NCBI GenBank assembly: GCA_021807105.1
Contig: JAKAPL010000004.1
Coordinates: forward strand, 1-64,000
Reading direction: 5' to 3'
Source of the DNA: Myxococcales bacterium
GTDB lineage: Bacteria; Myxococcota; Myxococcia; Myxococcales; JAKAPL01
DNA length: 64,000 nucleotides
In this document: positions 1-64,000 of the stretch, piece after piece
Numbering within the stretch: position 1 is the first letter of the stretch
Layout of the letters: each line of letters begins with the position of its first letter
Position numbers and translations under genes: made by a program
The notes under the pieces: model-generated
The model's database searches: none
What the model saw: the letters and a program-made list of their open reading frames with translations, nothing else
What the model was told of the DNA's origin: nothing

Positions 1-295
1 GGATGGAGGAAGGCTCCTGCGAGATGAAGGGTGTGATCGACGGGCAGGATCCCGGTTCATCCTGGAAGAGATAGAGGATCGTGCGGATGGAGGCAGGCTC
101 CTGCTCGATGAAGGGCGTGATCGCCGGGCGGGATCCCGGTTCATCCTGGATGGGATAGAGGCCCGTGCGGATGGAGGCAGGCTCCTCATCGATGAAGGGC
201 GTGATCGCCGGGCAGGATCCCGGTTCATCCTGGATGGGATAGAGGCCCGTGCGGATGGAAGCAGGTTCCTCCTCGATGGAGGCGGTGCTCAGGCC
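1..295. repeat. 84-bp tandem repeat array (left edge of window)
   Basis: Units begin at 1, 85, 169 and 253. The first three are full 84-bp copies and the fourth decays after about 40 bp. The array runs off the left edge. Each unit starts ggatggaggcaggctcct and contains a ggatcccggttcatcctgga core. On the plus strand one frame stays open from the edge to a TGA at 362-364 and reads a 28-residue repeat (4 x 7), including SRFILDG and GGRLL. Other frames are open too, so coding is not shown. It could be the end of a repeat protein gene or non-coding satellite DNA. Confidence 0.85.
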
Positions 296-483
296 AGCGA
301 CGCCGGTCATCCGCGGCTTGAGAAGGGAGATTCTCTGGCAGGTATGGAGGGTCTGCTTCCATGAGCGCGCCCTCATCGTCGATGAACGAAGTGATCTCCA
401 CGATGAAGGCATGTCCATCGCCCATGAATCCACTTTCATGCCGGTGATCTCCGGTGTGATGAAGGATGACCGTACCGAACAGC

Positions 484-1085
484 CGGAGGAACGAGCGGAT
501 CAGGAGCATGAGGGTGGGGATCAGCCGGAGGAACGAATGGATCAGCTTCATGAGCGTGGGGATTAGCCGGAGGAACGAGCGGATCAGGACCATGAGCGTG
601 GGGATCAGGCGGATGAACGAATGGATCAGGACACCTGAGCGTGGGGATCAGCCGAAGGAACGAATGGATCAGCTTCATGAGCGTGGGGATCAGCCGGAGG
701 AACGAATGGATCAGCTTCATGAGCGTGGGGATTAGCCGGATGAACGAGCGGATCAGGACCCTGAGCGTGGGGATCAGCCGGAGGAACGAATGGATCAGCT
801 TCATGAGCGTGGGGATTAGCCGGATGAACGAGCGGATCAGGGCCCTGACCGTGGGGATCAGCGGGAGGAACGAGCCGATCAGGACCCTGACCGTGGGGAT
901 CAGCGGGAGGAACGAGCCGATCAGGACCCTGACCGTGGGGATCAGCGGGAGGAACGAGCCGATCAGGGCCCTGACCGTGGTGATCAGCGAGAGGAACGAG
1001 CGGATCAGGACCCTGACCGTGGTGATCAGCGGGAGGAACGAGCCGATCAGGACCCTGACCGTGGGGATCAGCGGGAGGAGCGGGC
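484..1085. repeat. 42-bp tandem repeat array
   Basis: About 14 units of 42 bp start at 484, 526, 568 and 610, then at 653 after a one-base insertion, then every 42 bp (695, 737, 779, 821, 863, 905, 947, 989, 1031, 1073). The core is ggaggaacgarcsgatcagg with gtggggatcagc. The period is exactly half that of the neighbouring 84-bp array. Several frames on both strands are open. The minus strand reads an aliphatic 14-residue repeat (LIHSFLRLIPTL), and the plus strand reads SRRNEWISFMSVG. There is no ribosome binding site or constant frame, so a protein product is not claimed. Bases 365-483 between the two arrays look like decayed repeat without a gene. Confidence 0.9.
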
Positions 1086-1117
1086 CGCCCCGCGGACCGG
1101 CCGCTGTTCCCGGACGC

Positions 1118-1145
1118 TTGATTTCGAGCGGCGCACGGCTTATTT
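1118..1145 (+). promoter_or_regulatory. Possible sigma70-type promoter for the dehydrogenase operon
   Basis: TTGATT (1118-1123) and TTATTT (1140-1145) are separated by 16 bp, in the short unique stretch between the 42-bp array and the operon's first gene. A start site around 1150 would leave a leader just long enough for the AAGGAGGT ribosome site. This is a motif match only, but it is the one AT-richer spot in this interval. Confidence 0.3.
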
Positions 1146-1170
1146 CCCCGAAGCCTCAAAGGAGGTCTTG

Positions 1171-2580
1171 GTGCAGGAAACCCTGGTCTACGACGTCACG
1201 ATCCTCGGTTCGGGTCCCGGCGGCTACGTCGCCGCGATTCGCGCCGCGCAGCTCGGCCTGCGGGTCGCGCTGGTCGAGAAGGACGCGCGGCTCGGCGGGA
1301 CCTGCCTGCACCGCGGCTGCATCCCGGCCAAGGCGTTCCTCTTCTCGGCCGAGCTCCTCGACCACGCGCGCGACGCCCGATCGTTCGGCCTCACGATCCC
1401 CTCGGCGGAGGCCGACATCGGGGCCATCCTCGAGTACAAGGACGGGGTCGTCCGGCGGATGGCGGGCGGGATCGACTTCCTGATGAAGAAGAACCGGATC
1501 GACGTGCACAAGGGACACGGCCGCCTCGCCGGCCCGGGGAAGGTCTCCGTGACGCCGGCGGAGGGGGCCCCGTCGACGCTCGCGACGAAGGCGACCATCG
1601 TCGCGACCGGCTCCGTGCCCCGCTCGCTCCCCGGGATCGAGTTCGACGGCGAGCGGATCCTCTCCTCGGACGACATCCTGCGCATCCCGAAGATCCCGAA
1701 GCGGCTCGCGATCCTGGGCGCGGGCGCGGTCGGCGTGGAGTTCGCCTCGGCGTTTCGCAGCTTCGGCAGCGAGGTGACGATTGTCGAGGTCTTGCCGCAG
1801 CTCCTGCCGGTCGAGGACGAGGACTGCGGCAAGGAGCTCGTCAAGGCCTTCCGGCGGCGGAAGATCCGGGCGCTCGTCGGGGCGAAGGTCGAGGGGGTCG
1901 AGAAGATCGAATCGGGCGTGCGGCTCCACGTGGTGGGGGCGGACGGCAAGACGCAGGTGGTGGAGGCGGACGTGCTGCTCTCGGCGGTCGGACGCCGGCC
2001 GCTCTCCGGGGAGGTGGGGCTCGAGGGGACCGCGGCGAGGCCGGACGCGAAGGGCTTCGTGGAGGTCGACGCGAGGATGCGGACGAAGGAGCCCGGCGTC
2101 TACGCGATTGGCGACCTGGTGGCGACGCCGATGCTCGCGCACGTGGCCTCGGCCGAGGGGATCCTCGCGGTCGAGCAGATCGCCGGGAAGGACCCCCACC
2201 CCATCCCGTACGACCAGATCCCGTCCTGCACGTACAGCTCCCCCCAGGTCGCGAGCGTGGGGCTCACCGAGAAGAAGGCCCGCGAGCGTGGCCACGCGGT
2301 GAAGACGGGCAGCTTCCCGTTCTCGGCCATCGGCAAGGCGCAGATCCTCCGGGCGGGGGAGGGGATGGTGAAGATCGTCGCCGACGAGAAGTACGGCGAG
2401 CTGCTCGGGCTCCACATGGTCGGCCCGGACGTGACGGAGCTCGTCGCGGAGGGAGGGGTGGCGCTGCGGCTGGAGTCGACCGTCGAGGAGATCGGCCGGA
2501 CGGTCCACGCGCACCCGACCCTTTCGGAGGCGGTGGCCGAGGCGGCGCACGCGCTCCTTGGCCAGGCGATCCATCTCTAG
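1171..2580 (+). CDS. lpdA: Dihydrolipoamide dehydrogenase (E3)
   Basis: FAD flavoprotein that reoxidises the dihydrolipoyl arm of 2-oxoacid dehydrogenase complexes with NAD+. The 469-residue product has the FAD-binding GSGPGG near residue 13, the redox disulfide CLHRGC at C45/C50, an NAD-binding GAGAVGVEFAS, the second FAD motif YAIGDL and the catalytic HAHPTLSE near residue 450. Length is normal for the family. GTG 1171 is chosen because GGAGGT (1161-1166) lies four bases upstream; an in-frame TTG at 1168 would be too close. It is the first gene of a lipoate/branched-chain dehydrogenase cluster. The last residues QAIHL overlap nothing, and lipA follows after about 100 bp. Confidence 0.96.
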   Translation: MQETLVYDVTILGSGPGGYVAAIRAAQLGLRVALVEKDARLGGTCLHRGCIPAKAFLFSAELLDHARDARSFGLTIPSAEADIGAILEYKDGVVRRMAGGIDFLMKKNRIDVHKGHGRLAGPGKVSVTPAEGAPSTLATKATIVATGSVPRSLPGIEFDGERILSSDDILRIPKIPKRLAILGAGAVGVEFASAFRSFGSEVTIVEVLPQLLPVEDEDCGKELVKAFRRRKIRALVGAKVEGVEKIESGVRLHVVGADGKTQVVEADVLLSAVGRRPLSGEVGLEGTAARPDAKGFVEVDARMRTKEPGVYAIGDLVATPMLAHVASAEGILAVEQIAGKDPHPIPYDQIPSCTYSSPQVASVGLTEKKARERGHAVKTGSFPFSAIGKAQILRAGEGMVKIVADEKYGELLGLHMVGPDVTELVAEGGVALRLESTVEEIGRTVHAHPTLSEAVAEAAHALLGQAIHL

Positions 2581-2686
2581 GGGCCGAGGGTCCTTCCGGG
2601 AAACGATGGCCGAGAGCGCGCGCACGGAGGCTGGAGAGGGACCCGCTCTCCCCCGGCGTTCCTGTGTGCCTGCGGGCCCCGAGCCC

Positions 2687-3601
2687 ATGGTCAAGGGGAT
2701 GGCCCCCCCCCTCGCTCCCGCCTCCGGCCGGCGGTCCAAGCCGGAGTGGCTCAAGGTCCGGCTGCCCGGCGGGCCCGGTTACGAGCGGGTGAAGGGGCTC
2801 TTCCATGATCGCGCGCTCCACACGGTCTGCGAGGAGAGCCGCTGCCCGAACGTCGCCGAGTGCTGGGGCGGCGGGACCGCGACCGTCCTGCTGATGGGAG
2901 ACGTCTGCACGCGAGGCTGCCGCTTCTGCCACGTGAAGAGCGGGAGGCCGGCGCCGCTCGACCCCGAGGAGCCCGAGAAGCTCGCCGGGGCCGTCGCCGC
3001 CCTGGGGCTGCGCTACCTCGTCGTGACCTCGGTCGATCGCGACGACCTCCCGGACGGCGGATCGGGCCACTTCGCGGCGGCCCTCGCCGCGCTCAAACGG
3101 CGCTGCCCCGGGATGCTCGTCGAGGCGTTGATCCCGGACTTCGGCGGCGACCGCGAGGCGCTCGCGCGGATCGTCTCATCCGGGGCGGATGTCGTCGGCC
3201 AGAACCTCGAGACGGTCGAGCGGCTGACCCATCCCGTGCGCGACCCCCGGGCGGGCTACGGGCTCACGCTCGGCGTGCTCCGCGCGCTCAAGGAGCTCTC
3301 GCCGGATCTCACGACGAAGAGCTCGCTCATGGTCGGACTCGGGGAGCGGCGGGAGGAGCTGCGGGCCGCCTTCGCCGACCTGCGCGGCGCGGGCGTCGAC
3401 GTGCTGACCCTGGGGCAGTACCTCCAGCCGTCGCCCTGGAACCTGCCGGTCGAGCGGTTCGTCTCGCCGGACGAGTTCGCCGGGATGCGGGCGGAGGCCG
3501 AGGCGATGGGGTTTGCCCACGTCGCCGCGGGGCCGCTCGTCCGCTCGAGCTACCGCGCGGCCGAGCTTCCCATCGAGGCCATGCGCCGGAGGCGGGCGTG
3601 A
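2687..3601 (+). CDS. lipA: Lipoyl synthase (radical SAM)
   Basis: Inserts two sulfurs into octanoyl-lysine on E2 or GcvH to make lipoate. All expected cysteines are visible: the auxiliary-cluster pattern CEESRCPNVAEC (C-x4-C-x5-C), the radical-SAM CTRGCRFC (CxxxCxxC), and the C-terminal RSSY whose Ser ligates the auxiliary cluster. About 304 residues, a normal length. The frame is open further upstream (to 2558) but the family begins near here. ATG 2687 and ATG 2699 are both possible, neither with a convincing ribosome site. The stop shares GTGA with the next gene, implying translational coupling. Having lipA beside E2 suggests local lipoylation of this complex. Confidence 0.95.
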   Translation: MVKGMAPPLAPASGRRSKPEWLKVRLPGGPGYERVKGLFHDRALHTVCEESRCPNVAECWGGGTATVLLMGDVCTRGCRFCHVKSGRPAPLDPEEPEKLAGAVAALGLRYLVVTSVDRDDLPDGGSGHFAAALAALKRRCPGMLVEALIPDFGGDREALARIVSSGADVVGQNLETVERLTHPVRDPRAGYGLTLGVLRALKELSPDLTTKSSLMVGLGERREELRAAFADLRGAGVDVLTLGQYLQPSPWNLPVERFVSPDEFAGMRAEAEAMGFAHVAAGPLVRSSYRAAELPIEAMRRRRA

Positions 3602-4590
3602 AGACCGGCGAGGAGAACGTTCCGCGGTCCGCGGCCCGCGGGCGGCGCCCGCCGCCGCGGCCGGAGGCGGGTGAGACGCTCGCGCGCATCTTCCGCGACG
3701 CGATCCGCGGCGAGATCCTCGACGCGCGGCTCGCGCGCTGGGCGCGGGAGGGCTTCGTCGGCTTCCACCTCCCGGCGGCCGAGTGGGGCGGCGTGCTCGC
3801 GGCCGCCGCCTGTGCGCTCGAGCCGGCCGACTGGCTCTTCCCCGGCGCGCGGGAGGCGCGGATGGCGCTCTGGCGCGGGATGGATCTCGCGTCGTTCCTC
3901 GCGCAGCACCTCGGGGCCGCGCTGCCGGACGGGACGTTCCTGCCCGGCCTTCCCGGATCGATCGCCGACGCGGCGCATCGGGTCGCCTCCGTGGCGGGCG
4001 GCCCCGGCGCCCACCTGCCGCACGCGGTGGGCGCCGCCTTCGCCGCGGCCCGGCGCAAGGAGCGCGCGGCGGTGCTGGCGATCGCCTCCGGCGCGGCCGC
4101 GGACACCGCCGACTTCCACGTGGCGGCCAACTTCGCGGGGGTCTGGCGGGCGCCGGTCGTCCTCGTGCTGCGCGCCGAGCTGGAGGAGGCCGAGGCGCTC
4201 TGCATCGACGAGCGAGGCGGCGAGTACGGCATCGGCGCGGCGCGGGCGAGCGGCGGAGATCTCCCGGCCGTGCGGCGGCTGATCGACGAGGCGCTCGCGC
4301 GGGCCCGGGCGGGCGGCGGCCCGACGCTCGTGCAGATCGACCGGCCGCAGGAGCCGCGCGCCGCGCTCGACCGGCTCGCCGCGCGGCTCGGGGACGCGCT
4401 CGCCGGCGAGGCCGCCGTCCGGGCGCAGGCCGAGAGCTGGTGTGACGAGGCGTGGCAGGCGGCGCGGGCGGCCGTCCGGCCGGGGAGGGAGAGCCTCGCC
4501 TGGAACGTCTACGCGGCCGGCGAGCGGGCCGTCGCCGGGCAGGTGGCGGAGTTGGCGCAGGTCTGCAACCCGATCCCGGAGGACGTCTAG
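3598..4590 (+). CDS. Degenerate E1-alpha-like protein (TPP-site pseudoenzyme)
   Basis: A 330-residue protein in the position normally held by the E1-alpha subunit, starting at GTG 3598 in a GTGA overlap with lipA and ending directly against the E1-beta ATG. It aligns by eye with the intact E1-alpha at 6973: GAHLPHAVGAAFAAARRKE matches the LTHAVGAAYAAKRRGE region, and DFHVAANFAGVWRAPVVLVL matches EFHQALDAAGRWKVPVVFCC. The thiamine-diphosphate motif is lost. GDGA is replaced by SGAA, and the distal Asn-Asn is replaced by RAE. The phosphorylation-loop His/Arg segment is also absent. It is therefore probably a non-catalytic paralogue. It could pair with E1-beta, regulate assembly, or be decaying, although the frame is intact and coupled on both sides. 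Confidence 0.85.
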   Translation: MKTGEENVPRSAARGRRPPPRPEAGETLARIFRDAIRGEILDARLARWAREGFVGFHLPAAEWGGVLAAAACALEPADWLFPGAREARMALWRGMDLASFLAQHLGAALPDGTFLPGLPGSIADAAHRVASVAGGPGAHLPHAVGAAFAAARRKERAAVLAIASGAAADTADFHVAANFAGVWRAPVVLVLRAELEEAEALCIDERGGEYGIGAARASGGDLPAVRRLIDEALARARAGGGPTLVQIDRPQEPRAALDRLAARLGDALAGEAAVRAQAESWCDEAWQAARAAVRPGRESLAWNVYAAGERAVAGQVAELAQVCNPIPEDV

Positions 4591-5583
4591 ATGGCGGAGA
4601 TGAACCTGGTCCAGGCGATCAACGACGCGCTGCGCACCGAGATGCGCCGGGACGAGCGGCGGGTGATCCTGGGCGAGGACATCGCCCGCTTCGGCGGCGT
4701 CTTCCGCGCGACCGCCGGCCTCTTCGAGGAGTTCGGCGAGGGGCGGGTCATCGACACGCCGCTCGCGGAGGGCGGGATCGTCGGGACCGCCGTGGGCATG
4801 GCCATGAACGGCCTCCGCCCGGTGGCCGAGATCCAGTTCGCGGACTTCCTCTATCCGGCCTTCGACCAGATCGTGAACGAGCTGTCGAAGCTGCGCTGGC
4901 GCAGCGGCGGCCAGTACGGGGCGCCGGTGGTGATCCGCGCGCCGTCGGGGGGCGGCATCAAGGGCGGCCTGTACCACAGCCAGTCGCCCGAGGCGTACTT
5001 CATCCACACGCCGGGCCTCAAGGTGGTCATGCCCTCGAACCCGGCCGACGCGAAGGGGCTCCTCCTCTCCGCGATGCGCGGCGACGATCCGGTCCTCTTC
5101 TTCGAGCCCAAGCGGATCTACCGGGCCGCGCGCGGCGAGGTGCCGGAGGGCGACCACGTCATCCCGCTCGGGGAGGCGAAGCGCGTCCTCCCGGAGACGG
5201 CGGGCGAGGCCGTCGCGACCGTGATCGCCTGGGGCGCGATGGTCCACGAGGCGGTCGAGGCCGCGGGGCTCCTCGCGGACAAGGGGCTCCCGGTCGAGGT
5301 CATCGATCCCCGGACGCTCTGGCCGCTCGACATCGAGACGATCGTCGAGTCGATCCGGCGGACGGGGCGGGGGGTCGTCGTGCACGAGGCGCCGCGGACC
5401 TGCGGCTTCGGGGCCGAGGTCGTCGCGCTCATCCAGGAGCGCGCCTTCTCGTACCTGGCGGCGCCGCTCGCGCGGGTCACCGGGCTGGACACGCCGTTCC
5501 CCTACGCGCTGGAATTGGAGTACCTGCCCCTCGCGCCACGCATCGTGCGGGCCGTCGAGGCGGTCGTGGGCTACCCGGTCTGA
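4591..5583 (+). CDS. bkdB: 2-oxoacid dehydrogenase E1 component, beta subunit (branched-chain type)
   Basis: Forms the alpha2beta2 E1 decarboxylase with an E1-alpha partner and helps bind thiamine diphosphate at the subunit interface. The 330-residue product shows the family blocks ILGEDIARFGGVFRAT, DTPLAEGGIVGTAVGMA, EIQFADFLYPAFDQIVNE and SQSPEAYFIHTPGLKVV. The last two resemble the branched-chain rather than the pyruvate subgroup, so leucine/isoleucine/valine keto acids are the likely substrates. The ATG immediately follows the TAG of the degenerate E1-alpha, and E2 begins 12 bases after its stop. Subgroup is inferred from motif wording, not from a search. Confidence 0.93.
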   Translation: MAEMNLVQAINDALRTEMRRDERRVILGEDIARFGGVFRATAGLFEEFGEGRVIDTPLAEGGIVGTAVGMAMNGLRPVAEIQFADFLYPAFDQIVNELSKLRWRSGGQYGAPVVIRAPSGGGIKGGLYHSQSPEAYFIHTPGLKVVMPSNPADAKGLLLSAMRGDDPVLFFEPKRIYRAARGEVPEGDHVIPLGEAKRVLPETAGEAVATVIAWGAMVHEAVEAAGLLADKGLPVEVIDPRTLWPLDIETIVESIRRTGRGVVVHEAPRTCGFGAEVVALIQERAFSYLAAPLARVTGLDTPFPYALELEYLPLAPRIVRAVEAVVGYPV

Positions 5584-5595
5584 AGGAGGTTCGAG

Positions 5596-6846
5596 GTGCG
5601 TTACGAGTTCAAGCTGCCGGACATCGGCGAGGGCGTCATCGAGGGCGAGATCACCCGCTGGCTCGTGAAGGAGGGCGATCCGGTCGCCGCCGACCAGCCG
5701 CTCGTCGAGGTCATGACCGACAAGGCGACCGTGGTGATCCCGTCGCCCAAGGCGGGGCGCGTCCTCGAACGGCGCGGCGAGGAGGGCGCGACCGCGAAGG
5801 TCCACGAGACGCTCGTGGTCCTCGACGTGGGGGAGGGCGCGGCGGCCGCGAAGGCGCCGCCGGTGGAGAGGCCGCCCGCCGCGGTCGCGCCGCCGCCGAT
5901 GGACAAGCCGCCCGCCCCGGTCCCCCCGCTGGCCTCGAAGCCGGAGGCCAGGGCGCCCGCTCCCCCGCCGGCGCCACCCGCGGGCCACGTGCGCGCGACC
6001 CCGGTGACCCGCAGGATCGCCGCCGAGCATGGGCTCGATCTCTCGACCGTCGAAGGAAGCGGCCCCGGGGGGCGCGTGTTGAAGAGCGACGTGATGGCCC
6101 TCGTCGGCGCCGGGGCGGCGCCCCGCCTCCCCGCGGGACCCGAGGAGATCGAACGGATCCCCCTGCGTGGTGTCCGGAAGAAGATCGCCGAGAACATGCA
6201 GCGCAGCAAGCGGACCGCCGCCCACTTCACGTTCGTGGAGCAGGTCGACTGCACGCGGCTCGTCGAGGTGCGCCGCCGGATCAACGAAGCGAGGCCGGAG
6301 GGGACGCCCAAGGTCTCGTTCCTGCCCTTCATTGTCAAGGCGGTGATCGAGGGGCTGCGCCGCTATCCGGCGCTCAACGCGTCGGTCGACGACGAGAAGG
6401 GCGAGCTGATCCTCAAGCACTTCTATAATGTCGGCGTCGCCGCGGCGACGCCCGAGGGGCTCATCGTCCCGGTGATCCACGGCGCCGACCGGATGAGCGT
6501 GCGCGGGCTGGCGGAGGAGATCGGACGGCTCGCGGGCGAGGCGCGGGCCGGGAGGAGCCGCCTGGAGGACCTGCGTGGGGGGACCTTCACGATCACGAGT
6601 CTCGGGGAGCTGGGCGGTCTCTTCGCGACCCCGATCATCAACCATCCGGAGGTCGCCATCCTCGGCATCCACCGGATCCGCCCGACGCCGGTCGTCCGGG
6701 ACGGGCAGATCGTCGTGCGGGACGTGATGCACGTCGCCTGCGCCTTCGACCACCGGGTCATCGACGGCGCGCTGGGCGCCCAGTTCACCTACGAGGTCAT
6801 CCGCTACCTGGAGAACCCCGAGCTCTTCCTGCTGGAGCTCTCCTGA
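5596..6846 (+). CDS. bkdC: 2-oxoacid dehydrogenase E2 component (dihydrolipoamide acyltransferase)
   Basis: Core acyltransferase that carries the lipoyl arm and transfers the branched-chain acyl group to CoA. Of 416 residues, the lipoyl domain occupies 1-80 with the lipoylated lysine in MTDKATV (K43). An Ala/Pro-rich linker follows (about 85-130), then the peripheral-subunit-binding domain (RATPVTRRIAAEHG to GGRVLKSDV, about 134-170). The catalytic domain has DHRVIDG with His386 and Asp390 near the C-terminus. GTG 5596 is preceded by AGGAGG (5584-5589) at good spacing. One lipoyl domain only. K43 should be the target of the LipB and LipA proteins encoded on either side. Confidence 0.95.
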   Translation: MRYEFKLPDIGEGVIEGEITRWLVKEGDPVAADQPLVEVMTDKATVVIPSPKAGRVLERRGEEGATAKVHETLVVLDVGEGAAAAKAPPVERPPAAVAPPPMDKPPAPVPPLASKPEARAPAPPPAPPAGHVRATPVTRRIAAEHGLDLSTVEGSGPGGRVLKSDVMALVGAGAAPRLPAGPEEIERIPLRGVRKKIAENMQRSKRTAAHFTFVEQVDCTRLVEVRRRINEARPEGTPKVSFLPFIVKAVIEGLRRYPALNASVDDEKGELILKHFYNVGVAAATPEGLIVPVIHGADRMSVRGLAEEIGRLAGEARAGRSRLEDLRGGTFTITSLGELGGLFATPIINHPEVAILGIHRIRPTPVVRDGQIVVRDVMHVACAFDHRVIDGALGAQFTYEVIRYLENPELFLLELS

Positions 6847-6972
6847 CTTGGCCCACGTCCGCCGGGAAGAGATGACCTCCGAGGGACGCCGGGAGGCAGG
6901 CAGGGGGAGCCGTCCTTCCTCTCGCCTCTCCCGGACCCGCCCGTCTCGCCTCGCGAAGGATCGCCGGCCTTG

Positions 6973-8049
6973 ATGGCCGTCCGGCAGCGGGAAGAGGCGG
7001 CGGCGTCCCTCGAGCCGGGGCGGCGCGAGCGGTTGCGCGAGATCTACCGCTGGATGATCCTGCTCCGGACGCTCGACGAACGGATGCTGACGCTCCAGCG
7101 GCAGGGGCGGATCGGCTTCTACGGATCGTGCTACGGCCAGGAGGCGGCGACGCTCGCCTCCGCCGCGGCGCTCGAGCCCGGCGACTGGATCTTTCCGGCC
7201 CTGCGCGAGCAGGGCGCGATGCTCCTGCGCGGCTTCCCGATCGTCCCCTTCCTCTGCCAGGTCTTCGGCAACGCGGGCGATCCGCAGAAGGGGCGGCAGA
7301 TGCCCTCCCACCAGGCGGACGCCTCGGTCCGGCAGGCGAGCTGGTCTTCGGTCATCGGCACGCAGCTCACCCACGCGGTCGGGGCCGCTTACGCGGCGAA
7401 GCGGCGCGGCGAGCCGACGGTGGTGATGGCGTATCTCGGCGATGGGGCGACCTCGAGCGCCGAGTTCCACCAGGCCCTCGACGCGGCGGGCCGCTGGAAG
7501 GTCCCCGTCGTCTTCTGCTGCCAGAACAACCGCTGGTCGATCTCGCTGCCGGTCGATCGCCAGACGGCCGCGCCCGAGCTGTGGCGCAAAGGGCTCGCCT
7601 ACGGCGTCCCGTCGGAGCGGGTCGACGGCAACGATCTCGTCGCGGTCCACGTGGCCTCCAGCCAGGCGGTGGGGCGGGCCCGGGGGGGAGGGCCGTGCCT
7701 GCTGGAGCTCGTCACCTACCGGCTGGGCGCCCACAGCAGCTCGGACGACCCCACCCGCTATCGCGATCCGGCCGAGGTCGAGCGCGCCCTCGCGCGCGAC
7801 CCGCTGGTCGTGGGCCGCGAGCGCCTCGCCGCCGCGGGCGCCTGGACCGACGAGGACGACGCGCGGGCGCGTCGCGACGCGGCCGGCGAGGTGGCGCGGG
7901 CGATCGCCGAGGCCGAGGCGCTGCCGCGCCCCGCCCCGGGCACGCTCTTCGATGACGTGTACGCGGAGCCGCCGTGGATCCTCGCCGAGCAGCGCGAGAG
8001 GCTCGCCGCGGAGCTGGCGGCGGCCCCGCGCCGGAGGCCGGGCGAGTAG
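6973..8049 (+). CDS. bkdA: 2-oxoacid dehydrogenase E1 component, alpha subunit (intact)
   Basis: Thiamine-diphosphate-dependent E1-alpha of 358 residues. It keeps the cofactor motif that the upstream paralogue has lost: YLGDGATSS followed about 30 residues later by QNNRWSIS. It also has the phosphorylation-loop region YRLGAHSSSDDPTRYR. The branched-chain subgroup fits the E1-beta and E2 sequences. ATG 6973 is taken; a TTG at 6970 is adjacent. A 126-bp gap with no gene separates it from E2, so it may have its own promoter. It abuts lipB with no space. An E1-alpha placed after E2 rather than before E1-beta is unusual and suggests duplication followed by decay of the original copy. Confidence 0.94.
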   Translation: MAVRQREEAAASLEPGRRERLREIYRWMILLRTLDERMLTLQRQGRIGFYGSCYGQEAATLASAAALEPGDWIFPALREQGAMLLRGFPIVPFLCQVFGNAGDPQKGRQMPSHQADASVRQASWSSVIGTQLTHAVGAAYAAKRRGEPTVVMAYLGDGATSSAEFHQALDAAGRWKVPVVFCCQNNRWSISLPVDRQTAAPELWRKGLAYGVPSERVDGNDLVAVHVASSQAVGRARGGGPCLLELVTYRLGAHSSSDDPTRYRDPAEVERALARDPLVVGRERLAAAGAWTDEDDARARRDAAGEVARAIAEAEALPRPAPGTLFDDVYAEPPWILAEQRERLAAELAAAPRRRPGE

Positions 8050-8754
8050 ATGGCGCGGCGGCTCATGGTGCGGCGGCTCGGCCGCGTCGAGTATGCCGAG
8101 GGTTTGCGCCTGATGGAGTCGCTCTCGGCGGCCCGCACGGCGGGCGAGGTCCCCGATACGCTGCTCCTGCTCGAGCATCCGCCGGTCGTGACCCTCGGAC
8201 GCGGCGCGCGGCGCGAGCACGTGCTCGCCTCGCAGGAGGAGCTCGCCGCGCGGGGGGTCGGGCTCTTCGCGACCGACCGCGGCGGCGACGTGACCTGGCA
8301 CGGTCCGGGGCAGATCGTGGGCTATCCGATCGTCGATCTCGCGCCTGACCGCTGCGACGTGCGCGGCTGGATCCGCGACCTCGAGGAGACGATGATCCGC
8401 GCGGCGGCCGAGCAGGGGGTCGCGGCGGGCCGGCTCGCGGGGCGCCGCGGCGTCTGGCTCGGGGAGGGCGCGGAGCCCGCGACGCCGGGACCGTCCCGCA
8501 AGCTCGGCGCGGTGGGCGTCCACCTGTCGCGCTGGGTGAGCAGCCACGGCTTCGCCTTCAACGTCGCACCGCGCCTCTCGGAGTTCGACCTCATCGTGCC
8601 TTGCGGCATCGACGGCTGCCGGGTGACCTCGCTCGCGGCGGAGCTGGGGCGGGCGCCGGAGAGGACGGCGGTCGAGGAGAGCCTCGCGCGCGCGCTCGCG
8701 GACGTGCTCGGGCGGGAGCTGATCGGGGAGCTCGGGAGCGGGACCGGGTCGTGA
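8050..8754 (+). CDS. lipB: Octanoyl-ACP:protein octanoyltransferase
   Basis: Transfers octanoate from acyl carrier protein to the lipoyl-domain lysine, the step before LipA. The 234-residue sequence has RGGDVTWHGPGQIVGYPI, the catalytic lysine in RKLGAVGVH (K151) and the catalytic cysteine in VPCGIDG (C185). The ATG at 8050 directly follows the E1-alpha stop. The stop shares GTGA with the next gene. Together with lipA and the E2 gene this makes the locus self-sufficient for building its own lipoyl arm. Confidence 0.96.
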   Translation: MARRLMVRRLGRVEYAEGLRLMESLSAARTAGEVPDTLLLLEHPPVVTLGRGARREHVLASQEELAARGVGLFATDRGGDVTWHGPGQIVGYPIVDLAPDRCDVRGWIRDLEETMIRAAAEQGVAAGRLAGRRGVWLGEGAEPATPGPSRKLGAVGVHLSRWVSSHGFAFNVAPRLSEFDLIVPCGIDGCRVTSLAAELGRAPERTAVEESLARALADVLGRELIGELGSGTGS

Positions 8755-9614
8755 CCGGCGCGCCGCCGACCCTCTGCGACGCCTCCGCGCTCGCCGCCCT
8801 GGTGCAGCGGCTCGCCGGGGCGCCCGCGATTGCCCTGGACACGGAGGGCAACAGCTTCCACGCCTACACGGAGCGGGTCTGCCTGATCCAGATCGGGCTG
8901 CCCGGCGAGGAGTTCCTCGTCGATCCCCTCGCGGTCGATCCGCGCCCCCTCGCGCCGATCCTCGCCGATCCCGCGCGGCGGCTCCTCTTCCACGGCGGCG
9001 ACTTCGACGTGCGCAGCCTGCGGCGCGACTTTGGATTCTCCTTCGGCCGCGTCTTCGACACGATGATCGCGGCGCAGGTCCTCGGCCTTCCCGAGCTGGG
9101 GCTCGCGGGGCTCCTGCGCACGCGGCTCGGGGTTCGCATCGAGAAGGGCGAGCAGCGCAGCGACTGGGGCAGGAGGCCGCTCTCTGCCCAGCAGTTGCGC
9201 TACGCCGCCGCCGACGTGCGGTTTCTTGGCAAGCTCGCCGACGGCCTCGACGCGGAGCTGACCGCGCGCGGCAAGCAGGGCGAGGCGGCCCGCCGGTTCG
9301 AGGGGCTGCGCCATGTCGTCGCCCGCGAGAAGCGGTTCGACGCCGAGGGCTGGCGCCGCCTGCGCGAGGCCCCCTCGCTCGGGCCCGACGAGGCCGGCCT
9401 GCTGCGCCGCATCTGGGTCGCGCGCGAGGAGCTGGCGCGCGCGCTCGATCGGCCGCCGTTCAAGGTGATCGGCGAGCGGGTCATGGTCGAGATCGCCCGC
9501 CGGCGGCCACGCGACGCGGAGGATCTGCGCCGCATCCCCGGGGTGAGCGAGCTGTTCGTGCGCCGCCTCGGGGCGGCGATCGTCGCGCAGCCGCCCCGCG
9601 AGGACGTTGGATAG
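8751..9614 (+). CDS. rnd: RNase D-like 3'-5' exonuclease with HRDC domain
   Basis: DEDDy-family exoribonuclease expected to trim tRNA and other RNA 3' ends. The first acidic motif is IALDTEGN (D30, E32), the second GGDFDVRSL, and the third the Y..AD of RYAAADVRFL. An HRDC-like helical segment follows (about 200-275, with RPPFKVIGERVMVEIARRRP). At 287 residues it is shorter than the roughly 370-residue enterobacterial enzyme and appears to carry one HRDC unit instead of two. GTG 8751 overlaps the lipB stop (GTGA), so it is read with the lipoate operon although functionally unrelated. Confidence 0.88.
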   Translation: MTGAPPTLCDASALAALVQRLAGAPAIALDTEGNSFHAYTERVCLIQIGLPGEEFLVDPLAVDPRPLAPILADPARRLLFHGGDFDVRSLRRDFGFSFGRVFDTMIAAQVLGLPELGLAGLLRTRLGVRIEKGEQRSDWGRRPLSAQQLRYAAADVRFLGKLADGLDAELTARGKQGEAARRFEGLRHVVAREKRFDAEGWRRLREAPSLGPDEAGLLRRIWVAREELARALDRPPFKVIGERVMVEIARRRPRDAEDLRRIPGVSELFVRRLGAAIVAQPPREDVG

Positions 9615-9891
9615 CCTGCCGGACACGTGGCAGATCGTCGCCGTGCGGGCGACGGATCGCCCTCCCGCCGTTCGCGCGGCGGCCCTCGTGGTCTTGCCCG
9701 CCCCCTTCGCCGAACGACGGTGCGGCCTCACGAACGGGAGGCTCGGAGATCAGCGCCGTGGGAGGTGGGCGCGAGGTCCGGGCGCCCACGTCCGAACCCA
9801 TCGCCGGGCGATCGGGGGTCTCCCCCCCTTGCGCTCGACCGTACGATCGATGATAAAGACGGGCGGTCGAACACACGGTCCCGGAGGTTTC

Positions 9892-10071
9892 ATGGCAAAG
9901 AAGGAAAGCGAAAAGATGAGCGTCAACGAGGCCGGACAGCGGGGAGGGAAGACGACCCTCCAGAGGTACGGCCCGGACTTCTTCTCGAAGATCGGCAAGA
10001 AGGGCGGCGCGCGGGTGCGCAAGCTGATCGAGGCTGGACGCGCGCTCCTCGACGAAGAGAAGAAGCGCTAG
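9892..10071 (+). CDS. Small KGG-motif (stress-protein-like) protein
   Basis: A 59-residue basic protein with the lysine-glycine-glycine pattern RGGKTTLQRYGPDFFSKIGKKGG, as in short stress-induced KGG proteins of Gram-positive and deltaproteobacterial genomes. GGAGGT at 9883-9888 precedes the ATG closely. There is no signal peptide or membrane segment. The preceding 277 bp (9615-9891) has no gene. The family has no established biochemical role, so no function is claimed beyond the motif. Confidence 0.75.
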   Translation: MAKKESEKMSVNEAGQRGGKTTLQRYGPDFFSKIGKKGGARVRKLIEAGRALLDEEKKR

Positions 10072-10556
10072 TCCGCCGCGGCGTTCACGAGCTGGGTGTA
10101 CGCCCCGGCGTCCGAGGGTGCGCCGGGAGGGGGCGGTTCTCGCAGACGCCGGAGGCGTGTCGATGGACGATTTCGTGCTTGCGGGGGGGATAGCTCTCTC
10201 GGCTGTTGTCGCGGCTTCCCGGCACGCTGTCGCTGCCGCAGCGCCGGCATCCCCTGCCGCGCGCCCTTCGGGAGGTCAAGAGCCCGAGATAGCCAGGAGA
10301 GGGCCGCCTCGTGCCCAGTCTCGGTCTGCGTGACGCTGGCTCCTCCGGGAAGGGCGCCCGACTCTCCTCGCATCCGCTGTTCCCGACTTCGCCGTGGGAG
10401 CGCCTCGCTCCCGTAGAAGTCTGCCTGGTTCCTGACCACCCTGGTGTCCAGAATGACCCGGCGGCCGGCAGGAGGTGACGGCGAAAAGCGACGTGATGTC
10501 GAGGGGATGGCAGCGCCCACTTCCTGGCATGCCTTACGCAGTGAGAACGCGATGAG
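10072..10556. other. 485-bp interval without a supported gene
   Basis: Open frames exist on both strands, including a 150-codon minus-strand frame. None has a ribosome site, a recognisable motif or consistent codon bias. A short segment read on the minus strand (RVILDTRVVRNQADFYG) looks vaguely protein-like and may be a coding relic, but I cannot identify it. No hairpin followed by a T-run was seen. Confidence 0.5.
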
Positions 10557-11291
10557 ATGCGCATCGTCCTCCTCGCGCTGCCCGCCGTCCTGCTCCTCCC
10601 GGGCAGCGCGCGCGCCTACGTCCTACAGCCGGACGACAGCGGCGCGCCGCAGCGGGTGGCGGGGTCGGTGTCGTATTCGGTCTCTCGCAGCGGCAGCCGG
10701 GATCTCGACTACGACGAGATCCTTCCGGCCGTCCACGCCGCCTTCGCGACCTGGGAGAGCGCCTCCCAGGGGATGCTCTCCTTCCAGGACGTGGGACCGA
10801 CGGATCTGGGGCCTCCCGCGCCGGGCGAAGCGCGGGAGGGGCTCCCCGTGACCCTCTCGTGGGAGGAGCACGACTGGAAGTACGAGGGCGACGACGACGC
10901 GGTCGCCATCCTCGTCGAAGACCCGAGCACGCACGTGATCCTGCGGGCCGACATCGTCTTCAACGACGTCACCCACCATTGGGCGAACCTCGGCGACGGG
11001 CAGCCGCACCCCGGCGCGGACGACGTGCAGAACGCGATGACCCACGAGATCGGCCACCTCCTCGGCTACGGCCACCCGCCCGACCAGCAATCCTGCATGT
11101 ATCCCGCCTCGTTCCCGGGCGATCTCTCCAAGCGCGTGCTCGACGCCGAGGACGTCGCCGGCATCCAGGCGCTCTACGCTCCGGGCGCCGATCCCGTGCC
11201 GGACGCCGGCTGCTCGACCGGCCTCGGCGGCGGAGGCACGGCGGGTCTCCTCCTCGCCCTCGCGTTCCTCGCCCGGCGGGCGCGAGGGTAG
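10557..11291 (+). CDS. Secreted matrixin-like zinc metalloprotease with MYXO-CTERM-type tail
   Basis: A 244-residue exported protein. The signal peptide is residues 1-20 (cut after ARA). The matrixin-type zinc motif HEIGHLLGYGH has ligands H163, H167 and H173 with catalytic E164, followed by a Met-turn-like SCMYPAS. The C-terminus is Cys, a Gly-rich stretch, a hydrophobic helix and RRAR, the pattern of MYXO-CTERM sorting signals. It is therefore probably displayed on or anchored to the outer surface. The catalytic domain is close to minimal size, with no hemopexin or propeptide cysteine switch seen. It stands alone, with the convergent pseudokinase gene downstream. Confidence 0.88.
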   Translation: MRIVLLALPAVLLLPGSARAYVLQPDDSGAPQRVAGSVSYSVSRSGSRDLDYDEILPAVHAAFATWESASQGMLSFQDVGPTDLGPPAPGEAREGLPVTLSWEEHDWKYEGDDDAVAILVEDPSTHVILRADIVFNDVTHHWANLGDGQPHPGADDVQNAMTHEIGHLLGYGHPPDQQSCMYPASFPGDLSKRVLDAEDVAGIQALYAPGADPVPDAGCSTGLGGGGTAGLLLALAFLARRARG

Positions 11292-11465
11292 CGCGGCCCG
11301 TCATCGCCGCAGCCCAACGCGGCCAAGGGGCTTCCCCGCGCACCGTCTTCCGGACCGCCTGACGGCGGTCCTCTGGCAGGGGGGGCCCAGCCTACCTCGC
11401 ACCCCCCACCCACGGCTCGCCGTCGTTCGAGACAGCGAGAATCTTCGCGACAGAGGAGTACCTTC

Positions 11466-11484
11466 GGAGGCACCAGCCTCCTAG
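11466..11484 (-). terminator. Hairpin overlapping the pseudokinase stop codon
   Basis: GGAGGC-ACCA-GCCTCC (11466-11481) is a perfect 6-bp stem. It is followed by CTAG, whose CTA is the complement of the TAG stop of the minus-strand gene. caccagcctcctag (11471-11484) is identical to the end of the miniature element at 47157-47170. There is no T-run, so it may be a factor-independent RNA-end hairpin or simply the remnant of a repeat element. Confidence 0.5.
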
Positions 11485-13460
11485 TTCGCCACCTTCTCAG
11501 GGTGGACCGCGAGGGTGAGCGTCTCGTCCGGCTCGGCGTCGAAGCCGCGCTCGAAGACGGCGCCGCCCATCTCGACCCGGATCGTGTGGCGGCCCGCCCA
11601 GAAATGGAGGGTCCGCACCGGCGCCGTCCCGACCGCCCTGCCGTCCAGGAGGATCTTGCTGCCGCGCGGGGCGGTGACCTCCATGCTCGCCCGCTCGAGC
11701 TCGATGCGCACCGCCGCGCGCTCGCCGGGCTTCACGCGGACCGTCCGCTCGACATCGACACGCTCGCGCTTGTCGCGGAACCGGAGGTGGTGTTCTCCGG
11801 GGGGGACGGTGAGGGTGGCCGGCGTCGTTCCGCGCGCCTTCCCGTCGAGGAGGATCGCGAGCGGAGGATCGCTGTCGAGGCGGAGCGTCGCCGGCCGAAT
11901 GGGCGGCGGCTCCAGGGCCACGGCGGAGAGCTGCGGGACCGGCGGGGGGGCGCCGGGCGTGGCTGCGTCGCGGGCGGCCGGCGTCCGCGCGCGAAGGGGG
12001 GGCGGGAGCAGCGCCTGGCGGAGCCGGCCGTAGAAGAAGATCGCCACGGTGGCGAGCGCGACCCCGGCGAGGAACGCGGCGCCGGGCGAGCGAGGGCGCG
12101 GGAGGGCTTCCCTCGCGCGCGCCTTCGGCGGCGCCGGCGGCGGCTCCCTCACGGGCCTCTTCGCCGGAGAGGGCGTCAAGACCGCCTTCACCGGCCTGGG
12201 CAGCGGCGGCGGCACGGAGGGCGGTTGGACGGCGGCGGACGCCGCCACGACCGTTCGGGGCGCCTTCGCGATCACGAGGCGCGCCGTGGTGGGAGCGGGG
12301 CCCGGATCGCCGCTCTCCCCGGCGAGGAGGGCGCGGAAGTCGGGTGCGGGCGTCGGCGAATCCACGACGGCGGTCGTGGACTCGCGCTCGGGCGCCTCCG
12401 GCTCCACGGGGCTGGGGGCGGTCTGCTGGGCCTCGATCGGCGCGGGCCGCTCCGTCGCGATGGGCGCCGGGCGTTCGGCGCGTTTGCCCTTCGGCCGCGG
12501 CAGCGGGCCTTCGCCGAAGCCCGCGCGGGAGAGCATCTGCCGGCGAGCCACCCGCTCCGGCGCGTCCGCGCGGAAGAGCCGGGCGAGATCCGCAGCGACC
12601 TGGTCCGGCGGCGCGACCCCGGCCGCCTCCAGCGCCTCGGCCATGCGGCCGGCGGTGGGCCAGCGGTCCGAAGGTGATCGGGCGAGCGCCCGGGTGATCA
12701 CCCCCCGTAGGAGCGCGGGCGCAACCGTGATGGGGTCCGAGGGGAACGGCGCGCGGAGCACCTGGTCCGGGAAATCGGGGGAGTCGGCCTTCCAGGGCGG
12801 CCGGCCCGCGACCGCCTCGTAGAGGACGAGGCCGAGGGCGTACACGTCGCTGCGCCGGTCGGGCGCCGGGGTCGGCCGTCCGAGGTCTTCCGGCGCCGCG
12901 TACTGGAGCCGGCGGAGGGCGGAGGGCTCGTCGGCTTCGCGCGGGGCGACCGCTTCGGCGCCGTAGCCCGTGACCTTCGTCGTCCCGTCGAAGCCGACCA
13001 TGAGGGTCTCGGGCTTGATCGGGGCGCGGCGCGGCCGCCGGCCGTTCGCCTCGTCGCGCTCATGGACGTAGTGGACGCCGCGGCAGGCATCGAGGACGAT
13101 TCGGGCGCCGATGCGGGGGGAGAGACCCGGCCTCCCGGCGCGCTCCACCGCCTGGAGAACGCGGCGCAACGGCTCCCCGTCTTGGTACTCGACGATCCGG
13201 GCCCAGCCGTCGGAGAGTCGCTCACAGCCGATGACCCGGCCGACGTTGGGGTGGTCGAGGAGGCTCGCCCGCGCGGTCGCCTCCTGAAAGGCGCGCAGCC
13301 GATCGAGATCGTCCTCGATCTCCTCCGGCAGCAAGACGGCGGCGACCGGCCAGAGCGGCCCTTCGTGCCCGCGCTCGCAGCCGAGGAAGGCGCGCGACCC
13401 CGGCGCCGAGAAGAGGGGGCCGAGGAGGGTGAAGCGCTCCGGATCGGGCGCGTCCGCCAT
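11481..13460 (-). CDS. Membrane-anchored protein pseudokinase with two PEGA domains
   Basis: A 659-residue Ser/Thr-kinase-fold protein (about residues 8-285) that lacks the catalytic residues. The segment aligned with HRDxxPEN reads RAPIKPETL, so the catalytic Asp and the Asn are gone. DFG is replaced by TGYG. The beta-3 lysine position falls in PVAAVLLP with no Lys. The C-lobe scaffold is retained (YAAPEDL, RSDVYALGLVLYEAVAGRPPW). A Pro/Ala-rich linker leads to one transmembrane helix (AAFLAGVALATVAIFFYG). Two PEGA repeats follow (DSDPPLAILLDGKARGTTP and APRGSKILLDGRAVGTAP). Cytoplasmic pseudokinase and periplasmic PEGA is the inferred topology. It probably acts as a scaffold or sensor rather than a phosphotransferase. 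Confidence 0.87.
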   Translation of the reverse strand: MADAPDPERFTLLGPLFSAPGSRAFLGCERGHEGPLWPVAAVLLPEEIEDDLDRLRAFQEATARASLLDHPNVGRVIGCERLSDGWARIVEYQDGEPLRRVLQAVERAGRPGLSPRIGARIVLDACRGVHYVHERDEANGRRPRRAPIKPETLMVGFDGTTKVTGYGAEAVAPREADEPSALRRLQYAAPEDLGRPTPAPDRRSDVYALGLVLYEAVAGRPPWKADSPDFPDQVLRAPFPSDPITVAPALLRGVITRALARSPSDRWPTAGRMAEALEAAGVAPPDQVAADLARLFRADAPERVARRQMLSRAGFGEGPLPRPKGKRAERPAPIATERPAPIEAQQTAPSPVEPEAPERESTTAVVDSPTPAPDFRALLAGESGDPGPAPTTARLVIAKAPRTVVAASAAVQPPSVPPPLPRPVKAVLTPSPAKRPVREPPPAPPKARAREALPRPRSPGAAFLAGVALATVAIFFYGRLRQALLPPPLRARTPAARDAATPGAPPPVPQLSAVALEPPPIRPATLRLDSDPPLAILLDGKARGTTPATLTVPPGEHHLRFRDKRERVDVERTVRVKPGERAAVRIELERASMEVTAPRGSKILLDGRAVGTAPVRTLHFWAGRHTIRVEMGGAVFERGFDAEPDETLTLAVHPEKVAN

Positions 13461-13607
13461 GAGGGCATTCTAGCGGGTACGGCGGTGGATGGGCAGAGAA
13501 AGCCGCGAGGGGCGCCGGCGAGCCGATTCCCCTCCGGGGCTCGGCGAAGAGCCGGCACTGACGCGGGAGGGTCGCGGGGTCCCGGGGTGGACCCGGGAGC
13601 TCCCGGG

Positions 13608-15689
<2,082 letters not shown>

Positions 15690-15788
15690 GGGAGGAGTTC
15701 TACGTCCCGGCGCCGCGGGTCGCCAGTCGATCCCGCCCGGGCGGCGCGGGCCCGCACGATCGCCCTTGGCCCGCGGCTAGGCGGCTAG

Positions 15789-16180
15789 GAGGCTAGCGTG
15801 AAATGGCTGCCCGCTGCGAAAGCCGATCCCTTCGCTCGCGACGGGCGGCCTCGTCGCTTCGCTGCAATACGTATTTCAGAGAGTACGTTTGACGCGGTTC
15901 ACCCTTCGGGCGCCCGTCTCGCCTTAGCCCGTCTTATTCACGGTCCGGCTGCTGCGGCGTCCGATCCCGCGCCTGCGAAGGGGGGGCTTGCCACCCCTAC
16001 AACGACATGGGGGGGTGTGCTCGCTCCTTCCTCCTGCGGCGTGCTTCAGCACGCCTCGTCGGTCGTCGCTGCGCTTGCCCTTCTCGGCTGCGGTCTCGAA
16101 CGCCTCGCTACGCCGTACCGTGAATAAGACGGGCTTAGGTCTCGGCGCTCTCGCAACGCCAGCCAGTTCACACCGGTCTC
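15789..16180. mobile_element. CTAG-flanked miniature inverted-repeat element, split by a second MITE
   Basis: This sequence is homologous to 54716-54892 over its whole length once the 208-bp insert at 15927-16134 and its duplicated TTA are removed (about 181 bp left). Shared blocks include gacgggcggcctcgtcgctt and ggtctcgg near the right end. The ends are imperfect inverted repeats (GAGGCTAGCGTGAA at left, TTCACACCGGTCTC at right). CTAG flanks both sides (15785-15788 and 16181-16184), consistent with a 4-bp target duplication. The right CTAG supplies the TAG stop of pgl. There is no coding capacity. The rest of 15690-16180 holds no gene. Confidence 0.75.
15927..16134 (-). mobile_element. 208-bp MITE (copy 1) with TNA target duplication
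   Basis: Terminal inverted repeats of about 23 bp begin gcccgtcttattcacggt and end with its reverse complement, differing at one inner base. TTA directly flanks both ends (15924-15926 and 16135-16137). The reverse complement of the 208-bp body appears identical, base for base, to 30281-30488. There is no open frame for a transposase, so it must be moved in trans. A 3-bp TNA duplication is known for part of the IS5 family, which is the likeliest source of the transposase. It sits inside an older element. Confidence 0.9.
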
Positions 16181-16924
16181 CTAGGCCAAGGCGATCCGCG
16201 CCGCCGCCGCGCGGTCGCACAGGAACGTCACCTTCCCCCCGGCCCGGTGGAGGAGCCGGGCCGGGCAGGCGCGCTCGTCGCCTTCCGCCGCGAGGGCGCG
16301 GGCGACCGCGGCCGCCTTCCCCGCCCCGGAGACGAGGACGAGGACCTCGCGCGCCTCCAGGATTCGCACCGGCGTCAGCGTGAGGCGCGGCACGCGGGGG
16401 CCGACGGTCGTCGGCGCCGGGACGGACATCACCCATCGGTCCTTCTCGTCGAGGGCGGGCGAGCTCGGGAAGATCGACGCGATGTGTCCGTCCTCGCCGA
16501 GGCCGAGCAGCAGGAAATCGACCGGGGTCGTGCCCATCTCGCGGCGGAGGAGCTTCTCGTAGGCGGCCGCCGCGGCGTCCCCGTCGGGCAGGGCCGCCTT
16601 GGGCTTGAGCACGCCCGCCATCGGCAGCCGGACGTCGTCGAGGAAGACCCGCTTGACGAAGCCGAAGTTGCTGCGCGGGTCGTCGTCGGGCACGCGCCGC
16701 TCGTCCCCGAGGAAGACGATCACCCGTTCCCAGGGGACGCGCCCCTCCGCGGGCGGTCGGGCGAGCGCGCGGTAGAGCCCCTCCGGCGTATGGCCCCCGC
16801 AGAGCCCGAAGCGGAAGCCGTACGGGGAAGCCTCCATCGCGGCGAGGACGCGCTCCACCGCCCGCGCGGTGAGCGCGTCGGGATCCGCGACGACCTCGAG
16901 CGCGGGGATCATGGTTTGCGCCAT
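16181..16924 (-). CDS. pgl: 6-phosphogluconolactonase
   Basis: Hydrolyses 6-phosphoglucono-delta-lactone, the second oxidative pentose-phosphate step. The 247-residue DevB/NagB-fold protein shows FGLCGGHTPEGLYRALA, the conserved VIVFLGDERRVPDDDPRSNFG and LLLGLGEDGHIASIFP. ATG 16924 has a GGGAGGG ribosome site six bases upstream. ATG 16912 (an ATGA overlap with the zwf stop) is the alternative. The frame overlaps the end of zwf by 16 bases. Its TAG stop lies exactly in the CTAG bordering a miniature repeat element. Confidence 0.94.
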   Translation of the reverse strand: MAQTMIPALEVVADPDALTARAVERVLAAMEASPYGFRFGLCGGHTPEGLYRALARPPAEGRVPWERVIVFLGDERRVPDDDPRSNFGFVKRVFLDDVRLPMAGVLKPKAALPDGDAAAAAYEKLLRREMGTTPVDFLLLGLGEDGHIASIFPSSPALDEKDRWVMSVPAPTTVGPRVPRLTLTPVRILEAREVLVLVSGAGKAAAVARALAAEGDERACPARLLHRAGGKVTFLCDRAAAARIALA

Positions 16925-18462
16925 ACGTGGCCCTCCCGGGCGAGCAGCTCGTCGGACTCCGGCGGGCCCCAGCTCCCGCAATCGTACGGCGAGACCCGGG
17001 GATGCGCCTTCCAGCCTTCCAGGATGGGATCCATCAGCCGCCAGGACGCCTCGACCTCGTCCTCGCGGGTGAACAGCGTCGCGTCGCCGAGGATGCAGTC
17101 GAGCAGGAGCCGCTCATAGGCTTCGGGGGCCTCCTCCGGGAAGGCGGCGCGGTAACGGAAGTCGAAGGTGACCTCGCGAAGCTGCATCGCCTCGCCGGGG
17201 ACCTTGGCGGCGAAGCGGATGGCGATCCCCTCGTCCGGCTGGATCCGGAGGATCAGCGTGTTGGGCCGGTCGCTGCCCGCGTCGTGGCCGAAGAGCGGGT
17301 GGGGGATGGACTCGAAGTGGATGGCGATCTCGGTGAGCTGCCGCGCGAGCCGCTTCCCGGTCCGCAGGTAGAACGGCACGCCCGCCCAGCGCCAGTTGTC
17401 GACGCCCAGGACGAGCGCCGCGAAGGTCGGCACCATGGAGCCCGGCGCCACCTTCCGCTCGCCCCGGTAACCCGGGACGACGCGCCCGTCGATCCGCGTC
17501 TCCTGGTACTGCCCGCGGACGGTGAAGCGGCCGGCCTCGCTCTCCGGGATCGGGCGGATGGCCCGGAGCACCTTGACCTTCTCGTCTCGGACCGCGTCGG
17601 CGTCGAACGCGACCGGCGCCTCCATGGCCGTCAGCGTGAGGAGCTGCATCATGTGGTTCTGCACCATGTCGCGCAGGACCCCCGCCTCCTCGTAGTAGCC
17701 GCCGCGGTCCTCGACGCCGAGCGTCTCCGCGACGGTGATCTGCACCTGCGTGACGTGGCGCCGTGACAGGAGCGGCTCGAAGATCGAGTTCGCGAACCGC
17801 AGCGCGAGGATGTTCTGGACGGTCTCCTTCCCGAGGTAGTGGTCGATGCGGAAGACCTGCCGCTCGTCGCACGCGCGGTGGACGATCTCGTTGAGCCGGC
17901 GCGCGCTCGCGAGGTCACGGCCGAACGGCTTCTCGATCACCACCCGGCTCCAGGGGGAGCTCGCGCTCTTCTTGAGCAGGCCGGAGGCGGAGAGGTTGCC
18001 GAGGATCTCGGGGAACGTCGAGGGCGGGGTAGCGAGGTAGAAGACGCGGTTGCCGGGCGCGCCCGTCCGTCGCTCGTTCGCCTCCAGGCAGGCGCGCAGC
18101 CTCCCGTAGGAGGCGGGGTCGTCGAACTCCCCCGCGCAGTAGGTCATCGAGCGGGCGAAGCCGTCCCAGACCGTGGCGTCGATCGGCTGCCGGCGGGAGT
18201 GCTCGGCGGCCGCCTCCTTCATCTCGCCGCGGAATTGATCGTCGGTGTAGGGGGTGCGCGAATAGCCGACGAGGCCGAACGGGCTCGGCAGGGCGTGATC
18301 GAGGGCGAGGTTGTAGAAGGCGGGCACGAGCTTGCGGTGGGCGAGGTCGCCCGAGGCCCCGAGGACGACGAACGTGCAGGGCTCGACCTCGCGCGGTCCG
18401 GCCCCCGGCCAGACCGTCTCGCCGACCGTCGGCTCGACCCGCGGACTCTCGGCCGGGCTCAC
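16909..18462 (-). CDS. zwf: Glucose-6-phosphate 1-dehydrogenase
   Basis: NAD(P)+-dependent entry enzyme of the oxidative pentose-phosphate pathway. The 517-residue product has the Rossmann motif VVLGASGDLAHRKLVPA, the active-site signature RIDHYLGKETVQNILALRFAN (catalytic His in the following conserved region) and YLRTGKRLARQLTEIAIHF. Length is normal. GTG 18462 overlaps the gnd stop (GTGA) and the 3' end overlaps pgl, so gnd-zwf-pgl are read as one tightly coupled unit. Confidence 0.97.
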   Translation of the reverse strand: MSPAESPRVEPTVGETVWPGAGPREVEPCTFVVLGASGDLAHRKLVPAFYNLALDHALPSPFGLVGYSRTPYTDDQFRGEMKEAAAEHSRRQPIDATVWDGFARSMTYCAGEFDDPASYGRLRACLEANERRTGAPGNRVFYLATPPSTFPEILGNLSASGLLKKSASSPWSRVVIEKPFGRDLASARRLNEIVHRACDERQVFRIDHYLGKETVQNILALRFANSIFEPLLSRRHVTQVQITVAETLGVEDRGGYYEEAGVLRDMVQNHMMQLLTLTAMEAPVAFDADAVRDEKVKVLRAIRPIPESEAGRFTVRGQYQETRIDGRVVPGYRGERKVAPGSMVPTFAALVLGVDNWRWAGVPFYLRTGKRLARQLTEIAIHFESIPHPLFGHDAGSDRPNTLILRIQPDEGIAIRFAAKVPGEAMQLREVTFDFRYRAAFPEEAPEAYERLLLDCILGDATLFTREDEVEASWRLMDPILEGWKAHPRVSPYDCGSWGPPESDELLAREGHVWRKP

Positions 18463-19361
18463 TCTTCCGCCTTCGTCGCGTGGCCGCCGAACTGGTGGCG
18501 CAGCGCCGCGATGACCTTCGCCGAGAACGACTCGTCCTGCCGGGAGGCGAGCCGCGCGAGGAGCGAGGCGGTGATGACCGGCGCGGGGACGTTCTGCTGG
18601 ATCGCCGCCTCCACCGTCCAGCGCCCTTCGCCCGAGTCGGCGACGTAGCCGGCGATCTTCTCGAGGCCGTTGCCTTCGTCGCGGAAGGCGCGCTCGGCCA
18701 GCTCGAGCAGCCAGGAGCGGACGACGCTCCCCTGGTTCCAGAGCCGAGCGACGGCTGCGAGGTCGACCGAAAACTCCGAGGACCGGAGGATCTCGAACCC
18801 CTCGCCGTACGCCTGGAGGAGGCCGTACTCGATGCCGTTGTGGACCATCTTCACGAAGTGTCCGGCGCCGGAAGGGCCGCAGTGCAGGTAGCCGTTCTCG
18901 GGCGCCAACGTCCGGAAGATCGGCTCGGCGAGATCGAAGGCCGCCTTCTCGCCGCCGACCATCAGGCAGTAGCCGACCGTGAGCCCCCAGACGCCGCCGC
19001 TCGTGCCCGCGTCGAGGAAGTGGATCCCCTCGGCGGCGAGCGTCCGGGCCCGCCGCTGGCTGTCCCGAAAGTTCGAGTTGCCGCCGTCGATGACCACGTC
19101 GCCCGCGCCGAGCCGGGCCGCGAGCGCCGCGACGACGCCCTCGGTGATCTCGCCCGCGGGCACCATGACCCAGACGACGCGCGGCGGAGGCAGCCTCCCG
19201 CAGAGATCCGCGAGGCTCTCCGCCGCGACGGCCCCTTCGGCGGCGGCCTGCCGGGCCCTGGCCGTGTCCTGGTCCTGGACGACGACCTCGTGGCCTCCGC
19301 GCACGAGGCGCCGGGTCATGTTCATCCCCATCTTGCCGAGCCCAATCAGTCCGAGTCTCAA
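18459..19361 (-). CDS. gnd: 6-phosphogluconate dehydrogenase, short (YqeC/GndA-like) form
   Basis: Oxidative decarboxylation of 6-phosphogluconate to ribulose-5-phosphate. The start is TTG 19361 (LRLGLIGLGKMG), with GGAGG at nine bases upstream. The frame stays open further upstream but only with non-homologous sequence. The 300-residue product has the dinucleotide motif GLIGLGKMG, VIDGGNSNFRDS, FLDAGTSGGVWG and the catalytic-lysine region GHFVKMVHNGIEYG. It is much shorter than the 470-residue class, matching the compact class that is often NAD-dependent. Cofactor preference is inferred only. First gene of the gnd-zwf-pgl unit. Confidence 0.93.
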   Translation of the reverse strand: MRLGLIGLGKMGMNMTRRLVRGGHEVVVQDQDTARARQAAAEGAVAAESLADLCGRLPPPRVVWVMVPAGEITEGVVAALAARLGAGDVVIDGGNSNFRDSQRRARTLAAEGIHFLDAGTSGGVWGLTVGYCLMVGGEKAAFDLAEPIFRTLAPENGYLHCGPSGAGHFVKMVHNGIEYGLLQAYGEGFEILRSSEFSVDLAAVARLWNQGSVVRSWLLELAERAFRDEGNGLEKIAGYVADSGEGRWTVEAAIQQNVPAPVITASLLARLASRQDESFSAKVIAALRHQFGGHATKAEE

Positions 19362-19497
19362 GGTCTCACTCCTCCATCCATGGCTGCGGGAAACGACGTC
19401 GGGCCGGGTCGGGCCCCGGAGCGAGGCGTCGGGGATGCGCCCCGCCGCCCGGCGTGACGCGCGATCCATCGGGGCCGTGCTCCGCGGCGGCCCCGCC

Positions 19498-21351
19498 CTA
19501 CGGAGCCCGCACCCCTTTCTCGAAGGCGCGCGACAGCTCGGCCAGCGCGGCCTCCGTGTCGGGGCCGAGGTGGCAGCGCAGCACGCGCGGGCCGCGCTTC
19601 TCGAGTGCCGCAAGATCGCCGTCCGCCTGGGCCGCGAGGATCCGGCCGAAGCTCTCTTTCCCCACCTCCGGGAACGCTCGTGCCGCGGGAAGCTCCGGGG
19701 AGGGCTCCGATGGAGACGAGGTGGGTTGGGGGGGGCGGGGGGAGCTGGCCTCCTCCCGCTGGAGGAGGCGCGCCGTGGTCTCGGCGGCGTTGGAGTGCGG
19801 CCCCCGGAGGCCGTGCGGCGAAGCGGCCGGGATCACGACCTCGGGGCCAGGGTCCTCGACGAGCTGAAGGAACGTCCCGACCTGCGGGCCGCCCTTGTGG
19901 AGCTGGCCGGTCGAGTGGAGGAACCGGGGCCCCCAGCCGAGCGTCGTCGCGAGGCTCAGCCGGTCGCGGATCCGGCCGCGGAGCGCCTGCAGCGCCCGCC
20001 ATGTCCCGGGCGCTGGCGCGAGGTACGCCTGGATCGCGACGTAGCCGTGCTCGGGCGCCTCCCCGAAGAAGGCCGAGAGCAGCGCCGCGAGGTCGTGCTC
20101 GTGCAACTTCGAGGAGAAGGCGGCGACGCCGTCCTGGACGAGCGTGGCGGAGGGGGCCTCGCGCGGCGGCCCGGCGAGGATACGCGCGGTGTTGTCCTTG
20201 CTCTCCTTGACGTTCGGCTCGTCGAAGGGATCGATGGCGAGGAGCGCGCCGGCCACCGCGGTCGCGAACTCCCAGCGGAAGAACTCCGCGCCGAGGTCCA
20301 GGATGTCGCGCAGGTGGAGCGCCGCGCCGGGACCGGGCGGCGGCTCGATCGGAGCGCCGTCCAGGGCCAGGGTCACGAAGAACCGATCGTCGCCGTACGC
20401 GCCGGGAGGGCCCGGCGGCTCCGCGTCGATCGGCACGATCCCCTTGCCTTCCTTGCCGGTGCTCTCGGCGAGGAGCTGCTCGGCCCAGGCCCCGAAGGAG
20501 GCGAGCGCCGCCGGCGCCCGGATCGTCGCCTTGTCGCGGCCGGACCGCGCCGCCTCGGCGAGCGCGACGCCGAGCCGCAGCCCCGGGTTGCTCGCCGGAT
20601 CGGGATCGCGGCAGGCGGCGGCCATCCTTCGCGCGCGGTCGAGGAGCGTCGCGAGATCCACCCCGCCGAGCGCGGCCGGCACGAGCCCGAAGAACGAGAG
20701 GGCCGAGTAGCGGCCGCCGATGTCCGCCGGGTTCTCGAAGACCTCTCGGAAGCCGCTCTCGCGCGCGAGCCTGCCGAGGCCCGAGCCAGGGTCGGTGATC
20801 GCGACGAAGTGGGCGCCGGCGGCCCCCCTGCCGAGCTCCGCCTCGGCCCGGGCGAAGAACCAGCGGAAGAAGGAGAGCGTCTCCAGCGTGCCTCCGGACT
20901 TGCTCGAGACGAGGTAGAGCGTCTCGCGCGGCGGGTGTCCAGCCGCGGCGGCGAGGACCGCGCGCGGCGCCGTCGAATCGAGGACCTGCAGGTCGAGGAA
21001 GCCGCCGGCCGCGCCGAACGTCTCGCGGAAGACCTCCGGCGCGAGGCTCGACCCGCCCATGCCGAGCAGGAGCGCCCGCGTGTAGCCCTCGCCGCGGAGC
21101 GCGCGGGCGAGGCCCGTGAGCCGGGGGATCTCGCCCCGCATCCGGTCGGCCACGTCGAGCCATCCCAGGCGGTTCCGGATGACCGCGACGTGCTCCGGAT
21201 CGGTCTTCCAGAGCGCCGCGTCCCGCTCCCAGACCCGCGAGGCGATCCGCTCCGTCCCCGCCGCCGCGAGCCGCGCCTCGACGCGCGGCGCGAGCGGTCC
21301 GAGCGCGAGGTCGGTCGCCCCCGGGAAATCCGTCATCGGTTGGTCTGCCAT
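19498..21351 (-). CDS. pgi: Glucose-6-phosphate isomerase, of the type fused to transaldolase elsewhere
   Basis: A 617-residue SIS-fold isomerase interconverting glucose-6- and fructose-6-phosphate. Visible blocks are LLLGMGGSSLAPEVF, LYLVSSKSGGTLETLSFFRWF, a WAEQLLAESTGKEGKGIVPI motif and LHSTGQLHKGGPQVGTFLQL. These are typical of the C-terminal half of bifunctional transaldolase/PGI proteins. Here no transaldolase half is present and upstream DNA encodes something else. It lies on the same strand as gnd-zwf-pgl, 136 bp away, linking glycolysis to that set. The low-complexity Ser/Pro stretch SSPRPPQPTSSPSEPSPE replaces a loop. Confidence 0.88.
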   Translation of the reverse strand: MADQPMTDFPGATDLALGPLAPRVEARLAAAGTERIASRVWERDAALWKTDPEHVAVIRNRLGWLDVADRMRGEIPRLTGLARALRGEGYTRALLLGMGGSSLAPEVFRETFGAAGGFLDLQVLDSTAPRAVLAAAAGHPPRETLYLVSSKSGGTLETLSFFRWFFARAEAELGRGAAGAHFVAITDPGSGLGRLARESGFREVFENPADIGGRYSALSFFGLVPAALGGVDLATLLDRARRMAAACRDPDPASNPGLRLGVALAEAARSGRDKATIRAPAALASFGAWAEQLLAESTGKEGKGIVPIDAEPPGPPGAYGDDRFFVTLALDGAPIEPPPGPGAALHLRDILDLGAEFFRWEFATAVAGALLAIDPFDEPNVKESKDNTARILAGPPREAPSATLVQDGVAAFSSKLHEHDLAALLSAFFGEAPEHGYVAIQAYLAPAPGTWRALQALRGRIRDRLSLATTLGWGPRFLHSTGQLHKGGPQVGTFLQLVEDPGPEVVIPAASPHGLRGPHSNAAETTARLLQREEASSPRPPQPTSSPSEPSPELPAARAFPEVGKESFGRILAAQADGDLAALEKRGPRVLRCHLGPDTEAALAELSRAFEKGVRAP

Positions 21352-21616
21352 GCGAGCACCTCTGCTCCTCGAGGAGTGGGGCGATCCTGGGGACCGGCCG
21401 GGCGGTTGTCAATGCGTTCGCGCGGAGAGCCGCCCCGCTTCTTACGGCTCCTCAGCAGAATCTGTGGGCGGTGGGTGCCAATCTGGCCGTTGTCCGGCCA
21501 GTCGGAAGAGGGGAGGCATGGATCGGCTGCTCTTCCCCTGGCTTCATGGCTTCCATGAGCATTTGCCGCGGGAACCGCGGATCCGACCCATGAACGGTCA
21601 CCTCGGAGGAAGCAGC

Positions 21617-23377
21617 TCAGGGCAGCGCGCTCGTCCAGACGCCGTCCAGGAAGCCGAACGGCTCGGGGGTCCCCGCGCGGCGGGCGGCGAGCGCGCCGCC
21701 CGCGAAGAGGAACGAGTCCACCTCGCGGTTGAGGACGACCGGCGCGCCGCCCGCGACCCTCGCGACGCCGAGCGCTCCGCCCGACGGGTCGTTCCAGTCC
21801 GCGAGGTAGGCGAGCAGGGCGCCGTCGGGTGAGAAGCGAAAGTTCCCCGGCAGTACGTGGGTCGCGATCTGGATCGCGTCGCCGCCCGTGGTCGGGATCA
21901 GCTCCAGGGTGCCGGCCGTGCCGTCGAAGCCCGCGAGGAGCGCGACCCGGCTCCCGTCGGGCGAGAACGCGTATCGCGGGAAGACGCCCGCGGCGACGGT
22001 GACGGGCGTGCCGCCCGCGGCCGCGACGGTCGAGAGCGTCCCGAGGCTGGCGGCGGGCGCGGGCGGCGCGAAGAAGCCGAGCCGGCTCCCGTCCGGCGAG
22101 AACGTGACGCCGAAGAGGGCGGACACGACGATGGAGCCCTCCAGCGGCTTGCCGTCCGGGAACGCGGCGAGGTGGAGCGCGGCGCTCCCGTCCTCGCTCC
22201 AGTCGGTCAGGAACGCGAGGGTGCGGCCGTCGGGCGAGAGCTGGAAGGCGCTCACGGGCAGACCGATGATCGTCGAGGCGGCGCCGCCCGAGGTCGGCAC
22301 GACCTCCAGCGGACCCGCGCCGACGCCGCGGGGATCCTGGATGAAGACGAGCTGGCTCCCGTCCGGCGAGAACTGGAAGCCGTCGAACAGGACGTTTCTG
22401 GCGATCCTCGTCGCTTCCCAGACGCCCGGCGCCCCAGGACCGCCGGCGCTCGCCAGTTGGAGGGTGCCCTCTGCCGGCTCTTCCAGGGCGCCGGAGAGGA
22501 ACGCGACGTGCCGGCTGTCGGGCGAGAACGACCATTGGGCGACCCGTTGCCCGAGCACGGCGGGAGGCGCCCCACCAGCGGCGGGGGCCACGTCGAGCCG
22601 CTGCCAAAGGTTGGTGAACGCGAGCAGCCGGCCGTCCGGCGAGAAGCCGAAGTCGAACACGGAGCCGGCCGTGGCGGGTCCGCCACTCGCGATCCAGGCG
22701 GGCGTACCTCCGGAGGCGCCCACCGTCTCGAGCGCGCTGCCGCCGTCCGCCTCCTCGACGGTGAAGGCGAGGCGGGTCCCGTCGGGCGAGAGCTCGACCC
22801 CGACGGAGCTCAGGACGCCTTCGACGAGCGGCACGGGCGCGGCCTCCCCTGGCGCGACGGCGGCGAGCGTGCCCACGAGCGCCGCGGGGTCGTGCGCCGT
22901 GAGGAACGCGAGACGGCCGTCCGGCGCGGTGACGAGCTGGTCGACCGAGCGCGACGACACGACCTGGCGGCCGGCGGGAAGCTCGATCGGAGCGTTCGGA
23001 TACGAACCGTCCGCGTCCTCGATGATCGCCCCGCCGTCCGCCCCGACGAGGAGCGCGGGGATGGTCGCGCCAAACTCGAGCGTCTCGCCCGGCGGGAAGC
23101 CGGCGTCCGCGGGCAGCGTCACGTGACCGTCGAAGGCGAGGCTCGCGGCGGCGAGCGCAGGGAGGGGACCGAGGGTGTAGCGGCCGGCCGCGTCCGTCAC
23201 GACGGACATCCCGTCGAAGGTGACCCCGATCCCGGCGGGATCGAGGCCGCCTGCGACCGTGAGAGTCCCAGAGAGGAAGAAGCCTCCGCCCGCGTCCCCT
23301 TTCATGCCGCGCTCATCGATGGGTAAGAGGCAGCCGGCCGAGGTGGAGACCACGAGCACGAGGAGCGCGACCCTCAC
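21617..23377 (-). CDS. TolB-like beta-propeller lipoprotein
   Basis: A 586-residue predicted lipoprotein. GTG 23377 starts a signal peptide ending in the lipobox TSAGC (Cys at about residue 16). The frame is open far upstream, but only antisense to the neighbouring gene. A short carboxypeptidase-regulatory-like beta segment (TVTDAAGRYTLGPLP type, about 35-110) is followed by at least ten repeats of the form FSPDGSRLAFL spaced about 43 residues, the WD40/PD40 propeller signature of TolB. It could be a surface or periplasmic binding scaffold. No enzymatic motif was seen. Its start faces the divergent agarase-like gene across 232 bp containing a MITE relic. Confidence 0.82.
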   Translation of the reverse strand: MRVALLVLVVSTSAGCLLPIDERGMKGDAGGGFFLSGTLTVAGGLDPAGIGVTFDGMSVVTDAAGRYTLGPLPALAAASLAFDGHVTLPADAGFPPGETLEFGATIPALLVGADGGAIIEDADGSYPNAPIELPAGRQVVSSRSVDQLVTAPDGRLAFLTAHDPAALVGTLAAVAPGEAAPVPLVEGVLSSVGVELSPDGTRLAFTVEEADGGSALETVGASGGTPAWIASGGPATAGSVFDFGFSPDGRLLAFTNLWQRLDVAPAAGGAPPAVLGQRVAQWSFSPDSRHVAFLSGALEEPAEGTLQLASAGGPGAPGVWEATRIARNVLFDGFQFSPDGSQLVFIQDPRGVGAGPLEVVPTSGGAASTIIGLPVSAFQLSPDGRTLAFLTDWSEDGSAALHLAAFPDGKPLEGSIVVSALFGVTFSPDGSRLGFFAPPAPAASLGTLSTVAAAGGTPVTVAAGVFPRYAFSPDGSRVALLAGFDGTAGTLELIPTTGGDAIQIATHVLPGNFRFSPDGALLAYLADWNDPSGGALGVARVAGGAPVVLNREVDSFLFAGGALAARRAGTPEPFGFLDGVWTSALP

Positions 23378-23412
23378 GCCGCCTTCGGACGAGCCGCCAG
23401 AGTCGCTATTCA

Positions 23413-23475
23413 ACCCGTCTGATTCACGGTCCGGCTGCTGCGCCGTCTCAACCCGCGCCGGCGAAGGGGGATTCG
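23413..23475. mobile_element. Truncated relic of the 208-bp MITE
   Basis: cccgtctgattcacggtc and the following 45 bases match the left end of the element at 15927 with several changes. They then diverge after gcgaaggggg. No right end was found nearby. It lies in the divergent promoter region between the propeller lipoprotein and agarase-like genes, so it could influence either promoter. Confidence 0.7.
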
Positions 23476-23609
23476 TAGTACGTCTCCGGGTTCGGGCCTC
23501 GGGAGCAGGCACGGGGACGGCGGGCGCTCTTCTTCGCGTGCGGAAAGGGGGGCCGCTCCTCGATCCGCCGACTTGACAGCGAGAGCCTGACCGCCGACGC
23601 TCGGAGGCC

Positions 23610-25016
23610 ATGATCCGGACGACGACGGCGCTGCTCGCCGCGGCGTTGGTGACGGCCGGCTGCGGCGGCCACCCGGCGCCGCGCGCGCCGGACGGGGGCT
23701 CGGCCGGCGGGGCGACGTCGGACGCTGGATCGCCGGACGCCGGTCGCGGCTGCGTGCCGCCGCAGTCCTTTCCCGCGACCGGTTTCTTCCGCGTGGCCGA
23801 GACGTGCGGCCGGCCGCTCCTCGTCGATCCGCAGGGCCGGCCCTTCTTCTCGTTCGGCGTCAACCACGTGAGCTGGAACGGCGACGTCGCCCAGGCGACC
23901 GGCCGGAGCGCGTACCACGACGCGGTGCTCGCCCGGTACGGAACCGAGGATGCGTGGGCGAAGGCCACCGCCGGCCGGCTCGCCGCCTGGGGTTGGAACA
24001 CGGCGGGCGCGTGGAGCAGCGACGCGATGGGCCAGCTCATGCCCTACACCTTCATCCTGAACCTCTCGGGGGAGAACGGCGAGAGCGAGGTCATCCCGGA
24101 CTTCTACGACCCGGCCTGGCAGGCGGCGGTCGGGAAGGCGGCCGCGTCGGGGACCGCCGGACGGGTGGACGATCCCAACCTCGTCGGCTACTTCCTCGAC
24201 AACGAGCTGAACTGGGGCCCCAACACGTTCGGGACCGAGGATCTCTTCGATCACTTCCTCGCCCTCCCCGCGTCCGCCCCCGGGAAGCAGGCGTTGGTCG
24301 CGCTCGTCGAAGGGCTCCACCACGACGACATCGCCGACTTCGACCAGGCCTGGGGGCAGAGCTTCACGTCGTTCGCCGACCTCGCGGCCGCGACCCGGTT
24401 GCCCCGGGCGACGAGCGCGGCGGCCCTCGCCGACCGGTCCGCGTTCGTCCTCGCCGCAGCCCGCCGGTTCTTTCAGGTCACGACGGGCGCGGTGCGCGCC
24501 GACGACCCCAACCACCTCGTGCTCGGCGTGAGGTTCATCGCGGTCTTCGCGCCCCGAGAGGTCGCCGAGGCGGCGGGCGAATACTGCGACGTCGTCTCGG
24601 TGAACGACTATGAGCTGATCGTCCCGCAGTCCTCGCTCTACCCGCCCGGCGAGTGGGGCCTTGTCGACGTCTCGGCGGGGCCCTGCCTCGAGGACTTCTG
24701 GCGGGCCGGAGGCAAGCCGGTCCTCGTCTCCGAGTTTGGCTGGCGCGCCGCGGATTCCGGCCTGCCGAACAATTGGCCGCCGATCTATCCGACGCTCGCC
24801 ACCCAGGCCGATCGCGCCGATCGGTTCGAGGCGTTCGCGAAGAGCTGCCTCGCCTCGCCCTGGATCGTCGGCTACCACTGGTTCGAGTGGGCGGACGAGC
24901 CGGCGAGCGGCCGGTTCGACGGCGAGGACGACAACTGGGGGCTGGTGAACGAGGCCGACGATCCCTACACCACGGTCACGAGCCGGACCGCCGCCGTAAA
25001 CGTCTGGGCGCCGTAG
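23610..25016 (+). CDS. Agarase-like glycoside hydrolase, lipoprotein
   Basis: A 468-residue lipoprotein (lipobox LVTAGC, Cys18) with a Gly/Ala/Asp linker and a TIM-barrel glycosidase. The motif VGYFLDNELNWG resembles the acid/base segment of GH50-like agarases, with Glu in DNEL. PVLVSEFGWRA is a good candidate for the nucleophile Glu, and VGYHWFEWADEP follows as in related barrels. The likely role is outer-surface hydrolysis of a galactan or related polysaccharide. The substrate is unknown. ATG 23610 gives a well-formed signal peptide. There are no neighbouring transporter or sugar genes. Confidence 0.75.
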   Translation: MIRTTTALLAAALVTAGCGGHPAPRAPDGGSAGGATSDAGSPDAGRGCVPPQSFPATGFFRVAETCGRPLLVDPQGRPFFSFGVNHVSWNGDVAQATGRSAYHDAVLARYGTEDAWAKATAGRLAAWGWNTAGAWSSDAMGQLMPYTFILNLSGENGESEVIPDFYDPAWQAAVGKAAASGTAGRVDDPNLVGYFLDNELNWGPNTFGTEDLFDHFLALPASAPGKQALVALVEGLHHDDIADFDQAWGQSFTSFADLAAATRLPRATSAAALADRSAFVLAAARRFFQVTTGAVRADDPNHLVLGVRFIAVFAPREVAEAAGEYCDVVSVNDYELIVPQSSLYPPGEWGLVDVSAGPCLEDFWRAGGKPVLVSEFGWRAADSGLPNNWPPIYPTLATQADRADRFEAFAKSCLASPWIVGYHWFEWADEPASGRFDGEDDNWGLVNEADDPYTTVTSRTAAVNVWAP

Positions 25017-25051
25017 TCCCCCGCGGCGCGGACGTCCTTTCGGGTCGTGGA

Positions 25052-26299
25052 TCAGCCGCCCGACGGCGTGGGCATCAGGTCCATCTCCATCGGGAACATG
25101 CCTACCTGGGTGTGTGACAGGACCTTCTGCGTCGGCAGGTCCAGGATGAGGAACTGCCCGCTGCCCTGATGGTCGCCTTCGCAGAGGACCCAGCCGGTCC
25201 GGCCGTCGCTCGAGAGGATGATCTGGTGGGCGTTGACGCAGGTGGTCGTCGCCGCGGGGAGCGGGATGTCGCCGGTCTGCGCCTGCGCCGCCACGTCGAA
25301 GATGGCGATGCCGTCCGGCTGCTGGTGGGCGGTGTAGGCCGTCTTGCCGTCCGTGCTGAAGGTGGTGAACATCGGCTTGCTCGTCATGGGGATCCGGTTG
25401 ACGAAGGCGCGGGCCAGCGGGTCGACGATGCCGAGGCTGTAGGCCTGCGGGTTCCAGTTGCTGACCCAGACGGTGAAGTGGCCGTTCGTGTCGAGGAAGG
25501 AGGTCTGCAGGGCCATCGGCCAGAGGCTCGCGTTGGACGGCAGGACCTCGACCTGGCCGCCGTCGGGCCCGCCCTCGTCCTCGGAGATACGGGCGGCGAG
25601 CTTCGGTCCCCGCGGGTCGCTGATGTCGATCATCGCGACCTCGTCGTTGTAACACGACGAGAAGAGCCACTGGCCGTCGGGCGAGACCTCTAGGACGTGT
25701 GGCTCGGGGCAGATGGGGAGCTTCGTGACGACCGCCATCTCGGCGCTGTCGATGGCCCAGAGGTTGCCGTCCATGTGGCGGGGGTTCGTGTCTCCCGCGG
25801 CCTCGACCTGTGCGACCGTCGGCTCGTCGAAGCAGGAGACGTAGACCATCGACCCGTCGGGCGAGAGCGTGTTGTCGCCCGGGTCGGGGTCCACCTGCGC
25901 CGAGGCCTGCAGCGTGCCGTCCGCGGGCGAGAGCTTCAGCACGTACCCTCGCAACGGGCTGTTCATCATCGAGATCTCGTCCTCGGCCGAGCGCGCGGTC
26001 GAGTTGGCCGGCATCTCCATGAGGTTCACGATGAAGAAGCGGCCGCTCGGGTCGGTGGAGATCTCGTGAGGCATCTCCATGTTCTGCTCCTCCATGATGG
26101 GGACGAGGACCGGACAGAGGAGGTTGCCGGTCGCCGGGTCGATGATGCTCATCGTGTCGTCGCCCTGATTGACCGCGATGAGCTTGCCGCCGTACGGGCC
26201 GCAGTTCGCGGTCGTCCCGGTGTAGTTCTCGCCGCCGCTGGGGCTGGAGGAGCAGGCGGCGAGGGCGGCGGCGGCGAAGAACGGCAGCGATCGGTTCAT
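25052..26299 (-). CDS. YncE-like beta-propeller lipoprotein, last gene of electron-transfer operon
   Basis: A 415-residue lipoprotein (signal peptide with lipobox ALAAC). It has repeated LSPDGSMVYVSC, VSPDGQWLFSS and FSTDGKTAYTA blades, typical of YncE/quinohaemoprotein-amine-dehydrogenase-like seven-bladed propellers. Several Met-rich segments (EEQNMEMPHE, NLMEMPA, FPMEMDLMP) could bind copper, which would suit the cupredoxin encoded in the same operon. The start ATG 26299 lies 10 bases after the cytochrome gene stop. No haem motif is present. The function is inferred from context only. Confidence 0.8.
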   Translation of the reverse strand: MNRSLPFFAAAALAACSSSPSGGENYTGTTANCGPYGGKLIAVNQGDDTMSIIDPATGNLLCPVLVPIMEEQNMEMPHEISTDPSGRFFIVNLMEMPANSTARSAEDEISMMNSPLRGYVLKLSPADGTLQASAQVDPDPGDNTLSPDGSMVYVSCFDEPTVAQVEAAGDTNPRHMDGNLWAIDSAEMAVVTKLPICPEPHVLEVSPDGQWLFSSCYNDEVAMIDISDPRGPKLAARISEDEGGPDGGQVEVLPSNASLWPMALQTSFLDTNGHFTVWVSNWNPQAYSLGIVDPLARAFVNRIPMTSKPMFTTFSTDGKTAYTAHQQPDGIAIFDVAAQAQTGDIPLPAATTTCVNAHQIILSSDGRTGWVLCEGDHQGSGQFLILDLPTQKVLSHTQVGMFPMEMDLMPTPSGG

Positions 26300-26309
26300 G
26301 ACGGGACCT

Positions 26310-27194
26310 TTAGCCGCGAGGATGACTCTCGCGCAAGGAGCGGACAAAGTGGACGAGGTCCCAGACCTGTCCGCTCGTCAGGCCGGAGGCGGCGTAGGAC
26401 GGCATGGGCGTTCCGTTGAGGCCGGTCATCAGGACGCGAAAGAGGTCCTCGTCGCGGCCGCCGCACGGGGGAGGGCCGCTCGTGAGATCGAACGGGGGAT
26501 CGGGCCTCCCCCAGTCGTCCCTCAGATCCCGCGCGGAGGGGCCGTCGCCGCGCCCCTTCGGTCCGTGGCAGCTCGCGCAGGCGATCGCGTAGAGCCGCCT
26601 GCCGCGCGCGAGGCTGCCGGAGCTCTCCGCGGTCTCGGCGGGAACGACGATCGGCGCGCCGCGCGGATCCGTCGAGAAGAGGGGGGAGAAGTGCTCGAGG
26701 TAGGCGACGAGGTGGCGGACCTCGCCGCGGGAGAGGGCGTTCCAGCGCGGCATCCCCCGGTGGTAGAGGCCGCGGCGGATGGTCCTCGCGAGGTCCGAAT
26801 CGACGGGCAGGGTACCCGAGGGGGTCGAGCGCCACTCGTAGAGGCCGCGGGTGAAGTCGCGCGGCCTCGGGTCGAGCTGCCGGGCCGACGGGCCCCGGCC
26901 GTCGCCCTCGAGGCCGTGGCAGCTCTCGCAGTACCGGGCGTAGTCGATCTTCCCGGCGGCGACGGCCTCCGGGGCGGGCGGCTGCGGGGCGTCCGGCGAC
27001 CGGGTGGGCCGGACGGGCGCCCGCGCGCAGGCGGGCGCGAGGAGAGCCACGCAGAGGAGGAGGAGGGCGGGACGGGAGGGGCGGCGAGCCGACGGCCGCG
27101 GCGGGAGGCGGGGCGAACGACCCGTGCCCGGACGCCGGGCGAGGCGGCCGCGGCAGCCTGCGGACCCGTGACGGCAGCCGGCGCTAGAACGCAA
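26310..27194 (-). CDS. Dihaem c-type cytochrome lipoprotein
   Basis: Two class-I cytochrome c domains, each with a CxxCH haem site (CESCH about residues 89-93, CASCH about 202-206). Candidate distal methionines lie in HRGMPRWN and GTPMPSYA. A hydrophobic stretch ends in the lipobox LLAPAC, so it is probably an outer-membrane-attached periplasmic electron carrier. The start is uncertain. TTG 27194 overlaps the porin gene's stop region and gives a long Arg-rich leader, and no better in-frame start precedes the signal sequence. It sits between the porin-cytochrome and the propeller lipoprotein. Confidence 0.85.
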   Translation of the reverse strand: MRSSAGCRHGSAGCRGRLARRPGTGRSPRLPPRPSARRPSRPALLLLCVALLAPACARAPVRPTRSPDAPQPPAPEAVAAGKIDYARYCESCHGLEGDGRGPSARQLDPRPRDFTRGLYEWRSTPSGTLPVDSDLARTIRRGLYHRGMPRWNALSRGEVRHLVAYLEHFSPLFSTDPRGAPIVVPAETAESSGSLARGRRLYAIACASCHGPKGRGDGPSARDLRDDWGRPDPPFDLTSGPPPCGGRDEDLFRVLMTGLNGTPMPSYAASGLTSGQVWDLVHFVRSLRESHPRG

Positions 27195-28626
27195 GATCCA
27201 CCCCGCCGAAGGCGAGCCAGCTATCGAGGTCGTTGCCGAGGTAGCCCGCGCCGCGGAGCCGCCCGTAGGAGATCTCGGCGTGGAGCGTCGTCGCGGTGCG
27301 CGCGAGCAGCGCGAGCGTGTAGCGGGCGGCCACGGTCCCGAAGTTGCTGTCGAGGTAGTTCGCCGGCTTGAGCGGGTCGGCCTGCTCGAGGTTTCGGATC
27401 GCGTCCCAGCGGCCGACGAAGGTGAGATCGAGCCGCGGCGTCCAGTCGGCCTCGATGAACCCGCCGTGATAGAGCGCCTCCCGCCGGCCGCCGGTGACGA
27501 GGTTCGCCGCCTCCTCTCCGGCCATCCAGACGGCCTCCAGGGCGAGCGGCGTCGAGAGCGATCCGAGGTCGACCGTCAGGTCCGCGCCCTCGCGGAAGAA
27601 CCCCTGGTTGACGATCGCGGTCGAGAGGGTGGAGCCGCCCGCCGAGACCGCCCGGTCGATCGTCAGCACCTGGACCGGGTAGGCGCCGGCGAGGCCGAAG
27701 AGGCCGGCGCGGATCTCGTCGAGGCCGCGGTCGTCGTCGGAGATTCGGAAGAGCCTCTGCACGTGCGCGTAGGCGCCGGGGGAGGAGAACGTGAACAGGC
27801 CGGTCGCGTCGTCGGTCTGGAGGTACGAGATCGAGTAGCGCGTCCGGCTGCCGTCGTCGTGCCCCTCGAGCGAGACCTGGTAGGGGTAGAGTCCCAGCTC
27901 GAACGGCAGCGTGTTCGCGGGCCCCCCGGGGTGGTAGTGGTAGATCGCGTAGGGCGTGATCGGCGTCAGGCTCCGCTCCTCGTCGATCGGGAGGTCGAGC
28001 TCGCCGCGGCCGACCTTCAGGTTCAGCCAGCCGCTGCCGAAGAGGTCGTCGAAGCGGACCCAGAGCGCCTGCATGAACCCCGGCTCGCCGGGGGTCGCGC
28101 CGGGGGCGGACGCGGGGAGGGTGAGCGCGAGGCCGGCGGGCGCGAAGCCGGCGTCGTTGAGGAACGGCTCCAGGATGGCGAGGAAGGTGATGTCCGGCGC
28201 GAGGACCCCGCCGATCAGGATGTCCACGCCGGTGAAGCCGAGCCTCGCGGTCTGCACGGTCGTGAGGAGGCTCCCGTTCGAGGTGACGACCGCCGCGCCC
28301 GCGCCGACCGGCCCCTTCTCGACCGCGCCGTGCTCGGTCCCGGCGGTGACCTGCTGGTTGTCGAGCGATGTGAACTGGGCGCCGAGGGTGGTGCGAAACG
28401 AGATTGGCCAGTAGCCCGGCGGGGAGCTTGCGAGGCTGTCGGCGCCGGTCCCCCACTGGTAGCCGTGATCGCGGAAGGCGACGCCCTGGTCGTTGAGCTT
28501 CGGCCACGCCTCGTGGCAGGCCGTGCAGTCCGTTCCGTACTGGCGCGCGAAGGCGGGGAAGGCGCTGGCGGGAGCAGCGGCGAGGAGGAGGGCGGCGGCG
28601 AGGAGCGCGCGGAGGCAGGCCGGCAT
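27184..28626 (-). CDS. Outer-membrane beta-barrel with one N-terminal c-haem site
   Basis: A 480-residue exported protein with a signal peptide (cut near ASA, residue 22). A single CxxCH (CTACH, residues 34-38) lies at the mature N-terminus and is followed by a long aromatic/glycine-alternating sequence. The chain ends in Phe, as many outer-membrane barrels do. This layout, a haem at the periplasmic mouth of a porin, recalls porin-cytochrome conduits used for electron transfer across the outer membrane. It matches no named family that I can recall exactly. Seven bases separate it from the upstream cupredoxin gene. Confidence 0.8.
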   Translation of the reverse strand: MPACLRALLAAALLLAAAPASAFPAFARQYGTDCTACHEAWPKLNDQGVAFRDHGYQWGTGADSLASSPPGYWPISFRTTLGAQFTSLDNQQVTAGTEHGAVEKGPVGAGAAVVTSNGSLLTTVQTARLGFTGVDILIGGVLAPDITFLAILEPFLNDAGFAPAGLALTLPASAPGATPGEPGFMQALWVRFDDLFGSGWLNLKVGRGELDLPIDEERSLTPITPYAIYHYHPGGPANTLPFELGLYPYQVSLEGHDDGSRTRYSISYLQTDDATGLFTFSSPGAYAHVQRLFRISDDDRGLDEIRAGLFGLAGAYPVQVLTIDRAVSAGGSTLSTAIVNQGFFREGADLTVDLGSLSTPLALEAVWMAGEEAANLVTGGRREALYHGGFIEADWTPRLDLTFVGRWDAIRNLEQADPLKPANYLDSNFGTVAARYTLALLARTATTLHAEISYGRLRGAGYLGNDLDSWLAFGGVDLAF

Positions 28627-28632
28627 CCGGTC

Positions 28633-29226
28633 CTACGGGGAGGGGAACGTCACCCTGCTGTCGCCGCCGGCCGCGACCTCGACGGGGAAGCCGCGGGCGA
28701 GGGCGCCGTCGTCGAGCTGCTCGCCCCAGCTCCGGATCACGTACCTCCCGGCGGGCAGCCGGATCCGCCAGCGGCCGCCGGCGTCGGGCACGGCGAAGTA
28801 GGGGTTCTGGAGGACCAGGACATAGGCCAGCATGGTCTTGTGGACGTTGCATGTCAGGGTGGTCACGCCGAGGGTCTTGAACGTCTCCTCCATCTGCATG
28901 TGCGGGAGGACGGCGAGGTTGAAGAGGACCCGGTGGTCGGGACCGCGGGCGAAGACGTTGTGCAGCTCGCGGTCGTGCGATTGGAAGCGGACCGTCGTCC
29001 CGGAGAGGACGGGGAGGACGTGGGGGACGTAGGCGAGGTTGCGCTGGTCCATGACCGCGGTCGCGGGCTTGAAGTCCCCGCCGGCGTGCTCGACGTAGAC
29101 GACCTCGATCTGCCCGCGCTGCTCGGGGGGGAGGAGCCCCTCGACGACCCCGTCCGCGGCGAGGGCGCGCGCACTCCCGAGGAGCAGGCCCGAGAGGAGG
29201 ATCGTCGTGACGAGGAGGGTCCGCAT
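28633..29226 (-). CDS. Exported cupredoxin-like (type-1 copper) protein
   Basis: A 197-residue protein with a signal peptide (cut after ALA, about residue 23). The copper ligand set of plastocyanin/azurin-type sites is visible: His in ELHNVF (H89), then TCNVHKTM giving C126, H129 and M132. It is longer than a minimal cupredoxin, with a C-terminal carboxypeptidase-regulatory-like beta segment (RWRIRLPAGRYVIRSWGE). As first gene of the minus-strand operon it likely passes electrons between the barrel/haem proteins and the periplasm. Upstream is a short spacer, then the divergently unrelated TadE-like gene. Confidence 0.85.
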   Translation of the reverse strand: MRTLLVTTILLSGLLLGSARALAADGVVEGLLPPEQRGQIEVVYVEHAGGDFKPATAVMDQRNLAYVPHVLPVLSGTTVRFQSHDRELHNVFARGPDHRVLFNLAVLPHMQMEETFKTLGVTTLTCNVHKTMLAYVLVLQNPYFAVPDAGGRWRIRLPAGRYVIRSWGEQLDDGALARGFPVEVAAGGDSRVTFPSP

Positions 29227-29330
29227 GCGGGCGTTCGACCGGACGTGAGGCTAGCACAACGCGGCCTCGAGCGACCAGAACTCGACGCGGCCGGGAGGCC
29301 GCGTCGACCGACCCGTGAAGGAGACGGGCT

Positions 29331-29615
29331 TTAAGGAAGCGGAACGTCGAGCGAGTAGAAGTAGCTGTTGTTGTAGACCTGGTAGCTGTCCCAGAGGAGG
29401 CCCAGCATCGTGGTCGAGCTGCCGAAGCTCTGGCCGCCCGTGGTCTTCATGTCGCCGTAGTTCTGCTGATCCTCCTGGACCTTGACGCCGCCCGGTCTCC
29501 AGAAGAACCCGACGAGGAAGACGAGCGCGATGAAGTAGGTGAGGACCGAGTACTCCACCATCGCCTGGCCGCGCTCGCGGCGGCGGCGGTGGGCGGGGGA
29601 AGGGGATCGGGGCAT
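29331..29615 (-). CDS. Small TadE/Flp-type membrane protein
   Basis: A 94-residue protein with a basic start, the ERGQAMVEYSVLTYF segment typical of TadE/pseudopilin-like proteins (Glu next to a hydrophobic helix), one transmembrane helix (YFIALVFLVGFFW), and a polar Tyr-rich tail. ATG 29615 is chosen because AGAGG lies eight bases upstream; ATG 29621 is too close to it. No tad secretion genes are nearby, so a pilus role is only suggested by the motif. Confidence 0.65.
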   Translation of the reverse strand: MPRSPSPAHRRRRERGQAMVEYSVLTYFIALVFLVGFFWRPGGVKVQEDQQNYGDMKTTGGQSFGSSTTMLGLLWDSYQVYNNSYFYSLDVPLP

Positions 29616-29828
29616 GGGCATGACCTCTTTCGCGTAACCTACCGCGAGGGGCGCGGGGCCTGCCATCCGTCAAGTGGACGCGGTTGAACGAACGCTGCGT
29701 GGCAGATCGAGCAGCCGGAACGTCGAGGCGGCTTCGCGAAGCGCCGTTCACCGACCCTGCGTCCGGAATCGGGCCTCGGGGCACGGGAAGGGGTCCTGCC
29801 GGCGAATCCGATTGTCCGTCACCGCGCC

Positions 29829-30070
29829 GTCAAACCGGCAGTGATGGAGCGAAGGGAAGAGTCGTACGGTGTAAGGAGCAGCGACCCAGACCGGCCCGCA
29901 AGTCATGCGGAGGCGGGAGCAATCCCGTCGCCGAAGCGTTGACAGGGGAACGTGCGGGCTGGCCATCGAGCCGCGAAATCAACTCCCTGGGGCGTGAGCC
30001 CCGGGCGTCCAGGGTGGCGACGCCGTTGACGGAGGCGGAAGGCAACACCCTTCGAGCCGAGAGCGCGAGG
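29829..30070 (+). mobile_element. Group II intron-like 5' relic (copy A)
   Basis: Bases 29829-29922 match 31955-32048 with only 3 differences in 94 (ggagcgaagggaagag, gtacggtgtaaggagcagcg). The following 150 bases continue in copy A only. Conceptual translation on the plus strand (ALTGERAGWPSSREI, AEGNT) resembles the leader regions that precede reverse-transcriptase ORFs in bacterial group II introns, as far as I remember them. No reverse transcriptase, domain V or domain VI was found, so this would be a truncated piece. The identification is tentative; the duplication itself is certain. The rest of 29616-30280 has no gene. Confidence 0.5.
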
Positions 30071-30280
30071 CGCGAGAGTGAAGGCGCCGAACGAAGCCGG
30101 GGAACTGGCGGAGGAGGCGATGGAGCTTCAAGGAGGCTGGTCGTTGTTAAAGGCTCTCCTGGGAGCGCCGTCCGTCCCGCCGGCCTCCGCCCGCGATGAG
30201 GTCGATCGGATCGATTATCGAAGGCGATCGGAGGAAAGTCCTCCGCTTCGGCTCTCTCGAACGCGGCAATCGACATGTGA

Positions 30281-30488
30281 GCCCGTCTTATTCACGGTAC
30301 GGCGTAGCGAGGCGTTCGAGACCGCAGCCGAGAAGGGCAAGCGCAGCGACGACCGACGAGGCGTGCTGAAGCACGCCGCAGGAGGAAGGAGCGAGCACAC
30401 CCCCCCATGTCGTTGTAGGGGTGGCAAGCCCCCCCTTCGCAGGCGCGGGATCGGACGCCGCAGCAGCCGGACCGTGAATAAGACGGGC
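30281..30488 (+). mobile_element. 208-bp MITE (copy 2) with TNA target duplication
   Basis: Begins gcccgtcttattcacggt and ends with its inverse. TGA flanks both sides (30278-30280 and 30489-30491). The body appears to be the exact reverse complement of 15927-16134, including both seven-base homopolymer runs. There is no coding capacity. Identity between copies and intact flanking duplications point to recent mobility, so a matching transposase should exist elsewhere in the genome. Confidence 0.92.
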
Positions 30489-30873
30489 TGAGAGCCGGCG
30501 GCCGATCCCCCGGCGCGCCCGACGGCGCCGTGCAGCGCGATGGCCGATCGAGCGACGCGCGCGAACGAGCGAAGGGCGCTCTCGATCGACGGAGCGTCGC
30601 CTGTATCGGGACTCTCGAGCGCGACGATTGGCCCGTGAGCCGCGGCGATCGATCTCTCGTCGCGCGCGACGATGCCGTGCAGCGCGATGGCCGATCGATC
30701 ATCAGCCGCGATCGGCCAAAGAGCGGCGGCGTTCGGTGTCGGATCGCGCGCGTTGCGCCTCTTCACCGCGACATCGAACCCTTCAGCGGCGATGAACGAT
30801 CCGTCATCGCGCTCGATCGCGCCCGATCGCGCGACGAACGGTCGAGGGCGGGTCTCGATCGCGCGAAGAGCGG
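30489..30873. repeat. Degenerate CGATCG-rich repeat region
   Basis: There is no gene. gccgtgcagcgcgatggccg occurs at 30527 and again at 30672, and GATCGATC-type words are dense throughout. It looks like a decayed left part of the 84-bp array that follows. Confidence 0.55.
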
Positions 30874-31293
30874 CGACAAGAGATCGATCAGAGCTCGCGA
30901 TCGATCGATGTCGCGAGACAAACGATCGAGCAGCCGCGACCCATCGTCGAAGAGCGCCGACAAGAGATCGATCAGAGCCCGCGATCGATCGATGTCACGA
31001 GACAAACGATCGAGCAGCCGCGACCCATCGTCGAAGAGCGGCGACAAGAGATCGATCAGAGCGCGCGATCGATCGATGTCGCGAGACAAACGATCGAGCA
31101 GCCGCGACCCATCGTCGAAGAGCGGCGACAAGAGATCGATCAGAGCTCGCGATCGATCGATGTCGCGGGACAAACGACCGAGCAGCCGCGACAAATCGTC
31201 GAAGAGCGGGGACAAGAGATCGATCAGAGCCCGTGATCGATCGATGTCGCGGGACAAACGATCGAGCAGCCGCGACAAATCGTCGATCACGCG
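30874..31293. repeat. 84-bp tandem repeat array in the island
   Basis: Five units start at 30874, 30958, 31042, 31126 and 31210. Each begins cgacaagagatcgatcagag and contains gcgatcgatcgatgtcgcg. Five GATC sites occur per unit. The sequence is unrelated to the 84-bp array at position 1 but has the same period. The minus strand reads a 28-residue amphipathic repeat (DRLSRDIDRSRALIDLLSPL), and the plus strand reads SRDKRSSSRD. Both are uninterrupted, so coding cannot be decided from openness. No ribosome site is convincing. Confidence 0.9.
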
Positions 31294-31785
31294 GTCTCTT
31301 TGGTCGGTTGCAAGCTCTCATCGGCCGATCACGCGGTCTCCTCGGTCGAGTGCAAGCTCTCATTTGTCGATCAGGCGGTCTCTTTGGTCGATCACGTGGT
31401 CTCTTTGGTCGATCACGCCGTCTCTTTGGTCGATTGCACGGTCTCTTTGGTCGATTGCAAGGTCTCTTTGGTCGAGTGCAAGGTCTCCTTGGTCGATTGC
31501 AAGGTCTCCTCGGTCGAGTGCAAGGTCTACTTGGTCGAGTGCAAGGTCTACTTGGCCGAGTGCACGGTCTCCTTGGTCGATTGCGCGGTCTCTTTGGTCG
31601 ATTGCGCGGTCTCTTTGGTCGATTGCACGGTCTCCTCGGTCGATCGCGCCGTCTCTTCGGTCGATTGCAAGGTCTCCTCGGTCGAGTGCAAGGTCTCTTT
31701 GGTCGATTGCACGGTCTACTTGGCCGAGTGCAAGGTCTCTTTGGCCGATTGCACGGTCTCCTCGGTCGAGTGCGCCCCCTGATCG
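31285..31785. repeat. 21-bp tandem repeat array
   Basis: About 24 units of 21 bp (type gatcacgcggtctctttggtc, alternating with gattgcaaggtctccttggtc). It begins directly where the 84-bp array ends and shares its CGATC words. All six frames are largely open because 21 is a multiple of 3. The plus strand reads heptads of the form VSLVDCK, and the minus strand reads AIDQRDL. It is not a CRISPR array because there are no unique spacers. Confidence 0.92.
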
Positions 31786-31954
31786 GTCGTTTGTCGCCTC
31801 TCCTCGGGCGATTGAGCCGCCCCATCGATCGACCGCGCGCCCTCCTCGACCGATCCTCCCTCCTCCGCCGATCTCCGTCCCCGACGACACCCCCGCGCTC
31901 GCCCCTCGAGATCCGCGGGTGTCCAGAACTTGGACGATCGTCCGCAAGTGCGCG

Positions 31955-32048
31955 GTCAAACCGGCAGTGATGGAGCGAAGGGAAGAGTTGTACGGTGTAA
32001 GGAGCAGCGACCCACACCGGCCCGCAAGTCACGCGGAGGCGGGAGCAA
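31955..32048 (+). mobile_element. Group II intron-like 5' relic (copy B)
   Basis: This 94-nt stretch is 97% identical to 29829-29922 (differences at tcgtacgg/ttgtacgg, cccagacc/cccacacc and gtcatgcg/gtcacgcg). Similarity stops abruptly at gggagcaa, where integrase-related sequence takes over about 60 bp later. The two copies are direct repeats 2126 bp apart that bracket the MITE and both tandem arrays. Confidence 0.6.
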
Positions 32049-32109
32049 GCCCAAGCCAAAGGCGGCTTGCCCACAGCCCTTGGACAACGCTTGCGCGGCG
32101 CCGCACGTG

Positions 32110-32340
32110 TTGATCATGGATTCGCTACAGACTGCCCGCTGTGCCGACGCGCTCGCCGCCGAGGCGACCGGGGGCCCCCCCGACGACATGGCGACCGCGT
32201 TGCTCCACTCGGGCGCCGGCCTGCACGTCGCGCAACGGCTGCTCCGGCATTCGAGCCCGGACACGACGGCGAAGCACTACGCGCACCTGAACGCCGAGGA
32301 TCTGCGGGGCGCGCTGGACGGGCTCACAGTGCACGCCGAG
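32110..32340 (+). pseudogene. C-terminal remnant of a tyrosine recombinase (integrase)
   Basis: In one frame from about 32188 the sequence reads ALLHSGAGLHVAQRLLRH, then SSPDTTAKHYAHLN and EDLRGALDGL. This is the box-II C-terminus of phage/ICE integrases, including the second His and the nucleophilic Tyr of HYAHL. The HxxR motif, the first Arg and the whole N-terminal part are missing. The frame runs on without stop through the antisense of the tRNA gene, so it no longer encodes a normal protein. Its place next to the 3' end of tRNA-Arg is where such integrases normally lie, marking a decayed island to the left. Confidence 0.75.
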
Positions 32341-32489
32341 GTGCCAGAGGCCGAACCGGTGGCCGCGACAGGCTCGACGGGTGCCGAACCGAGCGGAGAT
32401 TCTATCCGGTTTCTACCGGAGTGGGGCGCGGCCGAAGGGGGCGGGCCGGCCGCCGCCGAAACTTCGAGTGAAGACGGGGGGGTGCAAGG

Positions 32490-32563
<74 letters not shown>

Positions 32564-32633
32564 CGAACGTAGGGGGGCGTTGGTATGCCGGCGGGCGGAT
32601 GAAGTCAAGGTCCCCGACTTCCATCGGGATGGA

Positions 32634-33296
32634 TCAATAGCAGAACGGCACCAGGATCCGGCGTTCCTTCGGGTAGGACTCGCGGCCGTCACGACCGTCG
32701 AACTCCCGGAGGTAGGCCCGCTGCTTCCGGGTCGCCCAGGCAACGAGGATCCCCGCGCCGAGGAGGGTGAAGGCGAGGCTTCCGAGCGCCGGCGTCGCCA
32801 GCGTGAAGCCGACCCAGGAGAGGATCTCGAAGAAGTAGTGCGGGCAGGAGACGAGGGCGAAGAGGAAACCCCTGGGGATGCGGCGCGCGGCGTCGCCCTG
32901 GCTCGGACGCAGGCGCGCGAGGATCTGGTGCGACCGGAAGTTCCCGGCCTCGGCGAGGGCAAACAGCGACGTGCCGGCGGCGGTGAGGGGGAGCGCGGGG
33001 AGGCGGAAGGCGGGAGAGGCCACCGACCACGCGATCCAGGCGGCGAAGCCCCAGTAGTAGAGGTACTCGCCCGCCATGTCGGCGAGGGGGACCCGGCGGG
33101 TGTAGCGGTGCAGGAAGGCGGACTCCAGCGTCCGCCGCGCGAAGTGGAACGACCAGAGCGCGGCCGGCAGCCAGAAGTCCCGGCCCGGCCCGCGGGCGAG
33201 CCCGACGGCGAGGAAGACGGCGAACGTCATCGCGTAGCTGGAGACGTGCGCGAACCGGCCCGAGAGCGCCGGGGCGGACTTGTTGGGGGGCCCCAC
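32634..33296 (-). CDS. Tsc13/steroid 5-alpha-reductase-like membrane enzyme
   Basis: A 220-residue polytopic membrane protein with about five hydrophobic helices. The C-terminal half fits the 3-oxo-5-alpha-steroid 4-dehydrogenase / trans-2-enoyl-CoA reductase fold: NFRSHQILARLRP, RRIPRGFLFALVSCPHYFFE, and a terminal YPKERRILVPFCY like the YPxxRxxxxPF of eukaryotic very-long-chain enoyl reductases. The likely role is NADPH-dependent reduction of an enoyl lipid or sterol precursor. Substrate is unknown. GTG 33296 is used. It lies just beyond tRNA-Arg, outside the decayed island. Confidence 0.75.
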   Translation of the reverse strand: MGPPNKSAPALSGRFAHVSSYAMTFAVFLAVGLARGPGRDFWLPAALWSFHFARRTLESAFLHRYTRRVPLADMAGEYLYYWGFAAWIAWSVASPAFRLPALPLTAAGTSLFALAEAGNFRSHQILARLRPSQGDAARRIPRGFLFALVSCPHYFFEILSWVGFTLATPALGSLAFTLLGAGILVAWATRKQRAYLREFDGRDGRESYPKERRILVPFCY

Positions 33297-33372
33297 GGGG
33301 AGCGAAACTACCGGAGGCCTCGACGGCGCGTCAAGCCGGCGCCCCGCGATCCCGCTGCCGAGGCAGCGGGGG

Positions 33373-34635
33373 TCATCCGGCCGTCGCGTCTCCGGGCAGG
33401 CAGCAGCGTTTGAACTTCCGTCCGCTGCCGCAGGGGCATGGCTCGTTCCGGCCCACCCGGACGCCTCCGGCCGCCTCCGCGGAGCGCCGGCTCGGGGCGA
33501 ACGCTTCGAGAGGTCGCCCCGCCTCGAGGTGGATCGCCAGTTGCTCCATCACCGGCCGGACGTGCGAGAAGAAGCGGCGAAACGCGGGGCAGAGGTAGTT
33601 GAGCCCGGCCTCGCCGTCCGGGGCCGTCGCGATGCGGTCCTTCGGGCAGCCGCCGTTGCAATAGGCGCGCACCGCGCACTCCCGGCAGAGGCGCGGCAGC
33701 GTCTCCCGCTTCCGCCGCCCGAACGCCGCGAGCTCTTCGCGGTCGACGAGGGCGGGGAAGGGCTCCTCGGCCAGCGTGCCGAGCCGATGGTCGGCGTCGA
33801 CGAAGTGGTCGCAGGCGTAAAGGCTGCCGTCGTGCTCGAGCGCGACGACGTCGCCGCAGGTCTCGCGGTGGATGCAGAGCGCGTGGTCGATGCCCATCGC
33901 TGGCCGCAGCGCCTCGTCGAAGTTCTGGACGACGACGCGCCCGAGATCGGCGCGCAGCCACTCGTCGAAGATCGTGCAGAGGAACGCCCCGATGGCCACC
34001 GGATCCGCCGTCCGCGTGCTCACGCCGCGCGGCGCGCCCGGCGCGGGCTCGACGAGGGGGAGCCACTGGAGGTAGCGGACGCCCTCGTCCCGGAAGAAGC
34101 GGTAGACGCGCTCCGGCTCGCCCGCGTTGGCGGCGTGGACCACGCAGAGCACGTCGACGTGGACCTTCCGGCGTCGCAAGAGCCCGAGGGCGCGCATCGC
34201 CTGGCGGTGCGTCCCGTGCCCCCCCTGGTTGCGGCGGTAGCGATCGTGGAGGTCGGCCGGTCCGTCCAGGCTCAGGCCGACCGAGAAGCCCTCCTCCGCG
34301 AGGAAGTCCGCGAACGGCTCGTCGATGAGCGTACCGTTCGTTTGCAGTCCGTTGGTGATCCGCCGTCCGTCGGGGCGGTGGGCCTTCTGCAGCGCGACGA
34401 TGCGGCGGAAGCCCTCGAGGCCGAAGAGAGTCGGCTCGCCCCCGTGCCACTCGAAGTGGGTGACCGGCCCCGACGATCGCGCGAGCCGCTGCGCGAGGTA
34501 GCGCTCGAGCAGGTCGTCGGCCATCCGCCGCGGGCCGGGCGGGAAGAGGGCCTCCTTTCGAAGGTAGTAGCAGTACGCGCAGTCGAGGTTGCACGCCGGC
34601 CCGACCGGCTTGGCCATCACCAGCGGATCGTTCAC
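33373..34635 (-). CDS. Anaerobic sulfatase-maturase-type radical SAM/SPASM enzyme with C-terminal SEC-C motif
   Basis: A 420-residue protein. The radical-SAM cluster motif CNLDCAYCYY (C15, C19, C22) is near the N-terminus. Next comes the anSME-like block GGEPTLFGLEGFRRIV to QTNGTLI, then SLDGPADLHDRYR. A SPASM domain has scattered Cys (CGDVVALEHDGSLYACDHF, CRECAVRAYCNGGCPKD) for two auxiliary clusters. It ends with a zinc-binding SEC-C tail, NEPCPCGSGRKFKRCC. The family converts an active-site Cys/Ser of sulfatases to formylglycine, but no sulfatase is nearby, so another peptide target is possible. GTG 34635 overlaps the upstream gene's stop (GTGA). Confidence 0.87.
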   Translation of the reverse strand: MNDPLVMAKPVGPACNLDCAYCYYLRKEALFPPGPRRMADDLLERYLAQRLARSSGPVTHFEWHGGEPTLFGLEGFRRIVALQKAHRPDGRRITNGLQTNGTLIDEPFADFLAEEGFSVGLSLDGPADLHDRYRRNQGGHGTHRQAMRALGLLRRRKVHVDVLCVVHAANAGEPERVYRFFRDEGVRYLQWLPLVEPAPGAPRGVSTRTADPVAIGAFLCTIFDEWLRADLGRVVVQNFDEALRPAMGIDHALCIHRETCGDVVALEHDGSLYACDHFVDADHRLGTLAEEPFPALVDREELAAFGRRKRETLPRLCRECAVRAYCNGGCPKDRIATAPDGEAGLNYLCPAFRRFFSHVRPVMEQLAIHLEAGRPLEAFAPSRRSAEAAGGVRVGRNEPCPCGSGRKFKRCCLPGDATAG

Positions 34636-35477
34636 GCCGCGAGCTGGCGCCGGAACAGCTCGAGCGTCCGGACGAAGCTGTCCCGCGCCGCGCGGACGTC
34701 GTAGCTGGGACGGGTGTCGTTGAAGAATGCGTGCATCGCCCCCTCGTAGACATGCGGCTCGAAGCTCTTGCCGGCCTTGCGCAGGGCCTCGGAAAACGCC
34801 GGAACGCCGCCGGTCACCCGCGGGTCGAGCGCGCCGTAGAAGCCGATCAGGGGGCAGCGGATGGCGGGGAGCAGAGACTCGGACGGCGCGCCGCCATAGA
34901 AGATCGCGGCGGCGGAGAGCTCCGCGTCGTGGCAGGCGAGGAGCGCGGTGAGGCCGCCGCCCATGCAGAAGCCCACGGCGCCGACCTTCTGGCCCCGCGT
35001 CGGGGCGAAGTCCTGGCGCAGGAAGCTCGTCGCGCTCGTGAGGGCGGGGACGTACCCATCGAGGCGCAGACCGCCCGTGGAGATCCCGGCGAAGAGCGTC
35101 TCCATGGTCTCCACGAGACGCGCGCGGACCTCGGGGGGCTGCCGGGAGAGGGCCTCGTCGCGCGCCTTCGGATCCCGGAGCACCGTCGCCCAGGCGCCCG
35201 GCGGGAGCTGGTTCAGGAACGCCTGAAGCTCGGCGACCCGATCGCGCGCGAGGGCGGCCGGACGCTCGCCGTCCCTGGCGTAGAGGTCGGGGGCGAAGGC
35301 CGCGTAGCCCGCTTGCGCGAAGCGGCGGGTGACGTCCTCGATGTGGGCGTCGACGCCCCAGACCTCCTGGATCACGACCACGGCGGGCAGCGGCGTCGCC
35401 GCCCGCTCGGGCCAGGCCGCGAAGGCGCTCTGCTCTCGATTCGGTCCGTACCGGACCCACTCCGTCTTCAGGCTCAT
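34632..35477 (-). CDS. Dienelactone-hydrolase-family alpha/beta hydrolase
   Basis: A 281-residue cytoplasmic hydrolase. The nucleophile is the Cys of GAVGFCMGGGLTALLA, a dienelactone-hydrolase elbow. The catalytic Asp lies in FYGALDPRV and the His in YEGAMHAFFND. No signal peptide. The stop is coupled by GTGA to the radical-SAM gene, so the two are co-translated. Family members act on dienelactones, carboxymethylenebutenolide-like lactones or other esters. The natural substrate is not evident from context. Confidence 0.87.
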   Translation of the reverse strand: MSLKTEWVRYGPNREQSAFAAWPERAATPLPAVVVIQEVWGVDAHIEDVTRRFAQAGYAAFAPDLYARDGERPAALARDRVAELQAFLNQLPPGAWATVLRDPKARDEALSRQPPEVRARLVETMETLFAGISTGGLRLDGYVPALTSATSFLRQDFAPTRGQKVGAVGFCMGGGLTALLACHDAELSAAAIFYGGAPSESLLPAIRCPLIGFYGALDPRVTGGVPAFSEALRKAGKSFEPHVYEGAMHAFFNDTRPSYDVRAARDSFVRTLELFRRQLAA

Positions 35478-35636
35478 GCGTCTCCTCCGGGGTTCGTGCT
35501 CGACTCTGCCCGGCGACGCGTAGGCGACCGGCCGATCGGAGTCAAGGGCCCGATTCGTGCCCGATTCGTGCTCCGGCGCGAGTTGACGTCGTCGTGCCCG
35601 CGGTTAGAGTCGAGCCTCTCCGTGGCGAGGACCCTC

Positions 35637-36653
35637 ATGATCTCCGACGAGCAGCGCAGAGAGGCCATCCAGCAGCTCCAGGGCGCGATGGCGCTGGAGG
35701 TCGCGTTCGTCGGCGTCGCGAACTCGCTCTTCTCGGTCCTCGCCCGGCTCGGCGCCGCGTCGCCGGCCACGCTCGCGCGGGAGGCGGGCGCCGACGAGGG
35801 CTACGTGACCCGCTGGTGCGACGCGGCTTTCGCCTTTGGCTACCTCGAGGAGCGCGGCGATGAGCTCGCCCTCTCGGACCTGGGCGGAGCCTTCCGCCCC
35901 GAGGCGCCTGGCACGCTCGTCCCCTTCGCGGTGCAGAGCATCCTCGGCGCGCACATGGCCGAGCGGGCGGCGGCGTTCACCCGTACCGGCGAGCGGCCGG
36001 GAGAGGTGGTCCTCGCCGAGCGTGAGACCGTGCTGCGCTGGTTCGGCCCGATGCTCGAGGGGCAGTTCTCGCCCCTCTTCGAGCGGGAGATCCTCCCCGC
36101 GATCCCCGCCTTCGGGGCGGCGGGCGAGCGGGGCGGCCTCGTGGTGGACCTCGGCTGCGGCAACGGCTGGTACTTGCGCGCGCTGGCGGCGCGCTGGCCG
36201 CGGCTGCGCGGGCTCGGCCTCGACGGCTTCTCCGAGAACATCCGGCAGGCGGAGGAGCGGGCCCGGCAGAGCGGCCTCGCGGACCGCCTCTCGTTCCGCG
36301 AGGGGGACATCCACGCCTTCGCGCTCGACGAGCCGGCGAGCCTCATCTCCTTGAACCGCGCCCTGCATCACGTCTGGAACGAGAAGGCGCGGCTCTTCGC
36401 CCTGCTGGCCCGCTCGCTCGCGCCCGGCGGCGCCGCGGTCATCTGGGAGCCGGCCTGGCCGTCCCAACGCACCGGCCTGCGCGAGATCGGTCGCCGGGCG
36501 ATGGCCTTCCAGAACCTCTCTGAACACGTCCAGGGCAACCACTTCCTGCGCCCCGAGGAGATCGAGGCGGCCCTCCGCTCGGTCGGCCTCACGCCGCGGG
36601 TTCACCTCTTCGCCGGAGGCAACGAGGCGGTGGTCGTCGGGACCCGGGAGTAG
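35637..36653 (+). CDS. SAM-dependent methyltransferase
   Basis: A 338-residue class-I methyltransferase. An N-terminal winged-helix/dimerisation-like region (residues 1-110; ARLGAASPATLAREAGADEG resembles O-methyltransferase helix-turn-helix domains) precedes a Rossmann domain. SAM motif I is VVDLGCGNGWYLRAL and an acidic loop LGLDGFSENI follows. Post-I LSFREGDIHAF and RALHHVWNE complete the fold. ATG 35637 has GAGG six bases upstream; GTG 35622 is an alternative. It is divergently oriented from the hydrolase gene. Substrate unknown; small-molecule O- or C-methylation is likely. Confidence 0.82.
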   Translation: MISDEQRREAIQQLQGAMALEVAFVGVANSLFSVLARLGAASPATLAREAGADEGYVTRWCDAAFAFGYLEERGDELALSDLGGAFRPEAPGTLVPFAVQSILGAHMAERAAAFTRTGERPGEVVLAERETVLRWFGPMLEGQFSPLFEREILPAIPAFGAAGERGGLVVDLGCGNGWYLRALAARWPRLRGLGLDGFSENIRQAEERARQSGLADRLSFREGDIHAFALDEPASLISLNRALHHVWNEKARLFALLARSLAPGGAAVIWEPAWPSQRTGLREIGRRAMAFQNLSEHVQGNHFLRPEEIEAALRSVGLTPRVHLFAGGNEAVVVGTRE

Positions 36654-36947
36654 CGGCCCTGATCCGTCGATGTCGATAAGGGCGCAACTGCTTCGTTGCT
36701 CGGTCGCTGCAGTCCTCACCGTACAACCATCGCACGGTTCCGGTCCTCGCTCCGCCTGCTCTGGGGCCAAGAGCAAAGCTTGAGGAGCCGCCCCCTTCTC
36801 GCCGGCCAGGGCCGTGCCTCACATGGGGTGAGGCTTCTCACGGACGGATTAGGGGGCGGCCCCGGCGGTTGCGGCCGCCCCGCGACTGTGCTAGGACCCG
36901 CGCCGCCGGGTGCTGGAATCCCGGCGACATTTTCGAGGTTCTCTCGA
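36654..36947. other. Spacer before the nusA operon, with a third decayed relic copy
   Basis: There is no gene. Bases 36697-36750 (cggtcgctgc, tcaccgtac) resemble the reverse complement of the 94-nt relic at 29829, in inverted orientation and with many changes. The remainder shows nothing I can name. It should contain the promoter of the downstream operon, but no clear -35/-10 pair was seen. Confidence 0.45.
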
Positions 36948-36975
36948 AAGTGGGCGCGGTCGGCCCACTTTTTTT
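36948..36975 (+). terminator. Intrinsic terminator / attenuator hairpin upstream of rimP
   Basis: aagtgggc (36948-36955) pairs perfectly with gcccactt (36963-36970) across a 7-nt loop, and a run of seven T follows (36969-36975). It ends 25 bases before the rimP ATG. Similar hairpins before rimP-nusA operons are known as rimP leaders. It probably attenuates the operon, possibly via NusA autoregulation, rather than ending an upstream transcript. Confidence 0.88.
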
Positions 36976-37000
36976 GTCGCCGGAGGGCCCCCGAACGGAC

Positions 37001-37609
37001 ATGGAAAACGTCTCCCGAGAGAGCGCCGCCGAGGGCGCCCGCCGGCTCGCCGAGCCGCTCGCCCGTTCCCTCGGGCTGGAGCTCGTCGACGTCGAGTGGT
37101 TGCGCGAGGGGCAGCGCCATGTCCTGCGGCTGTTCGTCGACAAGCCCGGGGGAGTGACCCTCGACGACTGCGCGGCCCTCTCGCGATTTCTCGGTCCGGC
37201 CCTCGACGTAGCTCGTTTCCCGGCGGGCGTCGCGCCCGGCGGAGCGCCGGCGAGCCCGGCCGAGGGCGCGGGGGCGCCGGAGGAGCGCGGGCCGAAGGCC
37301 GCGCGACCTGCGGTTTCCGGGGGCCGATCGGGCGCCTATTCGCTCGAGGTCAGCTCCCCCGGCATCGAACGGCGGCTCCGGAAGGCCGACGACTTCCGCC
37401 GCTTCGCCGGCCGCCAGGCCCACGTCAAGACGTATGAAAAGATCGCGGCCGGCGCTGGGGAGCCCCGCCGCTCCTTCCGCGGCACGCTCGCCGGCTGCGA
37501 CGGCGTGCGCGTCGAGCTGGATCTCGAAGGGACGCGCGTCGCCATCCCTCTCGCCTCGATCGCCAAGGCGCATCTCGTCGCCGAAGAGGAGTCCCCTGCC
37601 GCGGGGTAG
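37001..37609 (+). CDS. rimP: Ribosome maturation factor RimP, with an inserted segment
   Basis: Assists 30S subunit maturation. The 202-residue product has an N-terminal domain (LELVDVEWLREGQRHVLRLFVDKPGGVTLDDCAALSR), the conserved YSLEVSSPGIERRL and a C-terminal SH3-like domain (FRGTLAGCDGVRVELDLEG). A Gly/Ala/Pro-rich insertion of about 45 residues (from RFPAGVAPGG to SGGRSG) lies between the two halves, where other RimP proteins pass directly from the helix into YxLEVSSPG. ATG 37001 follows the attenuator. It is the first gene of rimP-nusA-infB-rbfA-truB-gltA. Confidence 0.93.
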   Translation: MENVSRESAAEGARRLAEPLARSLGLELVDVEWLREGQRHVLRLFVDKPGGVTLDDCAALSRFLGPALDVARFPAGVAPGGAPASPAEGAGAPEERGPKAARPAVSGGRSGAYSLEVSSPGIERRLRKADDFRRFAGRQAHVKTYEKIAAGAGEPRRSFRGTLAGCDGVRVELDLEGTRVAIPLASIAKAHLVAEEESPAAG

Positions 37610-37651
37610 ACCGAGAGAACACCGACCGCGGACGCAAGGCAAGGAGAGACC

Positions 37652-39340
<1,689 letters not shown>

Positions 39341-39442
39341 CGGGTTTGCTTTTCCGGCAGGCGAAAGCTAGAGAGGGCTCCCCGGTGGATTATCTCACCC
39401 CGGGCAGTCGTTGTTTTCCGGATGCAGTGGAGTGTGACGGTC

Positions 39443-42106
<2,664 letters not shown>

Positions 42107-42192
42107 GGCGGCGATCGCAGCGAGGGCTCCCCGCCTCCTCCCGCCGGCCGCTCCGTGAGAGGAGATCTCTGGCCCATGGACGGTGAACCCCG

Positions 42193-42597
42193 ATGAGAGC
42201 GCGCCCCCCGCCCCGCGGCTTCGGCGGCAGCCCGCGCTCGGCGCGCGTGGGCGAGCAGCTCCACCGCGAGCTGTCGCGGCTCCTCGTCCGCGGCCTGAAG
42301 GACCCGCGCCTGACGGGCCTCGTGACGATCACCGGCGTCGATCTCTCCCCCGATCTGCGCGAGGGGAAGATCTATTACTCGGTCTTCGGCGAGCCAGCCG
42401 TCCGCGAATCGACCGGCGAGGGGCTCGCGGCGGCCGCTGGTTTCCTCGCGCGCGAGGCGGCCCGGGCGCTCCACCTGCGGGTCGTCCCCACGCTCCGCTT
42501 CACGCTGGACGAGTCGATCGAGCGGGGCGCCCGGATCGAGCGGCTCCTCCGGGAGGTGCAGGAGGCGGAGAAGAAGGCGGGCGAGGAGCCCGAGTGA
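42193..42597 (+). CDS. rbfA: Ribosome-binding factor A
   Basis: KH-fold 30S maturation and cold-adaptation factor. The 134-residue product has the conserved VGEQLHRELSRLLVRGLKDPRL, VDLSPDLREGKIYYSVFG and LHLRVVPTLRFTLDESIERG blocks, with a charged C-terminal tail. It sits 86 bases after infB, and its TGA is one base before the truB GTG, as expected in this operon. Confidence 0.94.
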   Translation: MRARPPPRGFGGSPRSARVGEQLHRELSRLLVRGLKDPRLTGLVTITGVDLSPDLREGKIYYSVFGEPAVRESTGEGLAAAAGFLAREAARALHLRVVPTLRFTLDESIERGARIERLLREVQEAEKKAGEEPE

Positions 42598-42598
42598 G

Positions 42599-43609
42599 GT
42601 GACCCTCGACGGCGTCCTCGTCCTCGACAAGCCCGCGGGGCCGACCTCCTCCTCCGTCGTCCTGCGGGTGAAGCGGCTGCTCGGCGCGCGCCGCGCCGGC
42701 CACCTCGGGACGCTCGATCCGGCCGCGACGGGCGTCCTGCCGATCGTCCTCGGCGGCGCGACGCGGATCGCCCAGTTCCTCGCGGGCGAGGACAAGAGCT
42801 ACCGCGCGTCGGTCCGGCTCGGCGTCGCGACGGAGACGGGCGACGCGGCGGGGAGGCCGGTGAGGACGGGCCCGGTGCCGCCCCTCTCGCCCGAGGGCCT
42901 CGAGGCCGCGCTCGCTTCCTTGCGCGGCGCGCGCCGGCAGAGGCCGCCGATGTTCTCCGCGGTGAGGGTCGGCGGCGTGCGGCTCTACGAGATCGCGCGG
43001 CAGGGCGAGGAGGTCTTGCGGGAGGCGCGGCCGATCGTCGTCAAGAGGCTCGTGGCGCTCGGCATCCATGGGCCGGAGATCACGCTCGAGATCGACTGCA
43101 CCAAGGGGACCTACGTCCGCGTCCTCGCTGAAGAGCTGGGGGATGCGCTCGGCTGCCCCGCGCACCTCGCGGCGCTGCGGCGGCTCCGGGCGGGGCCGTT
43201 CACGCTCGCGCGGGCGGTCCCGCTTGCCGCGCTCGATGGGCTGGCCGCCGCGGACCGGCGGGCGCTCGCCCTCGAGAAGCTCGTCCCGATCGAGGCCGCG
43301 CTCGCCCACCTGCCCGCGCGGCGGCTCGACGCGGCGGAGGCGGCGGGCGTCCGGCACGGGAGGGCCCCCGCGGGGCGGGGGGAGGGCGCGGGGCTCGTCG
43401 TGCTCCTGTCGCCGGAGGGCGCGGCGCTCGCGATCGCTCGATCGGACGGGGGGGAGCGGCTCGCCCTCGCCCGCGTGCTCGCGACCGCGGCCGAAAAACC
43501 CGATCCCGCGGCGCGGGAATCGCCCGCCAGCCCCTCGACGACGGGCTTGCCAAGCCCCGGCGAAGCGGCTACAGCCTCTCTCGCCCCCGGGGGCCAACGA
43601 GGAACGCAC
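42599..43609 (+). CDS. truB: tRNA pseudouridine-55 synthase TruB, open in frame into citrate synthase
   Basis: Makes pseudouridine 55 in the T-loop of tRNAs. GTG 42599 starts MTLDGVLVLDKPAGPTSSS. The catalytic Asp40 is in GHLGTLDPAATGVLPI, and the RPPMFSAVRVGGVRLYEIAR and CTKGTYVRVLAEELG blocks follow. A PUA-like tail ends near LARVLATAAE. The key oddity is that no stop codon occurs before or within the next gene. The frame continues through a roughly 35-residue Pro/Ser/Thr/Ala-rich stretch into citrate synthase and ends only at 44899, giving a potential 766-residue polypeptide. The end given here is the last base before the gltA ATG. Confidence 0.88.
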
Positions 43610-44899
43610 ATGGCCAAAGACACGCTGAGCATCACCGACAACCGCACCGGCAAGAGCTACGAGATCCCGATCACCGACGGCACCGTCCGCGCGATGGACC
43701 TGCGGCAGATCAAGACCGGGCCCTCGGACTTCGGGATGATGACCTACGATCCCGCGTTCTTGAACACCGCGAGCTGCCGCAGCCGGATCACCTACATCGA
43801 CGGCGCCAAGGGCGTCCTCCTGTACCGCGGCTACCCGATCGAGCAGCTCGCGGAGAAGTCCACGTTCCTCGAGGTCGCCTACCTCCTCCTGAACGGGGAG
43901 CTGCCAAACCGTTCGCAGTACGAGGAGTTCCGCGAGCTGGTGACCAAGCACACCTTCGTCCACGAGAACGTGAAGACCTTCATGGACGGCTTCCGCTACG
44001 ACGCGCACCCGATGGGCATGCTGGTCTCGGTGGTGGGCGCCCTCTCCACGTTCTACCCAGAGGCGAAGGTCGTCGAGGACCGCGCGACGCGCCGCATGCA
44101 GATGATTCGGCTGATCGCGAAGATGCCGACCATCGCCGCGTTCTCGTACCGCCACTCGATGGGCATGCCGTACGTCTACCCGGTCAACGACCTCTCCTTC
44201 GCGGGCAACTTCCTCGCGATGGTCAAGCGGATCGCCGAGGTGAAGTACGAGCCGCACCCGACGCTCGAGCGGGCGCTCGACACGCTCTTCATCCTCCACG
44301 CCGACCACGAGCAGAACTGCTCCACCTCGGCGATGCGGAGCGTCGGCAGCTCGCGCGTCGACCCGTTCTCGGCGGTCGCGGCCGCCTGCGCGGCGCTCTT
44401 CGGCCCGCTCCACGGCGGCGCGAACGAGGCGGTGCTCCGGATGCTCAAGCAGATCGGCAGCGTCTCGAACGTGGCGGACTTCGTGAAGAGGGTGAAGGCC
44501 GGCGAGGGGAAGCTCATGGGCTTCGGCCACCGCGTCTACAAGAGCTACGACCCGCGCGCCAAGCGGGTGAAGCAGCTCGCCGATGAGGTGTTCGAGGTCA
44601 CGGGCAGGAACCCGCTGCTCGACATCGCCCTGGAGCTGGAGAAGATCGCGCTCTCCGACGAGTACTTCGTCTCGCGCAAGCTCTACCCGAACGTCGACTT
44701 CTACTCCGGCCTCATCTACCAAGCGATGGGCTTCCCGGTGGACATCTTCCCCGTCCTCTTCGCGATCCCGCGCACGGCGGGCTGGCTCGCCCAGTGGGAG
44801 GAGATGCTGCTGGACGAGGAGCAGAAGATCGCCCGCCCCCGGCAGGTTTACGCGGGCGCGACGCGGCGCGACTACGTCCCGATGGATGCGAGGAAGTAG
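43610..44899 (+). CDS. gltA: Citrate synthase (type II-like)
   Basis: Condenses acetyl-CoA with oxaloacetate at entry to the TCA cycle. From ATG 43610 the product is 429 residues, the usual length. The family N-terminal block (MAKDTLSITDNRTGKSYE) and catalytic regions are present: HADHEQNCSTSAMR (active-site His), FGPLHGGANEAVL (second His), GFGHRVYKSYDPRA and NVDFYSGLIYQAMG (Asp). GAGG lies seven bases upstream, so it can be initiated independently. Yet the upstream truB frame reads straight through it, so a fusion protein could also be made. gltA is not normally part of the nusA operon. Confidence 0.96.
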   Translation: MAKDTLSITDNRTGKSYEIPITDGTVRAMDLRQIKTGPSDFGMMTYDPAFLNTASCRSRITYIDGAKGVLLYRGYPIEQLAEKSTFLEVAYLLLNGELPNRSQYEEFRELVTKHTFVHENVKTFMDGFRYDAHPMGMLVSVVGALSTFYPEAKVVEDRATRRMQMIRLIAKMPTIAAFSYRHSMGMPYVYPVNDLSFAGNFLAMVKRIAEVKYEPHPTLERALDTLFILHADHEQNCSTSAMRSVGSSRVDPFSAVAAACAALFGPLHGGANEAVLRMLKQIGSVSNVADFVKRVKAGEGKLMGFGHRVYKSYDPRAKRVKQLADEVFEVTGRNPLLDIALELEKIALSDEYFVSRKLYPNVDFYSGLIYQAMGFPVDIFPVLFAIPRTAGWLAQWEEMLLDEEQKIARPRQVYAGATRRDYVPMDARK

Positions 44900-45073
44900 C
44901 GCGCGAGCGCCGGCGCGCCGCCGGGGAGGGTGGAGGGCCGCCGCGAGGAGCTCGTCGCGGCGGCCCCGAGCGCGGGCGAGACCCCGAGGGACCCGAAGCC
45001 CCCCACCCGACGCGGCGTTGGGCCGCGGGTTCGGGCGCGGGAGGGGAGCGGGAACGGCAGGGAAGGGCAGGGG

Positions 45074-45526
45074 CTAGTCAAGGTTGCGCCGCTCCGCCTT
45101 CTTCTTCGCGCGCCGCCGCTTCTCCTCGATCCGCCGCTCCTGCGAGGCCCGGGTACGGCGGGTCGGGCGGCGTGGTCTCGCCTCGCGGGCCGCCCGTTCG
45201 AGCCGCGCCCGGAGCCGTTCGAGGGCCGCCCGCCGGTTCTCGTGCTGACTCCTCCGCTCGGTCGCCGTCGCGACGATCCCCGTGGGCAGGTGAATGATCC
45301 GCACCCCGCTCTCCGTCTTGTTGCGGTGCTGCCCCCCCGGGCCTCCGCCGACGAACACGTCGGTGCGGCACTCGGCGAGCAGCGGGCCGTCCGCCAGCGC
45401 GAGCGCGCGGCGCGCGCGGGCCCGTGCCGCGTCCTCCCTCGCTCCGATCAGGGGGGTTTGCGGCGGCCCGGCGGCAGGGGGGGCGCCGCCTTTGGCTTCG
45501 GTCGCCGGAGGCCGTTCGTGCTTCAT
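45074..45526 (-). CDS. arfB: ArfB-like ribosome-rescue peptidyl-tRNA hydrolase
   Basis: A 150-residue RF-1-domain protein with the catalytic GGQ (GGGPGGQHRNKTESGVRI, residues 64-66), but without the stop-codon-recognition domains of release factors. It ends in a strongly basic tail (RRIEEKRRRAKKKAERRN), as in ArfB, which inserts into the empty mRNA channel of stalled ribosomes. ATG 45526 follows GGAGGGGGCGGGAG. Some RF-like homologues of this size have other roles, so ArfB is the best but not the only reading. It is convergent with gltA across a 174-bp spacer without features. Confidence 0.82.
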   Translation of the reverse strand: MKHERPPATEAKGGAPPAAGPPQTPLIGAREDAARARARRALALADGPLLAECRTDVFVGGGPGGQHRNKTESGVRIIHLPTGIVATATERRSQHENRRAALERLRARLERAAREARPRRPTRRTRASQERRIEEKRRRAKKKAERRNLD

Positions 45527-45646
45527 CTCCCGCCCCCTCCGATCGTGGGGCGCGGCGCCCCCGCGGGCCGCCGCCTCTCGCCGCCCTCTCCCCGAGGTCC
45601 GCGGTGGTGACGGCAAGCGGCCCGAGGCGTCTCCCCGGCCGCGGGC

Positions 45647-46977
45647 TTACGGCACATGGATCGAGATCGGCCAGAAGCTCGTGATGTCCTGCGACCCGTC
45701 GGCGTAGGAGCCGATCCACGCCTCGGCCCGGCTCCCCGGGGCGGTGCCGGTGGGCACCGAGAGCGTGACCGGAAGGCTCGTGCCGTCGTCGATCGTTCCG
45801 CCGTCCGGGAACTGCGCGTTCGGGTCGAAGTCGCCGAAGTACGCCATCTCGTAGAGGAGCCAAGGGGCGACGGGCGCGGTGGACCAGCCGGTGAGCTGGA
45901 CGGTGACGCTCTCTCCCGCGGCCACCTCGTGCACCTCGTCGGGGCGCGGGCTTACGTTGAAGTACGCCCCCGCCGGTTCGGGAGAGCAGGGGGAGCCGCC
46001 GCTCTGGGCCGCCTGCCGGTTCGACCAGATCGTCGAGGCGTAGAAACCGCCGTCCGAGAGGTCGTAGGCGCCGCCGTCGAGGGCGGCGACCTGACCCTCG
46101 CAGAGATCCGCGACCTCGCCCTCCCCGGGACCGTACCAGGGATCGCTCGGATCGGAGATCACCCAGGCCGGCCCTTCGCCGGAGAGGCCGGCGAACGGAT
46201 CGGTCGCCTCCTCCAGCACCTCGTGCGAGATGACGAGCTCCAGGTTCTCGGGCTCGGGGTAGCCGGTCGCCTCCTCCGGGCACTCGGGGGTCACGGCGAA
46301 GCCGTAGGGCGCGCCCTGCCACGCCGCGGCCGCGTGGAAGCCGAAGACCGTCGTGCACATCCCGGAGAGCGGCGCGCCGGCGGGCAGGTGGAGGACGTAG
46401 AGCCGGTCGTCGCCCGCGGCCGGGGCCGGCAGGACCCCCGCGTCGAAGGCCCCGGCGAGGAAGAGGGCCACGTCAGAGGAGCCGCCCGCGTCGGGGAAGC
46501 CCCCGTCGAGCGTGAACGCTTCGGGCGCGGGGCCATCGCCGACGCCGTACTCCTCTCCGGTGGCTTCGAGGTAGCCGGACCGCGCGATCCAGCGGTCGTA
46601 CTGGATCGCCTGCGCAGCCCATGGGTCGCCGGCGAAAGTCACCGAGACGAGCCACGGGTGGGCGATCACGGGTCCGCCGTGGTCGGGGATCTGCGGAAAG
46701 GCGTCGTGCGGAGCCTCGACGAATCCCCCGTCGCCCCCGTCGGTCCCGCCCGCGTCCCCGCCGCCGGCGGCCGGGACGCCCGAATCGCCCCCGCCCGGCG
46801 AAAGCTCGCCGCCGTCGCCCGCGTCGATCCCGCTCGCGTCGAAGCCCGAGTCCTCGAGCGCGGCGCCGGCCCCGCTGTCTGCGAGCGTGGGCCCCGCCCG
46901 GCCGCCGCCGCACGCGAGGACGAGCCCCCCGGAGACGATCAGCGGCAGAATTCGCAGGGCCTTGTCCTCGGGCGCAT
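45647..46977 (-). CDS. Myxococcota-type hypothetical lipoprotein; start codon out of frame
   Basis: About 443 residues of unknown function. The body frame reads, from upstream, a hydrophobic leader with lipobox GGLVLAC and a Gly/Asp/Ala linker. AFPQIPDHGGPVIAHPWLV, ELVISHEVLEEATDP (HExxE, possible metal site) and TIWSNRQAAQSGG follow. The frame has no ATG, GTG or TTG before the leader. The obvious start, ATG 46977 with AGGGG six bases upstream, is in another frame and stops after 12 codons. One extra C in the CCC at about 46970-46972 would join them (MRPEDKALRILPLIV). Sequencing error, real frameshift or CTG initiation are all possible. GTG 46669 alone would lose the signal peptide. Confidence 0.65.
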
Positions 46978-46990
46978 GAGCGTCCCCTAG

Positions 46991-47166
46991 GAGCCTAGTG
47001 TTTTTCGCGAAGACGCTTCAGGCCAACCCCCAAGCCCAAGGCCGGCGGGACGCCGGCGTTCCCAGGGTACCCTCACGGTCACGCGAAGTTCCAATCCCTC
47101 TCCCCCAGCGGGGGAGAGGGATTGGGGAGGATGCCTCGGTCGTCGTGCACGTTTCACACCAGCCTC
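46991..47166. mobile_element. CTAG-flanked 176-bp miniature inverted-repeat element
   Basis: Ends are imperfect inverted repeats (GAGCCTAGTGT at left, ACACCAGCCTC at right), bracketed by CTAG at 46987-46990 and 47167-47170. The right CTAG provides the TAG stop of the Cys-rich lipoprotein gene, and the left one forms part of the ribosome site of the next gene. So the element fills the intergenic space exactly. The interior differs from the 15.8- and 54.7-kb members. It contains a perfect 16-bp stem with 3-nt loop at 47091-47125 (ccaatccctctccccc/agc). No coding capacity. Confidence 0.75.
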
Positions 47167-48864
47167 CTAGAGCTTCTGGCAGAGGTCGTAGTCGATGGCG
47201 CTGCCGTTCCCGGAGTTGCCGCGATCGAGGAGCCAGCAGGCGTAGCCGGGGCCACAGGACTCGTCGTCGCAGCAGTAGTCCGAGCAGTAGCCCTGGTTCG
47301 AGCCGGGCTGGCCCGGCTGGAGGTAGGGGTTCTCCGGCAGACAGACGCCGCTGCGGCAGGAGTTCGTCGGTGCGGTGGGGTCGCAGGCGACGCCGATCGC
47401 GCCGCTCCCGGCGGGGAGGCAGGCCATGAGGATCGAAGCCGACTGCTCGGGCTGCGGCTGGCAGCCGTAGCCGGTCGGACAATCGGCGGAGGAGCAGCAG
47501 GGGTCGGCGCACTTGCCGTTCACGCAGAGGTCGTGAGCGCAGTTCGTGTCCGACGTGCAGGAGGCGCCGGTGGTCGCCGCGGGCGCCCCGAGGGTTTCGT
47601 CGCAGGCGTCGGCGCGGAGGACGAAGTGGCACAGGCCGTCGCCTCCTTCCTGGGTCGAGAAGCAGAGGGCGTCGGCCGAGCGGATGGTGCACTGCGGATT
47701 CGTCGTGCAGGCGACCCCGCCGTCCATCACGCCGGCGAAGTAGAGCATGCTGACGCAGCTCCAGCCGCTCGGGCAGGCGCCGTTCTGCAGGCAGGTGTCG
47801 CCGCAGACCTCGCCGCTCCCCGGCGTGTAGTGGCCGCAGCCGGTGATCGAGGCGCAGCTCGTGTCGCTCGTGCACGGGGTCCCGGCGCCGCCCGTCCCCA
47901 GGGGGGCGCCGGCGTAGGAGTCCGGGATGCAGGCGCCGCCGCCGCCGAAGGACGCGCAGACCATGTTGGGAGGGCAGCCGGAGGTCGCCTGGCAGGGGGC
48001 GCTGCAGAAGGCCGGCGAGGAGGCGCCGCTCGCGAGCAGCAGGCTCACGCACTCGCCGGAGCCGTCCTTCGTCCAGGGCGCGCAGTCCGAGAAGCCGTTG
48101 CATTGGCCTCCGAGCGCGGTCGAGCCGCTCGCCGCCGCACAGCGGCCCGTCACGAGGTCGTCGCAGCGCTGTCCGGCCGCGCAGCTCCCGGGCAGGCAGC
48201 CCGAGACGCAGCGGCCGGAGGTGCAGACGAGGGCCGGGGGGGCGCACATCGTGTCCTGCGAGCACTGCGGCGTCACGCACTTCCCGTTGGCGCCGCAGAG
48301 ATCGGGCGAGCATTCGTTGTCCGACGTACAGGGGACGCAGCTCCCGCTGACGCAGGCGAGAGAGCTTGGACAGGCCGAGCGGCTCGTGCAGCCAGCGTCG
48401 ATGGCGCCGCCCGCGTCGCCGGCCCCCGGGCCGCCGTCGCCCGCGCCGGTGCCGCCCGCGTCGCTGCCGGCGTCGATCGCTCCGGCGTTGTTCGCGCCGC
48501 CGTCGAACGCGCCGCCGTCGAGGAGGCCGCCGTCCCGAGCGCCGCCGTCCCGGTGGCCGGCGTCCAGGCTGGGCTCGGGCCCCGAGTCGGGGACGCCGCC
48601 GTCGACGTTCAGATTGCCTCCGTCGCCGCTCCCGCCGCCCGGAACGCAGGCGCCCTCGGAGCAGACGTCGCCGGGGGTCGAGCAATCGGCGTTCGTCCTG
48701 CACGGGAGCGCGGAGGTGCAGAAGCCGAGGACGCAGGTCTGGCCCGCCGGGCAGTCCGAGGAGCTGGTGCACGGGCAGTTGGCTGAGCTGCACGAGGGGG
48801 AGGGGGGGCCGGAGCAGCCGGCGAGGATCGCTCCGGCGACGAGGACGGCGAAGGCTCGCTCCAT
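47167..48864 (-). CDS. Cysteine-rich lipoprotein with Gly/Asp linker
   Basis: A 565-residue predicted lipoprotein (lipobox AILAGC, Cys17). About 40 cysteines are arranged in repeated CTSDxxCxxxxxCxxGxC units (CTSSSDCPAGQTCVLGFC, CTSDNECSPDLCGANGKC), as in Myxococcota Dickkopf/EGF-like secreted proteins. A linker of Asp-Ala-Gly-Gly repeats (about residues 80-160) separates the first repeats from the rest. No catalytic motif. Likely a disulfide-rich surface protein; function unknown. Its TAG stop lies in the terminal CTAG of the neighbouring miniature element. Confidence 0.82.
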   Translation of the reverse strand: MERAFAVLVAGAILAGCSGPPSPSCSSANCPCTSSSDCPAGQTCVLGFCTSALPCRTNADCSTPGDVCSEGACVPGGGSGDGGNLNVDGGVPDSGPEPSLDAGHRDGGARDGGLLDGGAFDGGANNAGAIDAGSDAGGTGAGDGGPGAGDAGGAIDAGCTSRSACPSSLACVSGSCVPCTSDNECSPDLCGANGKCVTPQCSQDTMCAPPALVCTSGRCVSGCLPGSCAAGQRCDDLVTGRCAAASGSTALGGQCNGFSDCAPWTKDGSGECVSLLLASGASSPAFCSAPCQATSGCPPNMVCASFGGGGACIPDSYAGAPLGTGGAGTPCTSDTSCASITGCGHYTPGSGEVCGDTCLQNGACPSGWSCVSMLYFAGVMDGGVACTTNPQCTIRSADALCFSTQEGGDGLCHFVLRADACDETLGAPAATTGASCTSDTNCAHDLCVNGKCADPCCSSADCPTGYGCQPQPEQSASILMACLPAGSGAIGVACDPTAPTNSCRSGVCLPENPYLQPGQPGSNQGYCSDYCCDDESCGPGYACWLLDRGNSGNGSAIDYDLCQKL

Positions 48865-49233
48865 GGCGCTGATTCTCGGACGGCAGGGAGCGTGCTGTCA
48901 AAGCCGGGGGGCGGCGTTGCCGACGAGTGGAGCGGCGGCGCGGACGCGGGGTGGCCAGCAGGCTCACGACCGAGACGTCGCGAGGAGGCAGCCCTCGATG
49001 TCTCCAGGCAGGACGACCTCGCTTCTTGTCGGATCGACCTCATCGTCGATTAGGTCGACCTCATCGGCAGCGCGACCGGTCAGAAACGTTCGTTAATCCA
49101 ATGGGTTGGCGCGTGGAATCGCGAGACCTCGCAATTTTTGCTTCCCGCCTCGGGACGTTCGCTCCAGATGACGGGGGATTGCGCCGCCGGCGCGGTTCGC
49201 GAGGCCCTGACAACGATTGTCGGACGTCGTGGG
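48865..49233. other. Spacer between purB and the Cys-rich lipoprotein gene
   Basis: There is no gene. A 12-bp direct repeat tcgacctcatcg occurs twice about 27 bases apart (near 49034 and 49061). It could be an operator for the minus-strand lipoprotein gene, whose promoter must lie here. A short AT-richer patch (49084-49141, cgttcgttaatccaatgg, gcaatttttgc) is the only other structure seen. Confidence 0.4.
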
Positions 49234-50541
<1,308 letters not shown>

Positions 50542-50639
50542 GGCGCGAGGCTACCGCGGGAGCGGGCGGCAAGGGAAGCCGCAGGCACGGCGGGATCGTC
50601 GTGCCTCCCGCCGCCGGGAGGCGCGCGAGCGCGATCCCC

Positions 50640-51035
50640 GTCGGAGTCGCCCGTAAGCCGAGTTCTGTTCCCCGCGTCGGTTGCCCTTCGCGGGGCGGCG
50701 GACATTCCTCTAGGCCGCCGGTTGCCCGGCGGCTCCAGCGAGCCAACCCGGAGGCATCGGACGGGCCATCCTCGAACGCCTCCCTATTTGCTCTTGCACC
50801 CGGTGGGGTTTGCCGTGCCGCCGGAGTCACCCCCGGCGCGGTGCGCTCTTGCCGCACCTTTTCACCCTTGCCTCGGCCCCCTCGCGGCGGCCGATCGGCG
50901 GTCTCTTTTCTGTGGCACTTTCCTTCGGGTCGCCCCGACTGGTCGTTGACCAGCACCGCGCCCTGTGGTGCTCGGACTTTCCTCGCGGACGGGCCGTAAG
51001 AGCCCCGTCCCCGCGTTCGCCTGGCCGGCTCCGAC
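50640..51035 (-). ncRNA. rnpB: RNase P RNA (bacterial type A-like)
   Basis: On the minus strand about 396 nt hold all the universal landmarks. The 5' strand of P1 (GTCGGAGC) pairs with the 3' end (GACTCCGAC). GAGGAAAGTCCGAGC, AAGTGCCACAGAAAAGAGAC and AAGGGTGAAAAGGTGCGGC are followed by AAGAGCGCACCG. AGAGCAAATAGG and the terminal GAACAGAACTCGGCTTACGG complete it. It processes tRNA 5' ends. Exact ends are estimated from the P1 helix. Confidence 0.95.
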
Positions 51036-51111
51036 GGGAACCGCGGGCGGAGCATACGGTACTCCGCGACCGGACGCCAGAGGTTGACAGCGCTGGCCCC
51101 CGGGCCGAGAC

Positions 51112-54100
51112 ATGTCCGCCGTGCCCAGCTTCGCCCGCCGGGCCGTCGTCGCGGCGGCCACGCTCCTCGCGCTCGCCGTGCCGCCCGGGGCGCGGGCGGC
51201 CGGCGACGACGCCCCGGACGCGGGGTTCGCCGCGCTCGCCGCGGCCCGCCGGGAGGCCGCGGAGCTCTCCGCGGCGCTCGGTGAATGCCGCGCCTCCACG
51301 CGGTCGCTCGACGCCCGGGCCTCCACGTGCGCGGGGAAGCTCGGCGAGCGCGAGACGCAGCTCTTCGCCTGCCGCGCGGGCGCGTCGGCCTGTCAGGAGG
51401 AGAAGCGGGCCGCCTGCAACGAGGACGAGGCCATGGTCCAGTCCGTCCTGCTCGGCGACGCGCCGCCCGTCGGGACGGCGAGCTGCGTCCCCGCGGCCCA
51501 CCAGCGCGCGCTCGGCACGCTCGTCTCGGGCTGGCGCCGGGCCGGTGACGAGCTGGAGGGGTTGCGGGAGTACGAGGCCGGCGGGAGCGACCGGCTGCCG
51601 CGGGTCTCCCGCGAGGCCGCGCGGACGCAGGCCGAGCGGATCGCGGCGCAGGTGCTCGGCGGTCCGGATGGCCGGCGCAGGCTCTGGCGCCGGCTGCTCG
51701 TCGAGGCGCTCCGGAGGATCGCGCCGGACTTCTGGAGGCGGCTCGCCGCGCGGGGAGAGGCGCCGATCGACGGCTGGTTCGCGTCGCCCCGTCCTCTCGA
51801 TCGGGACCTCGTTCGCGCGGCCGAGTCCGAGCCGGGGGTCGTGCCGGCCGGTGAGCCTCCCCCGCTCGTCTCCGCCCTCGATCTCGTCGAGTCCTACCTG
51901 ACCCTCTCCGACTGCGCGGGCCGCCCGCGGCTCCTCGGCGAGTGCCGCCGGGCGCGCGAACTGCGCGACCTGCTCGAACAGTCCGGTCCGCTCGTCCTGG
52001 AGGGGCGCGAGCGGGCGGTCTGGGCGGCGGACTGCCGCGACGTCAACCCCGCGGTCGTCGCCGGCTGGCTCGAACCGTTCCCCGCGGGCGACCAGACCCC
52101 AGCCGAGACGGGCTGGCGGCGGATCGCGACCGCCGCCTACGGCAAGCTCCTCACTTGTTGGCTCGCCGATCCTTCGATCCCGATCCCGTTCTCGACCTGG
52201 CTCGACTCCCGCCTCCCCGCGCGGCCCGCGGCCTCGGAGGAGGCGGTCGCGCACGCCGCGCAGATCGAGGCGCTCTGGACCGACGGCGGCGCGGACGATC
52301 TCTGCCTGCGCGCCGCCCGGGCGCTCCAGCGCCTCCCGGAACCCAGGAGCTGCGCACTCCCGGCCGAGACGCTCGCCGCTGTCTCGGCCTGGGCGTCGAT
52401 CCGGTCGCGGCCGCAGGAGCCGGCCGTCCTGCGGGCCTGCGGGGCCGCGGTCCAGCTCCTCTGGTCCGGTGATACGGTCCGGGTGACGGCGCTCTTCGAC
52501 CGCCCCCCGGCCGCGGAGGAGATCGTCACCCGCGCGCCCACCGCGACGCCCACGCCGATGGGCCGCCTCCGCGCGCTCTGCGCCGACCGGCAGGGGCCGG
52601 CCGCGTCGTTCTCGGCGAGCGTCGTCGCGCTCGCGACGGTGGCCCGGCTCTTCGGCGAGGCGCCGGAGGCTTTGCCCTGGCGGCTCGACGCGCGCGCGGA
52701 CGCGCCGTTCGAGGACGGGGCCGTCGCGCGCCGGGCGCGACGATCGGCCTGGCTCGGCCACCTCCTCACCGGTAATTCGCCCTGCGGGGCGCTCGGCCTC
52801 GCCGCCGATCGCTGCGCGGCCTGCGCGAAGGCCGGGCCCGGGCGCTACGACTGCCGCGCCGCCCGCCGTCTGGCGGAGCTCTGGACCCGCTGGACGCGGC
52901 AGCTCGAGCTCGGGCTCCTCGGCCTCGCCGCCGCCGCCGGCGCTGCCCTCTGGCTCGCGGGTCTCGCGCGCGCGCTGCGCGGGGCGATGCCCTGGGCGGC
53001 GCAGGTGCGCGCCTTGCTCGGCGATCTCGGCCTCCCGGCGCGGCCGGATCGTTGGAGGTTCCTCCTGCCGTCCCGCTTCTCCCAACTCACGGTGGCGCTG
53101 CCCGAAGGGCCGGCGTGGGAGCGCTGGGGCCGGCGGGCCTCGGTGCTGCGCGCGAGCGCCCTCACGGAACGGACGGTCGACGAGGCGGCGGTGACCGCGC
53201 TCCGGTCGGGCAGCGAGGTCGCGTTGCTCGTCCACCCCGAGGGCGCGGTGCCCGAGCTCCCGGCCGTCCGATCGATGCTGGAATGGTCGGCCAAGGGTGG
53301 GCGGCGCGCGGTCCAGTTGCTCCCCGTCTCGCGGGAGCGGCTCCAGTGGGCCCACGCGCCCGGCGACCTGCTCGACCTCGTCGAGCAGACCTCGCTGCGC
53401 GGCAACCCGTTCCAGGTCCGCGGCCGCATCCACTCGTCGAGCCAGTTCTTCGACCGCGAGCGGCTCGTCTCCGGGTTGCTCGCGGGCGTGGGGCAGGGCG
53501 ATTGGACCCTCGTCACCGGGCTGCGGCGGATGGGGAAGTCGTCGCTCGCGCTGGAGGTCGCGCGCCGGCTCCACGGCCCGGCGGCTTACGTGGATCTCGC
53601 GGGCTTCCACCACGAGCTGACCACGGAGGGCGCGGCGGACCGGGCCGCGGAGGCGATCCTGCGCTATGCCTGCGTCCGCCTGCTCGCCTCGGCGCGCGAG
53701 ACCTGGCCAGGCTTCTTTGGCGCGCCCGCGCTTCCCCCCGAGGCGGCGCCTCTCGACGCCGGGAGGCTCACCGAGTGGCTCGGCGGCTTCGCCCGCGCCT
53801 GCCGCGACGCCTCCGGTGGACGCCCCGGCGCCGCGTTGCTCGTGCTCGACGAGATCGAGCAGGGGCTCTCCGGTCCGCCGCGCGACGTCCGCCGCGCACT
53901 CGAGGCGTTCGAGATTGTCGTCGGCCGGCTGCGGGCCGCGCTCGGCGAGCTGGGCTCGGGGGCGGACCTGCGCGTCGGGGTCGTGCTCTGCAGTGCGCTC
54001 CATCCGCTGCTCTGGGCGCCGCTCGCGACGCTCACGGGCCAGTCGATCATCGGCGCGTTCCCCTGGGCCTGCGTGCCGGCGCTGCCGGTCGACGCCGCCG

Positions 54101-54675
54101 AAGCGATGATGCGCAGCCTCGGGGCCTGGCACGGCGTCCGCTTCCGGCCGGAGGCGCTCGCGCTGATCGTCCGGGAGGGTGGAGGCGTCCCGTTGCTCGT
54201 GCGGCGGCTCGGGTCGGCCATCCTGGAGTTGTACGATCCGGAGCGGGCGCGGCAAGGCAGCCTCGGCGCGGTCGAGATCGGGATCGAGGGGGCGCGGGCG
54301 GCCGTCCGCCGGGAGGCCGGCGAGGGGTCCCCCACCCGCGTCTGGGTGGAATCGGAGATCGGCGACGGGAGGAGCCCGGTCGGACGGGCGCTCCGGCTCG
54401 CCGCGCGGGGAGGCGAGATCGCGACGGCGGAACTCTCGGGGCTCGTCGCCGAGCTGTCGTTCGCGCGGTTCGGCGAGGTCGGCCTCGACGCGCTCCTCTC
54501 CCAGGACGAGCAGCGCCGCAGGGCCGAGGAGGCAGGTGGGGTGACGGTGCAGATCCTCCAAGAGACCGGCGTCCTCGATCCGGTTGGAGACCTGACGGCG
54601 CCGGAGAAGCTGTCGTTCCCCGACGGTCTCTTGCGGCGGATCCTCGCGGAAGCCGGGATGAGCGCGGTGGCCTGA
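51112..54675 (+). CDS. Membrane-spanning STAND/AAA-like ATPase with extracytoplasmic sensor region
   Basis: A 1187-residue protein of unknown role. A signal peptide (1-29, cut after ARA) is followed by a Cys-containing coiled-coil-like segment (about 35-100). A large helical region runs to about 595, and one transmembrane helix (GLLGLAAAAGAALWLAGLA) sits near 599-620. On the far side lie a small alpha/beta domain (ALLVHPEG, VQLLPVSRERL) and an ATPase domain: SSSQFFDRERLV, Walker A TGLRRMGKSSLA near 803 and Walker B ALLVLDEIEQG near 908. A winged-helix-like C-terminus completes it. The layout is receptor-like: outside sensing, inside NTP switch. Related ATPases occur in signalling and defence. 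No partner gene is adjacent. Confidence 0.8.
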   Translation: MSAVPSFARRAVVAAATLLALAVPPGARAAGDDAPDAGFAALAAARREAAELSAALGECRASTRSLDARASTCAGKLGERETQLFACRAGASACQEEKRAACNEDEAMVQSVLLGDAPPVGTASCVPAAHQRALGTLVSGWRRAGDELEGLREYEAGGSDRLPRVSREAARTQAERIAAQVLGGPDGRRRLWRRLLVEALRRIAPDFWRRLAARGEAPIDGWFASPRPLDRDLVRAAESEPGVVPAGEPPPLVSALDLVESYLTLSDCAGRPRLLGECRRARELRDLLEQSGPLVLEGRERAVWAADCRDVNPAVVAGWLEPFPAGDQTPAETGWRRIATAAYGKLLTCWLADPSIPIPFSTWLDSRLPARPAASEEAVAHAAQIEALWTDGGADDLCLRAARALQRLPEPRSCALPAETLAAVSAWASIRSRPQEPAVLRACGAAVQLLWSGDTVRVTALFDRPPAAEEIVTRAPTATPTPMGRLRALCADRQGPAASFSASVVALATVARLFGEAPEALPWRLDARADAPFEDGAVARRARRSAWLGHLLTGNSPCGALGLAADRCAACAKAGPGRYDCRAARRLAELWTRWTRQLELGLLGLAAAAGAALWLAGLARALRGAMPWAAQVRALLGDLGLPARPDRWRFLLPSRFSQLTVALPEGPAWERWGRRASVLRASALTERTVDEAAVTALRSGSEVALLVHPEGAVPELPAVRSMLEWSAKGGRRAVQLLPVSRERLQWAHAPGDLLDLVEQTSLRGNPFQVRGRIHSSSQFFDRERLVSGLLAGVGQGDWTLVTGLRRMGKSSLALEVARRLHGPAAYVDLAGFHHELTTEGAADRAAEAILRYACVRLLASARETWPGFFGAPALPPEAAPLDAGRLTEWLGGFARACRDASGGRPGAALLVLDEIEQGLSGPPRDVRRALEAFEIVVGRLRAALGELGSGADLRVGVVLCSALHPLLWAPLATLTGQSIIGAFPWACVPALPVDAAEAMMRSLGAWHGVRFRPEALALIVREGGGVPLLVRRLGSAILELYDPERARQGSLGAVEIGIEGARAAVRREAGEGSPTRVWVESEIGDGRSPVGRALRLAARGGEIATAELSGLVAELSFARFGEVGLDALLSQDEQRRRAEEAGGVTVQILQETGVLDPVGDLTAPEKLSFPDGLLRRILAEAGMSAVA

Positions 54676-54715
54676 TCGGGCTCTTCCCCCGCCGCCAAGT
54701 CCAGCCCTGGACTGG

Positions 54716-54892
54716 GAGACCGGTGTCCAATGGCTGCCTGCCGTGAAAGCCAAACGCTTCGCTGCGACGGGCGGCCTCGTCGCTTCGCTGCAAAACCTAC
54801 GGCGAGGAGTACGTTTTCGCTGCTCACCCTCGGGCGCCCATCTCGCTCCGGTCTCGGCTTTCTCGCGCCGGCACCCGTTGGACAGCGGTCTC
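54716..54892. mobile_element. 177-bp miniature inverted-repeat element (uninterrupted copy)
   Basis: The ends GAGACCGGTGTCCAA and TTGGACAGCGGTCTC are inverted repeats with one mismatch. The interior matches 15789-16180 (gacgggcggcctcgtcgctt, gagtacgttt, gggcgccc), showing that site without the inserted MITE. Flanking CTGG and CTAC are probably decayed CTAG duplications. The right flank holds the TAG stop of the small minus-strand gene. No coding capacity. Between 54676 and 54715 nothing else is seen. Confidence 0.75.
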
Positions 54893-55108
54893 CTACAGCC
54901 GGACGTCCCGGGCCGTGAACGGCCACGCGGGGGACTTCCCCATCGCGCGCGCCGCCGGTGGGCGCCCCGCGCCCGGCTCCCCGACCGCGGGCCCCTTGGT
55001 CTCCCCGGCCGGCTCGCTCGTGCCGCCCAGGTATGGCCAGAGAGAGCGCTCCAGGCTCACTGTCGCCGCCCGCAACTCGGACATCGCATCCTTGCGAACC
55101 TTGGACAT
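54893..55108 (-). CDS. Small hypothetical protein (71 aa)
   Basis: Begins MSKVRKDAMSELRAATVSL, followed by ERSLWPYLGG, an amphipathic helix. A Gly/Ala/Pro-rich middle and WPFTARDVRL at the end follow. AAAGGTGG lies upstream of ATG 55108 at workable spacing. The stop TAG coincides with a miniature-element end, exactly as for three recognised genes in this window, which supports its being a real gene end. No family recognised. The spacer 55109-55295 contains a single right-end fragment of the 208-bp MITE (ggaccgtgaata at about 55229). Confidence 0.45.
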   Translation of the reverse strand: MSKVRKDAMSELRAATVSLERSLWPYLGGTSEPAGETKGPAVGEPGAGRPPAARAMGKSPAWPFTARDVRL

Positions 55109-55295
55109 AGTCACCACCTTTGGAAAGCCGGCGGTCCTCCGCCGGAGTCTCGGTCTCGTCTCCTTCGCGGGATGGTGACCACCTTTCGAGTGGCCTGCAG
55201 CCCGCCTCGTCCATTGTCCACGGTGGCCGGACCGTGAATAGGCACACTAAAGATAAGAACTCATCGAGCCGCGCGCCAATCGGGATGGATCGCGC

Positions 55296-56690
55296 TCACG
55301 CGGCCGGACGGCGCGGGAGAACGACCCAGAACGTCGAGCCTCTCCTCGGCCGCGGCCGTACGCCCGTAGCTCCTCCGCACGCGGTCGCCAGGCGGCGGAC
55401 GGTCGCCAGGCCGAGCCCGAGGCCAGGGCCCGTCGCGCCCGGACCGCGCACGTAGGGCTCGAAGGCCCGCGCCGCGAAGTCAGGGGGTAGGCCGGGCCCG
55501 GTATCCTCGACGGCGATTCGCACGGTCCGCGGTCGCCTCCTAGCTCGGACGACGATCTGCCGCTCGGGGCCGTCGCCCATGTACCGGATCGCGTTGCGGA
55601 CGAGGTTCGTGACGATCACCACGAGGACGCCGGACGGGCACGCGGCGGACCCGGGAGAGGCGCAGTCAAGCTGCAGATCGATCCCCGCCGCCCGCGCTTG
55701 CGGCCGCAGCTCGCCCATCAGTCCGGAGAGGAGCGGCTCGACCGCACACGCTTCGTCGGGGTTCGGCTTGGCCCCCGCCCGAGCGAACTCGAGGAGGGCG
55801 TCCACCACCTCCCGCGACCGGTGCACCGCCGCCGTGCAGTGCACGGCCACCTTGCGCACGCGCGGATCCTCGCTGCCGGCGACGCTCTCGGCCGAGAGCT
55901 GGATCGCCTGCAGCGGGCTCAGGACGTCGTGGGCCACGCGCCGGGCGAACAGGTCCATCTCAGACTCGTGCGCGAGGTCCAGGAGTCGCTGGCGCCGGAT
56001 GATGGTCGCGACCGCCCAGGTGGTGATGAGGATGAGGAAGAGATCGAGGGCGGCGAGCCCCAGGGCCCCGGCGGTCGTGTCGGCCCAGAGCCGCTCGATC
56101 CGCTCGGCGCGGCCGGTTAGGTCGTCGAAGTGGAGGTCCACGAGCCGGGCGAGGGAGGCGTCGAGGCGATTGCTGGCGCGGCGCCAGGCACTCGCGCAGG
56201 CCCGCAGCCGGGCCGCATCCCTCAGCTCGATGGCCGGCAGGAGATCGGCGAGGGCGGCGTCCAGCTCCTTGAGCCGCGAGGCGAGGTCCACGGCGGCGGT
56301 CGGGCGATGGTCCGCCGGCAAGGTCAGGTAGACCGCGACGTGGTCGCCGAGCCCCTTGCGCGCCGTGTCCACGTCCGCGCTCCATCGGCTGGAGGTCTCG
56401 CCGGGCCCACCGTCCATGATGAGCGCGGCCTCGATCGCGGCGTCGAGCCCACGCAGGGCGGTCCGCCCGTTGGTGAGGAGGTACGCGGCCGGCACCATGC
56501 GGCCGCGGATCCCGTGCAGCTCCGGGCCGACGCGGTGGAGTTCGACCTCGTAATAAATGCTGATCCCCGTCAGGGCGAGGATGAGGACCACGGTCGCGAC
56601 CGCCATCGCGAGCAGGGGCGTGTAGATTTGCCTCGCTTTCACCCAGTGAGCGCACGCCCTCAAGAAACCGGATCCAGGGAGCCGCTCCAT
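55296..56690 (-). CDS. Orphan sensor histidine kinase
   Basis: A 464-residue membrane sensor. Transmembrane helices at about 24-47 and 208-231 enclose a roughly 160-residue helical periplasmic domain like the four-helix bundle of chemoreceptors. The cytoplasmic kinase has the H box RRVAHDVLSPLQAIQL (phosphorylated His254), N box NLVRNAIRYMG, G1 VEDTGPGLPP and G2 GPGLGLGLATVRRLA. There is no HAMP domain between helix 2 and the H box. No response regulator gene is adjacent, so its partner must be elsewhere. Confidence 0.88.
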   Translation of the reverse strand: MERLPGSGFLRACAHWVKARQIYTPLLAMAVATVVLILALTGISIYYEVELHRVGPELHGIRGRMVPAAYLLTNGRTALRGLDAAIEAALIMDGGPGETSSRWSADVDTARKGLGDHVAVYLTLPADHRPTAAVDLASRLKELDAALADLLPAIELRDAARLRACASAWRRASNRLDASLARLVDLHFDDLTGRAERIERLWADTTAGALGLAALDLFLILITTWAVATIIRRQRLLDLAHESEMDLFARRVAHDVLSPLQAIQLSAESVAGSEDPRVRKVAVHCTAAVHRSREVVDALLEFARAGAKPNPDEACAVEPLLSGLMGELRPQARAAGIDLQLDCASPGSAACPSGVLVVIVTNLVRNAIRYMGDGPERQIVVRARRRPRTVRIAVEDTGPGLPPDFAARAFEPYVRGPGATGPGLGLGLATVRRLATACGGATGVRPRPRRGSTFWVVLPRRPAA

Positions 56691-56789
56691 GCTTCTCTTC
56701 CCCCCGCGCGCGAGGCCGTCGGTGTAGCATAAGGCCCCTGCGCCGGGGTCGCGAGCGCCTGCGCGGGTCGGCCTCCTGCGCGGGCGGCG

Positions 56790-57488
56790 CTAGGGCGCGA
56801 GCTCGGGGGGCGGCGGGGCTTCGAGGTCGAGCGGCTCGCCGGTGACCGGGTGGGGGAGGGCGAGCCGCCAGGCGTGGAGCCAGAGCCGCGGAGCGTGCCG
56901 CGCCGGAGGGCCTCCGGGGGAGTGGTAGTGCGGATCGCCTTCGACGGGACTGCCGATGTCCGCGAGTCCGACCCGGATCTGGTGGAGCCGTCCGGTCTCC
57001 GGGACGGCCTCGACGAGGGCCGCGCCTCCTTCCTTGCGCGCGAGGACCCGGAAGGAGGTGACCGCGACCTTTCCGGCTTCACCCGGACGGGCGCGCCGGG
57101 TGAAGCCGCGGCGGGCGGGGACGAGCCTCTCCTCGATCCGGCCGTCGCCGGCGGCGGGCGCGGGGGCGACGAGCGCGAGATAGCGCTTCTCGACCCTGCG
57201 CCGCTGCCAGGCGAGGCAGAGGACGCGGTGGGCGGCGGCGCCGAGGGCGAAGACGACGAGTCCGGAGGTGTCGCGATCGAGGCGGTGGACGACCCAGACG
57301 GGCCGGGCGAGGAGCCTCTCGGCGGCCTCGCGCAGGGACGGCGTCCCCGAGCGCCGGCCCGGGACGGTGAGCATCCCGGCGGGCTTGTCGAAGGCGGCGA
57401 GGGAGGCGTCGGAGTAGAGGAGCGTGGCTACATTGCAGGCGTGGTCCGGCCGTTCGAGTTCCAGAACGCGTTCAGTCTCGTCACCCAT
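56790..57488 (-). CDS. RluA-family RNA pseudouridine synthase
   Basis: A 232-residue synthase with LLYSDASLAAFDKPAGMLTVPG and the catalytic Asp motif VVHRLDRDTSGLVVFA. ETGRLHQIRVGLADIGSPVEGD, the C-terminal family block, follows. There is no S4 domain. The only plausible in-frame start before the conserved region is ATG 57488, without a clear ribosome site. This makes its 5' end overlap the divergent DUF5752 gene by 48 bases. Whether it acts on 23S rRNA or tRNA cannot be told from the sequence. Confidence 0.83.
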   Translation of the reverse strand: MGDETERVLELERPDHACNVATLLYSDASLAAFDKPAGMLTVPGRRSGTPSLREAAERLLARPVWVVHRLDRDTSGLVVFALGAAAHRVLCLAWQRRRVEKRYLALVAPAPAAGDGRIEERLVPARRGFTRRARPGEAGKVAVTSFRVLARKEGGAALVEAVPETGRLHQIRVGLADIGSPVEGDPHYHSPGGPPARHAPRLWLHAWRLALPHPVTGEPLDLEAPPPPELAP

Positions 57489-58085
57489 ACGGGTTATGCG
57501 GCCGACGACCTGCGCAGCCTCCTGCGAGGCATCCAGCGGGTGCCGGGGAGCTCCATCTTCTATCACGTCCACCATTCGCTCTTCCGGCGCCACTTCACGA
57601 CCGGGGAGTTCATGAACGACTTCGCCCGGTGGGTGCTGCTTTCGGTCGGCGAGGAGGCCCTGGGGGAGAGGCTCTCCGCGGTCGATCCCTGGCAGTGTCT
57701 CGCCATCCGCACGGCACGCGACCGGCTGGTGGATGCGATCGAGGGCTACCTGGGCTCGACCGAGTACGGCATCCGCGTCCCTCCCGGCAAGCGTTTCTAC
57801 TTCACGGCCGCCCGGACCTTCATCGCCCCGACGGGCCGATCGGCGCGAGACCTCCGCGAGTTCGCCGCGGGCGTGCGCGGCTGCGGACCGGACGCAATCT
57901 TCCACCACTTCGTGATCGCGCCCACGCGGCTCGGCCGGCGGGACAACGACTTCTCCGTGTGGCTCGAGGGCGAGCTCTCCGAAAGCGCGCTCGCGGACGA
58001 ACTGTCGCGCCTCACCCCCTATGACCAGGACCTCTACCGGCTGCGCGATCGGATCGCGGAGATCGTCGAACGGCGGCTGGCCTGA
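57441..58085 (+). CDS. DUF5752-family protein
   Basis: A 214-residue protein of unknown biochemical function. It begins VRPFEFQNAFSLVTHTG and has SSIFYHVHHSLFRRHF, FMNDFARWVLLSVGEEALGERL, and a repeat of the same pattern in the second half (DAIFHHFVIAP, NDFSVWLEGEL). This suggests an internal duplication. Members are commonly encoded next to trehalose-synthase glycosyltransferases, as here, where treT follows six bases later. GTG 57441 is the likeliest start. The first codons overlap the divergent RluA-like gene. Confidence 0.8.
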   Translation: MVRPFEFQNAFSLVTHTGYAADDLRSLLRGIQRVPGSSIFYHVHHSLFRRHFTTGEFMNDFARWVLLSVGEEALGERLSAVDPWQCLAIRTARDRLVDAIEGYLGSTEYGIRVPPGKRFYFTAARTFIAPTGRSARDLREFAAGVRGCGPDAIFHHFVIAPTRLGRRDNDFSVWLEGELSESALADELSRLTPYDQDLYRLRDRIAEIVERRLA

Positions 58086-58091
58086 AACCCG

Positions 58092-59321
58092 ATGGGCCCG
58101 CTCGATCGCTACCGCTCGGTGCTCGGGGACGAGGAGATCGAGACGATCCGGCAGCTCGCTCGCCCGCTTGCCGGCGCGGTCGTCCAGCACGTCAACTCAA
58201 CCGCCAAGGGGGGCGGAGTCGCGGAGATCCTGGGCGGGCTCGTGCCGCTCATGCGGGACGCGGGGATGGAGGTCGACTGGGACGTGATGGAGGGCGACGC
58301 CCGGTTCTTCGCCGTGACCAAGGCGATCCACAACGCGCTGCACGGCGTGCCGGCCGAGGTCACGGGAGAGATGGTCCAGGTCTTCGAGGAGGTCACGGCG
58401 AAGAACCTCGGCCTCGTGAGGCGCGACGCCGACTTCGTGACCATCCACGACCCGCAGCCCGTCGGCCTCGTGCGCGCCCGTGACCGTGGCCGGGCCCGCT
58501 GGCTGTGGCGTTGCCACATCGACCTGTCGGATGCCGACCCGCGCGTCTGGGCGCTTTTGCGCGACGACGTGGAGCGCTTCGACGCCGCGGTCTTCCATCT
58601 GGCCGACTATGCGCAGGCGCTGTCGATCCCGCAGTTCATGATCATGCCCGCGATCGACGCCTTCTCCGAGAAGAACGTCGAGCTGCCACCCGAGGAGGTC
58701 CGGTCGGTGCTGGAACGGTTCGGGATCGATCCGCGCCGTCCCGTCGTCCTGCAGGTCTCCCGCTTCGACCGGCTCAAGGACCCGCTCGGGGTCGTGCGGG
58801 CCTACCAGCTCGCCCGCACCTGGCACGACTGCCAGCTCGTGCTCGCCGGCGGTGGGGCGAGCGACGACCCGGAGGGGGAACGGGTGCTCCAGGAGGTCGT
58901 CGAGGCCGTGGGGGGCGACCCGGACATCCATGTCCTCTCGTTGCCGCCCGAATCCCACCGGACGATCAACGCGCTGCAGCGCGGGGCGACGGTGATCGTC
59001 CAGAAGTCGCTGCGCGAGGGCTTCGGTCTGGTCGTCACCGAGGCGATGTGGAAGGGCAAGCCCGTGGTCGGCGGCGCGGTCGGGGGGATCCGGAGGCAGA
59101 TCATCCATGGGACGACCGGCTTCCTCGTCCACTCGGTCGAGGGGACCGCGTTCCGCATCCGGCAGATCCTCACGAACCCCGGCCTCGCCCACCGGCTCGG
59201 GGAGTCGGCGCAGCAGTACGTCCGCGGGAGCTTCCTCCTGCCGGCGTACCTGAAGCAGTGGATCCTCGCCCTGCTCGCGGCGCGCCACGGGGGAAGGGGA
59301 GTTTCGTACCTCGAGAGATAG
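58092..59321 (+). CDS. treT: Trehalose synthase-type glycosyltransferase (GT4, TreT-like)
   Basis: A 409-residue retaining glycosyltransferase. N-terminal QHVNSTAKGGGVAEILGGLVP and FVTIHDPQPVGLV, central RCHIDLSDADP, and the GT4 donor-site EX7E element (KSLREGFGLVVTEAMWKGKPVVGG) match TreT. TreT makes trehalose from NDP-glucose and glucose, or the reverse. LQVSRFDRLKDPLGVVRAY marks the second Rossmann domain. It is co-transcribed with the DUF5752 gene, six bases apart. Osmoprotection or carbon storage is the likely purpose. Confidence 0.9.
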   Translation: MGPLDRYRSVLGDEEIETIRQLARPLAGAVVQHVNSTAKGGGVAEILGGLVPLMRDAGMEVDWDVMEGDARFFAVTKAIHNALHGVPAEVTGEMVQVFEEVTAKNLGLVRRDADFVTIHDPQPVGLVRARDRGRARWLWRCHIDLSDADPRVWALLRDDVERFDAAVFHLADYAQALSIPQFMIMPAIDAFSEKNVELPPEEVRSVLERFGIDPRRPVVLQVSRFDRLKDPLGVVRAYQLARTWHDCQLVLAGGGASDDPEGERVLQEVVEAVGGDPDIHVLSLPPESHRTINALQRGATVIVQKSLREGFGLVVTEAMWKGKPVVGGAVGGIRRQIIHGTTGFLVHSVEGTAFRIRQILTNPGLAHRLGESAQQYVRGSFLLPAYLKQWILALLAARHGGRGVSYLER

Positions 59322-59366
59322 CGTTTCGGTTGCGCGGCGCTCGTCCCTCCCGCATGCTCCCGAGTC

Positions 59367-61367
<2,001 letters not shown>

Positions 61368-61519
61368 CTTCCCGACGGCGCGAACCGCGCGCACGGATCC
61401 GTGCCTACCGTTCTCGTGCCTCCCTGGCGCAGCGTGGCCTACATCGGCGCCTAGAGTAGGCGCGGCGCCTTCTGGTAAGCCGCCGCCTGAACTTCTCCTC
61501 GGGGGCATGAGGTGTCGTC

Positions 61520-63745
61520 ATGCTCGTGGCGCTCATCGCAGCAACGGTCCTGGGTCAGACGGTCATCGTTCCGCAGAACAACTGGTTGCGCTCGGCGCAG
61601 CCAGCGGCGGCGGGCGAGATCCTGCCCGACGAATCCCCCGTCCACCTCGGCATCGCGCTCAAGCTCGCCGACGGCGCGGGGGTCGCACGGCTCCTTGCGG
61701 ACCAGCAGAACCCCGCCTCGCCCGGCTACCACCAGTGGCTCACGCCCGAAACGTTCGGCGAGCGCTTCGGTGTGCCGCCGGCCGAGTACGAACGAATCGT
61801 CGCCTGGTTGCGGGCGGCGGGCTTCACGCCGACGGCGTGGGGAAACCGCCTCTTCGTGGACGCGGTCGGGACGGCGGGGATCGTCCGGCGTGCCTTGGGC
61901 GTGCGGCTGGTCCGATTCCACGAAAGCGGCCGGTCGTTCCGGGTCGCGGCGGGCGATCTTCGGCTGCCCCCGTTCTTCGCGGCGCGGGTGCAGTGGATCT
62001 CCGGCCTCGACACCCGAATCGAGCTGCGGCATCACCTGCTCGTGGGGGGGACGCCGATGCTCGGCGCGGACGATCTGCGGGCCCTGTATGATTTCTCGTC
62101 GCTCGTCGCCTCGGGGAACGCCGCGAGCGGACTGGAGACGGCCGTCATCGGGACGCAGGAGCAGTCCGGGCCCCCCTCGACGAGCTCGATCGACTGGTAT
62201 CTCCAGAACGTCTCGCACGCGAGCGCGGCGTACACGCCGGACACCTTGAGCAATCCGAACGGCGACTACGATTCCCAGGGAGCCAACCAAGAGTACCAGC
62301 TCGACGTCGAGATGCAGAGCGTCGGCGCGCCGAACGCGACGAAGATCCACCTCGTGCTCGCGCCGGCGAGCGAGGTCTTCAGCAGCGGAGCGAACTACGC
62401 GGCGAGCACCCTCTCGACCGCCGCGGTGGTCAGCCTCTCTCTCGGGATGTGCGAGCCGGGGACCAATGGCAACGAGGTCTCGACGTTCGAGCAATACGTC
62501 CAGCAGGGGCTCGCGGAGGGGCAGACGTGGTTCGCGGCCTCGGGCGACAGCGGCGCCGATGACTGCGCGGGAGGGGGCGGGGGTGGTGGATACGGCGGCT
62601 CGGGCGGCGGCGGGGCGAGCGTCGATTTTCCCGCGAGCCTGCCGGAGATCGTCGGGCTCGGCGGCACGATGTTCTCCGGCCAGCCCAACTGGGACAACAA
62701 CGGAGATCTGACGGGTTGGGAGGACGAGGTAGTCTGGAACCAGGGCGGCGGTGCGGGCGGCGGCGGGCAGAGCACGCTCTTCAGCAAGCCGTCGTGGCAG
62801 CAGGGCGTCGGGCCGGAGTCCGGTGACGGGGCTCGCGACGTCCCTGACATCGCGTTGATGGCCGCCGGCGACCCCGGAGTCGCCACCGCGGACGGTGCCG
62901 ACCCGAGCCAGATCGATCCGGTCGGGGGCACGAGCGTCGCATCGCCGCTCGCCGCCGGGATCTTCGCGCTGCTCGATGGGCGGCTGGGTTGCCGGCAGGG
63001 CGACATCCACGCGACGCTCTACCAACTGGGCGGGGCGCAGCAGAAGGGCGGCGCGAAGGTCTTCCACGACATCACTGCGGGGAACAACGGAGGTTTCTCG
63101 GCCGGACCTGGCTACGACCTCGCGACGGGATGGGGCTCGCTCGACGTGTCGGCCCTCGTGGCCAACTGGCCGGGCTGCAACGGCGCTCCGCCCATTGGCC
63201 TTTCGAGCAGTTCGGGGGGAGCGTCCGGGACGAGCGGGGGGACGTCGGGGACGAGCGGGGGGACGTCCGGGACGAGCGGTGGAGCCTCGGGATCGAGCGG
63301 CGCCTCCGGGACGAGCGGCGGGGCTTCGGGAGCAGGCGGATCCTCCGGGACGAGCGCTGGAACTTCGGGATCGAGCGGTGCCTCGGGAACGAGCGGTGCC
63401 TCGGGAACGAGCGGGGGGACGTCGGGCGCGAGCGGTTCGTCGGGGAGGGGCGGAGGTTCTGGAACGATCGGCGGCACGTCGGGCGCGAGCGGCAGCGGCG
63501 GGGGATCGGACGGAGGAAGCTCGGGAGACGCTGGAAGCGGCTCCGGGACGAGCGGAGGAAATCCGGGAGCGACCAGTGGTAGCGTCGGTGTCGCCCCCGG
63601 GGTGACCGTCAATGGGTACGGCGATTACAGTCCAGCCGCTCCCCAGCCGGCGCCGAGCAGCGGCGGGTGTACCACGGGTCCCGGTGGAGACAGTCTCCTT
63701 GCTCTCCTCGGCCTGGCGCTCGCCGTCAGACGCCGACGGGCGTGA
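61520..63745 (+). CDS. Sedolisin (S53) serine-carboxyl protease with Ser/Gly repeat stalk and MYXO-CTERM-type tail
   Basis: A 741-residue secreted protease. A short signal segment is followed by the activation prodomain (about 35-175, [16 protein letters not shown]). The catalytic domain has the Glu/Asp pair NQEYQLDVE (E258, D262), oxyanion SGDSGADD (D343) and nucleophile [12 protein letters not shown] (S472). Calcium-site motifs [10 protein letters not shown] and [10 protein letters not shown] follow. Residues about 555-690 are a low-complexity Gly/Ser/Thr/Ala stalk (GTSGGTSG type). The end is [18 protein letters not shown] plus Arg cluster, a MYXO-CTERM-like sorting signal. Likely a surface-tethered acid protease for predation or scavenging. 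GAGGTG precedes the ATG. Confidence 0.93.
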
Positions 63746-64000
63746 GCGGACAGGCGACCCCGGTTCCCCGCAGGCCGCAGTAACCGGCCGGGTTCTTGGC
63801 CAGGTATTGCTGCTGGTACTCTTCCGCGTGATAAAAAGGTGCCTCGGCTAGGATCTCGGTCGTGATCGGTCCGTAGCCGGCTGCCGCCAGCCGGGAGGCG
63901 TACTCGGATCGGGAAGCCTCGGCCGCCCGGCATTGGGCGGCGTCGTGAAAGAAGATGCACGAGCGATACTGTGTGCCGACGTCGTTGCCCTGGCGCGCCC
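63726..64000 (-). CDS. msrA: Peptide methionine sulfoxide reductase MsrA (3' part; continues beyond window)
   Basis: Ninety-one codons of the C-terminal half are visible, running off the right edge. They read [40 protein letters not shown] and [14 protein letters not shown], the typical MsrA C-terminus with the resolving-cysteine region. The enzyme reduces methionine-S-sulfoxide using thioredoxin. The catalytic N-terminal GCFW is outside the window. The stop TGA (63726-63728) lies inside the convergent sedolisin gene, overlapping it by 20 bases. Confidence 0.92.

Follow-up and report, generated by a model that had tools for sequence, protein, structure and literature searches.

A predicted Cyc2-type haem-porin gene cluster of the Cyc2/rus kind in an uncultured relative of the myxobacteria

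The four genes described here lie in a 3.76-Mb assembly of 129 contigs (GCA_021807105.1, contig JAKAPL010000004.1) from an uncultured relative of the myxobacteria, and were analysed within a stretch of 64,000 nucleotides, hereafter referred to as the window. All four are open reading frames of the minus strand, running from 29226 to 25052, and encode in order a cupredoxin, a β-barrel, a dihaem cytochrome c and a β-propeller (Table 1). They are indeed tightly spaced, as the original prediction had stated: the cupredoxin stop is separated from the barrel start by 6 bp, the barrel and dihaem genes overlap by 11 bp, provided that the TTG start of the latter is right, and 10 bp lie between the dihaem stop and the ATG of the propeller. 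This spacing suggests that the genes form one transcription unit. The same four genes are picked out when a simple coding model is trained on the window. Neither a sigma-70 promoter nor a terminator pattern was found in the region, which is a weak negative as the genome is GC-rich. Convergent with the cluster, on the plus strand, is a lipoprotein-like ORF (23610-25016) that weakly resembles glycoside hydrolase family 113 (E 5e-4, below the cut-off). A dispersed repeat, about 120 bp in length and without an unusual fold, occurs in the window at 30340-30460 and 15955-16075. It matches the genome at 59 sites, about 40 of these matches being long, and five places show 100% identity. Two adjacent tandem arrays, at 30864-31286 (an 84-bp unit repeated five times, 95% match) and 31292-31818 (a 21-bp unit repeated about 23 times), yield long ORFs on both strands that are probably spurious.

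Table 1. Genes and sequence features of the cluster, with positions in the window
Feature	Position	Strand	Remarks
Cupredoxin, 197 aa	28633..29226	-	Secreted; amicyanin-like type-1 copper domain and C-terminal β-domain; first gene of the cluster
Type-1 copper ligands H89, C126, H129, M132 (loop C-x-x-H-x-x-M)	28831..28962	-	Invariant in 12/12 aligned homologues
Cyc2-type fused monohaem cytochrome-porin, 480 aa (predicted)	27184..28626	-	Motif census, hhalign, structure model
Cyc2 signature A22-F-P24-A-F-A-R-Q-Y30, haem motif C34-T-A-C37-H38, P42-K-L44	28495..28563	-	Sequence compared with the criteria of PMC8406198
Dihaem class-I cytochrome c, 294 aa from TTG (start uncertain)	26310..27194	-	Two CXXCH, residues 89 and 206; possible lipoprotein
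First haem motif CESCH	26916..26930	-	Sequence
Second haem motif CASCH	26565..26579	-	Sequence
YVTN/YncE-type β-propeller lipoprotein, 415 aa, Met-rich loops	25052..26299	-	AlphaFold2 model; lipobox LAAC at residue 16

The barrel protein is not represented by any family in Pfam or NCBIfam, and a PDB profile search with its family gave nothing useful. Proteins of the Cyc2 family are recognized by the motif AXPXFAR[Q/K][T/Y] upstream of CXXCH, PXL downstream of it, a length of at least 365 residues and a porin domain (Keffer et al. 2021; PMC8406198). The window barrel has a signal peptide and a single CXXCH, exceeds 365 residues in length, and presents its motifs in the order AFPAFARQY-GTD-CTACH-EAW-PKL, with the Cyc2 motif upstream and PXL downstream of the haem-binding site. 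In a census of 32 sequences, in which the window protein is counted twice, the complete pattern is present in 24, a number that rises to 29 when a looser form is also allowed. An hhalign comparison with Cyc2-type proteins encoded on plasmids of Acidithiobacillus ferrooxidans, Caballeronia, Methylocystis and Ideonella, together with one Myxococcota member, gave a probability of 98.5% (E 1.8e-15), the alignment covering only the haem module and the first strands; the plasmid references are Cyc2-type proteins resembling another Myxococcota member (L088). Relatives of the window barrel were absent from the viral contigs and plasmids searched, and one strict sequence pattern run over genome contigs retrieved eight loci, in metagenome-assembled genomes that bear the names Myxococcales or Deltaproteobacteria and, once, Proteobacteria.

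The AlphaFold2 model of the barrel, built with 13 sequences, has about 16 main strands (pLDDT 67, pTM 0.71), the haem module (residues 12-69) being modelled at a pLDDT below 50. The top Foldseek matches of this model in the PDB are OprP (PDB identifier 2o4v) and OprO (PDB identifier 4rjw), with E-values of 1e-9 to 1e-8 and a TM score of about 0.5; OprP and OprO are also the porins reported for Cyc2 (PMC8406198). Structure prediction, proposed earlier as a check on this protein, yields a strand-rich, OprP/OprO-like porin of about 16 strands at an overall pLDDT of only 67, so the β-barrel with one CXXCH of the original prediction stands. By its haem module and predicted fold the barrel belongs to the Cyc2 family, the remaining barrel sequence being divergent, as is usual among Cyc2 proteins (PMC8406198). 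By analogy with the Cyc2 literature, the haem would sit at the periplasmic mouth.

The dihaem protein, which has a GTPMP Met motif in its second domain, matches cytochrome c families and aligns across both haem domains with chain B of PDB identifier 6h5l (E 2.3e-47). This is its best match, and no molecule named c4 occurs among its PDB hits at E 0.001. We take 6h5l chain B to be kustc0457 of Kuenenia stuttgartiensis. The latter is a dihaem protein whose redox partner is octahaem and HAO-like (PMC6423088); no such octahaem partner is present in the window cluster. The earlier description of a dihaem lipoprotein is right as to its two haem motifs and weak as to the lipid anchor: the candidate box LLAPAC has Pro at position -2 and, judged by eye, some homologues seem to have ordinary signal peptides.

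The type-1 copper protein predicted earlier is borne out, since the His-Cys-His-Met ligand set lies within the cupredoxin domain and does not vary among the homologues aligned. A profile of these 12 homologues matches amicyanins at E about 1e-10. The best matches of the family profile are copper nitrite reductase and amicyanin domains; pseudoazurin and plastocyanin are also hit, and rusticyanin is absent among the 56 hits at E 0.01.

For the propeller, the start is most likely the ATG at 26299, with the lipobox behind it. Its AlphaFold2 model (pLDDT 83, pTM 0.84) finds other propellers as its best PDB matches, among them 1l0q, NirF and thiocyanate dehydrogenase, and YVTN proteins are also among those that it resembles. 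A role as a nitrous-oxide or thiocyanate enzyme was considered and not adopted, the matches being far below family cut-offs or reflecting generic propeller similarity. Relatives of the propeller are present in 79 of 195 genomes of the phylum, with identities of at least 50% only within the window family. The Met-rich loops noted in the original prediction are real and confined to this family: NMEMPHEI, MEMPA and MMNS are each found in three or four of the four window-family sequences aligned. Distant relatives have His-rich loops (ELEGPHH, GPHGAHGTG) at the same positions, which possibly reflects a change of metal preference. Residues such as CEGDH are invariant between the window propeller and four of these distant relatives (L130, L132-L134) despite the change in the loops. 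Some of the distant homologues (L130, L131 and L134) also adjoin a different protein with two CXXCH motifs, so pairing with dihaem proteins may be general in the propeller family.

A profile search of 195 genomes of the phylum recovered the close clade of the barrel in nine genomes, including that of the window; one of these has only two contig-end fragments and one has two copies. In the tree, a branch supported at 100/100 separates the nine full-length members from paralogues linked to Alternative Complex III (ACIII). The co-occurrence survey called for in the original prediction gave a uniform answer: each of the nine full-length barrels, that of the window included, adjoins its own dihaem gene at a distance of 0-206 bp, and exactly these nine neighbours come out as the best dihaem hits across the 195 genomes. 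Chance proximity of the two genes is thereby ruled out. The cupredoxin lies close to the barrel in the window and in four relatives (G007, G029, G041 and G118); cupredoxin and propeller are optional across the clusters, the dihaem gene being the most constant neighbour. In the same four relatives CoxA is encoded within 1.6-3.5 kb of the barrel, together with COX3-type subunits and a CoxB having an intact CuA motif (C-x3-C-x3-H-x2-M), and the oxidase is, from these sequences, a predicted aa3-type cytochrome c oxidase. A small thioredoxin/SCO-like gene, named by eye without confirmation from Pfam or NCBIfam, was noted in several clusters. Genes of the relatives were mapped with a simple coding model, which can overlook small or divergent ones.

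The clusters of the window genome and of its two family members contain no cox gene. Family-by-family searches of the window genome located an unlinked CoxAB pair on contig C73, whose CoxA is 58-62% identical to the CoxA of the linked clusters, against 32-35% for the second oxidase of the genome; a RuBisCO large chain was not detected. The same genome has a second Cyc2-type gene (L048; contig C105, about 29.8-38 kb) beside a cupredoxin and homologues of ActA, ActB, ActD and ActE. This ACIII-linked arrangement recurs across Myxococcota (L040-L046, L049) and may connect a haem-porin of the outer membrane with the quinone pool. The window cupredoxin is 34-40% identical to most ACIII-linked cupredoxins and 28-33% identical to those linked to the oxidase; being closer to the former, it may join the chain at another point in this genome. 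Elsewhere in the genome, contig C62 (L107, 2540-8478) encodes an OmcA/MtrC-family decahaem protein (TIGR03507, 1.1e-46, below the cut-off), a Geobacter-type cytochrome with 11 CXXCH motifs and a 437-residue protein without a family, possibly a barrel, and is perhaps a separate multihaem outer-membrane conduit.

We consider it fairly probable, from sequence and models, that these genes specify an outer-membrane redox system of the Cyc2 type, through which electrons flow inward from a dissolved donor, likely Fe(II), to O2. Cyc2 is viewed as oxidizing dissolved Fe2+, and a porin with one haem is not thought to be a transmembrane wire (PMC8406198). In the donor, direction and order of carriers that we infer, a dissolved one-electron donor, most likely Fe(II), would enter the pore and reduce the haem at its putative periplasmic end. 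The dihaem cytochrome and/or the cupredoxin would then take the electron through the periplasm to an aa3 oxidase, which in the window genome is probably the unlinked CoxAB pair of contig C73, with O2 as the acceptor. The propeller would be an accessory specific to the window family. As no RuBisCO was detected in the genome, the cell would benefit through energy or detoxification and not through autotrophy by the Calvin cycle. As a more speculative and rather doubtful extension, Myxococcota may have combined a Cyc2-type porin with partners of other families into a rus-like oxidation chain that serves mixotrophy in the absence of RuBisCO, the Met-loop propeller added in the window family binding copper or handling a second donor, for example Cu(I) or Mn(II).

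The original prediction held that the cluster could move electrons or copper across the outer membrane. A redox role at the outer membrane is well supported; movement of copper is improbable, the direct evidence pointing to it being the type-1 site and the Met-rich loops. Copper handling, in which the porin would admit copper, the cupredoxin and the Met-rich propeller would bind it and the linkage to the oxidase in relatives would stem from supplying CuA and CuB with copper, is an improbable reading: it would account for the copper ligands, for Met-rich loops where distant propellers are His-rich and for the thioredoxin/SCO-like gene (named by eye) in several clusters, but delivery of copper needs no pair of c-type cytochromes with three haems, and the neighbour present most constantly is the dihaem gene, not the optional cupredoxin or propeller.

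Slightly less probable still is outward transfer, with periplasmic electrons leaving through the barrel haem to an external acceptor. The paralogous barrels next to a cupredoxin and ACIII, a quinol oxidase, would suit such a direction, as would the separate MtrC/OmcA-type decahaem cluster in the genome; however, the oxidase that accompanies the closest orthologues is a terminal O2 oxidase and not a quinol oxidase, and the barrel has a single haem at its predicted periplasmic end and no extracellular partner in the cluster. The least likely of the three is a Cyc2-like sensor or detoxification protein, for example for Fe(II) removal, with no part in energy conservation. Cyc2 homologues do occur in organisms not known as iron oxidizers (PMC7029218), iron sensing has been suggested for one Cyc2 (PMC12016527), and the RuBisCO result agrees with such a role, yet the linkage of the relatives to a dihaem cytochrome and an aa3-type oxidase points to respiration. 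We retain inward electron flow to O2 as the preferred reading. Cyc2 is a proposed widespread iron oxidase, and its homologues distant from the characterized proteins are of uncertain function (PMC8406198); a conserved Myxococcota clade with partners from families other than those of Acidithiobacillus offers a natural test of whether the Cyc2-to-oxidase logic extends beyond the known iron oxidizers.

Among known systems, the Mtr, Mto and Pcc conduits share with the window cluster the logic of an outer-membrane porin and c-type cytochromes, but employ a multihaem cytochrome in a separate porin, whereas here a single haem is fused to the porin. The cluster has no multihaem cytochrome gene, which rules out an Mtr/Pcc conduit and agrees with the original statement that it is neither Mtr nor Pcc/Omb. 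It does match Cyc2 and the rus operon, a known kind left unconsidered at that time. No description of the cluster was found in the open-access literature searched. The Cyc2 proteins of Acidithiobacillus and Mariprofundus and Cyt572 of Leptospirillum have, like the window barrel, a signal peptide, the upstream motif, one CXXCH, PXL, more than 365 residues and an OprP/OprO fold, although the barrel sequences diverge so much that alignment does not extend past the haem module and first strands. Cyc2 proteins are grouped into clusters 1, 2 and 3, a published tree of them comprises 1,593 sequences, and a potential of 208 mV is reported for Cyc2 of Mariprofundus. In the rus model of A. ferrooxidans, electrons from Fe(II) reach O2 by way of Cyc2, the dihaem Cyc1, rusticyanin and an aa3 oxidase (PMC2754497), and variants of the operon have been described (PMC10654088). 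The rus operon (cyc2-cyc1-cup-coxBACD-rus) and the Myxococcota clusters share the roles of an outer-membrane Cyc2, a dihaem cytochrome and a blue copper protein, with an adjacent aa3-type oxidase in relatives, and cyc2 next to a dihaem cytochrome gene is a rus feature common to the window and all nine full-length members. They differ in that the rus dihaem protein is a cytochrome c4 (Cyc1) while that of the window matches 6h5l chain B, the rus blue copper protein is rusticyanin while that of the window matches amicyanin, coxBACD belongs to the rus cluster but is absent from that of the window and present in four relatives, and the propeller is an addition. Thus, as judged from sequence, the Myxococcota cluster is predicted to fill the rus roles with different protein families, and it is a variant of the Cyc2/rus kind rather than a new class of conduit.
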